Of a DNA stretch of 64,000 nucleotides, positions 1 to 64,000 are shown one piece after another (the first letter of the stretch is position 1; every line of letters starts with the position of its first letter). A program made the translations under genes and the position numbers. Origin of the DNA: Bacteroidota bacterium (GTDB lineage: Bacteria > Bacteroidota > Rhodothermia > JANXDC01); the NCBI GenBank assembly GCA_025998875.1, contig AP024675.1, positions 1,647,549 through 1,711,548 on the forward strand, written 5' to 3'. The notes below the pieces were generated by a model. The model ran no database searches, was not told the DNA's origin, and saw only the letters and a program-made list of their open reading frames with translations.

Positions 1-247
1 ACAACACCAGATCGGCCCGTTGGCCCTTGACCAGCCCGGGGAGGGTCCACAGCAGGCGGGCCAGAAAGCGGGCCGTGGCCGGACCGATACGGCTCCAGGG
101 CACCTGTAGCAGCAGGGGTATGACCTCCAGATCTGCCTCTTGGTGCAGCGCGCAGAGCAATTCCCCGCTCACACGCTGCATGCCCCCCACACTCTGGGTA
201 ATATCGCCCTCGGGGGGATGAATGTGGGAGACGAACAGGATCCGCAT
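1..247 (-). CDS. Glycosyltransferase, GT4-like, N-terminal part (partial)
   Basis: The first 82 residues of a protein running off the left edge. It starts MRILFVSHIHPPEGD and continues with a VGGMQRVSGELLCAL stretch, the usual opening of a GT-B glycosyltransferase of family 4 (Rossmann beta strand, then a Gly-Gly loop and a helix). Such enzymes transfer a sugar from a nucleotide donor to a polysaccharide or lipid acceptor in the cytoplasm. The donor-binding C-terminal domain lies outside the window, so the substrate cannot be inferred. It is the last visible gene of the minus-strand group pyrG-Nudix-GT; the gap to the Nudix stop codon is only 9 bases. Confidence 0.7.
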   Translation of the reverse strand, partial: MRILFVSHIHPPEGDITQSVGGMQRVSGELLCALHQEADLEVIPLLLQVPWSRIGPATARFLARLLWTLPGLVKGQRADLVL

Positions 248-256
248 GGTGCAGGA

Positions 257-2684
<2,428 letters not shown>

Positions 2685-2715
2685 TTGCACGAGCCGGTCG
2701 GGCGGCGTATTTTCG
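2685..2715 (+). promoter_or_regulatory. Candidate promoter of the cobalamin riboswitch transcript
   Basis: TTG at 2685-2687, a 20-base spacer and TATTTTCG at 2708-2715 (TAnnTTTG with one mismatch). The spacing is the same as in the rpsF and purF promoters of this window. It would start transcription near 2722, just before the riboswitch P1 stem begins at 2735. Confidence 0.45.
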
Positions 2716-2734
2716 CGGTGTGTTCTTTACCTGT

Positions 2735-2947
2735 CTGCGCGGTCGGTGCCGCCCTTGGGCGGTGAAAAGGGAATCCGGTGCAAATCCGGAGCTGTCCCCG
2801 CAACTGTGAGCCGTCCCCCGCAAGAGCCGGGGGTAGTGCGCCGGAAGCCACTGGTCCGACGGGTTCTTTCAGAAAGGGCTATCGGACCGGGAAGGTCTTC
2901 CTCTGCAGGCGCCACGGCGAGCCAGGAGACCTGCCGACCGTGCGCAG
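2735..2947 (+). promoter_or_regulatory. Cobalamin (adenosylcobalamin-type) riboswitch aptamer
   Basis: The conserved core elements occur in order: ggtgaaaagggaa, ccggtgcaaatccgg, cccgcaactgt, gccactg (2847-2853), ggaccgggaaggtc and the B12 box agccaggagacctgcc (2920-2935). A P1 closing stem pairs ctgcgcggtcgg (2735-2746) with ccgaccgtgcgcag (2934-2947), with a 2-base bulge. Such aptamers bind coenzyme B12 and switch off uptake genes when B12 is plentiful. It precedes a BtuB-like receptor on the same strand, the classical target. Confidence 0.95.
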
Positions 2948-2969
2948 GCTGCCGACCTTCGGGGGATAG

Positions 2970-3090
2970 GGTCCGGTGGTCCAGATGGTTTGCGCCTGTT
3001 GCGTCGTATTGTGCCCGTAGAGGCCCCTTCGAGCGCGCATCCCTTTCTGGAGACCCCGGACCTTGTGAACACCGGTGAGGTTCGGGGGAG
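2970..3090 (+). promoter_or_regulatory. Riboswitch expression platform that can sequester the btuB ribosome binding site
   Basis: A 9-bp stem can form between 3054-3062 (ccccggacc) and 3079-3087 (ggttcgggg), covering most of the Shine-Dalgarno sequence gggggag (3084-3090). An alternative partner, ggtccgg at 2970-2976, is perfectly complementary to 3056-3062, so the two helices exclude each other. No T-tract follows, so translational rather than transcriptional control is suggested. The pairing was found by eye and not folded by program. Confidence 0.55.
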
Positions 3091-3092
3091 AT

Positions 3093-5000
3093 ATGATCGG
3101 TTTTCTGCTGCTTTTCTGGATGGGTGGACCCGTACGGGGGATGCTTCCGGATTCCGGCGGGGCGGATACGCTTCGCCTCCGGCTTCCGGAGGTGACCGTG
3201 GTGGCCACCCGTACCCCAATCGAACCCCATACGGCTCCAGGCCGACTGGAGCGCATTCGCCCCGCGGAGACGGTTTCGCCTCTCGGTTCGGTGGCGGAGC
3301 TGCTCCGCGATCAGACGAACCTGTCCATGCGCGCCTACGGTCCGGGTGCCATGGCCACCCTGAGCTGGCGGGGTACGGATGGGGCGCACACCCTGGTCCT
3401 GCTCGATGGGCTACCCCTGGGCAATGCCCAGAACGCCGTCGTGGACCTGGAGCTGTTGCCCGCCGCGCTCTGGGACGTCGTGGAGCTGGCCTATGGATCG
3501 GGATCGGCCCTGTATGGATCCTCGGCCCTGGGAGGTGTGCTGCGCCTGGTGCCGCCCGATCCCCCCATGGCCCCCTGGAGCGCCCGCTTCTGGGGTCAGG
3601 CGAACGACTACGGGCTCCGGGAAGGGGGGCTGGGGCTTGCAAGCCGATCGGGTGCGTTCTGGGTGCAGGTCATCGGATACGGTGCCTGGAGCGCCAACCG
3701 GTATCGATATCAGGACAACACCGTTTATCCTCCCGTATGGCGCCGTCGGCAGAATGCCGACTACGAGCAGATCGGAGGGTGGATCCGTTCCGGATACGAG
3801 CGCGGCCCCTGGCGGTTCCGGCTTTCCTACTGGGGGCACGGGGCAGATCGTGGACTGCCCGGTCCGATCATAGCCGGCGTCGGACGCGCCCGCCAGGAAG
3901 ATGTCCTCTCCTACGGGTGGGCGGAGCTGGCCTACAGGCCTGCGGGCCTGGAGCAGAGGTTGCTTGTAGCCCTTCAACGGGATGCACTTCGCTATAGCGA
4001 TCCGGATGCCGATCTCCTGGCCCATCATCGCAACCGGAGTTGGGCCTTCTGGTATGAGGGCACTGCGCTCCCGAGTCCGGAGGCGCATCTGGCCTGGGGG
4101 CTGTGGTACCGTCATCAGAGCGTCGAGAGCGCGAACCTGGCGCGATTCCGGGGCCGACATCTGCTCTCTCTCTATGGATCGGCTCTCTGGAGGCTCCGAC
4201 CGGGCTGGCTGGTATATCCCGCTCTGCGGGCGGATTTCTACAGCGACGCATCCGATGCCATAAGCCCCCGGCTTGGCATGAACCTGGTCATCCGTGACGG
4301 GGTGGCCTTCAAGGCCCAGGTGGGACGCAACTACCGGGTGCCCACGTTCAACGACCTGTACTGGATCGGGGGAGGAAATCCGGAGCTGAAGCCGGAGCGG
4401 AGCTGGGCTGTAGATGGAGGGCTACGCTATCAGGCTCCGCGCGGGGAGGGCGAGCTTACGCTCTTCTGGAACGATATCCGGCAACGAATCGTCTGGTTGC
4501 CCGGTCCAGATGGCCGCTGGCGGGCTCAGAATCAGGGGCATGTGCGCATACGGGGCCTGGAGGCCAGCCTGCGCGGGCAGGTGAGCTCCGGGCTGGAGCT
4601 CGGGGTGCTGTATACGGGCCTGGATGCGCGCAAGCAGGATCGATCCGGGCCCGGGGACCGAACCCATGGTCGGGTGCTCATGTACGTGCCCCCGCATATG
4701 GCCCGCCTCACTGCGCGCATAATGCGGGGGAGCTGGCTTATCGAGGCCCGCGCCCTCCTGTCCAGCTATCGCTACACAACGGCCGACAACACGGCCTGGC
4801 TTCCGGGGTATGGGTTGCTCACCCTCGCCGGAGCCTACAGCGGATTCTGGCAGGGGATCCGGATCCGAGCACGGGTCGCGCTAGAGAACCTGTTCGATAC
4901 GCCCTATCAGATCATGCCCTATTACCCTATGCCGGGTCGGGCTCTCCGGGTAGGGGTGGAGTTCAGTTGGCCCGTCGAAACCAGGACACCACGGCAATGA
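3093..5000 (+). CDS. btuB: TonB-dependent outer-membrane receptor, BtuB-like (corrinoid uptake)
   Basis: A 635-residue outer-membrane receptor. A short hydrophobic N-terminus (IGFLLLFWMGG) suits a signal peptide. A TonB-box-like stretch (LPEVTVVATRTP) follows, then a plug domain (SVAELLRDQTNLSMRAYG, LVLLDGLPLG, YGSGSALYGSSALGG), then a 22-strand-type barrel with receptor blocks such as GRNYRVPTFNDLYWIGGGNP and LKPERSWAVDGG. The position directly behind a cobalamin riboswitch, and ahead of a BtuG-like lipoprotein, argues for B12 or other corrinoids as ligand. The start was set at ATG 3093 because the SD is placed there; an in-frame GTG at 3075 would add six residues including an Arg, and cannot be excluded. 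Confidence 0.9.
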   Translation: MIGFLLLFWMGGPVRGMLPDSGGADTLRLRLPEVTVVATRTPIEPHTAPGRLERIRPAETVSPLGSVAELLRDQTNLSMRAYGPGAMATLSWRGTDGAHTLVLLDGLPLGNAQNAVVDLELLPAALWDVVELAYGSGSALYGSSALGGVLRLVPPDPPMAPWSARFWGQANDYGLREGGLGLASRSGAFWVQVIGYGAWSANRYRYQDNTVYPPVWRRRQNADYEQIGGWIRSGYERGPWRFRLSYWGHGADRGLPGPIIAGVGRARQEDVLSYGWAELAYRPAGLEQRLLVALQRDALRYSDPDADLLAHHRNRSWAFWYEGTALPSPEAHLAWGLWYRHQSVESANLARFRGRHLLSLYGSALWRLRPGWLVYPALRADFYSDASDAISPRLGMNLVIRDGVAFKAQVGRNYRVPTFNDLYWIGGGNPELKPERSWAVDGGLRYQAPRGEGELTLFWNDIRQRIVWLPGPDGRWRAQNQGHVRIRGLEASLRGQVSSGLELGVLYTGLDARKQDRSGPGDRTHGRVLMYVPPHMARLTARIMRGSWLIEARALLSSYRYTTADNTAWLPGYGLLTLAGAYSGFWQGIRIRARVALENLFDTPYQIMPYYPMPGRALRVGVEFSWPVETRTPRQ

Positions 5001-5015
5001 AAAGGAGGAAGGCGT

Positions 5016-6089
5016 ATGCGGAGTAAGCCGATTGGGTATTTGATCGGGATTCTGCTTCTGGCCCTCTGGACCGGCTGTGGGCCGGAGGCCGAAGAAGGCC
5101 AGCTGGTTACCCGAGGCGTGTATGTGCTCAACCAGGGTAACTTCCAGCGGGGCAACGCGGAGATTACCATTTATGATCCGCAGACAGGCGCAGTGCAGCA
5201 GAACGCCTTTCAGAGCCGAAACGGCCGGCCGCTGGGCGATATCGCCCAGAGCATGACCATCATCGACACACGGGGTTATATCGTGGTCAACAACTCCCAC
5301 CGCATCGAGGTGGTCGATCTGGAAGACGGTCTTCGGAGCCTGGGCACGATCACGATCTCCAATAATGCCAGTCCCCGCTATCTGGTCCCGGTCGGCCCCA
5401 CGCGGGCGTATGTGACGAATCTGTTCGGCAACAGCGTCTCGGTAGTGGATCTGACGCAGAATCGGGAGATCAAGACCATACCCGTGGGGCGCAACCCCAA
5501 CGGCATCGCCGTAGCCCAGGGCAAAGCCTATGTGGCCAACACGGGGTTCGGATCCAGCCGCACGGTGAGCGTGATCGATATTTCGAAAGACGAGGTGGTG
5601 CGCACGCTGGAGATGCCTTTCGATGGGCCCACGCATGTCTTCGTAGACGATGACGGGCAGGTATGGGTGGTCTGCTCGGGCCGCACGGATTATCAGAATC
5701 CCGCGAACAGTACGCCCGGCGGGTTTGTGGTCTTGGATCCCCGCACCGATGCGATCGTCTCCACGATCGCGGCCAACAGAGGCCTGGGCGGCAAGGCGTT
5801 CGGGGGGGATGTAGCCGTGGGCCCCGGCGTGGCCTTTGTGCTGCACGGCGAGGGCCTGATGCGGCTGAATACGCGCACCAACACACTGGAAAACGCCACG
5901 CTGATCGGGGGCGCCTTTGGCGCCGTGGGCTATGATCCCGTCCGAGAAGAAATATACCTCACGGACGTAAAGGACTTTGTCCAGTCCGGAGAGGTGTTCA
6001 TCTATACCCTCTCCGGGGTCCGGCGCGGCAGTTTTCCCGCCGGGATCATTCCCGGGGCCGTTGTGGTGAATGTGGTGCGGGAATCGTAG
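5016..6089 (+). CDS. BtuG-like surface lipoprotein (YVTN/YncE-type beta-propeller), probable corrinoid-binding partner of BtuB
   Basis: A 357-residue lipoprotein. The signal peptide ends in the lipobox LALWTGC (Cys near residue 21). The rest is a beta-propeller with repeated blade signatures: VYVLNQGNFQRGNAEITIYD, AYVTNLFGNSVSVVDL, AYVANTGFGSSRTVSVIDI, EEIYLTDVKDF. In Bacteroides, BtuG is a propeller lipoprotein that sits on BtuB and captures B12 with very high affinity. The architecture, the LNQGNF opening and the location after btuB under a B12 riboswitch make the same role likely here. A strong SD (aaaaggagg) precedes the ATG. If context were ignored, YncE-family protein of unknown ligand would be the call. 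Confidence 0.75.
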   Translation: MRSKPIGYLIGILLLALWTGCGPEAEEGQLVTRGVYVLNQGNFQRGNAEITIYDPQTGAVQQNAFQSRNGRPLGDIAQSMTIIDTRGYIVVNNSHRIEVVDLEDGLRSLGTITISNNASPRYLVPVGPTRAYVTNLFGNSVSVVDLTQNREIKTIPVGRNPNGIAVAQGKAYVANTGFGSSRTVSVIDISKDEVVRTLEMPFDGPTHVFVDDDGQVWVVCSGRTDYQNPANSTPGGFVVLDPRTDAIVSTIAANRGLGGKAFGGDVAVGPGVAFVLHGEGLMRLNTRTNTLENATLIGGAFGAVGYDPVREEIYLTDVKDFVQSGEVFIYTLSGVRRGSFPAGIIPGAVVVNVVRES

Positions 6090-6090
6090 T

Positions 6091-6306
6091 ATGGGCGAAC
6101 CCGTAGTGGATCGGTGTGTCTGTTTCAACTGCACGTTTGCCGAGTTGTGGCAGGTTGCGCAAACTTCCGGAGCCCGAAGCATCGAAGCTCTCCAACGGCA
6201 TATTCCGTTCGGTCATCGATGCGGGCTCTGTCATCCCTATGTGGCGCGCATGTTGCAGACCGGAGAAACCCGTTTCCCTGTAGACAGGAAGGAGGAGGCC
6301 TCATGA
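6091..6306 (+). CDS. BFD-like [2Fe-2S]-binding protein
   Basis: A 71-residue protein with Cys9-x-Cys11 and Cys44-x2-Cys47, the spacing of the [2Fe-2S] site in bacterioferritin-associated ferredoxin (BFD) domains. The helical segments ARSIEALQRHIPFGHRCG and LCHPYVARML also fit that fold. An additional Cys14 is present. It probably acts as a small cytoplasmic electron carrier. It begins one base after the preceding stop codon and ends in an ATGA overlap with the next gene, so it is firmly part of the B12-controlled operon. Function there is unknown; donating electrons to a cobalt(III) corrinoid is a hypothesis. Iron storage seems less likely, since no bacterioferritin gene is near. Confidence 0.75.
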   Translation: MGEPVVDRCVCFNCTFAELWQVAQTSGARSIEALQRHIPFGHRCGLCHPYVARMLQTGETRFPVDRKEEAS

Positions 6307-6824
6307 ATCGGACCTGGATACGCTGGTCGGCCTGGAGCGCGCTCATCGCGCTGGCCGCGCTGAGTCGGCTTCTACCTCATCCCCCGAACTTCACCCCCAT
6401 TGGCGCTATGGCGCTTTTCTCGGGCGCCCATATGGGGTTGAGGCCGGGGGCTTTTGCGGTTCCCCTCCTGGCTCTGCTGGTGAGCGATCTCCTGATCGGC
6501 ACCCATCCCCTCATGCCCTTTGTCTATGGCAGCTTTGCCCTGATCACCGTGCTCGGCTATGTGCTCTTGCACACCCGGCGCACGCTCTGGCGCCTGGGCG
6601 GATCGGCCCTGCTGGCCTCGACGCTCTTTTACCTGATCACAAACTTCGGCGTATGGGCTGTGGGTAGCTGGTATCCGAAGACCCCGGAGGGGCTTTTGAG
6701 CTGCTACATAGCCGCTATCCCCTTCTTCGGCAACACGCTGGCAGGGGATCTGTTCTTTACCGCCGTGCTCTTCGGCCTTTGGGCCTGGCTGGAGCGGCGG
6801 GTGCCGGCGCTCGAGACCGCCTGA
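6303..6824 (+). CDS. DUF6580-family putative membrane transporter, candidate corrinoid permease
   Basis: A 173-residue polytopic membrane protein with about five hydrophobic helices. It opens with RLLPHPPNFTPIGAMALFSG and has a late block TNFGVWAVGSWYPKTPEGL followed by SCYIAAIPFFGNTLAGDL; these are hallmarks I associate with DUF6580 proteins of Bacteroidota relatives. Size and topology recall ECF-transporter S-components. The gene starts in an ATGA overlap with the [2Fe-2S] gene and closes the riboswitch operon. No ATPase, BtuC or BtuF gene is nearby. The invariant-looking Cys in SCYIAA is worth noting because BtuM, a solitary S-component for B12, uses a Cys ligand. Transport of corrinoid is inferred from context only. 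Confidence 0.7.
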   Translation: MNRTWIRWSAWSALIALAALSRLLPHPPNFTPIGAMALFSGAHMGLRPGAFAVPLLALLVSDLLIGTHPLMPFVYGSFALITVLGYVLLHTRRTLWRLGGSALLASTLFYLITNFGVWAVGSWYPKTPEGLLSCYIAAIPFFGNTLAGDLFFTAVLFGLWAWLERRVPALETA

Positions 6825-6826
6825 AC

Positions 6827-6865
6827 AGCAGTAGGGGGGCGGGGTTGGCTCGCCCCCCGGCTGCT
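6827..6865. terminator. Bidirectional hairpin terminator between convergent operons
   Basis: Nested stems agcag (6827-6831)/ctgct (6861-6865) and ggggggcg (6834-6841)/cgcccccc (6851-6858) with a 9-base loop. It lies exactly between the stop codons of the convergent B12 operon and the GWxTD gene. T-tracts are poor on both sides, so efficiency is uncertain. Confidence 0.6.
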
Positions 6866-6867
6866 TC

Positions 6868-8205
6868 TTAGAAGGCGCGTGTGTTCAGCTCATCCCAGAT
6901 GGGCGTAAGCAGCCGGTAGTCGCCAAATCCGCTCTGGTCGACGAAAATAAAGCGTCGATTGAGGCTGTAGTAGTACCAGATCTGATACGGTTTGGCGTTG
7001 TATTCGAAGGGATGGTGATCGATCGCATCGGGTTGGCCGAAGAGGATGTATACCATGCCCCGATCCGTCTTCCAGCCCGGTTGCGGACCGGAGAACTGGC
7101 GGTTGGCGTACCAGACGCGCTGGTAGTATTCCTCCATCAGCTCGTTGCGTTCCGTGCCCGGGGTGGGATCGCGTTTTTTCCAGAAAGCCCGGAACCGATC
7201 CAGTCGCTCGGTCTGGGTGGGGGCTTCCTGGATGAAACGGATTTCGGCCGGTTTGGCGATGTAGACCAGCTGGGCGATGGCCTGGTCCAGATCAGCGATG
7301 AAGGCGGCCAGCCCGGTCCAGCGTATCCGTAGGGGTTTTTCCCGACGGAGGAGCTCCTGGCCTGTTTCATCGCGCACGATGAGCCGGATGAGGTAGCGAT
7401 CCGGGCGCAGATCCCGTAGAGGGATGCGTACCACGAACTGGTTGCGAATCGGGCTGAGCAGCCGGGTTTCGATATTCTGGAATCCCACTTCGGGCTCCGA
7501 GGGGGGTTGCCGACCCAGCAGTCCGCGTACGGTGGGGCGAACAGGCGGGCGGGGCCGCACGAGTTCATAGCGCAGCTGCACCCGTCGGGGCCAGCGTGTG
7601 TAGAGCTCGAAAAAGACGAGGAATTCCTCCTGGTCATGTCCGATTTCGCCCACCACGTTCGGATAGAGCACCTGCTGGGCTTCATCGAAGCGATCCAACA
7701 CCAGCAGATCGCTCGCTGCAAAAGCTAAGGAGGCCAGGTCCGGGACCGTGACCTCCAGCTGGCGCAGCTGCTGTTGCCCTGTATGCCGATCTTCAAGGCG
7801 CACCTGTACGGCGTAGCGTCCGGGGGAGGGAAAGAGCATCAGCTGCAGGTAGTCGTAGGCCGCCTCCTGCTGGGTCTGCTCATAGGAAGAGACCGTGAGG
7901 GTGCGTTCCTGAAGACGGCTTTCCAGGAGGCCCTGAGGCTGTCCGCGTCCGTTGAGCGCGTATAGCTCGACCCCCACCTCATAGCGTGCCTGAAAGCCCC
8001 TGCCCTGTCGGATAAAACTCAGCTGATTAAGGGGTACGCGGAGAAAGAGGTCGAGCCGGACCCGTCCGTCGTTGTGGCGAATGGTAAAGGGCTCAACATC
8101 AAAGCCCGCCTGCTGGGCGGTGGCGGGTGCAGAGGAAAGCCCCAGTAGGCAAATGCCCAGCCACCTCAGAAGCTGACCGGATAGCCGGGCCAGGTGCCTG
8201 CGCAT
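6868..8205 (-). CDS. GWxTD domain-containing secreted protein
   Basis: A 445-residue protein with an N-terminal signal peptide (LLRWLGICLLGLSSAPATAQ). The middle is rich in beta strands. The C-terminal domain contains PGWKTDRGMVYILFGQPD and YQIWYYYSL, the defining GWxTD signature of a family common in Bacteroidota relatives. The family has no established biochemical role; the protein probably sits in the periplasm or at the surface. It is the last gene of the purF-pgsA-ftsY-rimO-GWxTD run, 11 bases behind rimO, and is followed by a terminator hairpin. Confidence 0.85.
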   Translation of the reverse strand: MRRHLARLSGQLLRWLGICLLGLSSAPATAQQAGFDVEPFTIRHNDGRVRLDLFLRVPLNQLSFIRQGRGFQARYEVGVELYALNGRGQPQGLLESRLQERTLTVSSYEQTQQEAAYDYLQLMLFPSPGRYAVQVRLEDRHTGQQQLRQLEVTVPDLASLAFAASDLLVLDRFDEAQQVLYPNVVGEIGHDQEEFLVFFELYTRWPRRVQLRYELVRPRPPVRPTVRGLLGRQPPSEPEVGFQNIETRLLSPIRNQFVVRIPLRDLRPDRYLIRLIVRDETGQELLRREKPLRIRWTGLAAFIADLDQAIAQLVYIAKPAEIRFIQEAPTQTERLDRFRAFWKKRDPTPGTERNELMEEYYQRVWYANRQFSGPQPGWKTDRGMVYILFGQPDAIDHHPFEYNAKPYQIWYYYSLNRRFIFVDQSGFGDYRLLTPIWDELNTRAF

Positions 8206-8216
8206 AATAACCCTCC

Positions 8217-9524
8217 TCAGGCGGGGCCGTATGCCTCGCCGAAGAGATCATACGCTTCGGCATCGCGAATGTCAACCCAGTAAAAATGCCCTATCTGCAG
8301 ATCGGGGTTGGCCACGTAGACCTCGTTGTCCACCTCGGGGGCGTCGTGTTCGGTGCGACCCACCGCAAAACGCCCTTCAAGGCGGTCGATGAGCACACGC
8401 AGCCGGCTGCCCACAAGGGACTGGTTGCGCTCCAGGCTGATCTCCTGTTGCAGGGCCATGACCCTGGCCGCGCGCGCCTCTTTCTCCTCCTGGGGGATCG
8501 GATCTCCCAGCGGGTAGGCGGCCGTGTTTTCTTCCTGCGAGTACGTAAAGACCCCGAGCCGGTCGAAGCGGATCCGGCTGAGGCCTTCGAGCAGCCGTTC
8601 GAAGTCCGCTTCTGTTTCCGTCGGATAGCCCACGATCAACGTGGTGCGCAGGGCGATGCCCGGAACGCGTTCTCGGATGGTCTCGATGAGCCTTTCAAGC
8701 TCCGCACCCGTAATGCCGCGTCGCATGGAGCGCAGGACCTCATCGGAAAGATGCTGTACGGGCAGGTCCAGGTACTTGCAGATGTTCTCTCGCTCGGCCA
8801 TGACCTCGAGCACCTCCAGGGGAAACTTGGCCGGATAGGCATACATGAGCCGGATCCAGCGCAGGTGCTCGAGGTCCGAGATTCGGCGCAGCAGCTCGGC
8901 CAGCATGCGCCTGCCGTAGAGGTCCAGGCCGTAGTAGGTCAGGTCCTGGGCGATCAGGATGAGTTCACGCACGCCTCTGGAGGCCAGCCTTTGGGCCTCG
9001 AGCAGGATCTCCTCCATGGGTCGGGACCGATGTCGGCCCCGCATAAGCGGTATGGCGCAGAAGGAGCAGGGGTGATTACAGCCCTCGGAGATCTTCAGGT
9101 AGGCGTAATGGGAGGGGGTGCTCAGCAGCCGTTCCCCGAGCAGGTGCTCTTTATAGTCGGCCCCCAGGGCGGCCAGGAGCCCGGGCAGCTCCATGGTGCC
9201 GAAGAAGCCGTCCACCTCGGGCAGCTCCTGGCGCAGCTCTTCCCGGTAACGCTCCGAGAGGCACCCGGCCACGTAGACTTTCTGCACCCGCCCGGTCGCT
9301 TTGAGCTCCAGCGCCTCCAGGATGGCCTGGATGGATTCGACTTTGGCGGCTTCGATAAACCCGCACGTGTTCAGAATCACGATGTCGGCCTGCTCCGGAT
9401 CCGGGCTGATCCGGTACCGGTTTCCGGCCAGCTGGCCGAGCAGGACTTCGGAGTCCACCAGGTTTTTGGCGCATCCGAGCGTGACCACGCTTACGCGCGG
9501 GGGCTGAAAGCGCTTGGTATGCAT
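8217..9524 (-). CDS. rimO: Ribosomal protein S12 methylthiotransferase RimO
   Basis: A 435-residue radical-SAM enzyme that methylthiolates an Asp of ribosomal protein S12. The N-terminal MTTase domain opens VVTLGCAKNLVDSE, with further cysteines in LNTCGFIEAAK and AGCLSERY for the second cluster. The radical-SAM motif is CNHPCSFCAIPLMRGRHRSR. A C-terminal TRAM-like domain (RLRVLIDRLEGRFAVGRTEHD) ends the protein. CAKNLVDSE with this domain order separates RimO from MiaB. It follows ftsY with one intervening base. Confidence 0.95.
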   Translation of the reverse strand: MHTKRFQPPRVSVVTLGCAKNLVDSEVLLGQLAGNRYRISPDPEQADIVILNTCGFIEAAKVESIQAILEALELKATGRVQKVYVAGCLSERYREELRQELPEVDGFFGTMELPGLLAALGADYKEHLLGERLLSTPSHYAYLKISEGCNHPCSFCAIPLMRGRHRSRPMEEILLEAQRLASRGVRELILIAQDLTYYGLDLYGRRMLAELLRRISDLEHLRWIRLMYAYPAKFPLEVLEVMAERENICKYLDLPVQHLSDEVLRSMRRGITGAELERLIETIRERVPGIALRTTLIVGYPTETEADFERLLEGLSRIRFDRLGVFTYSQEENTAAYPLGDPIPQEEKEARAARVMALQQEISLERNQSLVGSRLRVLIDRLEGRFAVGRTEHDAPEVDNEVYVANPDLQIGHFYWVDIRDAEAYDLFGEAYGPA

Positions 9525-9525
9525 G

Positions 9526-10503
9526 CTACCTCTGCCTGAGGCTCAGTTGGGCGAAGAGCGCCTCCACAAAGGCGTGGGGATCGAAGGGGATCAGGTCTTC
9601 GAGTCGTTCCCCCACGCCCAGATAGCGCACGGGAAGTCCGAATTCATGGGCGATGCCGAGCACCACGCCGCCCCGGGCCGTGCCGTCGAGTTTGGTCACC
9701 ACCAGTCCTGTTACCGCCGTGGCCCGGGTGAATTCCTCGGCCTGTCGGAGGGCATTCTGGCCGGTGGTCGCATCGAGCACGAGCAGGACCTCATCGGGCG
9801 CTGTGGGCAGGGCCTTGGCGATGGCGCGGCGGACCTTGGCCAGCTCCTCCATGAGCCCTCCGCGCGTATGCAGGCGGCCGGCTGTATCGATGATGGCCAC
9901 ATCGATATCCCGCGCCCGGGCGGCCGAAACCGTATCGAAAGCCACCGCGGCCGGATCGGCCCCGGGATGCTGTTTGATCAGATGGGCGCCGGCGCGCTGT
10001 GCCCAGACCTCCAGCTGTTCAATGGCCGCGGCCCGGAACGTATCGGCGGCGCCGATGAGCACCGATCGCCCGGCCTGTCGGTATCGCCATGCCAGCTTGC
10101 CGATCGTGGTGGTTTTGCCCACCCCGTTTACCCCGACCACCATGATCACGTATGGCCGATGCGGCAGGGGGGCGGACCAATCCGGGGTCGGCGGCTCGTC
10201 CCGTATCCCGAGCAGGGCCAGCGTTTCCTCCCGTAGCAGGTTCCAGAGCTCTTCCGCATGGGTGTATCGCTCCCTGCGCACGCGGGCCTGGAGTCGGTCA
10301 ATGAGCGCCAGGGTGGCCTTGACCCCCACGTCGCTGAGGATGAGCACTTCCTCGAGTTCGTCCAGGAGCTCATCATCGATCCGGTCGCGGCCGCGCAGCA
10401 CCTTCTCCAGACGCGCCCAGAGTGTACTGCGCGTTTTCTCAAGCCCGGACTGGAGTTCATCGCGAGCCTGGGCGGTGCGCGAGCGATCAAACCATTTCAA
10501 CAT
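9526..10503 (-). CDS. ftsY: Signal recognition particle receptor FtsY
   Basis: A 325-residue SRP GTPase that docks ribosome-nascent-chain-SRP complexes at the membrane. The N domain (residues 1-100) contains ELLDELEEVLILSDVGV. The G domain has G1 GVNGVGKTTTIGKLA (from about residue 124), ADTFRAAAIEQLE, DTAGRLHT and TKLDGTARGG. The acidic A domain of E. coli FtsY is missing, as in many bacteria. It sits between pgsA and rimO in a tight minus-strand operon. Confidence 0.97.
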   Translation of the reverse strand: MLKWFDRSRTAQARDELQSGLEKTRSTLWARLEKVLRGRDRIDDELLDELEEVLILSDVGVKATLALIDRLQARVRRERYTHAEELWNLLREETLALLGIRDEPPTPDWSAPLPHRPYVIMVVGVNGVGKTTTIGKLAWRYRQAGRSVLIGAADTFRAAAIEQLEVWAQRAGAHLIKQHPGADPAAVAFDTVSAARARDIDVAIIDTAGRLHTRGGLMEELAKVRRAIAKALPTAPDEVLLVLDATTGQNALRQAEEFTRATAVTGLVVTKLDGTARGGVVLGIAHEFGLPVRYLGVGERLEDLIPFDPHAFVEALFAQLSLRQR

Positions 10504-10514
10504 AGCGGTATCCT

Positions 10515-11069
10515 TCAGTTCCGACTCCTCCGGGCCCCCCAGGCCCGGCGGGTATAATCAAGAAGCGCCATAAGGAGCGCAAAAGCGCTCAGCGGCAGGA
10601 GCACGTCGGTGAGGCGTAAACGTCCAAGCCAGGGCTCGGTTTCCGCGGTGGCCGTGATGAGCGCGAGCGCAACGAGCGCGGCGGCGATTTTGCCGGGAAG
10701 GGCGGAAGCCGGCAGGTGACCCAGCCAACGCTTGACCCCCAGGGCGCCGAGCAAGATGAGCCCGTCGCGGCCCAGCACAAGCACGGCAAACCAGAGCGGA
10801 AGCCGCCCCTGAAGGGTAAGGATCAGGGTGACCACCCCGATGCAGATCTTGTCCGCAAGGGGGTCGAGCACTTTGCCCCATTCGGTCACCTCGTTGCGGC
10901 GACGGGCCAGATGGCCGTCGAAGGCGTCCGTTACGATGGCGGCGAGCATGAGCGTGAGGACGCCCACCGGCTCTGCTTCGTTCCAGAGGGCGATGCCGAG
11001 GGGAAGGGCCAGTATGAGTCGGAACAGACTCAGCACATTCGACGGAGTCCAGAACCGACCCAGGGACAT
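10515..11069 (-). CDS. pgsA: CDP-alcohol phosphatidyltransferase, probably phosphatidylglycerophosphate synthase
   Basis: A 184-residue membrane enzyme with the full CDP-alcohol phosphotransferase motif at residues 48-73 (D48, D51-G52, A55-R56, G65, D69, D73). Several hydrophobic helices surround it. The N-terminus WTPSNVLSLFRLILALPLG is the usual PgsA opening. The likely reaction is CDP-diacylglycerol plus glycerol-3-phosphate to phosphatidylglycerophosphate. Another alcohol acceptor is possible because acceptors are not resolved by the motif. The start was chosen at MSLGRFWTPSN, one base after the purF stop. Confidence 0.8.
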   Translation of the reverse strand: MSLGRFWTPSNVLSLFRLILALPLGIALWNEAEPVGVLTLMLAAIVTDAFDGHLARRRNEVTEWGKVLDPLADKICIGVVTLILTLQGRLPLWFAVLVLGRDGLILLGALGVKRWLGHLPASALPGKIAAALVALALITATAETEPWLGRLRLTDVLLPLSAFALLMALLDYTRRAWGARRSRN

Positions 11070-11070
11070 C

Positions 11071-12555
11071 TTAGTCGTTTTCCTCCTTGAGCACGCCCAG
11101 CTCGACGGGGACGGGATAGCGCTCCGTAAAGCAGGCATTGCAGAACCCATCCGGGCCGTTTGTGGCCGACCGCACTGCACGCATCAATCCCTCCACGGAA
11201 AGGTACCCCAGGCTGTCGACGCCAAGAAAATCCCGGATGCGCTCGATATCCCGCTCGAATCGATTGGCAACCAGTTCCTCCAGGCTCGGAAAATCCATGC
11301 CGTAAAAGCAGGGGGCGATAATGGGCGGTGAGCTCACGCGGAAATGCACCTCTCGTGCCCCGGCCTCCCGGATCATCTGCACCAGATAGCGCGATGTGGT
11401 GCCCCGGACGATGGAGTCATCCACGAGCACCACGATCCGATCCCTGAGCAGGCTGCGAACCGGGTTGAACTTGAGCTTGACCTTGAGCTCCCGAGCCCCC
11501 TGGCCGGGCTGAATGAAGGTGCGGCCCACGTAGTGGTTGCGGATCAGCCCGATGTCCAGTTTGCAGGGATAGCCCAGCTTGTTGCACTCGGAGGCATATC
11601 CGATGGTGGCCGTGTTGGAAGAGTCCGGCACGCTGATGACCAACGGCGGGCGCTCTCCGGGCGGCACGCGGGGCACTGGATGTTCATGGGCCAGCGCCTT
11701 GCCCAGTCGGCGGCGAACCTTATCGACCTGTTCACCAAAGATCCAGCTGTCGGGGCGGGCGAAGTAGATGAATTCAAAGATGCACTGGGCTATGGGCAGA
11801 TCGGGGCTCTGGCGCAGGGAGTAGCGCTGAAAACGGCCCGTACGGCAGGCCTCTCGATCGATGAGGAGCACTTCGCCCGGTTCGATGTCCCGGATGAAAT
11901 GGGCCCCGATGAGGTCGAAGGCGCACGTCTCGCTGGCCACACAATAGCCTTCCCCGATCCGTCCCAGGGCCAGGGGGCGGAATCCATGGGGGTCGCGGAT
12001 GGCCAGCAGGGCCTCATCGGTCAGGATGAGCAGGGCATAGGCACCCTGGATCTGGTGCAGGGCATCGAGCACCTGTCCAAGCACCGTTGGTTGCGGGCTG
12101 CGGGCGATCAGGTGCAGGATGAGCTCCGAATCCGAGGTGCTCATAAACAGGACCCCTTCCTGGCTCAGCCGCTGTCGGAGCTGGCGGGCGTTGGAGAGGT
12201 TGCCGTTATGCGCCAGAGCCAGGTTGCCGTTTCGATAGTGGACGGCGAAGGGCTGCACGTTGGCCGGGTTGCCGGAGGCCCCGGTCGTGGAGTAGCGGTT
12301 GTGCCCGATGGCCGAATCCCCATGCAGGTAGGTGTCGAAAAGCTCGGGGCTGGCGAATACGTCGGTTACAAGACCCAGGCCTTTATGCTGTAGCAGGACC
12401 TTGCGCCCCCGGCGCTCGTCGTACGTGAGGGTAACGATACCGGCCGATTCCTGGCCTCGATGCTGCAGGGCGTGAAGTCCGTAATAGGTCAGACGGGCCG
12501 CGTCAGGATGATTGAAAACACCGAATATGCCGCAGTATTCATGCGGTCTGTCCAT
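11071..12555 (-). CDS. purF: Amidophosphoribosyltransferase
   Basis: A 494-residue enzyme for the first committed step of purine synthesis (PRPP plus glutamine to phosphoribosylamine). The sequence starts MDRPHEYCGIFGVF, so Cys8 would become the N-terminal glutaminase nucleophile after removal of a 7-residue propeptide. Glutaminase motifs are ALQHRGQESAGI and HNRYSTTG; the PRPP loop is VLVDDSIVRGTTSR in the C-terminal half. The start was placed at this Met rather than 14 codons upstream because of the conserved Cys context. It is the first gene of a five-gene operon and has its own promoter. Confidence 0.96.
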   Translation of the reverse strand: MDRPHEYCGIFGVFNHPDAARLTYYGLHALQHRGQESAGIVTLTYDERRGRKVLLQHKGLGLVTDVFASPELFDTYLHGDSAIGHNRYSTTGASGNPANVQPFAVHYRNGNLALAHNGNLSNARQLRQRLSQEGVLFMSTSDSELILHLIARSPQPTVLGQVLDALHQIQGAYALLILTDEALLAIRDPHGFRPLALGRIGEGYCVASETCAFDLIGAHFIRDIEPGEVLLIDREACRTGRFQRYSLRQSPDLPIAQCIFEFIYFARPDSWIFGEQVDKVRRRLGKALAHEHPVPRVPPGERPPLVISVPDSSNTATIGYASECNKLGYPCKLDIGLIRNHYVGRTFIQPGQGARELKVKLKFNPVRSLLRDRIVVLVDDSIVRGTTSRYLVQMIREAGAREVHFRVSSPPIIAPCFYGMDFPSLEELVANRFERDIERIRDFLGVDSLGYLSVEGLMRAVRSATNGPDGFCNACFTERYPVPVELGVLKEEND

Positions 12556-12586
12556 GGGGTTGGCTTTCGATGGAAGCAAGTCGCCA

Positions 12587-12617
12587 TAAAGATACACCCC
12601 TTTCCCCTGCCATCCAA
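12587..12617 (-). promoter_or_regulatory. Candidate purF operon promoter
   Basis: On the minus strand: TTG (12617-12615), a 20-base spacer, TATCTTTA (12594-12587). This matches TTG-N20-TAnnTTTG with one mismatch, 32 bases before the purF ATG. Confidence 0.5.
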
Positions 12618-12631
12618 GCCCTCTAGCGGGG

Positions 12632-13738
12632 TCAGAAGCGCTGCTCTTTCCAGTACACCCGGGGGAAAAGAAGCAGGCTTACGGGTATCCAGAGCAGAAA
12701 AGGCAGCATGAAGAGCTCCAGAAGGAGAGAATACCGCATAAGGCCCCGTAGCTTGAGCCGATACCGGAAATGCCACAGGAGTTGAAAATCGGCTCCGAGC
12801 TTCATGCCCCAGGCCAGGGCGGTGGTTCCGGGACTCCACAGCCATCCCAGCAGGAGCCCCAGATGCAGCAGCCACCCCAGGGTGAGGCTCAGTATCAGGA
12901 GCCTGCGCTCCGAAGGCGGGGCCTCTATGCCGCCTCTGGCCCAGCGGCGCAGCTGGCGCCACAGATCGCCCAGCGAGCCAACCGGACGGGCGGTAATGAC
13001 CGTATCGGGGTCGGCAAACCAGCTGATCTGCCATCCGTGCTTGCGCACAGCGCGCAGGAGGGCGTAGTCTTCCGTCACGCTAAAGGGGATATGTTCATAG
13101 CCGCCGGTCTCCCAGTAGGCGGAGCGGCGCACGGCCAGGTTGTTGCCGATGGCCGTAAAACGCCATCCCCATCCGGCCATCCCGGCGGTAAAGGGGATGA
13201 GAAAAGCCCAGATGACGCGTTCCAGCCGTCCTACGAAGGTTTCCGGCGCGATGACCGTGATCCCGCAGAGCATGCCCGTGCGCTCCTGGGCACAGCTGAG
13301 CGCCCCGCGGATCCATCCCGGCGGGGGGATGCAATCGGCGTCCGTGAAGAAGAGCCATTCTCCCCGTGCCCGGCGGGCGCCCTGGGCCAGCGCGTTAACC
13401 TTGCCCTTCAGGTTGGGCCAGATTTCCGTAATCCGCAGGTAGTGGATGTGCTCTTCGGCACGGGCCAGTTCCTGGCACAGCTCCGGGGTCCGGTCCGTGG
13501 ATCGGTCGTCGATGAGCCAGATCTCCAGTCGGTCCTTCGGATAATCGAGCCGGCGCAGGGCCTCGAGCAGGGGGCCAATGCGTCGTTCCTCGTTGCGCGC
13601 CGCGATGAGCACGGAGACCGAGGGTAGATCGGTCCGCTGCAAAGGGCCCGATCGAGGAAGGCGATGGAGCCCCAGAGCGATCATCACGAGCGCGGAAAAA
13701 TACAAAGAGGCCAGTCCGATCAGGATCCCATCCAGCAT
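12632..13738 (-). CDS. Membrane-anchored family 2 glycosyltransferase
   Basis: A 368-residue processive-type GT2 enzyme. An N-terminal membrane helix (LIGLASLYFSALVMIALGL) is followed by a GT-A domain with VSVLIAARNEERRI, LIDDRSTDRT and the metal-binding FFTDADC. Later come the acceptor-side TEDYAL and the QLRRWARGG (Q/RxxRW-like) motif. Two or three C-terminal membrane segments follow. It probably transfers sugars from a nucleotide donor to a membrane-lipid or polymer acceptor; the substrate is unknown. It lies alone between purF and the divergent ribosomal operon. Confidence 0.85.
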   Translation of the reverse strand: MLDGILIGLASLYFSALVMIALGLHRLPRSGPLQRTDLPSVSVLIAARNEERRIGPLLEALRRLDYPKDRLEIWLIDDRSTDRTPELCQELARAEEHIHYLRITEIWPNLKGKVNALAQGARRARGEWLFFTDADCIPPPGWIRGALSCAQERTGMLCGITVIAPETFVGRLERVIWAFLIPFTAGMAGWGWRFTAIGNNLAVRRSAYWETGGYEHIPFSVTEDYALLRAVRKHGWQISWFADPDTVITARPVGSLGDLWRQLRRWARGGIEAPPSERRLLILSLTLGWLLHLGLLLGWLWSPGTTALAWGMKLGADFQLLWHFRYRLKLRGLMRYSLLLELFMLPFLLWIPVSLLLFPRVYWKEQRF

Positions 13739-13813
13739 AGGGCGTCTATGCTCCGTTCGGGTCCGTAGATCAACATAACGCGGGGGGTGAGTGTAACACA
13801 AAGAAACCTCTGG

Positions 13814-13844
13814 TTGTGCTTCCGAGGACGGGAGCGTATCTTTG
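13814..13844 (+). promoter_or_regulatory. Candidate promoter of the rpsF operon
   Basis: TTG at 13814-13816, a 20-base spacer and a perfect TATCTTTG at 13837-13844. It lies about 95 bases before the rpsF ATG, leaving an 80-90 base leader. Confidence 0.65.
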
Positions 13845-13862
13845 CGACCGCTTGTGCGCCCT

Positions 13863-13894
13863 GCCCTGCTCTTTTCCCGGTAGGGGAAGAGGGC
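13863..13894 (+). promoter_or_regulatory. Structured rpsF leader hairpin, candidate S6:S18 autoregulatory element
   Basis: An imperfect hairpin pairs gcc (13863-13865) with ggc (13892-13894) and ctcttttcc (13869-13877) with ggggaagag (13883-13891). It has a 3-base bulge (ctg) and a cggta loop. S6:S18 complexes are known to bind a leader hairpin with a bulge upstream of rpsF in many bacteria. Position fits; the exact consensus could not be checked here. Confidence 0.35.
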
Positions 13895-13937
13895 TGTTTG
13901 GGGGTATAACCCAGAACAACCAGAGGGAGACATAGGG

Positions 13938-14303
13938 ATGGACGAACGCGTGCATACCTACGAGGTCATGTTCATTGTCAATCCCCTGCTGGAGGAAAAA
14001 GCCCTGCGGGAGGAGATGGACCGGATCAAAACCTTTCTCCAGGAGAACGGTGCCGAAATCGAAGAGTGGGAAGAGTGGGGGGTTCGGAGGCTGGCCTATC
14101 CGATCGAGAAGAAGCGCAGCGGATTTTATGTGAACTTTTTCTTCAAAGCCCCCGCCTCGCTGGCTCCCATGCTGGAGAGGCAGTTTCTCCTGACCGAGAA
14201 CATCATGCGTTTTCTGATCATCAAGCTGGACGCCAAAGCCCTGCGGCACCGGGAGAAGATCAAGGCCCAGAAGCAGGCGGAGGCCGGCGGAACGGCCATC
14301 TGA
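13938..14303 (+). CDS. rpsF: 30S ribosomal protein S6
   Basis: A 121-residue protein with the S6 signature THTYEVMFIVNP-like opening (here HTYEVMFIVNPLL) and GVRRLAYPIEKKRSGFYVNF. S6 binds 16S rRNA together with S18 in the small-subunit platform. It is first in the classical order rpsF-ssb-rpsR-rplI. A purine-rich SD (agagggaga) precedes the ATG. Confidence 0.98.
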   Translation: MDERVHTYEVMFIVNPLLEEKALREEMDRIKTFLQENGAEIEEWEEWGVRRLAYPIEKKRSGFYVNFFFKAPASLAPMLERQFLLTENIMRFLIIKLDAKALRHREKIKAQKQAEAGGTAI

Positions 14304-14329
14304 GGCAAGCAAAGGAGGAGGCGCGGGTT

Positions 14330-14809
14330 ATGGCCGAGCTGAAGATGCCCGAGATCAACACGGTTTTGATCGCCGGGAACCTGACCCGGGATCCTGTTTA
14401 CCGGACGACGAGCAACGGCACGCCTGTGGTAAATTTCTACATCGCCTCCAATCGTCGCTATCGCGATGGGCAGGGTCAGTGGCAGGAGGATGTCTGCTAC
14501 GTCGGTGTAGTGGCCTGGAATCGCCTGGCCGAGGACTGCCGCAACAACCTGCGCAAGGGCAGCGCTGTGCTCGTGGACGGAGAATTGCAGAGCCGTACCC
14601 TGCGTCTGGAGGACGGCTCCCTGCGCACGATCGTGGAGATCAAGGCGCATCGGATCCAGTTTCTCAATAAGGTGCGATCGGCAAACGGTCGATCCACTTC
14701 CCCGGCGCCTAACGTGGATGAGATGCGCGAGGAGAGTTCCTTCGAAGAACGCCTTGAGGACGAATTCCCCCCGCTGCGGGCTGACGGGGAAGAAGGGGTA
14801 AACGTATAA
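14330..14809 (+). CDS. ssb: Single-stranded DNA-binding protein
   Basis: A 159-residue SSB with an OB fold in residues 1-115: NTVLIAGNLTRDPVYR, VVNFYIASNRRY, VGVVAWNRLAEDC and a GELQSRTL strand. It coats ssDNA and recruits repair and replication factors. The start is MAELKMPEIN, behind a strong aaaggaggag SD; a longer frame overlapping rpsF is not needed. The C-terminus is acidic but ends GEEGVNV instead of the usual D-D-x-PF tip; a DEFPPL stretch occurs about 17 residues earlier. Confidence 0.95.
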   Translation: MAELKMPEINTVLIAGNLTRDPVYRTTSNGTPVVNFYIASNRRYRDGQGQWQEDVCYVGVVAWNRLAEDCRNNLRKGSAVLVDGELQSRTLRLEDGSLRTIVEIKAHRIQFLNKVRSANGRSTSPAPNVDEMREESSFEERLEDEFPPLRADGEEGVNV

Positions 14810-14827
14810 GAAGAAGGCGAAACCGCG

Positions 14828-15061
14828 ATGGCTAGTCGGAAACCAAAGCGCATTCGTACATGCAAGTTCTGTGAGATGAACCTGGAGTACATCGATTATC
14901 GGGATGTGAAGCTGCTCCAGCGTTTCATCAATGAGCAGGGCAAGATCATTCCGCGTCGGATTACGGGCACCTGCGCGCTGCATCAGCGCAAGCTGGCTTG
15001 CGCTATCAAGCGCGCCCGGCATATGGCCCTTTTGCCCTTCGTAGCCGAAGTGCTCAAGTAA
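14828..15061 (+). CDS. rpsR: 30S ribosomal protein S18
   Basis: A 77-residue S18 with [19 protein letters not shown] and [15 protein letters not shown]. It partners S6 on the ribosomal platform. C12-x2-C15, C49 and C58 are present, suggesting the zinc-binding form of S18. It is placed between ssb and rplI, as usual. Confidence 0.98.
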
Positions 15062-15074
15062 GGAAGCTCGGGCT

Positions 15075-15542
15075 ATGGGATTGATGCGAGTTATCCTGAC
15101 GCAGGACGTCGAAAAGCTGGGTAAGGCCGGAGATGTGGTTCGGGTCCGGGGTGGGTATGGACGCAACTACCTCATTCCGCGGGGGCTGGCCCTCGTGGCC
15201 ACGCCGGGCAACCTGAAGCGCGCCGAGGAGATTCGCCGGCGTCAGCTCCAGCGCGAGGCCCGCAACCGGCAGGAGGCTATGGAGCTGGCCGCCCGCCTGG
15301 CCGACGTGGTTGTCACCATCCCGGCTAGGGTTGGCGAAGAGAACCGCATTTTTGGCACGGTCACCAATCAGCAGCTCGCCGAGGCGCTGGCCGAAAAGGG
15401 CTTTCAGATCGATCGGCGCAAGATCGAGCTCCCCGACGAGATTCGCACCCTCGGCCAGTACCAGGCCACCATTCGGCTCTATCAGGACATCACGGCCACC
15501 GTTACGGTCTGGGTGGTGCGCGCCGGAGAAGAAGAGGGCTGA
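15075..15542 (+). CDS. rplI: 50S ribosomal protein L9
   Basis: A 155-residue L9: N-terminal domain MRVILTQDVEKLGKAGDVV with RGGYGRNYLIPRGLA, a long connecting helix rich in Glu, Arg and Gln, and a C-terminal domain (FGTVTNQQLAEALA). It binds 23S rRNA near the L1 stalk. ATG 15075 is used because aggaag lies 8 bases upstream; an in-frame ATG at 15084 would give the more common M-R-V-I start. Confidence 0.97.
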   Translation: MGLMRVILTQDVEKLGKAGDVVRVRGGYGRNYLIPRGLALVATPGNLKRAEEIRRRQLQREARNRQEAMELAARLADVVVTIPARVGEENRIFGTVTNQQLAEALAEKGFQIDRRKIELPDEIRTLGQYQATIRLYQDITATVTVWVVRAGEEEG

Positions 15543-15600
15543 AACCAAACCCGCCGGCCAGGGGTTTACCTGCTGACGTAGCAGGCGGGATGGTCGGGTG

Positions 15601-18087
15601 ATGCGAATTATGCGGCCATATCGGCGGGGGATGCGCGCAAGGGGAGCCGCATCCCTTTTTCTGTTCTTGTGGGTCGGTCTGCTCTCTTCTCCGGCGTGGG
15701 CGCAGCTCTCGGAGGCTCCCCGGCCGGTAGCCTGGAGGCTCACGCTGGAGCCGGCTCGAGCCCGTCCGGGAGAGGCGGTGCAGGCGGTGGTAGTGGCTCG
15801 TATTGCAGAACCCTGGCATCTATACAGCATGCATCTGCCTGCGGGTGGGCCGGTGCCGACGAGTTTTGCTCTGGAAGGCGGGGTGGCCGAGCTGGCCGGG
15901 CCCGTGATAGAGCCCGAGCCGAAGCGCGTCTACGATCCTAACTTCAAAATGGAGGTGGGCTGGCATACCGGAACGGTGACGTTCCGGTTGCCGCTTCGAC
16001 TGCGTCCGGGTCTGGGGCCGGGTCCCCAGCCCATTCGGGTACGGGTGCGCTACATGCTCTGTAGCGATCGGATGTGCCTGCCTCCGAGTACGGAAGTGCT
16101 GGAGGGGAGGATCCTCCTCGAACCCGCCGCGGTGGTCCCCTCTGAGCAGGAAGCGGGCCCCTCCTCGCCTCTTGGCTCTGCACAGCCAGAAGAGCCCCTC
16201 TACGGATCGCTGGCCCGGGTGCGCTGGGAGGCCCGGTTGGAGCCCGAAGCGCTTCGTCCAGGGCAGGAGGCTCGCCTGCTTCTGCAGGGGCGCATCGATC
16301 CGGGGTGGCATCTGTACGCCATAAGCAGTCCCCCGGGGGCGGGCCTGCCTCTGGAGATTACGCTTCCGGCCGCCTATCGGTTGCTGGGGACCTGGGAGGA
16401 GCAGGATCCCGTTGAGGCCTATGATCCGAATTTTCAGACGCAGGTGCGTTTCTTCAAAGATCAGGCCCGTATTGCGGGGCGGATCCAGATCCCCGAAGAT
16501 CTCCAGGAGGGGGAGCAGACCCTCGTAGTGGGGCTGCGGTTTATGGTCTGCAACGAGCAGATGTGCCTGCCGCCGGCGCAGACGAGCCTTTCGGTTTCCT
16601 TCCGGGTTGTGGGGCCTCCTGTGGAGCGAGCCGAGGAGGCCGGGGTGTTTACTGCCGGGGCATCCACGGCTAACCCGCTGGGGGTGGGCTTCTGGGCGTT
16701 TCTCTGGCTGGCCGTGCTGGCCGGCATAGCGGCGCTGCTTACCCCGTGTGTCTTCCCGATGATCCCGCTCACGGTGAGCTTTTTCGCCAAACAGAGCGAG
16801 GGCAATCGTAGGCGGGCGGTGCGCATGGCCCTGGAGTACGGGCTGGCGATCGTGGTCACGTTCACCGGTCTGGGCGTGCTTATGGCCCTTCTGCTGGGTG
16901 CGGCTGGGGCCGCTCGTGTGGCCACAAATCCGTGGGTAAATCTGTTCATCGGGCTGGTTTTTGTGGTTTTCGGGCTGAGCCTGCTGGGGCTCTACGAGTT
17001 CCAGGCGCCGGCTCGTCTGCTCAACGCGGTCAACCGCATCGGATCCACGCGCACGGACTGGGTGGGTATCTGGTTCATGGGGCTGACGCTCACGCTCGTC
17101 TCCTTCAGCTGTACGGTTCCGTTTGTGGGCGCGCTCCTGGCGGCTACGGCCCTCGGGGAGTGGTTCTGGCCCATCGTGGGGATGCTCGCCTTCAGCCTTA
17201 CCTTTGCCGCCCCGTTTGTGCTGTTCGCCCTTTTCCCCCGGATCCTGCAGCGACTTCCCCGAAGCGGGCAGTGGATGAACACGCTCAAGGTGGTGCTGGG
17301 CTTTGTGGAGCTGGCGGCGGCGATCAAGTTTCTCTCCAACGCCGATCTGGTCTGGGGATGGGGGATGATCCCTCGCCCGCTGGCCATTGCGCTCTGGATT
17401 GCGCTCTTCAGCGCCGCGGGACTGTACCTGCTGGGCAAAATCCGCCTGCCGCACGAAGAGCCCCTGGAGCATATCGGACCTGTGCGCTTGCTCTTCGGGG
17501 TGGGCTTTTTCGCCCTGGCGCTCTATCTTATGCCCGGTCTCCTGGGGGCCCCGCTGGGCCGACTGGATGCCTGGTTGCCGCCGCGGCAGGGAACGGACGT
17601 GAGCCTGCTAAGCGCGCTACAGGCGGCCTCGGGAGGGGGACAGCGGGCCGGAGATGCCGGGCTGGATCCCTTTAGCTGGCACCATGAGCTGGATCCGGCT
17701 ATCGCAGAGGCTCGGCGTACGGGCAAGCCCATTCTGATCGATTTTACGGGCTATACCTGTACGAACTGCCGGGATATGGAGGCCAACGTTTTCCCCCGGC
17801 CCCCGGTGGCCGAACGTCTGGGGCGCGATTTCGTGCTTGTGCGCCTGTATACAGACGATATGACGCGGGGTCCGGAGTGGCAGCGCCTGCAGTTTGCCCT
17901 TACCGGCACGGTGGCTCTGCCCACGTATGTCATCATGACCGCGGATCGCCGCGTGCTGGCCGTGCACAGCGGTATGGCTTCCGTAGAAGAATTTGTCGCT
18001 TTCCTGGACCGGGGACTGAGCATGGCCCGCCAGATGGCCTCTGGAAGGGATGAGGGGGCAACAAAACCCGCCGTATGGCGGTTTTAA
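15601..18087 (+). CDS. dsbD: Thiol:disulfide interchange protein DsbD with duplicated N-terminal redox domain
   Basis: An 828-residue protein that moves electrons from cytoplasmic thioredoxin across the inner membrane to periplasmic partners. After a signal peptide (FLFLWVGLLSSPAWAQ) come two tandem DsbD-alpha-like domains. Each has a WHLY...YDPNF motif pair and a CxxxxC pair (C154 CSDRMCLPP; C317 CNEQMCLPP). Then follow eight membrane helices of the CcdA type with redox Cys383 (LLTPCVFPMIPLT) and Cys504 (SFSCTVPFVG). A C-terminal thioredoxin domain has C720-TN-C723. E. coli DsbD has only one N-terminal domain. A GTG three bases upstream is an alternative start. The 58-base gap to rplI allows read-through from the ribosomal operon. 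Confidence 0.93.
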   Translation: MRIMRPYRRGMRARGAASLFLFLWVGLLSSPAWAQLSEAPRPVAWRLTLEPARARPGEAVQAVVVARIAEPWHLYSMHLPAGGPVPTSFALEGGVAELAGPVIEPEPKRVYDPNFKMEVGWHTGTVTFRLPLRLRPGLGPGPQPIRVRVRYMLCSDRMCLPPSTEVLEGRILLEPAAVVPSEQEAGPSSPLGSAQPEEPLYGSLARVRWEARLEPEALRPGQEARLLLQGRIDPGWHLYAISSPPGAGLPLEITLPAAYRLLGTWEEQDPVEAYDPNFQTQVRFFKDQARIAGRIQIPEDLQEGEQTLVVGLRFMVCNEQMCLPPAQTSLSVSFRVVGPPVERAEEAGVFTAGASTANPLGVGFWAFLWLAVLAGIAALLTPCVFPMIPLTVSFFAKQSEGNRRRAVRMALEYGLAIVVTFTGLGVLMALLLGAAGAARVATNPWVNLFIGLVFVVFGLSLLGLYEFQAPARLLNAVNRIGSTRTDWVGIWFMGLTLTLVSFSCTVPFVGALLAATALGEWFWPIVGMLAFSLTFAAPFVLFALFPRILQRLPRSGQWMNTLKVVLGFVELAAAIKFLSNADLVWGWGMIPRPLAIALWIALFSAAGLYLLGKIRLPHEEPLEHIGPVRLLFGVGFFALALYLMPGLLGAPLGRLDAWLPPRQGTDVSLLSALQAASGGGQRAGDAGLDPFSWHHELDPAIAEARRTGKPILIDFTGYTCTNCRDMEANVFPRPPVAERLGRDFVLVRLYTDDMTRGPEWQRLQFALTGTVALPTYVIMTADRRVLAVHSGMASVEEFVAFLDRGLSMARQMASGRDEGATKPAVWRF
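18063..18085 (+). terminator. Intrinsic terminator overlapping the dsbD stop codon
   Basis: The stem aaaac-ccgcc (18063-18072) / ggcgg-tttt (18077-18085) has a GTAT loop and one bulged C. Its 3' arm encodes the last dsbD codons and leads into a T-run. It separates dsbD from korA, whose ATG lies 35 bases after the dsbD stop. Confidence 0.6.
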
Positions 18088-18121
18088 AGTAACGGCTCAA
18101 CAGGCACACGGACAGAACACT

Positions 18122-19996
18122 ATGGCGAGATCCGATGTACGCATCGTAGAGCTACCCGAAGTCACCGTGCGTATTGCCGGTGATTCCGGCGATGGCATGC
18201 AGCTTACCGGCAGTCAGTTTACCTCGGTGACCGCGCTGGTGGGCAACGATCTATCCACCCTGCCGGATTTTCCGGCCGAGATCCGGGCGCCGGCCGGAAC
18301 GACCTACGGGGTATCGGCCTTTCAGATCCGGTTTGCCAGCTCCGATATCCTCACGCCCGGCGATGAGTGCGATGCCCTGGTGGCGATGAACCCGGCCGCG
18401 CTGAAGACGAACATCGCCCGGCTGCGTAAGGGAGGCATTTTGATCGTCAACGAGGACGCCTTCACGGAGCGCGACCTGCAGTTGGCCGGATATACGGGCA
18501 ATCCCCTCGAGGACGGGAGTCTTTCGGAATATGAGCTCTACCGGGTGCCCATCACCCGGCTCACCCAGGAGGCGCTTGCGGAGCTCAAGCTTCCCTTCAA
18601 GGTCGTGGAGCGCTCCAAAAACATGTTTGCCCTGGGCCTGTTGCTCTGGCTCTATGATCGGCCCATGGATTACACGATCCGGTGGCTTGAGCAGCGCTTC
18701 GCCAAGCAGCCGGATATCTTGGAGGCGAACCTGCGTGCCCTGCGCGCTGGATATCACTATGGGGACACGGTGGAGGCCTTCAGCACCCGGTACCGCGTAG
18801 CGCCGGCCAAGCTGCCACCGGGTACATACCGGAACATCACAGGCAACCAGGCCACGGCGCTGGGGCTGATCGCCGCCTCTCAGCGGGCCGGTTTGGAGCT
18901 CTTCTACGGCAGCTATCCCATCACGCCCGCCTCCGATGTGCTGCATGAGCTGGCCAAGTACAAGCATTTTCGCGTCTTCACCTTCCAGGCCGAGGACGAA
19001 ATCGCCGCGGTCACGGCCGTGATCGGGGCCGCCTACGGGGGGAAGCTCGCCGTCACGGGCACCTCGGGTCCGGGGTTGGCGCTCAAAACCGAGGCCATCG
19101 GGCTGGGCGTGATGCTCGAGCTCCCGTTGGTGATCCTGGATATCCAGCGCGCCGGTCCCTCCACAGGCATGCCCACGAAAACCGAACAGGCCGATTTGCT
19201 CCAGGCCATGTTCGGCCGTAACGGAGAAGCGCCCGTGCCCATCGTAGCCCCGGCTACGCCGGGAGAGTGTTTCTGGATGGTGCTGGAGGCCTGTCGGATT
19301 GCGCTCAAGTACATGACCCCGGTTTTCTTCCTCTCCGACGGCTATCTGGCCAATGGTTCTGAACCCTGGCGCATTCCGGAGCCAGAAGAGCTTCCCGATC
19401 TGCGCGTGCGCTTTGCCACTGAGCCCAACGCCAACGGGCGATTCCTGCCCTACAAGCGGGATCCGGACACGCTGGCCCGTCCCTGGGCCCTGCCCGGCAC
19501 CCCGGGCCTCATGCACCGGATCGGGGGACTGGAGAAGCAGCACGAGACGGGCAACGTCTCCTATGATCCGGACAACCACGATTTCATGGTCCGGCTCCGG
19601 GCTGAAAAGATCCAGCGCATCGCCGAGGATATCCCTCCGGCGGAGCTGGAGGGAGATCCCGAGGCCCGGCTGCTCGTCGTGGGCTGGGGATCCACCTACG
19701 GGGCGATCAAGACAGCGGTGCAGCGGCTCCGCCAGAAGGGCTACAAGGTGGCGCAGGTGCATCTGCGCTATCTCAACCCCTTCCCCAAAAACCTGGGGGA
19801 GATCCTCACCCGCTTCGAGCGCATTCTGGTGCCGGAGATCAACCTGGGGCAACTCGTTCGTCTGCTCCGGGATCGGTATCTTGTGCCGGCCGAAGGCTAC
19901 AACCGGGTACGCGGATTGCCTTTCACCGCTGCGGAGCTGGAGGCCAGAATGCAGGACATCCTCACAGAGGGCAACGGACATCCGGAAGGAAACTGA
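18122..19996 (+). CDS. korA: 2-oxoacid:ferredoxin oxidoreductase, fused gamma-alpha subunit (KorA type)
   Basis: A 624-residue subunit of 2-oxoglutarate:ferredoxin oxidoreductase, which converts a 2-oxoacid plus CoA to acyl-CoA with reduction of ferredoxin. The gamma domain (residues 1-200) opens VTVRIAGDSGDGMQLTG. The alpha domain starts near residue 230 with ITGNQATALGLIAASQRAG and has YPITPASDVLHEL, AVTGTSGPGLALKTEA and GPSTGMPTKTEQADL. This gamma-alpha fusion order is typical of KorA. 2-Oxoglutarate is the likely substrate by similarity of arrangement; other 2-oxoacids are possible. It lies three bases before korB. Confidence 0.92.
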   Translation: MARSDVRIVELPEVTVRIAGDSGDGMQLTGSQFTSVTALVGNDLSTLPDFPAEIRAPAGTTYGVSAFQIRFASSDILTPGDECDALVAMNPAALKTNIARLRKGGILIVNEDAFTERDLQLAGYTGNPLEDGSLSEYELYRVPITRLTQEALAELKLPFKVVERSKNMFALGLLLWLYDRPMDYTIRWLEQRFAKQPDILEANLRALRAGYHYGDTVEAFSTRYRVAPAKLPPGTYRNITGNQATALGLIAASQRAGLELFYGSYPITPASDVLHELAKYKHFRVFTFQAEDEIAAVTAVIGAAYGGKLAVTGTSGPGLALKTEAIGLGVMLELPLVILDIQRAGPSTGMPTKTEQADLLQAMFGRNGEAPVPIVAPATPGECFWMVLEACRIALKYMTPVFFLSDGYLANGSEPWRIPEPEELPDLRVRFATEPNANGRFLPYKRDPDTLARPWALPGTPGLMHRIGGLEKQHETGNVSYDPDNHDFMVRLRAEKIQRIAEDIPPAELEGDPEARLLVVGWGSTYGAIKTAVQRLRQKGYKVAQVHLRYLNPFPKNLGEILTRFERILVPEINLGQLVRLLRDRYLVPAEGYNRVRGLPFTAAELEARMQDILTEGNGHPEGN

Positions 19997-19999
19997 GCT

Positions 20000-21115
<1,116 letters not shown>

Positions 21116-21159
21116 CCGTTTCGAGAGGGGGAGCGCTCTTCTGCTCCCCGGGAGGGGAT

Positions 21160-21744
21160 ATGGCGATTTTGCCCATTTACGCATATGGCCATCCGATCCT
21201 GCGCGCGCCGGCTCGCCCCGTAGAAGGGGATAGTCCGGAGCTGCAGCAGCTCATCGAGGACATGCTCGAGACCATGTATCAGGCCGCGGGCATCGGATTG
21301 GCCGCTCCTCAGGTGGGCCACAGCCTGCGTCTGTTTGTGGCCGATCTGGCCCAGCCCTCCGGGGGGGAAGGGCATCGCGGACGGCCCGGAAAGCCCGAGG
21401 TGTTCATCAACCCAGAGATCCTCGCCGTCTCCGATGTGGAGGTGGAATACGAAGAGGGCTGTCTGAGCATACCCGAGGTACGGGAGCGCATCTGGCGGCC
21501 GGAGGTGATCCGGGTCCGCTATCAGGACCGGGATTTTCGCTGGCACGAAGAGGAGATGGGTGGGCTGCGGGCGCGCGTTTTCCAGCATGAATACGACCAT
21601 CTGGAGGGGATACTGCTCATCGACCGCATCAGCGCTTTTCGGCGTCGTCTGCTGCGTCGCAAATTGGAGGACATTGCTCAGGGCCGCGTGCAGGTCGATT
21701 ACCTGCTGGCCATTGCCTCACCGGCTCCTCAGGTGGTGCGCTAA
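21160..21744 (+). CDS. def: Peptide deformylase
   Basis: A 194-residue metallo-enzyme removing the formyl group from nascent peptides. All three motifs are present: GIGLAAPQVG, EEGCLSIPE (metal-ligand Cys) and QHEYDHLEG (HExxH). The start is MAILPIYAYG behind ggaggggat. A longer in-frame start inside korB has no SD. It abuts fmt with no intervening base, the usual def-fmt pair. Confidence 0.96.
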   Translation: MAILPIYAYGHPILRAPARPVEGDSPELQQLIEDMLETMYQAAGIGLAAPQVGHSLRLFVADLAQPSGGEGHRGRPGKPEVFINPEILAVSDVEVEYEEGCLSIPEVRERIWRPEVIRVRYQDRDFRWHEEEMGGLRARVFQHEYDHLEGILLIDRISAFRRRLLRRKLEDIAQGRVQVDYLLAIASPAPQVVR

Positions 21745-22668
21745 ATGGGCCTGCGCATCGTCTTTATGGGGACGCCCCAGTTCGCTGTCCCCAGCCTGGA
21801 AGCTTTGCTCCGCTCCGGACACGATGTGGTGGGTGTGGTCACAGGGCCGGATAAGCCCCGGGGGCGAGGTCTAAGGCCGCAGCCCACCCCGGTCAAGGTT
21901 GCTGCCTTGAAGGCCGGCAAGCCCATACGAGAGCCGGCCTCCCTCCGGGATTCGGATTTTCTGGAGACGCTCCGGGCCTGGAGACCGGATGTGATCGTTG
22001 TGGTCGCCTTTCGCATCTTGCCCCCCGAGGTGTTTCGTCTCCCTCCGTACGGGAGTATCAACCTGCACGCCTCGCTATTGCCCCGCTATCGGGGGCCGGC
22101 TCCCATTCACTGGGCCATTATCCGGGGGGAGCAGGAGACGGGCGTGACCACGTTTCTCCTGGAAGAAACGGTGGATACGGGGATGATCCTCGTGCAGAAA
22201 CGCTGTCCGATCGGGCCGGAGGAGACCGCCGGCGAGCTGCATGATCGGCTTATGTATCTGGGGGCCGAGGCCGTGCTGGAGACCGTCGAGGGGCTCCAGG
22301 GGGGCTGGCTCGTCCCCAAGCCGCAGAATCCCGCAGAGGCCAGTTATGCCCCTAAGGTGGATCGGGACATGGCCCGCATACCCTGGCATGAGCCCGCCTC
22401 CGTGGTGCACAACTGGATCCGGGGCCTTTCCCCGTATCCAGGGGCCTGGACCTCCCACAACGGGGAGGTGCTGACTTTCTACCGGTCCCGGCCTGTAGAG
22501 GGCGATGGTCGGCCCGGGGAAGTGCTGCGGGCAGATCGATGTCTGGTCGTGGCTTGCGCACAGGGGGCGGTGGAAATTCTGGAACTGCAACGACCCAATC
22601 GGAAACGGCTCCCAGCTGAGGCTTTCCTGCGCGGCTATCGGATACAGCCCGGGACCATACTGGGCTAG
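21745..22668 (+). CDS. fmt: Methionyl-tRNA formyltransferase
   Basis: A 307-residue enzyme that formylates initiator Met-tRNA using 10-formyl-THF. The formyltransferase domain starts LRIVFMGTPQFAVPSL and holds INLHASLLPRYRGPAPI (catalytic Asn/His and SLLP), with LEETVDTGMIL carrying the third catalytic Asp region. The C-terminal tRNA-binding domain begins near GAWTSHNGEVL. The ATG directly follows the def stop codon. Confidence 0.96.
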   Translation: MGLRIVFMGTPQFAVPSLEALLRSGHDVVGVVTGPDKPRGRGLRPQPTPVKVAALKAGKPIREPASLRDSDFLETLRAWRPDVIVVVAFRILPPEVFRLPPYGSINLHASLLPRYRGPAPIHWAIIRGEQETGVTTFLLEETVDTGMILVQKRCPIGPEETAGELHDRLMYLGAEAVLETVEGLQGGWLVPKPQNPAEASYAPKVDRDMARIPWHEPASVVHNWIRGLSPYPGAWTSHNGEVLTFYRSRPVEGDGRPGEVLRADRCLVVACAQGAVEILELQRPNRKRLPAEAFLRGYRIQPGTILG

Positions 22669-22730
22669 CCGGTACGGGAATTGCCCATCGGACACGCAGC
22701 GTCATGGCCCTTAAGCGGAAAGAGGAGCCG

Positions 22731-24818
22731 ATGAGCTCGACGATCGATCGTATGCGCAGATATCTGCGGGAACTGGCCTACAACCTGTGGTGGAGCTGGA
22801 ATCCAGAGGCACAGGCCCTCTTTGAGGCGCTCAATCCCTTGCTCTGGCAGGCCAGCCGCCACAACCCGGTGGCCGTCTGGCGCGCTCTGGATGAGGCCCT
22901 GCTCAGGGATCGCGCCGAGAGCCCGGCCTTCCGGGAGCATCTCGAAAGCGTTTACGAGCGATTCCGGGCCTATATGGACAGAGAGGCGGAAAATGGCCAT
23001 GAGCAGGGGCTGGTGGCGTATTTCTGCATGGAATTCGGTCTGCACGAGAGCCTGCCCCTATATGCGGGCGGGTTGGGCGTGCTGGCTGGCGATCATCTGA
23101 AGTCGGCCAGCGATCTGGGCATCCCCATGGTGGCCGTGGGGATCTTGTGGCGCGAGGGGTACGGTAGCCAGCGCTTTACCCCGGAGGGGTGGCAGCTGGA
23201 GCACTACGAGCCTCTGGATCCCTATTTGGGGCCCTTTGTGCCACTTACGTATCCGGATGGGGCGCCGATTCTGGTCTCCGTACCGCTGCAGGGACGTCGG
23301 GTCTGGATACGGGGCTGGCGCCTGCAGGTGGGCCGAGTGCCCCTGTACCTACTGGATACGGATTTCGAAACGAATTCGGAGCCGGACCGCGCGCTCACCC
23401 GTCGGCTCTACGCTGATGGGGCGGATCTGCGTATCCGACAGGAGGCCGTCCTCGGCATCGGGGGGGTGCGCCTGCTCCGCGCCCTCGGGATCAGACCCAC
23501 CACCTTTCACCTCAACGAGGGGCACAGCGCCTTGCTACTGCTGGAACTGCTCCGTGAAGCGCGCGCGGAGGGATACGGCTGGCAAGAGGCATGGGAGCGC
23601 GTCCGTCAGCAGTGTGTCTTTACCACGCACACCCCTGTGCCCGCCGGGCATGATCGCTTCGAACCCGAGCTCATGGAGCGCGTTCTGGACAGCTATCGCC
23701 TTGAGCTGGGCCTCAGTCAGGAACAGTTCCTCGCCCTGGGGCGCGTCTATACGGGCGATGCGCGGGAGCCTTTCTGCATGACCGTGCTAGCCCTGAAGGG
23801 ATCCCGCTGGGCCAACGGGGTAAGCCGCCTGCACGCGGAGGTGTCGCGCAACATGTGGCAGGAGCTCTACCCGGATCACCCGGTACAGGAGGTGCCCATC
23901 ACGCACGTAACCAACGGCGTACACCTGCCCGGTTGGGCCAGCAGAACGGCTCGAGAATTCCTTCGTCGGTACTTCGGCCCGGACTGGGAAGAGCACCAGA
24001 TTGAGCCGGATTTCTGGGCCCGGATTGATGAGGTGCCGGATGAAGTCCTGTGGGCCTATAGAAACACCCTACGTCGGGAACTGATCGGTTTCATCGCCGA
24101 GTACGTGCGCACCCAGTCGCTTTCGGTCCCCGCACCGGCGCTCAATCCGGAGGCGCTCACGATCGGTTTTGCGCGGCGTTTTGCCCCCTACAAGCGGCCC
24201 ACCCTTCTGTTCCGGGATCCGGATCGCCTGGCGCGGTTGCTCAGCGATCCCGACCGCCCGGTGCAGATCTTCTTTGCCGGAAAAGCCCACCCCCGGGATG
24301 ACTGGGGGAAGCGGCTGCTGCAGGAGATATATCAGCTGAGCCTGCGTCCGGAGTTCGCCGGCAAGATCATACTGCTGGAAGATTACGATCTGCACATCGC
24401 CCGTCAGCTGGTGGCGGGCTGTGATGTGTGGCTCAACACCCCGCGTCGGCCTTATGAGGCCAGCGGCACCAGCGGCATGAAGGTTACCCTCCATGCCGGT
24501 TTGAACGCAAGCGTGCTCGATGGGTGGTGGTGCGAGGGCTTCAACGGCCGCAACGGATGGGCCATAGGTGACGGGACCGAGGAGCGCGACCCCCAGCTAC
24601 AGGATGCGCGGGATGCGGAGGCCCTGTATGCCGTGCTGGAGGGGGAGATTCTTCCCCTTTTCTTCGAACGCGATGAACAGGGCATACCTCGCCGCTGGTT
24701 GGAGCGGGTCCGGGAGGCGTGGAAGACGCTTCTGGCTTCCTTCAACACCTGCCGCATGCTCCAGGAATATTGGCAAAAAGCCTACCGGCACGCGGATTGG
24801 TCCACCGTCGGCCGTTAG
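22731..24818 (+). CDS. glgP: Alpha-glucan phosphorylase (GT35, short bacterial type)
   Basis: A 695-residue enzyme that phosphorolyses glycogen or maltodextrin to glucose-1-phosphate. The N-terminus (LRELAYNLWWSWNPEAQALFE) is the DUF3417 domain of the short GT35 type. GLHESLPLYAGGLGVLAGDH, HLNEGHSALL and TTHTPVPAGHDRF follow. The C-terminal half has FARRFAPYKRPTL, the AGKAHP motif and the PLP-lysine region EASGTSGMKVTLH. An ATG at 22704 in the same frame lacks an SD, so 22731 behind a purine-rich agaggag is preferred. Its stop codon overlaps that of the convergent sua5. Confidence 0.9.
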   Translation: MSSTIDRMRRYLRELAYNLWWSWNPEAQALFEALNPLLWQASRHNPVAVWRALDEALLRDRAESPAFREHLESVYERFRAYMDREAENGHEQGLVAYFCMEFGLHESLPLYAGGLGVLAGDHLKSASDLGIPMVAVGILWREGYGSQRFTPEGWQLEHYEPLDPYLGPFVPLTYPDGAPILVSVPLQGRRVWIRGWRLQVGRVPLYLLDTDFETNSEPDRALTRRLYADGADLRIRQEAVLGIGGVRLLRALGIRPTTFHLNEGHSALLLLELLREARAEGYGWQEAWERVRQQCVFTTHTPVPAGHDRFEPELMERVLDSYRLELGLSQEQFLALGRVYTGDAREPFCMTVLALKGSRWANGVSRLHAEVSRNMWQELYPDHPVQEVPITHVTNGVHLPGWASRTAREFLRRYFGPDWEEHQIEPDFWARIDEVPDEVLWAYRNTLRRELIGFIAEYVRTQSLSVPAPALNPEALTIGFARRFAPYKRPTLLFRDPDRLARLLSDPDRPVQIFFAGKAHPRDDWGKRLLQEIYQLSLRPEFAGKIILLEDYDLHIARQLVAGCDVWLNTPRRPYEASGTSGMKVTLHAGLNASVLDGWWCEGFNGRNGWAIGDGTEERDPQLQDARDAEALYAVLEGEILPLFFERDEQGIPRRWLERVREAWKTLLASFNTCRMLQEYWQKAYRHADWSTVGR

Positions 24819-25858
24819 CCCAGCTCTAGCACCCGATCGGCAGCCCGTCTGAGGCGATCCCGTATAGCCAGCCCCAGACCATGGCCGCCGAAGTCACGGG
24901 CCAGCAGCCGCTCTGCCGGGGATTGGTCCAGCCGCCTCAGGGCCGCATACAGGTTGCGTGCCACCCCAGCAAGGTCCTTCAGGGACCCGACCACCTCCAG
25001 CAGGTGGGGGCCCGGATCGGCAAGATGGGCCAGGTCTTCTTCGGCGATCAGCAACCCCAGGCGGAATGGGCTGGAGCGCATCTGCTCACGCAGATGGGCG
25101 CGCACGGACTCCGGGGGGCCGATGATTAGCTCCAGGGGTTTATGGGGAGCATAATGCCGTTCCAGCAACCCCGGTGATCGGAGGGGGCCCTCCGGAGGGG
25201 TGTGATCTCGTATCAGCACAGGCCCCAGTACTTCCTGAAGCGCTTCGGGCGTGATTCCGCCGGGCCGCAGCACCACGGGTGGCTGTCTGGTGAGGTCGAG
25301 CACGGTCGATTCCACCCCCAGCGGGGTCGGACCTGCGTCCAGGATCATATCGATGCGTCCATCTAGATCGGCGCGCACGTGTTCGGCCGTGGTGGGGCTT
25401 GTGTGGCCGAACAGGTTGGCGCTGGGCGCAACCAGGGGGCGGTCGGCCGCCCGCAGCAGGGCCAGCGCCACGGGATGGGCCGGAATGCGTATGGCCACGG
25501 TATCGGCTCCACCGGTGACAAGAGGGGAGAGCAGGTGTAGCCGGGGCAGGACCACGGTCAGGGGCCCCGGCCAGAACCGCCGGGCCAGCCGGTAGACGGC
25601 GTCCGGCACGTAGGCGGCCACATAGGAGATCATGGCCAGATTGGGCACGTGCACGATCAGCGGATCGCTGAGCGGTCTTTCCTTGGCCTCGAATACCCGG
25701 CGGACCGCTTCCTCATTGAGCGCGTCTGCGCCCAGACCGTAGACCGTCTCCGTGGGAAAGGCCACCAGCCCTCCCCGTCGGATGATCTGCGCGGCCTCGG
25801 AGATCAGGCGCCGTTCCGGTTTTTCGGGGTGCACTTTGCGTATGAGGGTCTTCTGCAT
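24815..25858 (-). CDS. sua5: Threonylcarbamoyl-AMP synthase (Sua5 form)
   Basis: A 347-residue enzyme making threonylcarbamoyl-AMP from Thr, bicarbonate and ATP, for the t6A37 modification of tRNA. The YrdC/TsaC domain covers residues 15-200 (GGLVAFPTETVYGLGADA, VFEAKERPLSDPLIVHV, APSANLFGHTSPT). The extra C-terminal Sua5 domain starts near RSPGLLERHYAPHKPLELI, so it is Sua5 rather than short TsaC. It lies 36 bases behind the PLP enzyme and may end the tyrosine-catabolism operon. Its TAA overlaps the glgP TAG on the other strand. Confidence 0.93.
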   Translation of the reverse strand: MQKTLIRKVHPEKPERRLISEAAQIIRRGGLVAFPTETVYGLGADALNEEAVRRVFEAKERPLSDPLIVHVPNLAMISYVAAYVPDAVYRLARRFWPGPLTVVLPRLHLLSPLVTGGADTVAIRIPAHPVALALLRAADRPLVAPSANLFGHTSPTTAEHVRADLDGRIDMILDAGPTPLGVESTVLDLTRQPPVVLRPGGITPEALQEVLGPVLIRDHTPPEGPLRSPGLLERHYAPHKPLELIIGPPESVRAHLREQMRSSPFRLGLLIAEEDLAHLADPGPHLLEVVGSLKDLAGVARNLYAALRRLDQSPAERLLARDFGGHGLGLAIRDRLRRAADRVLELG

Positions 25859-25894
25859 AGGCCGCTGTGGGGTGCATGAGGAAGCCGTTTGGCC

Positions 25895-27199
25895 TCAGGA
25901 AATCACCGATTCCGGGATGGCCTCCAGGGCGGCCTCCAGATCCCGGATGAGGTCTTCAGGTTCCTCCAATCCGATGGAGAGCCGGATACCCCCCGCGGGA
26001 ATGCCGATGGATTCCTGCACCTCGGGCGGAATGGCCGCATGCGTCATGGAGCTCGGATGCTCGATGAGCGTGCGCACGTTGCCCAGACTCACGGCCAGCG
26101 TAATGGTGTAGGCATGTCGGGCGATGTGGTTCATAAAGGCGCTGGCCAGCAGTTGCCGTTCCTCGGGACTGTTTCCGGCAAGTTCGAAAAACAGAATAGT
26201 GCCCGGGGCGAAGCGGTTCCGGTAGTCGCGCATCTGCCGCTGGGCCAGCTCGTACTGGGGAAATGTGGGCAGTCCGGGATAGACCACGCGGGCCACCCGC
26301 GGGTGCTGGCTTAGGTATTCGGCCACGATTCGGGCCGTCTCCTGCTGGCGTTCTACCCGCACAGCCAGGCTGGGAAGCCCGTAGGCCAGGATGCTCCAGG
26401 CCGAGCGAGGGGAAAGGGCGCCCCCAAAGTCTTTGCGATACAGCAGCAGGTCGTCCCGAAACGACCACGGACAGATGACCGCGCCCCCCATGTCTGTGCC
26501 GAAGCCACCGATGTTCTTCGTCAGACTGTGGACCACGAAATCAGCCCCGAGCTCCAGCGGCCGCTGACAGTACGGGGTCGCAAACGTGTTGTCCACCACG
26601 ACATAGATGCGCTCCTCGGGGGGGCGTCGGCTGTTATGGCGTTTTACCTGTTCCGATACGGCCCGGATGTCGATGAGCTCCAGAGTCGGGTTGACCGGTG
26701 TTTCGAAGTACACCACCCGCGTTTGGGGCAGCAGATTGGCCTCTAGCGCCTCTGGATCGGTCAGGTCCACCGGCGTGGCGCGGATACCGTAACGGGGAAG
26801 CCAGTTGTACAGCAGGCTGTGCGTGCAGCCATAGAGCGTTTTATGCGCCACGATGTGTTGGCCCTGCTGCAGGAGCACACCCAGAATAGCCGAGATAGCG
26901 GCCATACCTGTGGCAAAAGTCACGGCCGTCTCCCCGCCCTCGGCGATGGCCAGATGTTCTTCCAGGAGCTCCTTGTTGGGCTCCCCGAGCCGATCGTAGA
27001 TGTAGATGGGTTTTTCGCGCAGGTGTTCTTCACGGGCGAAGTGCTGAAACCCCTCCGCGCCCCGATAGGTGGAGTCCAGCCGAAACGTCGTCGAAGTCGA
27101 TATCGGGGGCACAACGTGGTGGCTGTAGTCCCAGGCCTTGGAGTGGAATTTGCCATGTATGAGCTGGCTGGGCACCTGGTAGCGTTTTCGGGAGGCCAT
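25895..27199 (-). CDS. Cys/Met-metabolism PLP enzyme (cystathionine gamma-synthase/lyase or methionine gamma-lyase family)
   Basis: A 434-residue fold-type I PLP enzyme. Family signs are YDRLGEPNKELLEEHLA, GMAAISAIL, FETPVNPTLELIDI, VDNTFATPYCQRPLELGAD and the PLP-binding SLTKNIGG (K228). The C-terminus keeps AVSLGNVRTLIEHPSSMTH. Reactions in this family include gamma-elimination or replacement on cystathionine, homoserine esters or methionine; the exact one cannot be assigned. It sits downstream of the homogentisate genes and a flavin reductase-like gene, all on the minus strand with short gaps. Confidence 0.85.
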   Translation of the reverse strand: MASRKRYQVPSQLIHGKFHSKAWDYSHHVVPPISTSTTFRLDSTYRGAEGFQHFAREEHLREKPIYIYDRLGEPNKELLEEHLAIAEGGETAVTFATGMAAISAILGVLLQQGQHIVAHKTLYGCTHSLLYNWLPRYGIRATPVDLTDPEALEANLLPQTRVVYFETPVNPTLELIDIRAVSEQVKRHNSRRPPEERIYVVVDNTFATPYCQRPLELGADFVVHSLTKNIGGFGTDMGGAVICPWSFRDDLLLYRKDFGGALSPRSAWSILAYGLPSLAVRVERQQETARIVAEYLSQHPRVARVVYPGLPTFPQYELAQRQMRDYRNRFAPGTILFFELAGNSPEERQLLASAFMNHIARHAYTITLAVSLGNVRTLIEHPSSMTHAAIPPEVQESIGIPAGGIRLSIGLEEPEDLIRDLEAALEAIPESVIS

Positions 27200-27215
27200 G
27201 ACGTGTTTCTCCTCT

Positions 27216-27875
27216 TCAGCGTTCCGCTTTGAAGTATGTGGATATGATCTCCGGACCCGGTCGGGGGAGCTCGAAGACGTCCGTGCGCACCCGCACGTAG
27301 GCCGAGCCCCCCAGGCGGCCGATCGGGTCGTAGGCCTCCAGCCGGATGCGCCCCTCTTCGTAGAGCTCCTCCCGGACGTGGGCCACCAGAACCTGGCCCA
27401 CCACGAGTGTGCCGCTCAGCGGGCCTTCCCCGATGGGAAGCAGATGCAGCAGCTGGCACTCGAATTGGATGGGGGATTCGGCAACTCGGGGAGGGCGGAC
27501 CCGAAGGCTCTCGATCGGGGTCAGTCCGGAGACCGCGAACTCATCGACCTCTTGAGGCCAGTCGGCCGAGGCGCGGTTCATGGCCTCAGCCAGCGCGAAG
27601 GAAATGCAGTTGACCACGAATTGCCCGGTTTCCTCGATGTTGCGCAGGGTATCCTTCCGGCTTCCGTCCCCGCGCCGCATGGGGGAGATGGCCACGGCCG
27701 GGGGATTGGCCCCGACGCCCATGAAAAAGCTGAAGGGGGCCAGGTTCGGTTGGCCTTCCCGGTTTACGGTCGAGACCAGCGCGATCGGGCGGGGCACGAT
27801 GGAGCCGATGAGGAGCTTGTAGCGCTCCTGCACGTCCATCCGGCTCAGCTCGAGCAGGCGATGGGTTTGCGGCAT
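27216..27875 (-). CDS. Flavin reductase-like FMN-binding protein
   Basis: A 219-residue split-barrel flavoprotein of the flavin reductase-like family: YKLLIGSIVPRPIALVST, NLAPFSFFMGVGANPP, DTLRNIEETGQFVVN. These proteins bind FMN and often reduce flavin with NAD(P)H for a partner oxygenase, or have an unassigned role. It is 11 bases downstream of hmgA and 16 bases upstream of the PLP enzyme gene. HPPD and homogentisate dioxygenase do not need flavin, so its place in this operon is unexplained. Confidence 0.82.
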   Translation of the reverse strand: MPQTHRLLELSRMDVQERYKLLIGSIVPRPIALVSTVNREGQPNLAPFSFFMGVGANPPAVAISPMRRGDGSRKDTLRNIEETGQFVVNCISFALAEAMNRASADWPQEVDEFAVSGLTPIESLRVRPPRVAESPIQFECQLLHLLPIGEGPLSGTLVVGQVLVAHVREELYEEGRIRLEAYDPIGRLGGSAYVRVRTDVFELPRPGPEIISTYFKAER

Positions 27876-27886
27876 CGTTGCTTCCC

Positions 27887-29056
27887 TTAGGCGTTTACGG
27901 GTTTTTCCAGCCAGGAATAGGCATACTGCTCATCCTCCAGGGCCAGGGCCTGCCTGGTGAGCGCAAGCGGCCGGAAGGTATCGATCATCACGGCCAGCTC
28001 CCGCGTTTCCTTGGCTCCGATGCTGGCCTCTACTGTGCCCGGATGGGGGCCGTGCGGGATGCCCCCCGGATGCAGAGTAATGGAGCCTATCTCGATCCCG
28101 CGCCGGCTCATGAAGTTCCCATCGACGTAGTAGAGCACCTCATCGGAGTCGATGTTGGAGTGGTTGTAGGGGGCCGGTATGGCCAGCGGATGGTAGTCAA
28201 AAAGCCGGGGCACGAAGGAGCAGACGACCAGATTGGGACCGGCGAACATCTGGTGTACGGGCGGCGGCTGGTGTATGCGCCCGGTGATGGGCTCGAAGTC
28301 GTGAATGGAAATGGCCCACGGATAGTTGTATCCATCCCATCCCACCACATCGAAGGGGTGATGGGGATAGATGAACCGATACAGGAAGCCCTGTTTTTTG
28401 ACCCGCACCTCGAATTCCCCGGCCTCATCGTAGGTGTGCAATTCCGTCGGGGGACGCATGTCCCGCTCGCAGTACGGGGCGTGCTCCTCCATCTGACCGT
28501 AGGCGTTGCGGTACTTGCGGGGGATCTCGATGGCTCCGCGCATTTCGGCAATGAAGAGCCGCACCGGGGTGCCGGTAAGCCGGTAGCGGTGGATGGTGCC
28601 GCGCGGGATGATGAGATAATCGCCCGCCCCGAAAGGCACGTCGCCGAAGATCGTCTCCAGCACCCCTTCACCCTGGTGCACGAAGATCAGCTCATCGCCT
28701 TCGGCGTTTTTATAGAAGAAGCCCGTTTCCCTTTCGGTCGGACGGGCCACGGAGATCACCACATCCGCATTGACCAGGAGCGGTACCCGGGAGGAGAGGA
28801 AATCGCCGCCTTCCGGGGCGTTCCAGGTGCGCAGATGCCGCGGCCGGAGGTCGGTGGGGATCACCTCCGGTTGCCAGGGTATGGGATCCAGAATGCGGGC
28901 GATGCGGGTCGGCGGGTAGAGATGATACAGGATGGCCGATACGCCGGAGAATCCCTCGGTGCCGAAGACCTCTTCGGCATACAAGGATCCGTCGGGTTTA
29001 CGGAATTGCGTATGCCGCTTATGCGGCACCTCTCCCAGACGCACGTAGTACGGCAT
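27887..29056 (-). CDS. hmgA: Homogentisate 1,2-dioxygenase
   Basis: A 389-residue cupin-type iron dioxygenase that opens the ring of homogentisate to maleylacetoacetate. Recognisable blocks are LGEVPHKRHTQFRKPDGSLY at the N-terminus, FGAGDYLIIPRGTIHRYRL in the N-cupin and SLHPGGIPHGPHPGTVEAS-like residues (here ITLHPGGIPHGPHPGTVEAS), which bear the iron ligands. It stands between the FAH-family gene (11 bases upstream) and the flavin reductase. Length is slightly shorter than animal enzymes, as is common in bacterial relatives. Confidence 0.92.
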   Translation of the reverse strand: MPYYVRLGEVPHKRHTQFRKPDGSLYAEEVFGTEGFSGVSAILYHLYPPTRIARILDPIPWQPEVIPTDLRPRHLRTWNAPEGGDFLSSRVPLLVNADVVISVARPTERETGFFYKNAEGDELIFVHQGEGVLETIFGDVPFGAGDYLIIPRGTIHRYRLTGTPVRLFIAEMRGAIEIPRKYRNAYGQMEEHAPYCERDMRPPTELHTYDEAGEFEVRVKKQGFLYRFIYPHHPFDVVGWDGYNYPWAISIHDFEPITGRIHQPPPVHQMFAGPNLVVCSFVPRLFDYHPLAIPAPYNHSNIDSDEVLYYVDGNFMSRRGIEIGSITLHPGGIPHGPHPGTVEASIGAKETRELAVMIDTFRPLALTRQALALEDEQYAYSWLEKPVNA

Positions 29057-29067
29057 GGCTTCTCCTC

Positions 29068-30063
29068 CTATGCAGGGCTGTCAACGATTCGATTCTGCAA
29101 CCTGCCCAGCCGTTCGATTTCTAGCACGACCTCGTCTCCCGGTTGCAGCCAGGGCAGGGTCTCTGGAGCTCCGAGTTCGAGCAGGCATCCGGAGCCCACG
29201 GTGCCGGAGCCGATGAGCGTACCCGGGCTCAGGCGCACAGCCTGGCTGGCCCAGGAGAGGAGCTCACCGAAGTCGTAGTGCATGTCCGCCGCGTTGCCTT
29301 CGCTCAGGAGGCGGCCGTTCACATAGGCGCGCATGAGCAAATCATATCGGCCCCGACCTCGGCGGCGATCGCGCAGCGCATCGGCCGTGACCAGGCAGGG
29401 CCCGATGCTGGTGGCGAAGTCTTTGCTCTTCGACGGGCCCAGACCCACGGCCATTTCGCGACGCTGCAGATCGCGCGCACTCCAGTCGTTGAGGATGGTA
29501 AAACCCAGGATGGCCCCTTCGGCCTCTTCCGGGGAGGCATTCTGCAGAGGCCATCCCAGCACCGCCCCCAGCTCCAGCTCATAGTCCAGCGCCCGGGTAT
29601 AGGGAGGGCGCACGATGGCGTCCCCGGGTCCGCAGATGGCCTCGTGGTTGGAGAAGTAGAACACGGGGATCTCGTACCATTCCGGGGGCACTTGCAGCCC
29701 CCTCCGAGCCCGAGCGGCGCGCACGTGCGCCTCAAAGGCGTAAAAATCCCGGAACGCCGGAGGGCGGGGCACAGGGGGCAGAAGCCGCACCGAGCGAAGC
29801 GGGAAAAGGAGCTCGCCGGTGAGCTCCGGATCCGCCTGCCATAGCTCCAGGGCCTCCTGGGCGGTCTCCAGAAGCCGGCGGCTGTCCCGCAACCAGAACT
29901 CCATGCGGTTCTGCGCCAGACGTAGGCGCCATTCGGTGTGTCCGATCTGACCCCGTCGATAGGCGGACAGGGCCACGGCGGCGAGGCTGAGGACGTGTTC
30001 TTCCGCGATCCAGATCCCCACCTGCTCCCCGTAGCCCGGGTGCCGAAAGCTGACCAGGCGCAT
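29068..30063 (-). CDS. fahA: Fumarylacetoacetate hydrolase family protein, probable fumarylacetoacetase
   Basis: A 331-residue FAH-fold hydrolase. The metal-site strand ALDYELELGAVLG, FTILNDWSARDLQRREM and the catalytic-region GPSKSKDFATSIGP are all present, as is GTLIGSGTVGSGCLLELG near the end. Between hpd and hmgA, cleavage of fumarylacetoacetate to fumarate plus acetoacetate is the expected job. A maleylacetoacetate isomerase gene is not seen in this window. Confidence 0.88.
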   Translation of the reverse strand: MRLVSFRHPGYGEQVGIWIAEEHVLSLAAVALSAYRRGQIGHTEWRLRLAQNRMEFWLRDSRRLLETAQEALELWQADPELTGELLFPLRSVRLLPPVPRPPAFRDFYAFEAHVRAARARRGLQVPPEWYEIPVFYFSNHEAICGPGDAIVRPPYTRALDYELELGAVLGWPLQNASPEEAEGAILGFTILNDWSARDLQRREMAVGLGPSKSKDFATSIGPCLVTADALRDRRRGRGRYDLLMRAYVNGRLLSEGNAADMHYDFGELLSWASQAVRLSPGTLIGSGTVGSGCLLELGAPETLPWLQPGDEVVLEIERLGRLQNRIVDSPA

Positions 30064-30071
30064 GATGGCGC

Positions 30072-31205
30072 CTACAGGTTACCTCTTAGGGCCTGCTCGC
30101 GTTCAATGGCTTCAAAGAGCGCTTTAAAGTTGCCTTTCCCAAAAGATCGAGCCCCCTTGCGCTGGATGACCTCATAAAAGAGCGTGGGCCGATCCTGCAC
30201 GGGTTTGGTGAAGATCTGCAGCAGGTAGCCCTCATCATCCCGGTCAACGAGGATGCCCAGATCGCGCAGCTCCTCTACGGGTTCGTCGATTTTGCCCACA
30301 CGGGCCTGCAGATCATCATAGTACGTGGTGGGCACGTAGAGGAACTCCACACCCCGATTCCGGAGGGCGCGAACCGTCTCCAGGATATTGGACGTGTGCA
30401 GGGCGATATGCTGCACTCCGGGTCCGTGGTAGTACTCCAGATACTCCTCGATCTGGGATTTGCGCTTGCCCTGCGCGGGCTCGTTGATCGGAAACTTGAT
30501 CCGTCCGTTGCCGTTGGCCATGACTTTGGACATGAGGGCGGAGTATTCGGTGGAGATGTCCTTATCGTCGAAGGAGATCAGTTGTTTGAACCCCATCACG
30601 TCCCGGTAGAAGGCCACCCAGTGCTGCATCTTGCCCAGTTCTACGTTGCCGACGCAGTGGTCGACATACTCAAACCCCACAGGGGGCGGGTTGTAGGGTT
30701 TCTGCACGGGCTTGTAGCCGGGCAGAAAGGGGCCGTGGTATTCGTGGCGCTCCACAAAGGTGTGGATCGTATCCCCATAGGTGCGGATGGCCGAAAGGCG
30801 GACGCGGCCGAACTCATCTTCCAGCACCTCCGGGGCGCGCACGGGCTCGGCCCCGCGCCGTACGGTCTCCTCGAAGGCGCGGGCCGCATCGTCGACCCAC
30901 AGCGCGATATCCCGCACCCCGTCGCCGTGTCTGCGGACATGATCCCAGATCGGATGCTCCGGATGATAGGCCGAGGTGAGCACAAGGCGCACTTTGCCCT
31001 GTTGCAGGCAGTAAGAGACGATATCCCGCGATCCGGTCTCCAGTCCCCGATAGGCGATGAGCTGGAAACCAAAGGCCGTCTGGTAAAAATAGGCGGCCTG
31101 ACGGGCGTTGCCGACGTAGAATTCGATGTAGTCCGTGCCGTTGATGGGCAGAAAATCCGCCTCGGCGGCCTCGGGGTGGGCCTGCGGAAGCATGGCGTCA
31201 GACAT
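30072..31205 (-). CDS. hpd: 4-Hydroxyphenylpyruvate dioxygenase
   Basis: A 377-residue non-haem iron enzyme making homogentisate from 4-hydroxyphenylpyruvate. Two VOC-type modules are seen. Iron ligands appear in [14 protein letters not shown] (His), [12 protein letters not shown] (His) and [16 protein letters not shown] (Glu). The C-terminal helix [17 protein letters not shown] is the known active-site gate. It is the first enzyme gene after the Lrp-type regulator, 15 bases apart. Confidence 0.95.
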
Positions 31206-31220
31206 GACGGACCTCCTCCT

Positions 31221-31718
31221 TTATTTGCCTCTGGACTCGCGCTCGGATTCCGTAAGCGGAAACCGGGTTTCCTGCTTGAGCGCGCGTAGTACGAAGCGCG
31301 TCTCGATCTGCCGAATCGGGGCGGCGGGGGTGAGCTTGTGCAGGACGAAATCCTCGTATTCGGCGATGTCCCGTACGGCCACCTTGAGCAGGAAGTCGGT
31401 CTGCCCCGCGATATGATAACACTCCAGCACCTCGGGCATGGTTTCCACGGCGCGCTGGAGCTGCGCGATCGCCTCCAGGGTGTGTTCGCGCAGGGATACG
31501 GAGACAAAGGCCAGCGTGCCGCGCCCGATTTTGGCCGGATCCAGCAGGGCCACGTATTTGCGGATGTATCCGGCCTGTTCCAGTTTGCGCACCCGGCGCA
31601 GGGTGGGAGGGGGGGTCAGCCCCACCCGTTCGGCCAACTCGGCATTGCTGAGCCGGCCGTTTTCCTGAAGCAGATCCAGGATGCGTCGGTCGATAAAATC
31701 CAGCGGAAGCTTGTCCAT
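31221..31718 (-). CDS. Lrp/AsnC family transcriptional regulator
   Basis: A 165-residue regulator: N-terminal helix-turn-helix (DFIDRRILDLLQENGRLS, NAELAERVGLTPPPTLRRVR) and a C-terminal RAM ligand-binding domain (VLECYHIAGQTDFLLKVAV). Such proteins bind amino acids and form octamers. Leading an operon for tyrosine breakdown, it probably senses an aromatic amino acid or pathway intermediate; this is inference. ATG 31718 is preferred over a TTG four codons earlier; neither has a clear SD. Confidence 0.9.
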   Translation of the reverse strand: MDKLPLDFIDRRILDLLQENGRLSNAELAERVGLTPPPTLRRVRKLEQAGYIRKYVALLDPAKIGRGTLAFVSVSLREHTLEAIAQLQRAVETMPEVLECYHIAGQTDFLLKVAVRDIAEYEDFVLHKLTPAAPIRQIETRFVLRALKQETRFPLTESERESRGK

Positions 31719-31773
31719 AGAAGCACGCAAGATTGCGAAAAACAGGATGTATTCGGTCGGAATATAACACCTA

Positions 31774-31789
31774 TTCCCGTAATCCGGAA
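31774..31789. promoter_or_regulatory. Imperfect dyad in the lrp-dusB intergenic region
   Basis: The sequence ttcc-N8-ggaa forms a short inverted repeat midway between the divergent lrp-type gene and dusB. Lrp-family proteins often bind such dyads for autoregulation, but the match is short and could be chance. Confidence 0.25.
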
Positions 31790-31870
31790 ATTCTCGAATG
31801 CCCGAACCAGCGGGGGAACCCGCCTCCTCCTGGTCCGGGTTGAATGCCCCGGCAGGATACGGAGGAATCG

Positions 31871-32857
31871 ATGCGCATCGGTGCGCTCGAGCTGGGGCTC
31901 AGGCCCGTTGTGCTGGCGCCCATGGAGGATGTGACCGACTCCGGGTTTCGCCAGCTGTGCCGACGGATGGGGGCCGATATGGTGTATACGGAGTTCATCA
32001 GCGCAGACGGGTTGTTGCGGGCTCCGGATCGTCTGCGGCCCAAGATCGAATTCGCCCCCGAGGAACGCCCGATCGCCATTCAGCTCTTCGGCGATGATCC
32101 CGAGGCGATGGCCGAAGCGGCCCGTTTTGCCGAGTCCTTCGATCCGGATGTGATCGACATCAACTTCGGTTGTCCTGTGACGAAGATCGTCTGTCAGGGC
32201 GCCGGAGCGGCCGTACTGCGCGATCTGCCCCGGATGCAGGCCATCGCCCGCGCCGTGGTGCGGGCCACAAGCAAGCCCGTTACCGTGAAAACCCGGCTGG
32301 GATGGGATGAGAACTCGATCCGTATTCTCGAGGTGGCGTGCATGCTCCAGGATGTGGGCGTGCAGGCCCTCACCGTGCATGCGCGCACGCGGCATCAGTT
32401 TCATCAGGGTCCGGCCCGATGGGACTGGTTGCGGCGTCTGAAGGAGGATCCCGGGATCCAGATCCCCATCATCGGCAACGGGGATGTCTGCACGCCCGAA
32501 GACGCCCGACGCATGTTCGAGGAAACCGGCGTCGACGGGGTTATGATCGGGCGCGCCGCCATAGGCAATCCTTGGATTTTTCGGGACGTCAAGTACTATC
32601 TGCAGACCGGAGGCCTGCCCCCTCCGCCTACGTTTGCTGAACGGTTGGCCTTGTGCGCCGAACACCTGCGGCTCTCGGCCCGGGTCAAAGGGGAGCGCAG
32701 AGCCGTACTGGAGATGCGCAAGCACTACGGCAACTATTTCAAGGGATTTCCCAGCGCCCGGCGCATACGACAGCGCCTCATGGAGCCGGATACCCTGGAA
32801 GGGGTGCTGGAGGTGCTCGCCGCTCTGGAGTCTATGGAGGAAGTTCCCCTGGCCTGA
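31871..32857 (+). CDS. dusB: tRNA-dihydrouridine synthase (DusB-like)
   Basis: A 328-residue flavoenzyme reducing specific uridines in tRNA. N-terminal VVLAPMEDVTDSGFRQLCRR, IQLFGDDPEAMAEAA, DINFGCPVTKIVCQGAGAA (catalytic Cys in the CP motif region) and NGDVCTPEDARRMFEETG with GRAAIGNPWIF. The C-terminal helical domain contains MRKHYGNYFKGFPSAR. The start follows a strong SD (ggagga 31861). It reads away from the lrp-type gene and towards folC (15-base gap). Confidence 0.94.
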   Translation: MRIGALELGLRPVVLAPMEDVTDSGFRQLCRRMGADMVYTEFISADGLLRAPDRLRPKIEFAPEERPIAIQLFGDDPEAMAEAARFAESFDPDVIDINFGCPVTKIVCQGAGAAVLRDLPRMQAIARAVVRATSKPVTVKTRLGWDENSIRILEVACMLQDVGVQALTVHARTRHQFHQGPARWDWLRRLKEDPGIQIPIIGNGDVCTPEDARRMFEETGVDGVMIGRAAIGNPWIFRDVKYYLQTGGLPPPPTFAERLALCAEHLRLSARVKGERRAVLEMRKHYGNYFKGFPSARRIRQRLMEPDTLEGVLEVLAALESMEEVPLA

Positions 32858-32872
32858 GCCCGGAGGGCCTGC

Positions 32873-34186
32873 GTGACCCGGATCCGATCCTACGAGGAGG
32901 CGCTGGGCTACCTGGAACGCTTGCCCGCTTTTCACCAGCAGGGTTCCGGGGCGCTCAAGCCCGGCCTGGAGCGCATCGCGGCTTTGCTTGATGCCCTGGG
33001 GCATCCCGAACGCCTCTATCGGAGCGTGCACATCGGGGGCACCAACGGCAAAGGTTCCACGAGCGCGATGCTGGCGGCCATCTTCCAGGCGGCCGGTTAC
33101 CGGGTGGGACTGCACACCTCACCGCATCTGCTGGAAATAGGGGAACGGATGCGCGTGCAGGGGAAGGCCGCCCCGCACGCCTGGATCCGGGACTTCGTCT
33201 CGCGTACCATTTCGCTCCTGGAGCAGGTACAGCCCAGCTACTTCGAGTATACCGTGGCCATGAGTCTGGCCTATTTCGCCGAGGCGGGTGTAGAGGTGGC
33301 CGTAGTCGAGGTGGGACTGGGAGGGCGTTGGGATGCGACGAACATCCTGGAGCCGGAGCTGAGCATCGTCACCAACGTGGGGACCGATCATGCCGATATC
33401 CTCGGACCTACCGTAGCGGATATCGCGCGCGAGAAGGCGGGTATTTTTAAATCCGGCCGATCCGCTCTGACCGCCGCCCGGGATCCCATCGCCCGGGCTG
33501 TGCTGCAGGAAGAGGCCCGCCGAAGGGGCTGCGCCCTCGAATACGTGCCCGATCAGGTGCGTTGGGAAGAAGTCCAGCTGGACTGGACAGGCATGCAGGC
33601 CGACCTCTATACCCCGCAGCGGGCTTATCGGAAGCTGCATCTGGGGCTTGTGGGCTGGCATCAACTGGAAAACGCGGCGCTGGCCGTGCGCGCCGCCGAA
33701 CGGCTCGGGGCCTGTTTCCCCCGCCTCGATGAGGCGGCTATCCGCGCCGGCCTGGCTCAGGTGCGTACGCTCTCGGGACTGCGGGGGCGCCTGGAGGTTA
33801 TCCCGGGATCTCCCCCCATGGTTCTGGATGTGGCCCATAACCCGGAGGGCGTCGAGGCTCTGCTCCACACCTTGCGATCCCTTCCCCCCGTGCCGGGGAA
33901 ACGCCTTCTGCTCTTCGGGGTGCTGGCCGATAAGGCTTATGAGGCCATGGTGGCCGCGCTGGCCTCCTGGGCCGATGTCGTTGTCGTAACCGGGCTTCCT
34001 ACCCCGCGGGCGCTTCCTCCCCATCGCCTGCAGGAGGCTTTCTCCGCCTTCGGCCTTCCCGTTGCGGCATGCGCTTCGGTAAAGGAAGCCCTCCGGGTTA
34101 TGCGCAGCCAGGCGGATCCGGAAGATCTCCTGCTTGTCTGTGGCTCGACGTATCTGGTGGCGGAATTGCTCCGCACGTTCGGCTGA
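32873..34186 (+). CDS. folC: Folylpolyglutamate/dihydrofolate synthase
   Basis: A 437-residue Mur-ligase-type enzyme adding glutamate to folates. P-loop VHIGGTNGKGSTSAMLA, HTSPHLLEIGERMRV, FEYTVAMSLAYFAEAGVEV, EVGLGGRWDATN and GTDHADILGPTVADIAREKAG are all family hallmarks. GTG 32873 is the start, behind cggaggg. It forms a run with dusB and the PhzF-like gene. Confidence 0.94.
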   Translation: MTRIRSYEEALGYLERLPAFHQQGSGALKPGLERIAALLDALGHPERLYRSVHIGGTNGKGSTSAMLAAIFQAAGYRVGLHTSPHLLEIGERMRVQGKAAPHAWIRDFVSRTISLLEQVQPSYFEYTVAMSLAYFAEAGVEVAVVEVGLGGRWDATNILEPELSIVTNVGTDHADILGPTVADIAREKAGIFKSGRSALTAARDPIARAVLQEEARRRGCALEYVPDQVRWEEVQLDWTGMQADLYTPQRAYRKLHLGLVGWHQLENAALAVRAAERLGACFPRLDEAAIRAGLAQVRTLSGLRGRLEVIPGSPPMVLDVAHNPEGVEALLHTLRSLPPVPGKRLLLFGVLADKAYEAMVAALASWADVVVVTGLPTPRALPPHRLQEAFSAFGLPVAACASVKEALRVMRSQADPEDLLLVCGSTYLVAELLRTFG

Positions 34187-34266
34187 ACAACGGCACTTCA
34201 ACCCCCGGCGCCTTGCTCCTGAGGCGGGGGGCGGACTACCTTGTGTGCGCGTTTATCGAGACGGAT

Positions 34267-35184
34267 ATGTCCGTGCGATTCAAGCAGGTCGACGCCTTTA
34301 CGCGTGCCCCTTTTTCCGGTAATCCGGCCGGCGTGGTGCTCGACGCCGATGGGCTTTCCGAGCGCGCCATGCAGCTGATCGCGCGCGAGGTGAACGCCTC
34401 AGAAACCGTCTTCGTACTCCCCCCGAGCGAACCGGGGGCCGATCTTCGGCTACGCTGGTTTACGCCCACCACGGAGGTGCCCCTTTGCGGACACGCCACG
34501 ATCGCCGCCTTCTACGCGCTGGCTGAGGAGCGGCGTATGGGCCTGAAGCCGGGCCAGCAGCGCCGGTTCCGCGTACAGACGCTCTCCGGCCCCCTTGAGG
34601 TAGAAGTAGAATGGCAGCAGGATAGCCCCTATGTGTGGATGGAGCTTCCCCTTCCGAGCTTTTTCCCCTATCCGGGGGACTACGAGGCCCTCTGCGGCGC
34701 GCTCGGGCTAGCCGAGGTCGAGATCGATTGGCAGTGGCCTGTTCAGATCACGCAGAACGGGTATGTCTATATCCCCGTGGTGCACCTGGAAAGCCTGCGC
34801 ACGATGCAACCCAACGCATTGCTTCTGGAGCGCATCGAGAAACGTTTCGCCGTGCACGGGTTTGCCGTCTTCACCCGCGAGGTTGTTCAGGAGGGAGACG
34901 ACTGGTTCATGCGCTTTTTCGCCCCCGGCTGGGGGGTCTTCGAAGATCCCGTAACGGGCACCGCGCAGGGGCCCCTGGGCGTTTATCGGTATTATCGGAG
35001 CCGCGAGCAGGGGGAGTCGCCCGCCCTGCGGTATCGCGGTGAGCAGGGGGACCTCATGGGACGGCAGGGCAGGGTGGAGGTCCGTCTGGAGGTGGATGAG
35101 CAAGGGGAGCCCATGCGCCTCTGGATCGGAGGGAGCGCCGTGACGGTTTTCGAGGGACGGTTTGTCATCCGGGATGGGAGGTAG
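34267..35184 (+). CDS. PhzF family epimerase/isomerase-like protein
   Basis: A 305-residue protein of the PhzF/diaminopimelate-epimerase-like fold: FKQVDAFTRAPFSGNPAGVV, ASETVFVLPPSEPGADLRLRW, FTPTTEVPLCGHATIAA and, near the end, FEDPVTGTAQGPLG, all typical. In PhzF a Glu acts as acid-base; here E45 in NASETVF is the equivalent. The natural substrate of most family members is unknown, and no phenazine genes are present. The ATG lies 81 bases after the folC stop. Confidence 0.85.
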   Translation: MSVRFKQVDAFTRAPFSGNPAGVVLDADGLSERAMQLIAREVNASETVFVLPPSEPGADLRLRWFTPTTEVPLCGHATIAAFYALAEERRMGLKPGQQRRFRVQTLSGPLEVEVEWQQDSPYVWMELPLPSFFPYPGDYEALCGALGLAEVEIDWQWPVQITQNGYVYIPVVHLESLRTMQPNALLLERIEKRFAVHGFAVFTREVVQEGDDWFMRFFAPGWGVFEDPVTGTAQGPLGVYRYYRSREQGESPALRYRGEQGDLMGRQGRVEVRLEVDEQGEPMRLWIGGSAVTVFEGRFVIRDGR

Positions 35185-35207
35185 GGTATCTGGGGGGAGT
35201 CGATGAT

Positions 35208-35978
35208 ATGGTCCCTTTCGACGCCCTGGGATTTCATTTCCTCAACGAAGACGAGTTCGTCGACACGCTCGGCCTCCTCGTCGATGAAGGGCAACGCCGG
35301 CCGTGCCGATCCGGGTTTTACATATGCTGGGAACGCGAGGGCATAGAGCTCTGGTATGGATTTTACGACGAGAGCCGTTTTGGGGGATCGATAACCCCGT
35401 TTTTCTATACAGAGGGGCAACCGATCTCGTTTCGGGTCACGGACGTGCACGAAGATCCCGAATACCCCTTCGATGGATTTCTGGTGGGAGATGTAAACGC
35501 CCTCATCGATGTCGAAGGGGTGCGTTCGGGGGATTACCCCATGTGTGTGCAGATGGTGGATTTTCGGTGCGCCCTGGATCGATTGGAGCAGTCCGGTTTG
35601 CTATCCATTCGCGCGGTCGCTTTCGCCGGGGATCTGGTGCTCTTCGAGGGGCTTGAGGAACTGCGCCGTTATACGAAGGGCATCGATCCGGTCCTGGCCG
35701 AAATCGCTCCGCGGACGTTTCTTCCCGTGGGCCTGTTTCCGGATCCTGAGGAGGAGTCCTCCGCCCCACAGCCCGTGGCCCTGCTCACCGGATACCTGCG
35801 GCGCATACATCCCCGGCGCAATCCCCTCACGGGGCATCCGTTTTACCACATGATCGTCGATACCCAGGGGCAACGGCTCGATGTGTTGAGCGCAGATCCC
35901 GCCCTGGCGGAGGCCAGGCCAAACCAGCTTCTTTTTTGTACCGCCTGGATGGCGGCCCGGATGACGCATGAGCCCTGA
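35208..35978 (+). CDS. Hypothetical protein, no family recognised
   Basis: A 256-residue soluble-looking protein without signal peptide or membrane segment. It is acidic and rich in aromatic residues. Distinct stretches are GFYICWEREGIELWYGFYDE, FDGFLVGDVNALIDVEGV and GHPFYHMIVDTQGQRLDVLS. The C-terminal part (GYLRRIHPRRNPLTGHPFYH) resembles an OB-like small domain, but this is a guess. A good SD (ggggggagt) supports translation. It overlaps the PH/SHOCT-like gene by 11 bases, suggesting coupled expression. Confidence 0.7.
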   Translation: MVPFDALGFHFLNEDEFVDTLGLLVDEGQRRPCRSGFYICWEREGIELWYGFYDESRFGGSITPFFYTEGQPISFRVTDVHEDPEYPFDGFLVGDVNALIDVEGVRSGDYPMCVQMVDFRCALDRLEQSGLLSIRAVAFAGDLVLFEGLEELRRYTKGIDPVLAEIAPRTFLPVGLFPDPEEESSAPQPVALLTGYLRRIHPRRNPLTGHPFYHMIVDTQGQRLDVLSADPALAEARPNQLLFCTAWMAARMTHEP

Positions 35979-36555
35979 ACGCACGCTACGACCGGATCCC
36001 CTGGGCCAGCTCTGGTTGTGGGGGCTGGCCGGAGGATTCCTGTTGCTGGCCGTTTTCGTGCCCTCGCTGTCGGGTTTTTTCAGCCTGATGGCCTCCTTGC
36101 TTGCCCTAGGGGGATGGATAGCGCACCGGGGAGCGGTATTCCGCATCGAGCCGGATCGACTCCGGGCACGCACCGGATGGTTTGGAGCCGCATGGGTGGT
36201 GGGGCGTGGAGAGGTGGAGTCCATTGGAGTAGAACGCACCCCTATGCAGCGCCGGTTCGGGCTTGGCGATGTGGTGCTCCGGTTGCGCGATGGTCGGATG
36301 CTCCGTCTGTGGGATCTGCGCGACCCGGATCGATGGGCCCAATGGTTCAAAGAGCACCTGGGATCCCCGCCCGATTCCCCCTCCCCGTCAGCCCGAGCTG
36401 AAGCGGTCCTCTCCCCCTATCTGGGCACCGAGCTGCTGGAACGTATGCAGGTTCTCGTGGGCCTGTGGGCCCAGGGCTTGCTTTCCGAAGAGGAATTTCA
36501 GCGCGAGCGGGCCCGGCTGGAATCCCCCGACAGACCATCCGAAGACAAGCCATGA
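35968..36555 (+). CDS. Membrane protein with PH-like domain and C-terminal SHOCT-like segment
   Basis: A 195-residue protein. Two N-terminal membrane helices (LWGLAGGFLLLAVFVPSL, LMASLLALGGWIA) are followed by a bacterial PH-like beta domain (FRIEPDRLRARTGWFGAAW, GEVESIGVERTPMQRRFGLG). The C-terminus (LVGLWAQGLLSEEEFQRERA) looks like a SHOCT module, a short oligomerisation segment. Function is unknown. The gene overlaps its upstream neighbour by 11 bases and its downstream permease by 4 (ATGA). Confidence 0.7.
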   Translation: MSPERTLRPDPLGQLWLWGLAGGFLLLAVFVPSLSGFFSLMASLLALGGWIAHRGAVFRIEPDRLRARTGWFGAAWVVGRGEVESIGVERTPMQRRFGLGDVVLRLRDGRMLRLWDLRDPDRWAQWFKEHLGSPPDSPSPSARAEAVLSPYLGTELLERMQVLVGLWAQGLLSEEEFQRERARLESPDRPSEDKP

Positions 36556-37778
36556 TCGGCCAGGCATGGGAGCGGTGGCTGGCCTGGGTTTTCTGGGCTC
36601 GGCAGGGCAGGCGCAGTTTTCTGCGCTTTGTGACCCTGCTGGCCATTGTGGGGGTGGCGGTGGGGGTGGCCGCCTTGGAGGTGGCGCTTTTTCTGTCGCG
36701 GGGCTTCAGCCGTGAGATCACCGCCAAGATCATGGGTTTCGGGGCGCACGTGCAGGTGATGCGCTACGGGGAGGGCCCGCTTACCGGAGCCGATAGCTTG
36801 CTTGGCCTCCTCGAGCGGGTCGATGCGCGCATCCGAACCGTGGCTCCGGTTATCTCCGGGCAGGCCATCGCGCAGGGTCCGAAAGACCTCGATGGGGTGT
36901 TGCTCTACGGGGTAGATCCGGAGCGGGATGCCTCCTTTCTCCGGGATCGAATCGTAGCGGGAACGTATCTGTTGCGTCGGAACCCGGAGCCCACGGTGGT
37001 GCTCTCAGGCGCCCTGGCCCGCCGCTTGGGGGTAGAGCTGGGGGATGTGCTCTGGGTGTACGTGGCCCACGGGGTGCCCTCGCCCTTCTCCCCGCCTCGA
37101 ATGGCCCGGCTCCGGATAGCCGGGCTGTACGAGACAGGGCTTACGGAGTTTGACGAGGCCTTCGTGGTGCTGCACCTGGAGCAGGCCCGCGCCCTGCTGG
37201 GGTATCCGCCGGATACGGTGAGTCGTTTTGAGCTTACCCTTACCGATCCCCGGCAGGCCGATGAGGTGGCTGCCCGTATAGAAGATCGTCTGGGCTTTCC
37301 CGTGGCGGCGCGCTCGATTTTCCAGATCTATCGGAGCCTGTTCGCCTGGGTGGAGCTACAAGAGGGTACCATTCCGCTCGTGGTGGCCATCCTGGTGGTG
37401 GTAGCGGCTTTCAATCTGGTGGGCACCCTGCTCATGGTCGTTCTGGAGAAGAGCGCGCACATCGGGGTGCTCAAAACGCTCGGAGCCACCGATCGGGCCA
37501 TAGCCCGGATTTTTCTCTTCGAGGGCGCTCTCTTCGGGGCCGCCGGCATTCTGCTGGGAAACGGGATGGCGCTGGGGCTCGGATGGCTGGAGAGGCGCTA
37601 TGCGCTATTGCCGCTCCCCGTGGAGGTGTACTATGTGGATCGCGCCCCCGTGCACATGGTGGCCTCCGATTTCCTGATCGTCTCCACGCTGGCTTTTGCG
37701 CTCTGCCTGCTGAGCACGTATTTCCCGGCCCGCGTGGCCAGGCGGATCCACCCCGTAGAGGCCCTGCGCTTCCTTTAG
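36552..37778 (+). CDS. LolC/LolE-like ABC transporter permease (FtsX/MacB fold)
   Basis: A 408-residue permease with the four-helix FtsX-type layout. TM1 (LLAIVGVAVGVAALEVALFLSRG) follows a short cytoplasmic start. A large periplasmic domain of about 200 residues comes next. Three C-terminal helices follow, with LVVAILVVVAAFNLVGTLLMVVLEK, LKTLGATDRAIARIFLFEGAL and PARVARRIHPVEALRF. This is the LolC/E pattern for releasing lipoproteins from the inner membrane. No LolD ATPase is adjacent. Its stop overlaps that of the convergent lipoprotein gene. Confidence 0.82.
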   Translation: MIGQAWERWLAWVFWARQGRRSFLRFVTLLAIVGVAVGVAALEVALFLSRGFSREITAKIMGFGAHVQVMRYGEGPLTGADSLLGLLERVDARIRTVAPVISGQAIAQGPKDLDGVLLYGVDPERDASFLRDRIVAGTYLLRRNPEPTVVLSGALARRLGVELGDVLWVYVAHGVPSPFSPPRMARLRIAGLYETGLTEFDEAFVVLHLEQARALLGYPPDTVSRFELTLTDPRQADEVAARIEDRLGFPVAARSIFQIYRSLFAWVELQEGTIPLVVAILVVVAAFNLVGTLLMVVLEKSAHIGVLKTLGATDRAIARIFLFEGALFGAAGILLGNGMALGLGWLERRYALLPLPVEVYYVDRAPVHMVASDFLIVSTLAFALCLLSTYFPARVARRIHPVEALRFL

Positions 37779-39388
37779 CGCAGATCCAGTATCAGGCCCG
37801 CCTGCTCCCAGCGGGCGCGCAGCAGCAGGGGATCGCTCCAGAGAGCGGCTTCGGCCGGCTCCCCGAAAGCTTCCCCCCCATCCCAGCGGCCGTTGTCGTT
37901 TCGGTCTTCGAATACAAAGATCCGGTACCGGCCAGGGCGCAGGTTTTCAAATCGAAATTGGCCATTTCCCCGAAAGCGCAACCGACGCACGGGTTCCGGT
38001 GTATCGGAGCAGAAAAGCCAGATCTCGACGGGATGCGTTCGGTTCGTGAGCACCTGACCGGATAGCTCGGCCCCTTCATCAGCGCGCAGAATCCGATAGG
38101 TGCGCTCCGAAAGGCCCAGGGTATCGGAGCGAATGCGCAACCCGGCTCCCGCGGGCCATCGAGTCCGAGGATGCACCCACCAGATGCGGGGGAGGCGGCC
38201 GCAGCGGGTCGGCTCTCCAGGGCGCAGGATATACGGGAGGGGCTCGTTTTCGGCCCATATCTGCAGCAGTGGGGGGGACTCCCGGGGAAGGGGAACGGAG
38301 AGTTCTAGACGCAGGGAGTCTGTGGGGAGCAGGGAAAGCGTATCTGCCGGGCTCAGGCGCGCCGAGGCGGGGGCAGAAGCGCCGGATCCAGCCGGAGGAG
38401 GGCGCAGCAGAAAGGTGCCGGAAAGCTCCTCGACCGGATTGTCCAGGCTATCGCGCAAACCCCGGACAGTGATTCGATACGATCCTGCCGGTAGCGGACG
38501 TGCGCTCTGCAGGTGGGCCAGGGTAGAACCGCTCCGGTACCAACCGGTCAGTTCATATCGGGTACCGGATGGCTCCTCCAGGATCCAGGAGGGACACGCC
38601 GCCTGCCAGGGGGCGGAGAAGCGCACCTCGATCCTGTCCGGGCCGCGCAGGGCCGCCCCCGCAAGGCGTAGAGGGGGCGGAGGGGGCAAAACCCCCAGCA
38701 GGGGCCGGGGAAGGCTGTCTCCGGGTACCACGATCCGGGCTCGATCCGGAACGGCAATGGGCTCCCCGCGGTCCGGGCGCCGGTTGCGGTTGCGATCTTC
38801 GAAGGCGATGATCCGGTATGTGCCCGGGCTGAGAAAACGGAGGCGGAAGGAGCCCTCCAGCCCCGTCTGGGAAAGATAATCGGCCCGTTCCCCCAGGGGC
38901 GATTCCCCGTTGTGGCGGAACAGGGCCACTGTCCAGCTCGATGGGGGCGCCTGGCCTGTGCTGGCCATGCGCACGCTTCCGAAGAGCGTGAGCGTATCCA
39001 GGTTCGTACCCGTAGAGAAAGCCAGCTCAATGGGGGACTGCAGCCGGTTTCCACGCAGATCGCGCAGGTCCGTGGTGAGGATGAGCACGTAGGTGCGTTC
39101 CGGCTCCAGTCCGGGCATACGAACGCGTATGCGGCGTCCGGAGACCTGAATCCGGAGGGGAGAGGGCGGATAGGGCACAAGCTCCAGCGCCTGTTCCACG
39201 CTTGCCGGATCGACCCATTCGTCGAACCAAAGCTGGATCTCCGCTCTGCGGATGCCTGTGGCGCCGTCTGGGGGGTCCGTCCGCAACAGCCGGGGGGGAT
39301 GGCGGTCTTCCGGCCCACCGGTGGGAGGCTGGGGGGTGGCGCAGCCGAGCAAGAGGCCTGCGGTGGCTATGAGACAGACCCGTTTCAT
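37775..39388 (-). CDS. Ig-like domain lipoprotein
   Basis: A 537-residue outer-membrane or surface lipoprotein: lipobox GLLLGCATPQP (Cys near residue 15) and an N-terminal bacterial Ig-like domain (PPDGATGIRRAEIQLWFDE, PERTYVLILTTDLRDLRGN). It ends with a carboxypeptidase-regulatory-like beta domain (RFRGNGQFRFENLRPGRYRI, FEDRNDNGRWDGGE). A second copy of the FEDRNRNRRPDRGEP motif occurs mid-protein, so the domain seems repeated. The family is common in Bacteroidota relatives and of unknown function. ATG and the upstream stop codon share one base (TGATG). Confidence 0.8.
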   Translation of the reverse strand: MKRVCLIATAGLLLGCATPQPPTGGPEDRHPPRLLRTDPPDGATGIRRAEIQLWFDEWVDPASVEQALELVPYPPSPLRIQVSGRRIRVRMPGLEPERTYVLILTTDLRDLRGNRLQSPIELAFSTGTNLDTLTLFGSVRMASTGQAPPSSWTVALFRHNGESPLGERADYLSQTGLEGSFRLRFLSPGTYRIIAFEDRNRNRRPDRGEPIAVPDRARIVVPGDSLPRPLLGVLPPPPPLRLAGAALRGPDRIEVRFSAPWQAACPSWILEEPSGTRYELTGWYRSGSTLAHLQSARPLPAGSYRITVRGLRDSLDNPVEELSGTFLLRPPPAGSGASAPASARLSPADTLSLLPTDSLRLELSVPLPRESPPLLQIWAENEPLPYILRPGEPTRCGRLPRIWWVHPRTRWPAGAGLRIRSDTLGLSERTYRILRADEGAELSGQVLTNRTHPVEIWLFCSDTPEPVRRLRFRGNGQFRFENLRPGRYRIFVFEDRNDNGRWDGGEAFGEPAEAALWSDPLLLRARWEQAGLILDLR

Positions 39389-40008
39389 CAGGAGGAGCCT
39401 GCGCTGCGGACTGTGAAGAGCAGATACAGGAGTACGGCTGTGGAGCCCGCCAGCAGGAGGGGCTGAAGGTAGCGCTCCCACCAGCTCGGAGGAGAAGAAA
39501 TCTCCTCCCGCTCCAGGGGCCAGCCGTTGGGAATCGGTTCCGGCTGGCTCAGGCGGGACAGGGTATCGATGAGGCCGCTTGAGCACCGTCCGGCCGTGAG
39601 TACCCGATCGTCCGGACTCAGGATGCGATACGTGATGAAAAGGGAGATGGCGCGTTCCAACCCTTTGCGGCCGAGCCGGCGGTACCGCACCCGGCCCTCG
39701 GCGCCCAGGACCTCCAGACGAGGCACCTCAGCTCCGACGGCCAGTTCCCAGCCGGCGCTCCGCAGGGCGCGCATCCATTCCGGGTAGGCGGTGGGAGGAA
39801 AGAAGCGATCCCGAAGTTCGATCGCCCGCAGGGAATCCGGTCTGGGGATCTGCGCCGCACATCGGAAAAGCACCTCCTGTAGGCGCTCCTCCAGCGTCAG
39901 TCCGGATTGCCCCCGTGCGGGGGTAAGGAGGGCGAGGCTCAGCACCAGACCGGCCAGACCGCGCCGGAGGAAGTCCCGGTACGGCCTGGCCAGCCTTCTC
40001 TCACGCAT
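39388..40008 (-). CDS. Exported protein of unknown function with C-terminal membrane anchor
   Basis: A 206-residue protein with a signal-peptide-like N-terminus ([23 protein letters not shown]) and a C-terminal helix ([22 protein letters not shown]) that would leave a short cytoplasmic tail. The periplasmic part includes [18 protein letters not shown] and [20 protein letters not shown] do not recognise the family. It overlaps the gdhA stop by 8 bases upstream and the Ig-like lipoprotein start downstream, so all three may be co-transcribed. Confidence 0.7.
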
Positions 40009-41302
40009 AGATGCCGCGCAGCTTGAGCGTGGTGGCCACTTTGTCAACGGCCAGGATATAGGCGCCGATCCGCAGCGAAACGTTGTAGCGCTGGGCCGTG
40101 TGGAAGACCTTCTCAAAGGCGTTGCGCATAGCCCGGTTCAGGCGTCGGTTGACGCGCTCTTCGGACCAGAAATACCCCTGGCGGTCCTGCACCCATTCAA
40201 AATAAGACACCGTCACCCCGCCGGCATTGGCCAGGATATCTGGCACCACCATGACGCCTTTCTCGTTGAGGATCGGGTCGGCCTTGGCCGTGGTGGGACC
40301 ATTGGCTCCCTCGACGATCAGCCTGGCCTGCATGCGCTGGGCGATGGAAGGGGTGATCTGATCTTCCCGGGCGGCCGGGATGAGCACGTCCACGTCGAGT
40401 GTCAGCAGCTCCTCGTTGGTGATTCGGTCCCCCCCGGTGAAGCCTTCCAGGGTGCGGTGCTGGCGGACGTATTCGATCGCGGCCGGGATGTCGATGCCCG
40501 CTTCGTTGTAGTATCCCCCCGTTATGTCGCTGATGGCCACGATTTTGCATCCCTGCTGGTGCAGGAGCAGGGCGGACACCGAGCCCACGTTGCCAAATCC
40601 CTGCACGGCGACCCGGCTCTGATGGGCACGGAGGCCCAGTTTCTCCATAGCGGCCAGCGTAACGGTCATGACCCCGCGTCCGGTGGCCTCGCGCCGTCCT
40701 CGAGATCCTCCCAGCACCAAGGGTTTGCCTGTGACGACGGCCGTGACCGTGCGCCGGGCGTGCATGGAGTAGGTATCCATGATCCAGGCCATGATCTGTT
40801 CGTTGGTGTTCAGATCCGGAGCGGGGATGTCCGTGTCCGGACCGAAGACGTCGATCAGGTTGGCCGTATATCGTCGGGTAAGACGCTCAATCTCCCCGGG
40901 GCTCATCTTCGAGGGATCACACCGGACCGCGCCCTTGGCTCCGCCAAAGGGGATATCCATAATGGCACACTTCCACGTCATCCACGCGGCCAGGGCCTTG
41001 ACCTCATCGAGGGTAACATCTGGCGCGTAGCGAATACCCCCCTTGGAGGGACCCAGGATGTCGCTGTGAATGACCCGATAGCCTTCAAAGACCTTCAGCG
41101 AGCCGTCGTCCATGATGACGGGCACGGCGGTGATGACGATCTTCGTCGGGGTTTTGAGAAACTCGTAGATGCCTGGCTCTAGGTTGAGGATCTGTGCGGC
41201 CACGTCAAAACGCCGCATCATGGATTCAAAGGGGTTTTCCCGATCCAGAGGAGGGCCAGGTTCCTGATAGACGGAAGGTTTGTAGACGTCGTGCGTGCTC
41301 AT
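40001..41302 (-). CDS. gdhA: Glutamate dehydrogenase
   Basis: A 433-residue Glu/Leu/Phe/Val dehydrogenase interconverting glutamate and 2-oxoglutarate plus ammonia. Markers: [30 protein letters not shown] (catalytic Lys), [26 protein letters not shown] and the Rossmann [13 protein letters not shown]. Coenzyme preference cannot be read reliably. The ATG is preceded by an agaggc-like weak SD. It leads a minus-strand run with the two exported proteins downstream. Confidence 0.95.
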
Positions 41303-41448
41303 CGCCTCTACTCGTTATGTGTTGCGGAAGATTCAGCCCACAACCCTCGGCGGGGGCAGGGCCCTCAAAGGCGGCCAGGGGCGCCGGCTTGTGTGGCGAG
41401 TCCCGCTTGATCTGCTCTGGAGAAAAGAGAGGGCCCCGTTCGGGGAAT
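41303..41448. other. Intergenic region between the COX24-like gene and gdhA
   Basis: Besides the hairpin at 41434-41445 it shows no conserved frame. No TAnnTTTG element is visible for gdhA. A GC-rich segment (41350-41390) may be structured. Confidence 0.4.
41434..41445 (-). terminator. Short hairpin behind the COX24-like gene
   Basis: cccc-gttc-gggg core just after the stop codon at 41449. The minus-strand continuation is pyrimidine-rich (ccctctcttttct) rather than a clean T-run, so it is a weak terminator candidate. Confidence 0.4.
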
Positions 41449-41538
41449 TTACTTCTTCTTGTGCCGCATCTTGCGCAGGCGCTTTTTGCGCTTGTGGGTG
41501 TTGATCTTTTTGCGCTTGCGTTTACGTCCGCAGGGCAT
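41449..41538 (-). CDS. 29-residue AURKAIP1/COX24-domain basic protein (putative ribosome-associated)
   Basis: A tiny gene with 29 codons: it begins MPCGRKRKRKKIN and ends RLRKMRHKKK, with the central THKRKKRLRK. Nineteen residues are Lys or Arg. This matches the small AURKAIP1/COX24-domain proteins conserved across Bacteroidota relatives; the mitochondrial counterpart is the ribosomal protein mS38. A ribosomal role is therefore likely but not shown here. An aaaggga SD lies 9 bases before the ATG. It is 15 bases behind the zinc-ribbon/TPR gene. Confidence 0.85.
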   Translation of the reverse strand: MPCGRKRKRKKINTHKRKKRLRKMRHKKK

Positions 41539-41553
41539 GGTACATGCTCCCTT

Positions 41554-42489
41554 TTAGTTTGCCGGTTGTGATCGGTTTATGGCTTCTCGGCGAAGCATTT
41601 CCGCCTGGGTGTAGAGTTCCGAACCCCGTTCAGCGCGGAGAAGCACTCTATCGAAGGCTTCTGCGGCCTCCCGGAAGCGGCCGATCTGCATACGCAACAG
41701 CCCTAGTAGCAGGTTGGCCCGCGCGTGCAGGGAATCGCGCTCGAGCACCGCGTTCAGCTCCGCTACGGCCTGCATGGGGTTCTCTGGGCTCTGGGCGTAG
41801 CAGAAGGCCAGATCCACGCGCACGTCCAGATCTTCCGGGTTGAGCTCCAGCGCTTTCCGGTAGGCCTCTACGGCCTGTTGCAGAGCCTCTTGGCGCAACC
41901 CGGGATCGGATTGCCGAAGCATCCAGTCCGTATACAGGTCTCCGGCCCGGCGCCAGAGCGCTGCGGAGGCTTCTATCTCCGCTTGCGCGCTCAGGGCGCG
42001 GGCACCCAGATCCGGTCTTCCGGCTTCCTGGTACAGATGCAGGAGATCCTCCAGCAGACGAAGGCGCCTCTGGGCATCGGGGGTTTCCGCCAGGGTGCGC
42101 TCCAGTTCGGCGGCCCGGGCCTGCTGGGCTTCGGTAAGCGGGGGTAGGAGGGCGCCGGCTTCAGGACGGGCGCCCGTGCGCAGGCCACCGGGGCCCGCGA
42201 TCAGCAGGATCGACCACAGCAGGGCGGCGCCGATGAGCACGAGCCCTTGCTTGCGGCGCAGGCGCCCGAGCCCGGAATCCGGGTCAGATCCCCCCAGCCG
42301 CAGGCCGCAGTGGATGCAGAACCGAGCCCCCTCGGAGGTGGGGTGCTGGCAACGCGGACAGCGCTGTTCCCGCTCCGGGGCGGCTTCGGAAAGCAGCTCT
42401 TCCCCCTTCCAGCCGCAGATCGGGCACGGCTCCGTGGGCAGAACCCGGGCGCCGCAGGAGGGACAGCTCTGAATAATTGTGGCGAACAT
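41554..42489 (-). CDS. Zinc-ribbon and TPR membrane protein
   Basis: A 311-residue protein. The N-terminus has two zinc-ribbon units (CPSCGARV...CPICGW at residues 9-26; CPRCQHP...CIHCGLRL at about 44-63). A single membrane helix (GLVLIGAALLWSILLIAGPGG) follows. The C-terminal half contains TPR units (AVEAYRKALELNPEDLDVRV, ANLLLGLLRMQIGRFREAAE). Zinc ribbons would be cytoplasmic and the TPRs periplasmic. A precise function is unknown. It has its own promoter and precedes the COX24-like gene. Confidence 0.78.
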   Translation of the reverse strand: MFATIIQSCPSCGARVLPTEPCPICGWKGEELLSEAAPEREQRCPRCQHPTSEGARFCIHCGLRLGGSDPDSGLGRLRRKQGLVLIGAALLWSILLIAGPGGLRTGARPEAGALLPPLTEAQQARAAELERTLAETPDAQRRLRLLEDLLHLYQEAGRPDLGARALSAQAEIEASAALWRRAGDLYTDWMLRQSDPGLRQEALQQAVEAYRKALELNPEDLDVRVDLAFCYAQSPENPMQAVAELNAVLERDSLHARANLLLGLLRMQIGRFREAAEAFDRVLLRAERGSELYTQAEMLRREAINRSQPAN

Positions 42490-42498
42490 AGGCAGAAA

Positions 42499-42517
42499 GC
42501 CCCCGTTTTTCGGGGGC
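42499..42517 (-). terminator. Hairpin between DUF4293 and the zinc-ribbon gene
   Basis: A 7-bp perfect stem gcccccg/cgggggc with an AAAAA (minus strand) loop, followed by tttct. It lies just after the -7 element of the downstream promoter, so it also forms the first bases of the new transcript. Confidence 0.55.
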
Positions 42518-42524
42518 GGCCCTA

Positions 42525-42556
42525 CAAAGGTAACGCCCCGTAATCCCCGCAGGCAA
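42525..42556 (-). promoter_or_regulatory. Candidate promoter of the zinc-ribbon/COX24-like operon
   Basis: Minus strand TTG (42556-42554), a 21-base spacer, and a perfect TACCTTTG (42532-42525), 36 bases before the ATG. Confidence 0.6.
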
Positions 42557-42567
42557 TTGGGCTCCGT

Positions 42568-42975
42568 TCAGCGCAGTCGGTGCATGCGACGTACGGCCTC
42601 TTCATCTCGCTCAATGGCCCTGCGGGCCCGGACAAGCAACACATAGGCCAGCAGGGGAAGCAGAACCAGCCCGAGCGCTATGGTCAGATGGGATCGGACA
42701 AGCCCCGTATTGATGACGAGGGCCATCGAGAGGCCAAGCGATCCCGCCGTAAGCAGGGCGGCCAGTCGTACCAGGCGCATCTGCAGGGGACGGTTCCGGA
42801 AGAGCGCCACGGCCGCCGTGCTTAGCACGGAAGCGCAGACAGGCAGGCCCAGCCACAGCCAGCCCAGCCACGGCAGGGAGGAAAAAGCCCCTCGGAGCGT
42901 GGGCCAGAACAAGAGCAGGGTCAGAAGGCAGAAGTCTGCCACAAGCAGGTAGAGCGTCTGAACGCGTTGCCACAT
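42568..42975 (-). CDS. DUF4293 family membrane protein
   Basis: A 135-residue protein with four membrane helices (LLVADFCLLTLLLFWPTL, LGWLWLGLPVCASVLSTAAV, LAALLTAGSLGLSMALVI, LGLVLLPLLAYVLL). It has the typical MWQRVQTLYLL start and a RAIERDEEAVRRMHRLR tail. DUF4293 proteins occur mainly in Bacteroidota and close relatives; their function is unknown. It lies 11 bases behind the isocitrate dehydrogenase-like gene, so they are probably co-transcribed. Confidence 0.85.
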   Translation of the reverse strand: MWQRVQTLYLLVADFCLLTLLLFWPTLRGAFSSLPWLGWLWLGLPVCASVLSTAAVALFRNRPLQMRLVRLAALLTAGSLGLSMALVINTGLVRSHLTIALGLVLLPLLAYVLLVRARRAIERDEEAVRRMHRLR

Positions 42976-42986
42976 CGGGCGCCTCC

Positions 42987-43997
42987 TTACTTCGTCAGCC
43001 GTTCGGCGATGGCCTCGGCGAATTGCATGGTGCTGGCCGTTCCTCCCAGATCCGGGGTGCGTATGCGGCCCTCCCGGAGCACGTCGTGCAAAGCGTTTTG
43101 GATGCGGCAGGCCAGCTCCCTTTCGCCCAGATGTTCGAGCATCATCGTGGCCGAGAGCAAAAGCGCCGTGGGGTTGGCCCGATTCTGCCCGGCGATGTCG
43201 GGTGCCGATCCGTGTACGGCCTCGAAGATGGCCACCTCATCGCCAATGTTCGCCCCGGGAACCAATCCCAGCCCGCCCACCAGGCCGGCGCAGAGGTCGG
43301 AGAGGATATCCCCGAAAAGGTTTGTGGTCACAATGCAGTCGAATGTCTCCGGACGCATAACCAGCTGCATGCACAGATTGTCGATGATCTTGTCCTCAAA
43401 GGCGATGTCCGGATACTCCCGGGCGATCTGGCGTCCGACCTCGAGGAACAGGCCGGAGGTTTTCTTCAGGATATTGGCCTTGTGGGCGAGTGTGATCTTG
43501 CGCCGTCCGTGCTGGCGGGCGTACTCGAAGGCGAAACGGATGATGCGTTCCGAGCCGCGTCGGGATATCCGGGCCACGGCCTCGGCCAGTTCCAGGTTCT
43601 CGTCGTAGGACTCAATTCCTGCATAGAGCCCCTCGGTGTTTTCGCGAAACAGCACGATGTCCACCTCAGGAAAGCGCGTCAAGACGCCGGGGAGCGTGCG
43701 GCTGGGACGGACGTTTGCGTACAGATCAAACGTCTGCCGCAGGGTGACGTTGACGCTGCGAAAGCCCGTGCTTACGGGCGTACTTACGGGCCCTTTCAGG
43801 GCCACCCGGTTGCGGCGGATGGACTCCAGAAGGGAGTCGGGAAGCGGGGTTCCGTGCGTTTCCAGAGCAGCGGAACCGGCCTGCTGCCAGTCCCAGTCGA
43901 TCTCCGCCCCGGCCGCTTCCAGAACGTGCAGCACGGCGCGGGTGACTTCTGGACCAATGCCATCTCCGGGAATGAGCGTGACGCGATGGCGAGCCAT
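42987..43997 (-). CDS. Isocitrate/isopropylmalate dehydrogenase family protein, probably NAD-dependent isocitrate dehydrogenase
   Basis: A 336-residue decarboxylating dehydrogenase: VTLIPGDGIGPEVTRAVL, VNVTLRQTFDLYANVRPSRT, FRENTEGLYAGIES, the metal/substrate region ANIGDEVAIFEAVHGSAPDI and ANPTALLLSATMML. The NVTLRQ...NVRP and NTEGLYAG features favour the isocitrate dehydrogenase branch (IDH3-like) over LeuB. No leucine genes are nearby. The start was set at MARHRVTLIPG; it has its own promoter in the 55-base gap to the EPS operon. Confidence 0.85.
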   Translation of the reverse strand: MARHRVTLIPGDGIGPEVTRAVLHVLEAAGAEIDWDWQQAGSAALETHGTPLPDSLLESIRRNRVALKGPVSTPVSTGFRSVNVTLRQTFDLYANVRPSRTLPGVLTRFPEVDIVLFRENTEGLYAGIESYDENLELAEAVARISRRGSERIIRFAFEYARQHGRRKITLAHKANILKKTSGLFLEVGRQIAREYPDIAFEDKIIDNLCMQLVMRPETFDCIVTTNLFGDILSDLCAGLVGGLGLVPGANIGDEVAIFEAVHGSAPDIAGQNRANPTALLLSATMMLEHLGERELACRIQNALHDVLREGRIRTPDLGGTASTMQFAEAIAERLTK

Positions 43998-44035
43998 ACA
44001 TACCTCGTCGTGCGTGGTCTGGATCAAGAACGGGG

Positions 44036-44064
44036 CAAAGGTACGAACGAGCTCAGGTGTTCAA
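44036..44064 (-). promoter_or_regulatory. Candidate promoter of the isocitrate dehydrogenase-like gene
   Basis: Minus strand TTG (44064-44062), 18-base spacer and a perfect TACCTTTG (44043-44036), about 39 bases before the ATG. It suggests that the EPS operon ends at the gene upstream. Confidence 0.6.
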
Positions 44065-45111
44065 CCATCGGGCTGCTGGATGCAGGCGACGGAACGTCGT
44101 CTGCCAGGAGAGCGCGGCCTTCCGGGGTACCTGTTCGATGAGCGCGGCCCAGGAGCGTTCCAGGTAGAAGCGCATGACGTAGTGGGTGAGTTGGGACCGA
44201 TCCCAGAGCTCGGTCCAGGCAAGCCACCAGGATCGGCCATCGGGACAGGCGGACAGGGAGGCTGTGGCGTGGGCCAGAGCCAGGAGGAGCTCTTCGATGC
44301 GCCGCTCATGTCCCTCCAGGAGGCTGCGTCCGTTTCGAAAGCCCGGAAGGGAATCATAGAAGTCGTCCCATTCCGCGTGATTGGCGGCGAAAAGCCGGCG
44401 TAGCGCCTCCAGAAGCGCCAGCAGCTCCTCCTGGGCCCGTTGGGCGTCCTGATAGAGCAGGCCTACCTGAAAGCGGAAGAAACTTTCCTGTGCCTCCAGC
44501 TGTATGCGCTCCCGTAACTGGGAACCATCCAGGGGCGTCTCCCACCACCAGCTTAGCTCTGGGGTCTGGAAAGCGGGCGGGACGGGCCGTGCTTTGGGGG
44601 GATGGGCGGACCAGGGAAGAGCCGGAAGCGGCACATCCCACAGGGCCTCTTCGATGTGGTGGTGCAGGAAGCGTAGCTCCTCCTCCTGAAGCTCCGCTTC
44701 CAGGGCCGGGCTCAGATGATGCAGCAGGCGCAGGAAGTGATGCTCCAGATAGTCGCGAAACGCCGACAGGTCGGCAAAGTAGGCGACGAGAAACCGGCTT
44801 CGGGCGGGCTCCTCCGGGGGAAGGAGTTCAAGCTTACGGTCGAAGACGGCCAGATTGGCCGTGGCCGTCCGGGTTTCGGTCTGAAAATAGCTCGCCTGGC
44901 CTCCCGGACGGGGCCGAATACGCTCTGCATACGGAGGCAACAGCCAGACGGCCTCCAGGTAAAACCACCGGAGCAACCGGGCCCGGAAGCGCTCATATGT
45001 GGTTTGCGCCGCATCGTCGTCCCCGAGAGCCAGCAGGGCCTGATGGGCGGCCAGCGCTTCCAGTAGCTCCTCCCATCGGGTCTTGACCAGCAAAGAGAGC
45101 GTATCGGGCAT
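44053..45111 (-). CDS. Helical protein with degenerate hemerythrin-like N-terminal half
   Basis: A 352-residue, strongly helical protein without membrane segments. The first 140 residues follow the pattern of a hemerythrin four-helix bundle: H23 (EALAAHQALL), YLEAVWLLPPYAE with E53, a helix around residues 78-96, and FRDYLEHHFLRLLHHLSP with E123, H124, H125, H131 and H132. Usual HHxxE spacing is not conserved, so metal binding is uncertain. The second half (FRFQVGLLYQDAQRAQEELL) is also helical. It is last in the EPS operon, two bases behind a GT4 gene. Function is unknown. Confidence 0.55.
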   Translation of the reverse strand: MPDTLSLLVKTRWEELLEALAAHQALLALGDDDAAQTTYERFRARLLRWFYLEAVWLLPPYAERIRPRPGGQASYFQTETRTATANLAVFDRKLELLPPEEPARSRFLVAYFADLSAFRDYLEHHFLRLLHHLSPALEAELQEEELRFLHHHIEEALWDVPLPALPWSAHPPKARPVPPAFQTPELSWWWETPLDGSQLRERIQLEAQESFFRFQVGLLYQDAQRAQEELLALLEALRRLFAANHAEWDDFYDSLPGFRNGRSLLEGHERRIEELLLALAHATASLSACPDGRSWWLAWTELWDRSQLTHYVMRFYLERSWAALIEQVPRKAALSWQTTFRRLHPAARWLNT

Positions 45112-45113
45112 CT

Positions 45114-46292
45114 TTACTGTACCGCAAGATCCACAGGAGCCGGCTTCCACGCACGCCAACGTCCGCTCACCTCCTCGTAGAGGAGGGTAAGCAGGCCGGC
45201 GTAGAAAAGATCGTCCTGCGTCTGAATGAGCGTCCGGTTATGGTGGCCGTATCGGGTCAGCGTGCTCGGCTCGAGCGCGAGTTCCCAGAGCGCCCGGCTC
45301 AGCGCGTAGGGGTCGTCTACGGGGATCAGAACCCCGTTGTAGCCGGGTTGTACGATATCCGGTATGCCCCCTACGGGGGTGGCTACGATGGCCATGCCGG
45401 CCGCCATGGCCTCCATGAGCACCATGGGCATGCCCTCGGCCCGGGAGGGGAGGACGAGCACGTGATGGGACCGGAAGGCGCGGTATTTTGCTTCGCCGAA
45501 GATCCAGCCCAGATCCTCGCACCAATCCTCAAGCCCCATCTGGCGCAACCGTTCTCGGTAGAGATCCGACAGGGCGGCCAGGCTGAAGCGGACCGGGGCC
45601 TGCTCTTTTTTGAGTATCCGAGCGGCCTCAAGCACCGTGTCGATGCCCTTGCGAGGTAGCTCTTTACCCCCGACGAAGAGCACGCGCAGCGGGGGGGCGG
45701 GAGGGCGTTCTCCCGCTCGGGGCGAGAAGGCTTCAACGCGCAGGCTGGGAGGCAGGACCAGTATATGGCGATAGCCGCGTTCCTCCAGCAGCCGATGGTC
45801 TTTCTCCGAGAGCACCACGAAGCGATCCACGCGCTCAATCACCCGCCAGATCAAGGGGCGTAGAAAGGGGAGCTCGTTGCGATAGTAGGTTTCCAGATCG
45901 TAGTGAAAGTGCAGAATAACGGGTAACCCCCTGCTTTTGGCCATCCACACGTACAGGGCCGATTCCCAGAACGGGGCGAAGGGCGGTGTGTGTACGTGCA
46001 CCACGTCGGGCCGGACGCTTCGAAGCACGCCGGGAAAGGCGGCCAGATGTTGCAGGGTAACCCAGGCCCCTTTGAGCAGTCGGCCCAGGCCGTCGCTCAG
46101 CAGGGCCCGGTAGCCCGGATCTCCCACGCCCCGCTTCTTTGGAGGGCGGCTGGTGTTGAATGGGATAAGGTCTACTCGCTGAGCCAGCGGGCCCTCGAGC
46201 ATTTGCACGAGCTGAGCCGTGATACCCCCCACGGTGGGAGGGAAAAGCCCTACGAGGAGTACGCGTAGAGGGCGGGCAGATGGCGTCGGCAT
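45114..46292 (-). CDS. Family 4 glycosyltransferase (EPS cluster)
   Basis: A 392-residue GT-B enzyme. The acceptor domain opens RVLLVGLFPPTVGGITAQLV and has VVHVHTPPFAPFW. The donor domain has LFVGGKELPRKGIDTVLEAA, VLVLPSRAEGMPMVLMEAMA (the EGMPM..E motif) and VATPVGGIPDIV. It probably adds a sugar to the polysaccharide repeat unit in the cytoplasm; donor unknown. The start overlaps the end of the previous GT4 gene by 43 bases, more than elsewhere in the cluster, but no later Met fits. Confidence 0.88.
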   Translation of the reverse strand: MPTPSARPLRVLLVGLFPPTVGGITAQLVQMLEGPLAQRVDLIPFNTSRPPKKRGVGDPGYRALLSDGLGRLLKGAWVTLQHLAAFPGVLRSVRPDVVHVHTPPFAPFWESALYVWMAKSRGLPVILHFHYDLETYYRNELPFLRPLIWRVIERVDRFVVLSEKDHRLLEERGYRHILVLPPSLRVEAFSPRAGERPPAPPLRVLFVGGKELPRKGIDTVLEAARILKKEQAPVRFSLAALSDLYRERLRQMGLEDWCEDLGWIFGEAKYRAFRSHHVLVLPSRAEGMPMVLMEAMAAGMAIVATPVGGIPDIVQPGYNGVLIPVDDPYALSRALWELALEPSTLTRYGHHNRTLIQTQDDLFYAGLLTLLYEEVSGRWRAWKPAPVDLAVQ

Positions 46293-47389
46293 AGGCGTTC
46301 GTATAACGCTATGGTGGATTGGGCGATACGGTCCCAGTTGAGCGGACCGGCCACCTGTTCGGCTATGGCGGCCTGCATGCGCTGCCGGGCGGCCGGATCG
46401 GTGAGCACTTCGGCCAGCGCCCGGGCCAGGGCGCGCACGTCGCGGGGGGGCACGATGCGTCCTGTCCGTCCGTCGAGCACCAGCTCCGGAAGGCCCCCCA
46501 CGGCCGTGGCCACCACGGGTTTCCCGAAGGCGTAGGCCACCGCGGCCACACCGCTCTGGGAGGCTTCTATGTACGGCAGGGCCACCACATCGGCGGCCTC
46601 AAAATAAGCTCCCACATGCTCGATGGGAATATACCGGTTGTGCACCAGATAATTTTTCCCCTCCGCATCATAGCGGGCGATCAAGGCCTCTACGTCCTCT
46701 CCGGATCCGGCGATGACCAGGCGCACGTTCGGTATCCAGGCCCTCAGGAGCCGGTTGGCTTCCAGGAGCAGGGGTAATCCCTTGTAAGGCATGATCCGAC
46801 CAAAAAACAGCACCGTAGGTCCTTCGTGGTCCGGCAACCGAAATCCGCCATCGTAGGCCTGACGATAGAGCTCATGGACTCCATGGGGACGCACATGCAC
46901 GCGCTGCGGATCCAGCGCGTATTTATCGATGGCCCACCGGCGCAGGCTCTCCCCATGGACGATAATCAGATCGGATCGGCGCACCTGATAGCGCCGGACC
47001 AGGGGCAGGGTTTTGCGCGACTGCCAGTCCCCGGGATGGTGTTCGACATCATGGAGCGTGGTCACCACGGGGATCGAGCGTACCCGGGGCAGGATGAGCG
47101 GCAACCAGAGGTCGATATGCTGCAGGTGCAACACGTCGGGTCGTTGCTCAAGCACCCAGCGGGCCAATTTGCGCATGAAGAACGGGTTGCGCAGGCTGCG
47201 AAACCGGGGCCAGTCCGGAAAGCTGACCAGCTCCACCGCCGGGGATACCCACCTACCCAGGGAGCCAAACTTATTGGCCGGCACCCCCAGCACGACCTCC
47301 AGACCCTGGCGCGCCAGGGCGTTCGACAGGGGTACGGCGTAATCGAAGGTGCCCGTAACCAGCATGACGATGCGCAGAGGTCGACTCAT
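46250..47389 (-). CDS. Family 4 glycosyltransferase (EPS cluster)
   Basis: A 379-residue GT-B enzyme: RIVMLVTGTFDYAVPLSNAL at the start, VLHLQHIDLWLPLILP, then the donor domain with VLFFGRIMPYKGLPLLLEA, LVIAGSGEDVEALI, YIEASQSGVAAVAYAFGKP (E-x7-E-like region) and VATAVGGLPELV. Its ATG overlaps the flippase stop codon (ATGA). The sugar donor and acceptor are not predictable from sequence. Confidence 0.88.
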   Translation of the reverse strand: MSRPLRIVMLVTGTFDYAVPLSNALARQGLEVVLGVPANKFGSLGRWVSPAVELVSFPDWPRFRSLRNPFFMRKLARWVLEQRPDVLHLQHIDLWLPLILPRVRSIPVVTTLHDVEHHPGDWQSRKTLPLVRRYQVRRSDLIIVHGESLRRWAIDKYALDPQRVHVRPHGVHELYRQAYDGGFRLPDHEGPTVLFFGRIMPYKGLPLLLEANRLLRAWIPNVRLVIAGSGEDVEALIARYDAEGKNYLVHNRYIPIEHVGAYFEAADVVALPYIEASQSGVAAVAYAFGKPVVATAVGGLPELVLDGRTGRIVPPRDVRALARALAEVLTDPAARQRMQAAIAEQVAGPLNWDRIAQSTIALYERLCRRHLPALYAYSS

Positions 47390-48801
47390 GGTATCAACCA
47401 CCGGCTATAGCGTGTGATCTGTATGAAGGCCCACACCCCGAGCGGGATTCCATAGCTCACCGCCCCGATGGCCATCAGGAAGGGAATGGAGCTGAGGCCC
47501 TTTGATAGGGCGGTCCACAGGTTGAGCGTCAGCACCCCGTTGGCCAGCAAAAGCGGTATGGGGACGAGCTTGCGCAGTTGCCACTGAAACAGATGCCGAC
47601 GCAGGAAGCTGTATTCAACCACGAAGAAGAACGCAATCCCGATCAGCACGGCACTGGCCGCCCCGAGGGGGCCATAAAGGGGCGTGAGCACGATACCGAG
47701 CACGGCTAGCAGCCCCAGGGAAAGCAGGTTGGCGATCATATCGAGCCGCTCCAGGCCGGCGGCCACAAGGGCGTTGGCCTGGATGAGATTCCAGCTGTTG
47801 AAGAACAGCACCCCCAGCCACAGGCGCAGCAGGGGCACGGTATCGGCAAATTCCGGTCCGTACAGGGTCATCAAGATGGGTTCGGCGGCCAGTATGCCGC
47901 CGATCACGATCGGCAGCAACAGGAGTGCCAGCACACGCGCCGTATGATGGCACAGTTCGGTGAAGCTGATCATCTGGGCTGGATAGAGCTTGCTCAGCGC
48001 GGGCTGCAGGGAGGTGGTATAGCTGAGCGCGATCAGGATCAGGGCATCAAAAAAGCGCTGCGCGGCATAGAAGTGCCCGGCCTGTATGGGGGTCGTGAAG
48101 GCGCCCAGGAGCAGGATGGGTAGTTGCCAGAACAGGATCGAGGCCGTCGAGATGACGGCAAACACCCAGTAGGTTCGGATGATCTGATGAAGCAGGGAGC
48201 TGTCCAGTGCGGTCCAGCGGATCCGGAGCTGCCTCCGAGCGCCCTCAAAGAGCAATACTGCGCTTCCCAGGCGCGCAGCGATCACAGCCATGATGGCGCC
48301 TTCTAAGGGTTGTCGGCTCAAGATAGCCCAGCCGACTCCGGCCAGCTTGAGCAGGCCATCGAGCAGGGAGGCCAGCGCGGGCAGCAGCTGACGCTCATAG
48401 GCCGTAAAGAGCCCCTCCAGAATATGCGCCTTTACGCCCACTGCCACCCACAGAAGCAGCATGCAGAGCCCGTAGCGCAGAGAGAGGACGTCAAGCACCT
48501 GCGCTCCCAGGCCGAGCAGGAGGGCCAGCAGGAGGGACAGGCCCAATCCGAGGAGGAGACTGTGGGTGAAGTAAGCGCTTGCCCGTTCCGGTGAGCGCGC
48601 GATATCCCGGGAGAGCAGGGGTTTGAGGCCTGATCCGGCTCCGGTAAAGGCGATCAGGTATAGGGCGGAGAATAGTCCAAACATCCCCAGGCCCTCGGCC
48701 CCATAGGATCGGCCCAGCGCAACGGCCACCGCAAATCCGGAGCTCACGCGAAGGCCATGGGCGATAAGCAGAAGCAAGGCGTTGCGGTGTAGTGTTCCCA
48801 T
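47386..48801 (-). CDS. Polysaccharide flippase (Wzx-like, MOP superfamily)
   Basis: A 471-residue inner-membrane protein with about 12-14 helices. It begins RNALLLLIAHGLRVSSGFAV and YGAEGLGMFGLFSALYLIA, the usual N-terminus of Wzx/RfbX-type flippases, and carries a mid-section GHFYAAQRFFDALILIALSY. It would move undecaprenyl-linked repeat units across the membrane, before polymerisation by the Wzy/ligase-like protein encoded upstream. Confidence 0.85.
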   Translation of the reverse strand: MGTLHRNALLLLIAHGLRVSSGFAVAVALGRSYGAEGLGMFGLFSALYLIAFTGAGSGLKPLLSRDIARSPERASAYFTHSLLLGLGLSLLLALLLGLGAQVLDVLSLRYGLCMLLLWVAVGVKAHILEGLFTAYERQLLPALASLLDGLLKLAGVGWAILSRQPLEGAIMAVIAARLGSAVLLFEGARRQLRIRWTALDSSLLHQIIRTYWVFAVISTASILFWQLPILLLGAFTTPIQAGHFYAAQRFFDALILIALSYTTSLQPALSKLYPAQMISFTELCHHTARVLALLLLPIVIGGILAAEPILMTLYGPEFADTVPLLRLWLGVLFFNSWNLIQANALVAAGLERLDMIANLLSLGLLAVLGIVLTPLYGPLGAASAVLIGIAFFFVVEYSFLRRHLFQWQLRKLVPIPLLLANGVLTLNLWTALSKGLSSIPFLMAIGAVSYGIPLGVWAFIQITRYSRWLIP

Positions 48802-48814
48802 CGTTTGGCACCGG

Positions 48815-50305
48815 TCATGGAGCCTGCAGCTTCAGCCGCCGTAGCGCCAGCAGCACACCCAGGGCGAACCAGAGATAGACCATGTACGGTACCCCCAGCG
48901 TGCCGGGCTCTTTAAGCCCTACAATTAGGTTGGCCACTACTCCGCTGAGCAAGCCCAGTGCCAGGGCCGCAAATCGGGGTTCTGGCTCCAGTGCGACCTG
49001 CAGACCGATCAACATGGCATAAAAAACGAGACTCAACCACAGAAACAGACCCGGCAGGCCGATCTCGGAGGCCAGGTGCAGGTAGACGTTGTGTACGGGA
49101 TAGCGGAAGCGTCGGGTTACACGCTCTGAGGTGTCGTCGTAGTTGTCCATGACGTAAATGTAGTTGCCCAGCCCGATGCCCAACCAGGGATGATCCCGGA
49201 TGATGTTCTGGGAAATCTGAATGAGCGGGATGCGGGTCTGTGCGGCGCCTTGGTCGTCACCCGTGATCCGGCTGTAGATATAGTTCCAGGCCGGCACGAC
49301 CAGAATGAGCGAGGCGATAAGCAGGGGCACGAAACGTCGCAACAGGTTTACCGGATAGCGCGGCTGGGCCAGCCCGCGAAGCCCGAGCAAAAACAGGAAG
49401 GCCACCAGCCCAACCAGGAGGGCAAACCAGGCACCGCGGGAAAAGGTGGCGATGAGCGCTCCGGTGGCCAAGGCGAGCGTGAGATACTGTACGGGGCGCT
49501 CCCAGCGCTTCTCCCGATACGGCCAGGCCAGTACCAGGGGCATGAAGGTCACCAGATACCAGGAATAGTTGTTCGGCGATCCCAGTAGCCCCACCACGCG
49601 CGCAATGCGCGGGTCCGTGGGCAGCGGGGAAAGCAACCACGGCGGCACACCGCCCAGCTGCGGGATGAGCAGCAGACGGGGTACAAAGAACTGCAGGATG
49701 CCGAAAGTGCTCATGATGAGCATCCAGACCATGAGGGCGCGAAGCAGGAATTTCAGATGCGCGATGTCCTCTAGGCCCGCGATGAGGTAGAAGAACATGA
49801 GCATCTGCAGCAGAAAACCAAACAGGGCGTAGAAGCTGAACTGGGGCTGGGGGGCAAAGGTGGCGCTGGCCAGACCAATAATAAACAAGGAGGCCACCAC
49901 GACGAAGGGGAACAGAGCCTGATAAATCGGAAACGGTCTGCGTTCCCGACGCAGGCCGTACGTAATCCAGAGCAAAATGGCTGTAAAGCCCGTCAGCGTC
50001 AGCGGAAGGCCGGGTGGACTGCCTACGTGGCCGGGCTGGAACTGGGGATGGATGTCAATCTCGGCCGATACGCTCAGGGCCAGCAGGATCAACAGCGCCC
50101 GATCCAGGTATTGGGAGGCCACCAGCAGACCGCTCAGCACAAGCGGTAAGATGGCCGAAACGACGAGCCAGCGGGGGTGCACGGGAAGACCCGGAAGGGC
50201 CGTAACGAACAGCCCCACCAGCAGGGCGAGCAGGCCAATGGCGAAGAGAAAACCATATCCGGCCGGTGGACCGGTCCGAAGAGCGGGTTCGCGCAGCCCG
50301 TTCAT
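48815..50305 (-). CDS. O-antigen ligase/polymerase family protein (Wzy/WaaL-like)
   Basis: A 496-residue membrane protein with about 12 helices. The large periplasmic loop contains RIPLIQISQNIIRDHPWLGI and GLGNYIYVMDNYD, followed by YPVHNVYLHLASEIGLPGL with its conserved His, which is the signature of the Wzy_C/O-antigen ligase family. In this cluster, polymerisation of the repeat unit (Wzy role) is more likely than ligation to lipid A, but both share the fold. Confidence 0.87.
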   Translation of the reverse strand: MNGLREPALRTGPPAGYGFLFAIGLLALLVGLFVTALPGLPVHPRWLVVSAILPLVLSGLLVASQYLDRALLILLALSVSAEIDIHPQFQPGHVGSPPGLPLTLTGFTAILLWITYGLRRERRPFPIYQALFPFVVVASLFIIGLASATFAPQPQFSFYALFGFLLQMLMFFYLIAGLEDIAHLKFLLRALMVWMLIMSTFGILQFFVPRLLLIPQLGGVPPWLLSPLPTDPRIARVVGLLGSPNNYSWYLVTFMPLVLAWPYREKRWERPVQYLTLALATGALIATFSRGAWFALLVGLVAFLFLLGLRGLAQPRYPVNLLRRFVPLLIASLILVVPAWNYIYSRITGDDQGAAQTRIPLIQISQNIIRDHPWLGIGLGNYIYVMDNYDDTSERVTRRFRYPVHNVYLHLASEIGLPGLFLWLSLVFYAMLIGLQVALEPEPRFAALALGLLSGVVANLIVGLKEPGTLGVPYMVYLWFALGVLLALRRLKLQAP

Positions 50306-51126
50306 GGCAATACCTTTCTTTTACCGATCCGCGTATGCATTACATCCCACAGCAAGAGGGGCAAAAAGAGCGTAGCTCTGGCGTAGCGGCGCCCCAAGCG
50401 TCGGGGTTCCTGCACGAGTCGGGCCAGCCATTCCAGGCCCATGCGTTGCATCCAGCGCGGCGGCCTGCGCCAACGTCCGGCCTCGGCGTCCAGGGCGGCA
50501 CCGATGCCGATGGCAAGAGGTACGGTGAGGCGATCGAAGTGCTCCGCGATCCAGAAATCCTGCTTGGGTGCGCTCAGGCTCACCCACAGCACGTCCGGGC
50601 GCGCCGCTTCGATGCGCTCCAGCATATACGCGTTTTCCCGATCCGTGAAACGCTCTCGAAACGGGGGGCTGTATGCGTCCACGATCTGCAGGCCCGGATA
50701 GCGCAGGGGCAACTGCTTGCGCAGGGTGTCGAGCACCTCGGGCCGGGAGCCGAGCAAAAAGAACCGAAAACCCTCCCGGGCGGACCGGGCACAAAAGGCG
50801 GGAAACAGATCCAGCCCGGTTACCCGCTCCGGGATCGGCTCTCCATACAGGCGGCTTGCCCACACCAGGGGCATGCCGTCGGGCAGCACCAGATCGGCTG
50901 TGTTGTAGATCTGTCGCAGCGCCGCATTCCGATAAGCGTCCAGCACCCCGTTGGTGGGCACCACGCAGATCCGACGGCGCTGCCCGGACCGAATCCAGCG
51001 CACCATGCGCTCGATGGTCTCTTGGAGGGTGATGCGCGACAGGCGTACGCCCAGAATCCGGACCCAGGATACGGGACCCGTCTCTGCGATGGCCGCTTGC
51101 GGGATCTCGAGAGCGTCTTTGTTCAT
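50302..51126 (-). CDS. WecG/TagA/CpsF family glycosyltransferase
   Basis: A 274-residue GT26-type enzyme: VRILGVRLSRITLQETIERM, VVPTNGVLDAYRNAALRQIY, ADLVLPDGMPLVWASRLYG and RFFLLGSRPEVLDTL, later VSLSAPKQDFWIAEH. Family members transfer ManNAc(A) or glucose onto a lipid-linked sugar. The likely task is the second sugar after the WbaP-type initiation step. It overlaps neighbours on both sides by 3-4 bases (ATGA). Confidence 0.9.
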   Translation of the reverse strand: MNKDALEIPQAAIAETGPVSWVRILGVRLSRITLQETIERMVRWIRSGQRRRICVVPTNGVLDAYRNAALRQIYNTADLVLPDGMPLVWASRLYGEPIPERVTGLDLFPAFCARSAREGFRFFLLGSRPEVLDTLRKQLPLRYPGLQIVDAYSPPFRERFTDRENAYMLERIEAARPDVLWVSLSAPKQDFWIAEHFDRLTVPLAIGIGAALDAEAGRWRRPPRWMQRMGLEWLARLVQEPRRLGRRYARATLFLPLLLWDVMHTRIGKRKVLP

Positions 51127-53096
51127 GATCCTTTCTCCGGCAGCCGCCACAGCTCAAGCACGAAACGCGCCTTGGGGGGCAATCCGTACGCATAAAGCAC
51201 AAAGCTTTGGATCAGCTCGCTGCCGCGGGGTACGAAAACCATATACTGGCCGATTTCGGGGGCGATGATGGCCTCCTGGGCATAACGCCAGTCTGGCCTT
51301 CTGCCATACGGTACGACCACGGGGGCCTGTCCCCGGGCCAGCAGGCTGTCCGGATCGATCGGAGGCCAGGATCGAATGCGCGGCCAGTCCGGTACGGCGA
51401 AGTCCTCATCATAGCGGAGGGCCAGCGCATATCCGCGCTGAAACACCTCGGGCTGGTAATTGTAGCGGATTGAGGGGCGTAGCACAGGCGCCCGGGTTTC
51501 GGCCAGGGGCAGGTTGTAATGGGCCACAACGGGATCTGCGCCGACGATCCCGGCTATGGCGCGGCCCGCATCCCGGAAGGCGTAGGAGGGGGGAAGCCAG
51601 GTGAGCAGATAGGGGAGCTCGATCGCCACCAAAAGTCCCACCACGGCGGGTCGCATCCTGAGCCCTTCGAGTAGCCGTTCAAGGAAGGTTTCCTCTCGGC
51701 CCAGCGTCCAGATCAGCACAAGACCAAGGGCACCTCCCAGGGCGATCAGGGCCCAGGCCGGTCCGTGCAGGAATCGGACCCCATACCCCAGCAGGGGCAT
51801 CCCGATGAGCACAAAGCTGCTCATGCGGGCTCGGCGCCAGAAGCTCAGATCCGGTTCCCGACCTCGCAGCAGGGCCAGCAGGAGGGCATGCGTCAGGTAT
51901 CCGGTGAAGCTGAGCAGGGATACGCCCACCACGTTCAGTCCGGGCTCCTGACCGATCCCAATGGGTAGCCGCTCCCCTATTTGCAGCCCTATTCCGTGCA
52001 GTACGCTCCAGGGTATCCACAGGGCCCCGAGCCAGCGCAGGAGCCGGCCCCCGCTCGAACCCCCGGAGGGGGCCGCCTGCCAGCTCCAGCGTCTTCCGGC
52101 CAGATACAGGGCTGCCAGGTAGGCCAGCGCAGGAAAAGCGGGCAGAAACCGCCGTTCGGGCTGATAGGAAGAGGTGGCAAAAAGCGCCATGTTGCCCACA
52201 AGCAGAATGAGGGCGAAGGCTTCCGTCTCCTCCAGTCGGTTCAGGGTCTCTCGGAAGCGTGTGAGCGCGTTCTGCAGTAGGGGCAGAAGGTTCCACAGGG
52301 CCAGCAGGGCCACCAGGGGGATGAGTCCCACAAACGGGTTTACCCAGAAGTTCAACCAGAAGTAGGGGCGAATGTAGATCGGCGCGCTCGACCGATTTCG
52401 GGCAATCCAGCCCGCATAGTCCGGATGGATGACGAAAAACCCATAGGGCACGGCCACCAGGGCGCCGCCCAGGCAGAACAGGCCCAGAGCGCGCCAGGAC
52501 CACCGGCCCCGATAGGCCTCCCAGAGCAAAAGCAGGGCGTAAATGGGAAAGAAGTAAAAAGTAGAGGTCTTCAGCAGAGCCGTCAGGCCAAGCAGGACGC
52601 CGGAGAGGAAAAACCGGCCCCGCCGCCAGGCCAGCAGGCTCAAAAGCAGGCTCAACACCAGGGTCGACTCGATAAACCCCACGCGGCTGTAGAGCAGGGG
52701 GCCGGCCGAGATGGCGTACAACACCGTGACGTAAAGGGCCACCTGCGGGCGGGTGCGTTCATAAAAGAGCCCGTACACGACCGGGAGCGTGAGCGTGCCG
52801 GCCAGCGCCGAGAGCACCCGCATGGTTTCGATACTCACGCCCAGCCAGGAGAAAATCACCCCCTGCAGCACGGTGAAGAGCCAGGCGCTCACCCAGGCCT
52901 GATAGAAACCATCCAGATGCCAGGTGCCGAAAAGCGCATAATGCCGTCCGTTATGGGCCCACCACAGCTCGTCTGTGATAAACCCCCGATCGATGAGCCA
53001 GGGGGGATCGGCGCCGAGGAAAATCCATCTCAGCAGGATCCCCGCCCCCAGAAGCAGGCCCAGGAGGGAAAATATGTGCTTCCCCTTCTGCGGCAT
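51123..53096 (-). CDS. GT39-like integral-membrane glycosyltransferase
   Basis: A 657-residue protein with about 12 helices in the first 480 residues and a C-terminal soluble domain. The first periplasmic loop has GFITDELWWAHNGRHYALFG, with the Asp-Glu pair typical of ArnT/PMT-type (GT39/GT-C) enzymes. GLTALLKTSTFYFFPIYALL and YQPERRFLPAFPALAYLAAL also fit. It would use a polyprenyl-phosphate sugar as donor in the periplasm. Its ATG shares a base with the preceding stop (TGATG). Confidence 0.78.
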   Translation of the reverse strand: MPQKGKHIFSLLGLLLGAGILLRWIFLGADPPWLIDRGFITDELWWAHNGRHYALFGTWHLDGFYQAWVSAWLFTVLQGVIFSWLGVSIETMRVLSALAGTLTLPVVYGLFYERTRPQVALYVTVLYAISAGPLLYSRVGFIESTLVLSLLLSLLAWRRGRFFLSGVLLGLTALLKTSTFYFFPIYALLLLWEAYRGRWSWRALGLFCLGGALVAVPYGFFVIHPDYAGWIARNRSSAPIYIRPYFWLNFWVNPFVGLIPLVALLALWNLLPLLQNALTRFRETLNRLEETEAFALILLVGNMALFATSSYQPERRFLPAFPALAYLAALYLAGRRWSWQAAPSGGSSGGRLLRWLGALWIPWSVLHGIGLQIGERLPIGIGQEPGLNVVGVSLLSFTGYLTHALLLALLRGREPDLSFWRRARMSSFVLIGMPLLGYGVRFLHGPAWALIALGGALGLVLIWTLGREETFLERLLEGLRMRPAVVGLLVAIELPYLLTWLPPSYAFRDAGRAIAGIVGADPVVAHYNLPLAETRAPVLRPSIRYNYQPEVFQRGYALALRYDEDFAVPDWPRIRSWPPIDPDSLLARGQAPVVVPYGRRPDWRYAQEAIIAPEIGQYMVFVPRGSELIQSFVLYAYGLPPKARFVLELWRLPEKGS

Positions 53097-54529
53097 CAGT
53101 AGGCTCCTTTTCCAAACAGCACCACGGGGATCGTTTTGAGCAGGATCCGAAAATCCAGGCCCAGCGACCAGTTGTCGATGTAGGCCAGGTCCAGCCGGAT
53201 CCATTCTTCAAAGCGCAGGTCGCTGCGTCCGGAAATCTGCCACAGGCACGTGAGCCCCGGTTTTACCGCAAACCGGCGTTTGTAGCGCGGATCGGTAAAG
53301 CGCTGGTAGTCCCGGAGCGGCAGGGGCCTGGGGCCGACCAGGCTCATATCGCCCAGAAGCACGTTGATGAGCTGGGGTAGCTCATCGAGGCTATGCTTGC
53401 GCAGAAAGCGCCCGATCGGGGTTACGCGGGGGTCGTTGCGGATCTTGAACACGGGCCCATCGGCCTCGTTGAGCTCTTCGAGGGCGTCCTGCATCCGGTC
53501 TGCGCCCGGCACCATGGTGCGGAACTTGTAAAGCCGAAAGATTCGTTTGTGATACCCCACGCGCTCCTGTACGTACAACGCCGGCGCTCCGGGCGAAGTG
53601 AGGCGGATAAGCAGGGCGATGCCGAGCATGAAGGGGAGCAAGAGGATGAGCCCGGTGAGCGCCCCGACGATATCGATTGCGCGTTTCAGGGTGCGCCGCC
53701 AGCCGCGGATGGGCTCGGCGATCAGGGTAAAATCCTCTTCCGTCTGCAGGAGCCGGGAAGGGATCCGAAGCGGGACCCCCAGCTCCTGGCACAGCCGGGT
53801 CAGGCGGCTGACTTCGTCGTAGTGTTCCAGGGGAAACCCGATCAGTACCTCGTCAACCACATGCTGATCGAGCAACCGGGGTAAGTCTTCCAGTGTGCCC
53901 AGAACAGGCACCTCTGTTCGCGGGAGAACGGGTGCCAGTGTAGTGCTCGGCCCGTAGGGTACTTCGCTGTGATATACCTCCTCGTACCGAACAGGGAGTT
54001 CAAACGGCATGCGCACCATGCCCAGCACCTCTGTTCCCCAGTCTGTGCGCTCCCTCAGGGTGCGGGCGATCCATTGAGCGGGTAAGCCCGTGCCGACGAT
54101 CAGCACGCGCCAGCGATGCCGTTTCAGATGCTCGTAATACAGCTCGGCCAGCAAGCGGAGCAGAGCCCTGGCCCCGATGCTGCCCAGGGAGAGGAAGGCT
54201 CCGAAGGCGACCGCCTGCCGTAAGGACAGGCGCCAGCTGGGGCCGATCAGTCCGAGCAGGCCGAGCAGGGAAATAAGGGAAAAAGCGGCGCCCAGCAGGC
54301 GGACCCACTCTTGGCGCAAAGGACCCGCGGCCGGACCCAGACGGTACGTATCCCACCAGCGCAGGAGCACCATCCAGGCCCCCGACAGCAGCAAGATCCC
54401 CATGAGCTCTGAGGCGCCCAGCCCGATCGCAGTGGGCCGATAGAAGAGCGCGCTCAGCAGCCAGGCACCCAACACAACGGCCAGGTCCACAACCACGGTG
54501 GCCTGATATATGGGATCGCGGGGTTTCAT
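53096..54529 (-). CDS. Polyprenyl-phosphate sugar-1-phosphate transferase (WbaP/PglC superfamily)
   Basis: A 477-residue initiating enzyme for EPS synthesis, moving a sugar-1-phosphate from UDP-sugar to undecaprenyl phosphate. Four N-terminal helices are followed by a CoA-binding-like Rossmann domain (RVLIVGTGLPAQWIARTL). The catalytic domain has KRAIDIVGALTGLILLLPFM, QERVGYHKRIFRLYKFRTM, FLRKHSLDELPQLINVL and MSLVGPRPLPLRDY. Whether glucose or galactose is used cannot be told; a galE gene is divergently placed. Confidence 0.93.
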   Translation of the reverse strand: MKPRDPIYQATVVVDLAVVLGAWLLSALFYRPTAIGLGASELMGILLLSGAWMVLLRWWDTYRLGPAAGPLRQEWVRLLGAAFSLISLLGLLGLIGPSWRLSLRQAVAFGAFLSLGSIGARALLRLLAELYYEHLKRHRWRVLIVGTGLPAQWIARTLRERTDWGTEVLGMVRMPFELPVRYEEVYHSEVPYGPSTTLAPVLPRTEVPVLGTLEDLPRLLDQHVVDEVLIGFPLEHYDEVSRLTRLCQELGVPLRIPSRLLQTEEDFTLIAEPIRGWRRTLKRAIDIVGALTGLILLLPFMLGIALLIRLTSPGAPALYVQERVGYHKRIFRLYKFRTMVPGADRMQDALEELNEADGPVFKIRNDPRVTPIGRFLRKHSLDELPQLINVLLGDMSLVGPRPLPLRDYQRFTDPRYKRRFAVKPGLTCLWQISGRSDLRFEEWIRLDLAYIDNWSLGLDFRILLKTIPVVLFGKGAY

Positions 54530-54533
54530 GGCC

Positions 54534-55463
54534 TCAGGCCGCCTGAGAACGCATTCGGTTCAATACCACGCCTACAAGGGGCAGTCCATGGGTCTCCAGG
54601 AAGCGACGTACGGCCAGGATCTCCGATCGCCGCGTTCTGGCCCGCTGGGCCACACAGAGCGCCGCGGCGCGGACCCCCTCAAGCCAGTGTGCCCCGGTGG
54701 GGCTGGAGCCCACATCAAGTAGAACCCAGCGGAAGCGAAGCTTCATCTCGCCTAGCAGTACCCGCAGCCGATCGATGGCCTGGGGATTGAAGAGCGCCTC
54801 CTGCAGCCGCCTCCCGGCCGGTAACACCCAGAGGGGGTAGGAGCCGATGCGGTGAAAGTAGGCGGCGCTGAGCTCTTTCCCGGCCAGATAATCCGTCAGG
54901 CCCGAGGAGCTCCGAATCCCGAAGAGGCGATCCAGGCTCGGGTTTTCGAGATGAAAGTCGATCAGCAACACGGGGGCAGGGTCATGCCGGCCCTCCATGC
55001 CGGAGGCCAGGGTGAGGGCCAGTCCCGCCGCAATGGTCGTGGCTCCTGCGGCCCGATGGGGAGCGAGCACGGCCAGCGCGTTGTCCAGGTGGGCCTCTGG
55101 GGTTGTCTGCACCCGTTCGAGGATTTTCACGAATGCGGGCCGGTGCTCCGCAAAGCGGACAAGCGGTCGGTACTGACCCAACACGATGCCCGGCACAGAG
55201 GCGCTGTGGGCGAGGTCCACTCCGGAAATGGCCGGCAGGGTGGGATTCGGCACAAGGATCGGGTTCCGATCCGGCAAGACCGACTCCTGCGCCACCGCCG
55301 GGATCGCCACCTGTTCCGAAGCCACTACGACTGCCGTTCGGGCTGATTTGGAGACGTCCTTCCGAGTCTCCGCTCCGCGGCTGTGGTAGTAGACCCATCC
55401 GAGCAAGGCCCCGATCAGGAAGGCCACCCCGACAAACAGGGCCACGACAACAGGAAGGCTCAT
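54534..55463 (-). CDS. Degenerate BY-kinase-like ATPase (EPS biosynthesis)
   Basis: A 309-residue protein. An N-terminal membrane helix (VVVALFVGVAFLIGALLGWVYY) is followed by a linker of 80 residues, then a ParA/BY-kinase-like domain. At the Walker A position (residues 135-144, PHRAAGATTI) the catalytic Lys is replaced by Ala141. Walker A' keeps D169 (VLLIDFHLENPSLDRLFG), but the second acidic residue is His171. Walker B (WVLLDVGSS, D250) is recognisable. No C-terminal Tyr cluster is seen. It probably has a structural or regulatory role beside the Wzz-like protein rather than kinase activity. GTG 55466 is an alternative start. Confidence 0.75.
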   Translation of the reverse strand: MSLPVVVALFVGVAFLIGALLGWVYYHSRGAETRKDVSKSARTAVVVASEQVAIPAVAQESVLPDRNPILVPNPTLPAISGVDLAHSASVPGIVLGQYRPLVRFAEHRPAFVKILERVQTTPEAHLDNALAVLAPHRAAGATTIAAGLALTLASGMEGRHDPAPVLLIDFHLENPSLDRLFGIRSSSGLTDYLAGKELSAAYFHRIGSYPLWVLPAGRRLQEALFNPQAIDRLRVLLGEMKLRFRWVLLDVGSSPTGAHWLEGVRAAALCVAQRARTRRSEILAVRRFLETHGLPLVGVVLNRMRSQAA

Positions 55464-56851
55464 CACGTCGTCTCCCGTATTTCGCCGACAACGGGAATCC
55501 CCGTGCGCGAGATATCCGCCGGAGCCAGGATCACCTCATCCCGGTAAGCGCGAGCCAGGGCCACGGCGATACCCCCGCTCAGACCGAAAAGGAAAGCCAG
55601 GCCCAGGTTGAGCAACCAGTTCGGGCTTGAGGGCAGTCCGGGCACGTTCGGCGAGCTGATCGTGTTGATGGCGATCTCCTGTTGCAGACGCAACATGGCG
55701 ATGCGCGCCTCTTCCCGCTGCCGCAGGAGGGCGTTGTAGACCTGATCGTTTTCCCCGATGGCCCGGCGCAGCCGCTCGTAGGTGGTCTCCTGGTCGATCA
55801 GGCCAGAGATCTGCCCCCGGAGCCGATCCAGTTCGGCCTGTAGCTGGCGTTCGGCCGCGGCAAGTCCGGCGATGCCCACGCGTTCCTGCTCAATGGACTG
55901 GTTGATTTCGGTGAGCAACTGCTGGCGGGTTTCCCGGATCTGCTGCTCGATCTGCCGCATCTCCGGGTACTGAGGCGTGTAGGTTTCGGCCAGTTTAGCG
56001 CGCTGGATAAGCAGCTCAGCGAGTCGATTCCTCAGACTTACCAGCGTTCCCGTTTGGCTCAGGCTGTTGGTCACATCCGTAGAGGGTATGCTGGTGAGTT
56101 GACCGCTCTGGATGGCCTGTTCCAGCTCGCGCAGGCGGGTTTCCCGCTCCAGACGCTGGGCTCGAATTTCGGTCAGCCGCTGAGCCAGGGCCAAGATCTG
56201 GTCAGCCAGCAGGCGTCGCTGCACCTCGGGAGAGATGAAGTTGCGCGACTTCTGGAACTCCAGCTGCTGGGCCTCCAGATCGCGCAGCTTCTGCTCTGCC
56301 TCCCGCACCTGGGCCTCGAAGAACTGATACGTGCGGGTCCGGTTGTAGAGCCGGGAGCGGAAGTCGCGGTACGTATCGATGAGGGCCTGCAGAACGGCCG
56401 CCGCGCGCTCCGGGTTGGTGTCCGAATACTGCAGCCGGATCACCCCCGCGTCGCGGAGGGGTTCGGTTTTGAGCCGAGACCAGAATCGCTTGATCACCCG
56501 GTCCAGGTGCTCCCGTTCATTGGCCGCACCGGTGGAGATGGCCCGGTCCAGACCGGTTTTGCGTACCACTTCTTCCGCGATGGGCCGACTGCGCATGATC
56601 TCGATGTCGGCCATCACGATCTGTTCGATATTCCGGGGCTGAACCGTAGTGCCCAGGAGCGTGGCGATCTCCGACTGGGGATCGCGCTCCAGGAGGATTC
56701 GGGCCTCCGAGGTATATAGCTTGGGCAACAGCGCCGTTACCAGCGCGACTGTGCCGACTACGGCCAGCAGGAAGAATACGATCAGGTACCAGTACCGCCG
56801 GAAAGCGGTCTGTACTGTGTACCCGAGGGCCTGATAGGGCGTCGTTTCCAT
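55463..56851 (-). CDS. Wzz/GumC-type chain-length determinant protein
   Basis: A 462-residue polysaccharide co-polymerase. TM1 (YWYLIVFFLLAVVGTVALVTALL) is followed by YTSEARILLERDPQSEIATLL, typical of the Wzz domain. A long coiled coil (about residues 160-380, Glu/Gln/Arg/Leu rich) follows, then NVPGLPSSPNWLLNLGLAFLF (the Pro-rich start of TM2). Only a short cytoplasmic tail remains, because the kinase-like domain is encoded by the next gene. ATG 56851 is used since a gaggtga SD precedes it; a GTG at 56860 would overlap the upstream stop. Confidence 0.9.
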   Translation of the reverse strand: METTPYQALGYTVQTAFRRYWYLIVFFLLAVVGTVALVTALLPKLYTSEARILLERDPQSEIATLLGTTVQPRNIEQIVMADIEIMRSRPIAEEVVRKTGLDRAISTGAANEREHLDRVIKRFWSRLKTEPLRDAGVIRLQYSDTNPERAAAVLQALIDTYRDFRSRLYNRTRTYQFFEAQVREAEQKLRDLEAQQLEFQKSRNFISPEVQRRLLADQILALAQRLTEIRAQRLERETRLRELEQAIQSGQLTSIPSTDVTNSLSQTGTLVSLRNRLAELLIQRAKLAETYTPQYPEMRQIEQQIRETRQQLLTEINQSIEQERVGIAGLAAAERQLQAELDRLRGQISGLIDQETTYERLRRAIGENDQVYNALLRQREEARIAMLRLQQEIAINTISSPNVPGLPSSPNWLLNLGLAFLFGLSGGIAVALARAYRDEVILAPADISRTGIPVVGEIRETT

Positions 56852-56856
56852 GGCGC

Positions 56857-57582
56857 TCACCTCGTTGTGACCTGGTACAGAATCAAAGCCTGGATAGCCG
56901 CATTGATCGGCGGGATCAAGCTATTATAAACCCGGGTCATAAAGTTTTCGATGTCATAGATCACGGTAGTGGGCACGTAGATGATATCCCCCGCCTCCAG
57001 CGGCACGTTCAGTTCCGGTCTTCGGCTCACCGAACCGGCGCGCAGGTCGAGCCGATAGGCGCGGTACCGGCCGTCTTCGCCGCGGCGCAAGAGCATAACG
57101 CTCTGGCGTTTGGCGGAGGGCCGGAAGCTTCCCGCCATCGCAATGGCCTTGAGCACGGTCATGTTCGGTTGCATGATCTGAAGGCCGGGCTCGTTGACCT
57201 CCCCGACCACGAAAACGGCCTGGTTGGCGGCGATATGCACGATCACCGTCACCTCCGGATTGCGGAGGATGACGCTGTAGGCCTCCTCAACCCGCCGTTT
57301 GAGGTCGTTGGGTGTAAGCCCGGCCGCGACCACATCGCCCAGGTAGGGAAGCGAGATGCGCCCATCGGGCCGGACCGTGACAGTTTGGTTGAACTGATCC
57401 GTCTCCTGGAACTTGAATTCGAGCACATCACCGACGTTGATCCGGTAATTGCCCGGGGATAAGGTAGGCAGCTCCTGAGCCGATCCCTGCGCGCTCTGCT
57501 CCGCAACGCGGCGCGAAGAGCCGCATCCGGACAGAAAACCGAGCAAGATGAGGAGGCCTATGCCTGCGTACATGGGTCTCAT
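56857..57582 (-). CDS. Wza-like polysaccharide export outer-membrane lipoprotein
   Basis: A 241-residue lipoprotein: signal peptide with lipobox LLGFLSGCGSS (Cys near residue 20), a poly_export domain (YRINVGDVLEFKFQETDQFN, VRPDGRISLPYLGDVVAAGL, LKRRVEEAYSVILRNPEVTV) and one SLBB domain (VFVVGEVNEPGLQIMQPNMT). The C-terminal helix (NSLIPPINAAIQALIL) could form the outer-membrane alpha-barrel. Shorter than E. coli Wza, it lacks extra SLBB repeats. The start MRPMYAG follows aaaggggg. It is the first gene of the EPS operon. Confidence 0.92.
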   Translation of the reverse strand: MRPMYAGIGLLILLGFLSGCGSSRRVAEQSAQGSAQELPTLSPGNYRINVGDVLEFKFQETDQFNQTVTVRPDGRISLPYLGDVVAAGLTPNDLKRRVEEAYSVILRNPEVTVIVHIAANQAVFVVGEVNEPGLQIMQPNMTVLKAIAMAGSFRPSAKRQSVMLLRRGEDGRYRAYRLDLRAGSVSRRPELNVPLEAGDIIYVPTTVIYDIENFMTRVYNSLIPPINAAIQALILYQVTTR

Positions 57583-57691
57583 GATGATACAACCCCCTTT
57601 CCCTTTGGCCCATTTTCCGGTGTTTTCAGGCTTCGGCCCGGTATTGGTCAAATTCCATGCCCGGATGCAAAGAAGGGCAGGACCCACACAG

Positions 57692-57726
57692 AAAAAAGCC
57701 GGGCCCGGTTCCATCCGGTACCCGGC
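57692..57726 (-). terminator. Intrinsic terminator in the leader of the EPS operon (attenuator candidate)
   Basis: On the minus strand a 10-bp stem (gccggg plus ccgg pairing with ccgg plus cccggc, 57698-57726) with a ggatgg-type 6-base loop is followed by six T (57697-57692). It lies 110 bases before the Wza-like gene. No minus-strand gene ends here, since galE on the other side is divergent, so it would terminate only the leader transcript. Confidence 0.75.
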
Positions 57727-58024
57727 CATCCGCCTGACTCGGACACGTGGGTTGGGAGAAGGGTGTGGGGTGCCTGTACTGCCCATAAGACCCATGATGG
57801 CTCGAGAGCATTACACCTGATCGGGCGCAGCCGGACAGGTGCCTGCTTCGGCGGGGCGCCCTGTCGGTGGGCCTGGCCGAGGGAGGTGGCACAGCGTCCG
57901 GAGAGGAGCCCGCAGGGAGCCTCTGAGATCCGATCCGGGTTTCGTAGTGGTACATATCTGCAAAGCCCGCCCGATATCGGAACGGCACTGTTTGTGCTTG
58001 ATACAGCGCGGTGGAGATCAGCGA
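57727..58024. other. Divergent leader/promoter region between the EPS operon and galE
   Basis: No conserved coding frame is seen. No clear TAnnTTTG element was found for either direction. Several short GC dyads occur (for example near 57830-57880). The EPS leader upstream of the terminator would originate here. Confidence 0.45.
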
Positions 58025-59005
58025 ATGCGTATTCTGGTTACCGGTGCGGCCGGGTATATCGGCAGCGTAGTTACCGAGCTGCTCGTGGAATCGGGACACG
58101 AGGTCTGGGCTCTGGATAACCTCCAGCACGGCCACCGGCAGGCCGTGCATCCGAAGGCACACTTTGTAGCGCTTGATCTGCGCGATGGGGCCAGCCTGCG
58201 GGAGCTGCTACAGGCCCTCAGGCCAGAGGCCGTGGTGCACCTGGCCGCCGAGGCCCTCATCGACGTCTCCATTCGAGATCCGGGGCGTTTCTACGCCGCC
58301 AACGTCTGCGGCGGGCTCAATCTGCTTGAGGCTATGCGCATAGCGGGCACCGAGCGGCTCGTCTTCAGCTCAACAGCCGCCGTGTATGGAGAGCCGGAGC
58401 GCGTGCCAATCCCCGAAGAGGCCCCGCTCAGGCCCGTAAACGCCTATGGAGAGTCCAAACTCGCCTTCGAGCGTATGCTCCCCTGGTACCGTCGCGCCTT
58501 CGGACTGCGCTATGTCGTGCTTCGGTATTTCAACGCCTGTGGAGCCACAGAGCGCTACGGAGAGTATCACGTGCCGGAGACCCACCTCATCCCCATTCTT
58601 TTCGAGGTCGCGCTCCGGTTGCGTCCCTTTGTCTCCGTATACGGGACGGACTATGAGACGCCGGATGGCACCTGCATCCGGGATTATATTCACGTTGTCG
58701 ATATCGCGCGCGCCCATCTGCTTGCGCTCGAACATCTGGACCGGCTCGAAGCGGCCATCTACAACCTGGGCAACGGCAACGGATACTCGAACCTGGAGGT
58801 GATCCGAACGGTAGAATATGTGACCGGCCGGCCGATCCCCTGGGAGCCAGCGCCCCGACGTCCCGGTGACCCCGCTCGCCTGATCGCCAGCGCCGAGCGC
58901 ATCCGCAGGGAGCTGGGCTGGGAGCCGCTCTATCCCGATCTGGAGCGCATGGTTGCCTCGGCCTGGTCCTGGAGGGTACGTCATCCGAGAGGATATGCGC
59001 CATGA
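58025..59005 (+). CDS. galE: UDP-glucose 4-epimerase (GalE-like SDR)
   Basis: A 326-residue extended SDR: Rossmann motif RILVTGAAGYIGSVVTELL, DNLQHGHRQAV, VVHLAAEALIDVS, SSTAAVYGEPE and the catalytic Y-x3-K in NAYGESKLAFE. RYFNACGA and DYIHVVDIARAHLLAL are typical of GalE. It interconverts UDP-glucose/UDP-galactose or the N-acetyl forms. It leads an operon with hddA and gmhA, each overlapping the last by 4 bases, and is divergent from the EPS operon. A ggtggag SD precedes the ATG. Confidence 0.92.
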   Translation: MRILVTGAAGYIGSVVTELLVESGHEVWALDNLQHGHRQAVHPKAHFVALDLRDGASLRELLQALRPEAVVHLAAEALIDVSIRDPGRFYAANVCGGLNLLEAMRIAGTERLVFSSTAAVYGEPERVPIPEEAPLRPVNAYGESKLAFERMLPWYRRAFGLRYVVLRYFNACGATERYGEYHVPETHLIPILFEVALRLRPFVSVYGTDYETPDGTCIRDYIHVVDIARAHLLALEHLDRLEAAIYNLGNGNGYSNLEVIRTVEYVTGRPIPWEPAPRRPGDPARLIASAERIRRELGWEPLYPDLERMVASAWSWRVRHPRGYAP

Positions 59006-60033
59006 TCATATCGCGTACTCCGCTGCGTATCAGCTTCGCCGGAGGGGGCACGGATCTGCCCGCCTTCTATGAGCAAGGAGAGCCGGGTGCCGTGCTGAGC
59101 ACCACGATCGACAAGTACATTTACATCACGGTCAACCGGAAATTTGACCAGCTGATCCGGGCCAGCTATTCGATCACCGAGATCGTGGAGCGACCCGAAG
59201 AGCTGCGCCATGAACTTATCCGGGAAGCGCTCCTGCTCTGTGGCATCCGGGGCGGGGTGGAGATCACCTCCATATCCGATATCCCCTCCCAGGGAACGGG
59301 CTTGGGCTCTTCGAGCGCGTACACGGTCGGGTTGCTCAACGCCCTGTACGCCTATCGGGGGATTTTTGCCGGGGCTGAGCGTCTGGCCCGTGAGGCCTGT
59401 TATATTGAACTGGTGCGGTGCGCCAAGCCCATCGGCAAACAGGATCAGTACATCGCTGCCTACGGGGGGCTGCAGTTTATCCAATTTCACCCCGATGGGT
59501 CGGTGTTCGTCGATCCGGTGATCTGTCAACCCCAGACCCGGCATGCCCTGCAGGCGCACCTGATGCTTTTCTATACCGGGCAGACCCGCTCGGCCGATGC
59601 CATTCTGCAGGAACAGCAGCGCAACATGCGCGAGCAGTCCGAAAAAAGGGCCATTCTGCGGCGTTTCGTACAGCATGCCTGGGAACTGCGCAGGGCCTTG
59701 GAGGCAAACGATCTGAGCACTTTCGGTGAGGTGCTCCACGAGGCCTGGATCTACAAGCGCCAGCTGGCCAACGGCATCTCCAACCCGCAAATCGATCACT
59801 GGTATGCGCTCGCCCGCAAGGCCGGGGCGATCGGAGGCAAAATCACGGGGGCCGGCGGCGGAGGATTTCTCCTGCTTTTCGTGCCCCCAGAACGCCAGGA
59901 AGCCGTGCGTCGGGCGCTGAGCGAGCTCAGATATGTGCCTTTCCGCTTCGAACCGCAGGGAAGTAAGATCATCTACATCGAGGAAGAGCGTCTGGATTTC
60001 TGCCCTACTGAAGCATACGAGAAACGGCCATGA
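59002..60033 (+). CDS. hddA: GHMP kinase, probably D-glycero-alpha-D-manno-heptose 7-phosphate kinase
   Basis: A 343-residue GHMP kinase: IISRTPLRISFAGGGTDLPA at the start, ATP loop SQGTGLGSSSAYTVGLLNAL, KQDQYIAAYGGLQFI and the C-terminal GGKITGAGGGGFLLLF. The PLRISFAGGGTDLP opening is the mark of HddA and related sugar kinases. The following gmhA supports heptose-7-phosphate as substrate, for the GDP-D-alpha-D-heptose route. Other partners (GmhB, HddC) are not in the window. Confidence 0.87.
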   Translation: MIISRTPLRISFAGGGTDLPAFYEQGEPGAVLSTTIDKYIYITVNRKFDQLIRASYSITEIVERPEELRHELIREALLLCGIRGGVEITSISDIPSQGTGLGSSSAYTVGLLNALYAYRGIFAGAERLAREACYIELVRCAKPIGKQDQYIAAYGGLQFIQFHPDGSVFVDPVICQPQTRHALQAHLMLFYTGQTRSADAILQEQQRNMREQSEKRAILRRFVQHAWELRRALEANDLSTFGEVLHEAWIYKRQLANGISNPQIDHWYALARKAGAIGGKITGAGGGGFLLLFVPPERQEAVRRALSELRYVPFRFEPQGSKIIYIEEERLDFCPTEAYEKRP

Positions 60034-60635
60034 GCACCCCCGTAGATCGCCGCGCCTTCATCCGGGAGTACCTGAACGGTTTTCAGCTCTGTCTGGCTTC
60101 TCTGGATGCGGCAGAGGTAGAGCGATTGCTGGAGATTCTGGAGCAGGCCTACTGCGAGGACCGTACGGTTTTTGTGCTCGGAAACGGGGGAAGCGCGGCC
60201 ACGGCGGCGCATATGGCCTGTGATCTGACGAAAAACGCCATTCCCGATCGGCCTGGATTGCGCGTTCTGGCCCTCCCCGAACAGGTGCCCTACCTCACCG
60301 CCCTGGCCAACGATACGGGCTATGAGCGGGTGTTTGCTGAGATGCTACGGCTCTGGGCGCGCCCCGGGGATGTGGTGATCGTCATCTCCGGAAGCGGCAA
60401 TTCCCCCAACGTGCTGGAGGCCATCCGGACAGCCAGACAGATCGGCGCCACCGTGGTGGGATTGCTGGGCTTTGACGGGGGGCAGGCCAGGACGCTTGTG
60501 GACCACTGCGTGCATGTGCGCGCCGATCATTACGGATACGTGGAAGACGCGCACATGGTGCTCAATCACCTCATTACGTCCTATTTCCAGAAGCGCTACG
60601 GCCCCGCCCCATACCCCGGAGGGCGATCCGGCTGA
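60030..60635 (+). CDS. gmhA: Phosphoheptose isomerase (SIS domain)
   Basis: A 201-residue SIS-domain isomerase turning sedoheptulose-7-phosphate into D-glycero-D-manno-heptose-7-phosphate. Diagnostic parts: VFVLGNGGSAATAAHMACDL, ALANDTGYERVFAEML, VISGSGNSPNVLEAI and the C-terminal YGYVEDAHMVLNH, which carries a metal/active-site His. Its ATG overlaps the hddA stop (ATGA). With hddA it supplies heptose for LPS, S-layer glycan or the EPS made by the neighbouring cluster. Confidence 0.92.
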   Translation: MSTPVDRRAFIREYLNGFQLCLASLDAAEVERLLEILEQAYCEDRTVFVLGNGGSAATAAHMACDLTKNAIPDRPGLRVLALPEQVPYLTALANDTGYERVFAEMLRLWARPGDVVIVISGSGNSPNVLEAIRTARQIGATVVGLLGFDGGQARTLVDHCVHVRADHYGYVEDAHMVLNHLITSYFQKRYGPAPYPGGRSG

Positions 60636-60652
60636 TCCAGTCTCCGCCTGCC

Positions 60653-60669
60653 CCCCGATCCGATCGGGG
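60653..60669 (+). terminator. Hairpin downstream of gmhA
   Basis: Stem ccccga (60653-60658)/tcgggg (60664-60669) with a 5-base loop, 18 bases after the gmhA stop. No T-run follows, so it may protect the 3' end rather than terminate alone. Confidence 0.4.
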
Positions 60670-60754
60670 CGCGATACCTTGAGGGCAGGCCGCTTTAGGC
60701 GTGCCGTCGGGTGCTTCCCGGTCAGAAAAAAGGACGTGCCCGGGGCGTCGCAAG

Positions 60755-60786
60755 AAAACAAAAAGGCCGCCCCCAACGAGGCGACC
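60755..60786 (-). terminator. ssrA intrinsic terminator
   Basis: Minus strand stem ggtcgcc/ggcggcc (60786-60780 with 60771-60765), then tttttgtttt (60764-60755), immediately downstream of the tmRNA 3' end. A second, weaker hairpin (gacg/cgtc, 60733-60749) with its own T6 tract follows. Confidence 0.7.
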
Positions 60787-60791
60787 CTGCG

Positions 60792-61152
60792 TGGAGATGG
60801 CGGGAGTCGAACCCGCGTCCGGACCAGCCCGCACACAGGCTTCTACGGGCGTAGTCGGTTTATCGGTTCTCGTTCTGCGCTTAGCCAACCGACAGGCGGC
60901 ACAGAACCAGCCCTTCGGCGATCTCGTCTTCAGGTCCCGGGCCAGGACTCCGAAGACCAGCCTGCCCGATGCGATGCCCGTTCGTCAGGGGGCAGGCGCC
61001 CCGACGGCGGACAGATGGCGGGAGATTACGCCGCCATCGCGTAGGAGTACGAGTTCGCACTTCTTTGTGCGAGGCGTGTTTTACGGGCTTTCGCCTCCAG
61101 CCCGGCCCGCCGCCTGTGCTCCTGCCTGGTCCGTCGAAACCAGCTCATCCCC
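60792..61152 (-). ncRNA. ssrA: Transfer-messenger RNA (tmRNA)
   Basis: About 361 bases, minus strand. The 5' end GGGGATGAGCTGGTTTCGAC and the 3' end GGTTCGACTCCCGCCATCTCC form the tRNA-like domain: a 7-bp acceptor stem (GGGGATG with CATCTCC) and a T-arm GGTTCGACTCC. The 3' CCA is not encoded; ACGCA follows. The tag frame (61058-61026) begins at a GCG resume codon and reads ANSYSYAMAA, then TAA, ending in the usual A-M-A-A degron. GC-rich stems between tag and T-arm fit the pseudoknots. tmRNA with SmpB rescues stalled ribosomes. Confidence 0.95.
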
Positions 61153-61217
61153 AGTATGCACAAAGAACCCTTGGCCACAAAGGCACCGATAAAAACGCAC
61201 ACGGAGGCTGTCAGGTT

Positions 61218-61664
61218 TCATTCGATCGTGATCGGCCGCAGCGCATAGGGCACGGGCTCAAAGCCCCTTTTGCGCAGCGCCCGGCCTATGGGTTCGGCTA
61301 CGCGTCGGCTGAGGGCCGCGTTTAGGTGGCCGATCCGGGATCGGCCCAGCACGTAGTAGCGGTACGCATGCACGTACAGACGCACCCGATGGGAGTCGAT
61401 CGGCACCAGCTCCACGTACCCTTCCACCCGATACAGAAGCAGATGCGCGATCGTCCTGGGGTGGGTGCTTATGCTTTGCGGCGTGGGGCCGGGCCGCACC
61501 TGCCATCCGGCCTCCTTGAGCGCTTCCTCGAGCAAGAGCATAAGTCGGAGATGCCAGACGTCCGGAGTCCGAAAATCCCGGAACGGAGGGGGCAGGCTTG
61601 CCACACACCCCGGAAGCCAGAGGCCAAACAGCAGGAGCAAGGCGCGTCCTACAGCTCCAGCCAT
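61218..61664 (-). CDS. Small lipoprotein of unknown function
   Basis: A 148-residue protein with lipobox LFGLWLPGCVAS (Cys near residue 20). The rest is a mixed alpha/beta domain with RLMLLLEEALKEAGWQV, VEGYVELVPIDSHRVRLYV and RRVAEPIGRALRKRGFEPV. No family was recognised. It overlaps the end of the Wzi-like gene by 16 bases, so a shared transcript and possibly a shared role in surface polysaccharide are likely. It lies 65 bases from the ssrA 5' end. Confidence 0.7.
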   Translation of the reverse strand: MAGAVGRALLLLFGLWLPGCVASLPPPFRDFRTPDVWHLRLMLLLEEALKEAGWQVRPGPTPQSISTHPRTIAHLLLYRVEGYVELVPIDSHRVRLYVHAYRYYVLGRSRIGHLNAALSRRVAEPIGRALRKRGFEPVPYALRPITIE

Positions 61665-63301
61665 ATGCCCACCTGAAAGCGTTTGAGCCCTTCTACCGGT
61701 CCCCGATGGGGTATGCGCACAAACCCGCGGCCGAAGATCCACAGGCCTCTCCATGGTTCCCAGCTTGCCTGCAGTTCTGCCTCGTGCCAGCTCTGTCGTA
61801 TCCCGTCGAGGAAAGGTTTTCGCTTATCCGGAGGGTAATCGCCCCGCAGTACGTCTCCGCCCACATTGCGCACCAGTCGACCCAGGCTATCGGAGATGTT
61901 GGCCCCGTGCCGACGGTAGCGCCACAGCGATTTAAGATGCACCCTGCTCGATAACCAGAGCTCCAAGGCCCCATAGAGCTGATCCCCGTTTGGACCCAGG
62001 GGATGGCCCAGCGAGACGGCATTATGCGTGTAGCTGTTATACGGAATCCAGTGTGAGTACACGTAGGGCTCGATCCGGGTGTACTCCAGCTGCGCCGTCA
62101 TGCCCGAACGCACCAGAAAGGAGAGCCCAAGTTGCCAGGCCAGCTTGACGGACATGTGATCGGTGCCCAGCTTAACTAGATTTAGATCGTCCACCAGGAC
62201 GGCCGCGCTGAGCTCCAGATCCGATACCGGACGCCAGAGGGATTCGAGGCTGAAGAGCACGTTATCCCGATCCCAGAGGGCGTGTTCGGCGATCACAAAG
62301 GGATAAAAGGGCAACCAGTAGGTGGGCTCTATACCCCGGTTGCCGTATACGACCAGATCGGTGAAGGCCACCTGCCATCGGGGATGGGCGATGAATTCAA
62401 TGCGATGCAGCTGCAAAAAACGCGGTATGCTGGTGTATTCGAAGCGGCCTGTGTCCAGGGGAAAGGGGCGACGCCGCGGAGGATCCAGTAGCCACAACAG
62501 GGCGCTCTGATAGCGCAGACGGGGAAAAAAGAGTCGGGTTCGAAGAGCCGTATAGGAGCCCGGTTGGGCACTGAGAATCAGGCCGGCATCCTGACCGGCC
62601 CCATAGAGCAGGTGTCCGTGCAGGAGATCGAGCTGGATCCGAGCCCGATGCCAGCTCACCGAGGCCGTGGCCACGTCGCCGGAACGATCGGCTTCCTGGC
62701 GGACTTTGTACAGGTTGCGCCAGAACGGGTCATAGCGAAGCACCCGGGCTTCTCCCAGCAGTACGTATCCGGCGCGCGCCTCGCTGTAGAAGCCGATCCC
62801 TCCGGATAAAGCCCCCCGCAGGCGCAGGCCTCCGGTCCAGATCTGGCCCCATGAGGAGCCCTCCGGGGCCTGTACCCACCATAAATCCGGGCCCCCGAGG
62901 AGGTTGACATACAGGGCGTAATCGGTCCCTCGATCCCGGTACAGGTAGCGTACAGAATCCCGATCGAACCCCTGCCAGGGCCAGCGCAGCGCGGCCGATT
63001 CGGGGAGGCCCGATTCGGGTGCGAATTCCCGAGCAAAGCGCAGCCACCAGGACCGCTCCGTACGAGAACGTGGACGCTCGGTCACCTGCTGGAGCAGTTG
63101 GCCTATTTCGGTCCGGCTCAGGGGTCGGCTCTCAAAGGGGAAGTCCCCGATCCAGCCCCGGATCCGGCCGTAGCGCAACCAGTCGTAGACGGGATGTGCG
63201 GCCGGAACCAGCCCCGGATCCCGTATCTGCTGCGCCTGCCCCGACCCATCCGGGAGCAAGAGCGCGTATATTCCGATACACAGCGCGATGGGGAGCCGCA
63301 T
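61649..63301 (-). CDS. Capsule assembly Wzi-like outer-membrane protein
   Basis: A 550-residue outer-membrane beta-barrel protein: signal peptide ALCIGIYALLLPDGSGQAQ, an N-terminal HPVYDWLRYGRIRGWIGDFP segment, then alternating amphipathic strands with aromatic girdles. LHRIEFIAHPRWQVAFTDLV and RGIEPTYWLPFYPFVIAEH are typical Wzi-family blocks. Wzi binds capsule polymer at the cell surface. Here it would serve the EPS made by the cluster 4 kb away; this link is inference. Confidence 0.8.
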   Translation of the reverse strand: MRLPIALCIGIYALLLPDGSGQAQQIRDPGLVPAAHPVYDWLRYGRIRGWIGDFPFESRPLSRTEIGQLLQQVTERPRSRTERSWWLRFAREFAPESGLPESAALRWPWQGFDRDSVRYLYRDRGTDYALYVNLLGGPDLWWVQAPEGSSWGQIWTGGLRLRGALSGGIGFYSEARAGYVLLGEARVLRYDPFWRNLYKVRQEADRSGDVATASVSWHRARIQLDLLHGHLLYGAGQDAGLILSAQPGSYTALRTRLFFPRLRYQSALLWLLDPPRRRPFPLDTGRFEYTSIPRFLQLHRIEFIAHPRWQVAFTDLVVYGNRGIEPTYWLPFYPFVIAEHALWDRDNVLFSLESLWRPVSDLELSAAVLVDDLNLVKLGTDHMSVKLAWQLGLSFLVRSGMTAQLEYTRIEPYVYSHWIPYNSYTHNAVSLGHPLGPNGDQLYGALELWLSSRVHLKSLWRYRRHGANISDSLGRLVRNVGGDVLRGDYPPDKRKPFLDGIRQSWHEAELQASWEPWRGLWIFGRGFVRIPHRGPVEGLKRFQVGIWLEL

Positions 63302-63433
63302 CCGTCCATATTCCCAGGCTTGGGCTCATTTCGCAGGGAAGTTCTGCGGTTTGCTTCCGCGGCGCAAGCGGACTTGCCTCTTGCACCCCAGCGCCAGAAC
63401 GCTGTAAATACGAACACGTGGCGGAGATCTTCG
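63302..63433. other. Divergent intergenic region between the Wzi-like and STAS genes
   Basis: No clear promoter of the TAnnTTTG form is seen. A cagaacgctgtaaatacg stretch near 63396-63414 is AT-richer and may hold the STAS promoter. Confidence 0.35.
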
Positions 63434-63835
63434 ATGCGTTTTGAGATCGATCACCGAGATCAGTTCTCCATCCTCACCCCGTTGGAGGAGCGGCTGGATG
63501 CCACCGTGGCCCCCACGCTCAAGGCCGAGCTCGTGGTGCTCTGGACCGAGGGGGTGGAGAACCTGATCATCGACCTCACCCATGTGCGCCAGATCGACAG
63601 TTCCGGATTGAGTGCCCTGCTCCTGGCCCGACGCCAGTTCGCCGGAAACGGTGGGTTTTTCGCGCTCGCCGGGCTTCAGGAACCCGTGCTTCGGCTCATT
63701 CGCATCTCCATGCTGGAGGAGGTGCTGCCCATCTATGCCACGCTCGAAGAAGCCGTGGAGGCCTGCTATCTGGCTCTGCTGGATCGTGGGGAGGCAGATG
63801 CGGCCGACGAGACGCGTGATCTGAGCGGGGAGTAA
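63434..63835 (+). CDS. STAS-domain protein (anti-sigma-factor antagonist-like)
   Basis: A 133-residue protein. Residues 5-105 form a STAS domain: FSILTPLEERLDATVAPTLK, NLIIDLTHVRQIDSSGLSAL with the phosphorylatable Ser of the D-S-S-G motif, and LAGLQEPVLRLIRISMLEEV. Such proteins bind anti-sigma kinases in partner-switching, or act in stress and biofilm control. The C-terminal 25 residues are acidic. No kinase or phosphatase gene is adjacent; the sodium:solute symporter follows 15 bases later. Confidence 0.87.
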   Translation: MRFEIDHRDQFSILTPLEERLDATVAPTLKAELVVLWTEGVENLIIDLTHVRQIDSSGLSALLLARRQFAGNGGFFALAGLQEPVLRLIRISMLEEVLPIYATLEEAVEACYLALLDRGEADAADETRDLSGE

Positions 63836-63850
63836 GCCCCCGAGGGGGAG

Positions 63851-64000
63851 ATGCTGACCGGCTGGGATGTGGCGGTAATCGGGCTCTACTTTCTGGCCTC
63901 AGCGGCGCTGGGCATACGTCTGGCGGGCCGACAGCGCTCGGTAGAAGAGTATTTTCTGGGCGGACGTTCCGTGCCCTGGTGGGCGGTGCTTTTTTCTATT
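63851..64000 (+). CDS. Sodium:solute symporter family protein, N-terminus (partial)
   Basis: The first 50 residues of a protein leaving the right edge: MLTGWDVAVIGLYFLASAAL, then GRQRSVEEYFLGGRSVPWWA, the classic start of the SSS family, whose TM1 is followed by the (S/E)xEEYFLGGR motif. It transports sugars, amino acids or other solutes with Na+; the substrate-specific part lies outside the window. A gaggggg SD precedes the ATG. Confidence 0.85.
   Translation, partial: MLTGWDVAVIGLYFLASAALGIRLAGRQRSVEEYFLGGRSVPWWAVLFSI

Follow-up and report, generated by a model that had tools for sequence, protein, structure and literature searches.

In the window, that is, the whole stretch of 64,000 nucleotides of Bacteroidota DNA that was analysed, a cobalamin riboswitch aptamer stands ahead of four closely spaced genes on the same strand, the last of which encodes a membrane protein of the DUF6580 family. 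The features of this operon are as follows:

2727..2952, + strand: cobalamin riboswitch aptamer, RF00174 (cmscan 110.3 bits, E 9e-27, full length)
3093..5000, + strand: BtuB-like TonB-dependent receptor, 635 aa (PF00593 and PF07715)
5016..6089, + strand: BtuG-like beta-propeller, 357 aa (PF16819, DUF5074)
6091..6306, + strand: BFD-type [2Fe-2S] protein, 71 aa (PF04324, 29.7 bits; cut-off 26)
6303..6824, + strand: DUF6580 six-helix membrane protein, 173 aa (PF20221, 185.4 against 27 bits)

The aptamer spans model positions 1-189, scores 110.3 against a gathering score of 31.5 bits, and is the sole cobalamin riboswitch in the complete 2.35 Mb genome. The solved structures closest to the receptor are the Bacteroides BtuB chains 8bmx_C, 8p97_A and 8p98_A, and the propeller, probably a surface lipoprotein, comes closest to 8p97_B and 8bmx_D, the BtuG partners in BtuB-BtuG complexes; sequence matches to chains of these solved Bacteroides complexes reached E 6e-37 and 2e-28. 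Together, RF00174, the Pfam assignments and the solved-structure matches confirm the gene identities that an earlier, sequence-only reading of this DNA had given. That reading had also reported a 4-base overlap between the last two genes, and the BFD-type and DUF6580 genes indeed share the bases ATGA at 6303-6306. No sigma-70 promoter was detected when the operon was scanned for one. Elsewhere in the window, a tmRNA gene lies at 60789-61152 on the - strand (175 bits).

The source genome encodes B12-binding proteins, including MetH-like and mutase-type ones (the latter with a GTPase part), both names being read from sequence. Genome-wide single-family searches gave no PF01032 (FecCD/BtuC) match at E<=0.01, where 13 of 14 control genomes were positive, no EcfT (PF02361), and no CbiC, which marks corrin-ring synthesis and was likewise not found in seven other genomes tested. 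The presence of B12-binding proteins without CbiC, FecCD or EcfT implies that this organism needs an importer. The sequence-only reading had remarked that BtuCDF is missing here, and this holds at both scales, with no BtuCDF gene within the operon and no FecCD in the whole genome. Two PF01497 (BtuF-like) proteins are encoded (L132, L135), whose starts lack a clear signal peptide by eye. Such proteins, again with no evident signal peptide, also persist in other BtuC-less genomes or operons (L104, L093, L165) and are possibly cytosolic corrinoid binders.

Predicted fold and conserved residues of DUF6580

The AlphaFold2 model of the DUF6580 protein in the window (53 sequences in the alignment) reached a pLDDT of 97.3 and a pTM of 0.91, and its predicted architecture is the six-helix S-component fold. 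In a Foldseek search against the PDB, the top 16 matches were all S-components, either ECF-type or BtuM; the highest TM-score, 0.66, belonged to BtuM with cyanocobalamin (8c7p), and the nearest solved fold by E-value was the folate protein FolT. The Foldseek E-values of the best matches were modest (0.02-0.1), and the DUF6580 profile matched no chain among PDB sequences at E<=10, though the BtuM structure 8c7p is present there, so the kinship between DUF6580 and S-components is one of fold only. The window protein gave no match to the S-component family PF12822, and one Patescibacterial member scored below its threshold (18.8 against a gathering score of 30.7 bits). A viral fold library gave no informative result. 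Our literature search found no paper on DUF6580, and an older prediction under another name may exist.

The sequence-only reading had proposed the Cys in the SCYIAA motif as a cobalt ligand by analogy with BtuM, in which Cys80 is reported to be invariant and essential, a Ser mutant failing to complement (PMC6072759). Across DUF6580 members this proposal is weakened: position 134 is Cys in 152 of 200 and Ser in 38, and even among riboswitch-linked Bacteroidota copies it is Cys in 28 of 39 and otherwise mostly Ser, so that Ser134 is found in linked copies too. Because Cys80 is invariant in BtuM and Cys134 is often replaced by Ser, the analogy fails as a rule, and we rejected a universal Cys-cobalt ligand for the family. 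His26 in the first loop (173/200) is more conserved than Cys134, and R22, N29 and D62 are nearly invariant. One riboswitch-linked clade (L057, L069, L091, L093, L094, L099, L104 and relatives) has His109 where other members have Phe, Leu135 for Tyr, and mostly lacks His26, a pattern of residues that may reflect a swap of corrinoid ligand.

Distribution of DUF6580 across genomes

In a fixed sample of 296 Bacteroidota genomes, about 40 of the roughly 100 DUF6580 loci fetched carry a same-strand cobalamin riboswitch upstream within ~4 kb. A shuffled DNA control gave no riboswitch match, and at one or two riboswitches per ~4 Mb genome chance would be expected to yield well under one such case. The recurrent arrangement is riboswitch - BtuB - (BtuG) - DUF6580, the riboswitch lies immediately upstream of DUF6580 in seven loci, and linked copies are scattered over the tree, the label needing 11 changes. 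In the riboswitch survey, of a kind that the sequence-only reading had suggested, linkage stood for these ~40 loci, some with DUF6580 alone, and about 60% of the sampled genes have no nearby riboswitch and many of them adjoin housekeeping genes, which leaves other substrates possible for some members. In genomes with an unlinked DUF6580 gene, the riboswitch sits at another locus and controls BtuB/BtuG there, in many cases alongside a DPH6-like gene or a gene identified by eye as a class II ribonucleotide reductase. None of these riboswitch operons showed a FecCD permease. Small membrane genes beside such unlinked riboswitch-btuB operons (L305, L312, L315) appeared YitT-like or MarC-like by eye and were dismissed as B12 permease candidates. 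DPH6-like PP-loop ATPases (PF01902) also recur in cobalamin-riboswitch loci beside DUF6580 (L142, L165, L166, L104, L091 and others).

Comparison with FecCD, the permease family that includes BtuC, revealed that the two are nearly mutually exclusive in this Bacteroidota sample. DUF6580 occurs in 119 of the 296 genomes and strong FecCD (E<1e-20) in 192, and the latter was found in 18 of the 119 DUF6580-positive genomes against 174 of the 177 negative ones (Fisher p 8e-56, a statistic that counts related genomes as independent); both were missing in only 3 of 296. The same pattern recurs within family f5, where genus g11 carries FecCD but no DUF6580, and most other genera have DUF6580, many of those without FecCD. 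In a quick tree, the FecCD proteins of DUF6580-positive genomes were mostly separate from riboswitch-linked FecCD, and 0 of the 20 FecCD loci fetched from such genomes had a riboswitch within 4 kb. EcfT was present in 8 of the 119 DUF6580-positive genomes, and most DUF6580 genomes had no CbiQ.

The linkage extends beyond Bacteroidota, as 30 of 80 named DUF6580 loci from many phyla carry a riboswitch match in the fetched stretch, and a Planctomycete operon is ordered riboswitch - DUF6580 - BtuF-like - DPH6. Among Patescibacteria, DUF6580 occurs in 81 of 287 genomes, and FecCD was absent from the six genomes tested. Levybacterial loci have the order NrdJ - DUF4430 - DUF6580 - adenosyltransferase with AdoCbl-II riboswitches. 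Within the best-scoring 20 Patescibacterial loci, 18 have a DUF4430-like protein adjoining DUF6580, 7 have a cobalamin-clan riboswitch within 1.5 kb, and 4 have BtuR-type adenosyltransferases verified with Pfam. Vertebrate transcobalamin has DUF4430 as its C-terminal domain (PMC4350170), and the membrane-anchored DUF4430 protein, which nearly always precedes Patescibacterial DUF6580 (L264-L283; L158, L194, L205, L210-L212), may be a surface B12 binder of these bacteria. A genome-wide association of DUF6580 with PduO in Patescibacteria was rejected, co-occurrence being not beyond chance (23 observed, 25.7 expected), and BtuR taking the place of PduO is a possible explanation. A thioredoxin-like gene lies directly downstream of DUF6580 in six Patescibacterial loci (confirmed by Pfam in L281 and called by eye in L267, L270, L274, L276 and L279). 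One Levybacterium class II ribonucleotide reductase gene (L212:3140-6553) carries an intein with Intein_splicing and LAGLIDADG_3 domains.

Proposed function and alternatives

Many B12-dependent bacteria have BtuB without BtuCDF, and their inner-membrane importer has mostly yet to be identified (PMC6072759). We propose, with a probability of roughly 0.83, that DUF6580 is a solitary cobamide importer of S-component fold in the inner membrane that replaces BtuCDF. The operon would then form a complete cobamide-scavenging unit: the riboswitch would be expected to repress it whenever coenzyme B12 is abundant, the BtuG-like protein and BtuB-like receptor would capture the corrinoid and bring it across the outer membrane, and DUF6580 would move it across the inner membrane in the place of BtuCDF. 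Since EcfT is missing from the source genome and from most DUF6580 genomes, DUF6580 probably acts alone, as proposed for BtuM, and transport dependent on an ECF module was rejected for most genomes. We infer the transport activity, substrate range, direction and energy source of DUF6580, as well as the regulatory outcome of the operon and what the [2Fe-2S] protein does. The sequence-only reading had suggested an S-component-like or solitary inner-membrane permease for corrinoids, and the fold, riboswitch linkage, exclusion of FecCD, absence of EcfT and B12-gene neighbours of DUF6580 lend this strong support.

Several other substrates were weighed against this proposal. Import of a corrinoid precursor or part (cobinamide, a lower-ligand base or alpha-ribazole) in place of whole cobamides would suit the riboswitch, as precursor transporters are also under cobalamin riboswitch control. 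CblT imports alpha-ribazole. A CbiA/CobQ-type gene stands two genes downstream of DUF6580 at one locus (L211), and BtuM itself binds cobinamide (PMC6072759). However, the source genome lacks CbiC, the linked BtuB and BtuG are importers of whole corrinoids, and the exclusion is against the very family that holds BtuC, which makes a precursor substrate improbable. Cobalt transporters, too, are found under cobalamin riboswitches (PMC3766115), and DUF6580 could in principle import cobalt ions like CbiM-type systems; yet the source genome and the seven others tested, lacking CbiC, have no need to take up cobalt for making B12, most DUF6580 genomes lack CbiQ, and the fold matches S-components for organic vitamins and BtuM, so that we consider this extremely unlikely. 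The unlinked copies, many beside housekeeping genes, and the rank of FolT as nearest solved fold by E-value would agree with an S-component for another vitamin, or with an S-fold protein that does not transport, for instance a sensor or a scaffold, riboswitch linkage being then only part of the family's story; S-fold sensors and MreD do exist (PMC11109136). Such a role is very unlikely given that riboswitch-linked copies spread over the tree and several phyla, that the family as a whole excludes FecCD, and that genomes with unlinked DUF6580 have no FecCD-family permease in their riboswitch operons.

A separate idea from the sequence-only reading is that the [2Fe-2S] protein acts as an electron donor, so that corrinoid bound to DUF6580 is reduced or decyanated as it enters. 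In its favor, the BFD-type gene adjoins and translationally overlaps the DUF6580 gene in the window, the ligands C9, C11, C44 and C47 are invariant in four operon homologues (families f1 and f9), and thioredoxin genes stand beside DUF6580 in some Patescibacteria. We nevertheless regard it as doubtful, for the BFD-type gene neighbours DUF6580 in only 4 of ~40 riboswitch-linked loci, the proposed Cys ligand of DUF6580 is Ser in many members, the thioredoxin may serve the adjoining ribonucleotide reductase, and a role of the BFD-type protein in reduction before adenosylation or in iron-related functions is equally possible. The suggested survey of BFD neighbours placed this gene beside DUF6580 only in families f1 and f9, and BFD was rejected as a conserved DUF6580 partner.

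Taken together, DUF6580 very probably serves as the inner-membrane importer of B12 in many bacteria without BtuCDF, some ultra-small Patescibacteria included. It is likely that the family, to which no function had been assigned before, comprises widespread solitary cobamide importers of S-component fold which form the main non-ABC B12 route for much of Bacteroidota and their neighbours, serve some Patescibacteria together with a membrane-anchored, transcobalamin-like DUF4430 binding protein, an adenosyltransferase and class II ribonucleotide reductase, and bind their substrate without BtuM-type Cys dependence. If true, DUF6580 would fill the importer gap across several phyla and correct metabolic predictions for many genomes, provide a testable route through which Patescibacteria that depend on hosts acquire the B12 needed to make DNA precursors, and offer a second case for the study of S-component-fold transport without an ATPase.

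Relation to known systems

The operon combines parts of several known systems. The BFD-type protein shares the CxC-x32-CxxC ligand set of the Bfd family (PF04324), but its score does not reach the NCBIfam cut-off set for true Bfd and it is located in a B12 operon. The outer-membrane part and the riboswitch class are those of Bacteroides BtuCDF with BtuB/BtuG, whereas the source genome has no FecCD/BtuC and DUF6580 occupies the inner-membrane position. With the ECF S-components FolT, RibU, ThiT and CbrT, DUF6580 shares its fold by structure comparison; in contrast to them, it occurs without EcfT in the source genome and in 111 of the 119 positive genomes and stays below the PF12822 gathering score. 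BtuM of Proteobacteria (PMC6072759) has the same six-helix S-component fold at about 170-200 aa, is linked to BtuB, and likewise occurs where BtuCDF is missing and the genome has no ECF module. As DUF6580 has neither detectable sequence similarity to BtuM nor its invariant Cys, it stands outside the BtuM family and most likely works like BtuM, over a far wider taxonomic range that includes Patescibacteria and several Bacteroidota lineages.
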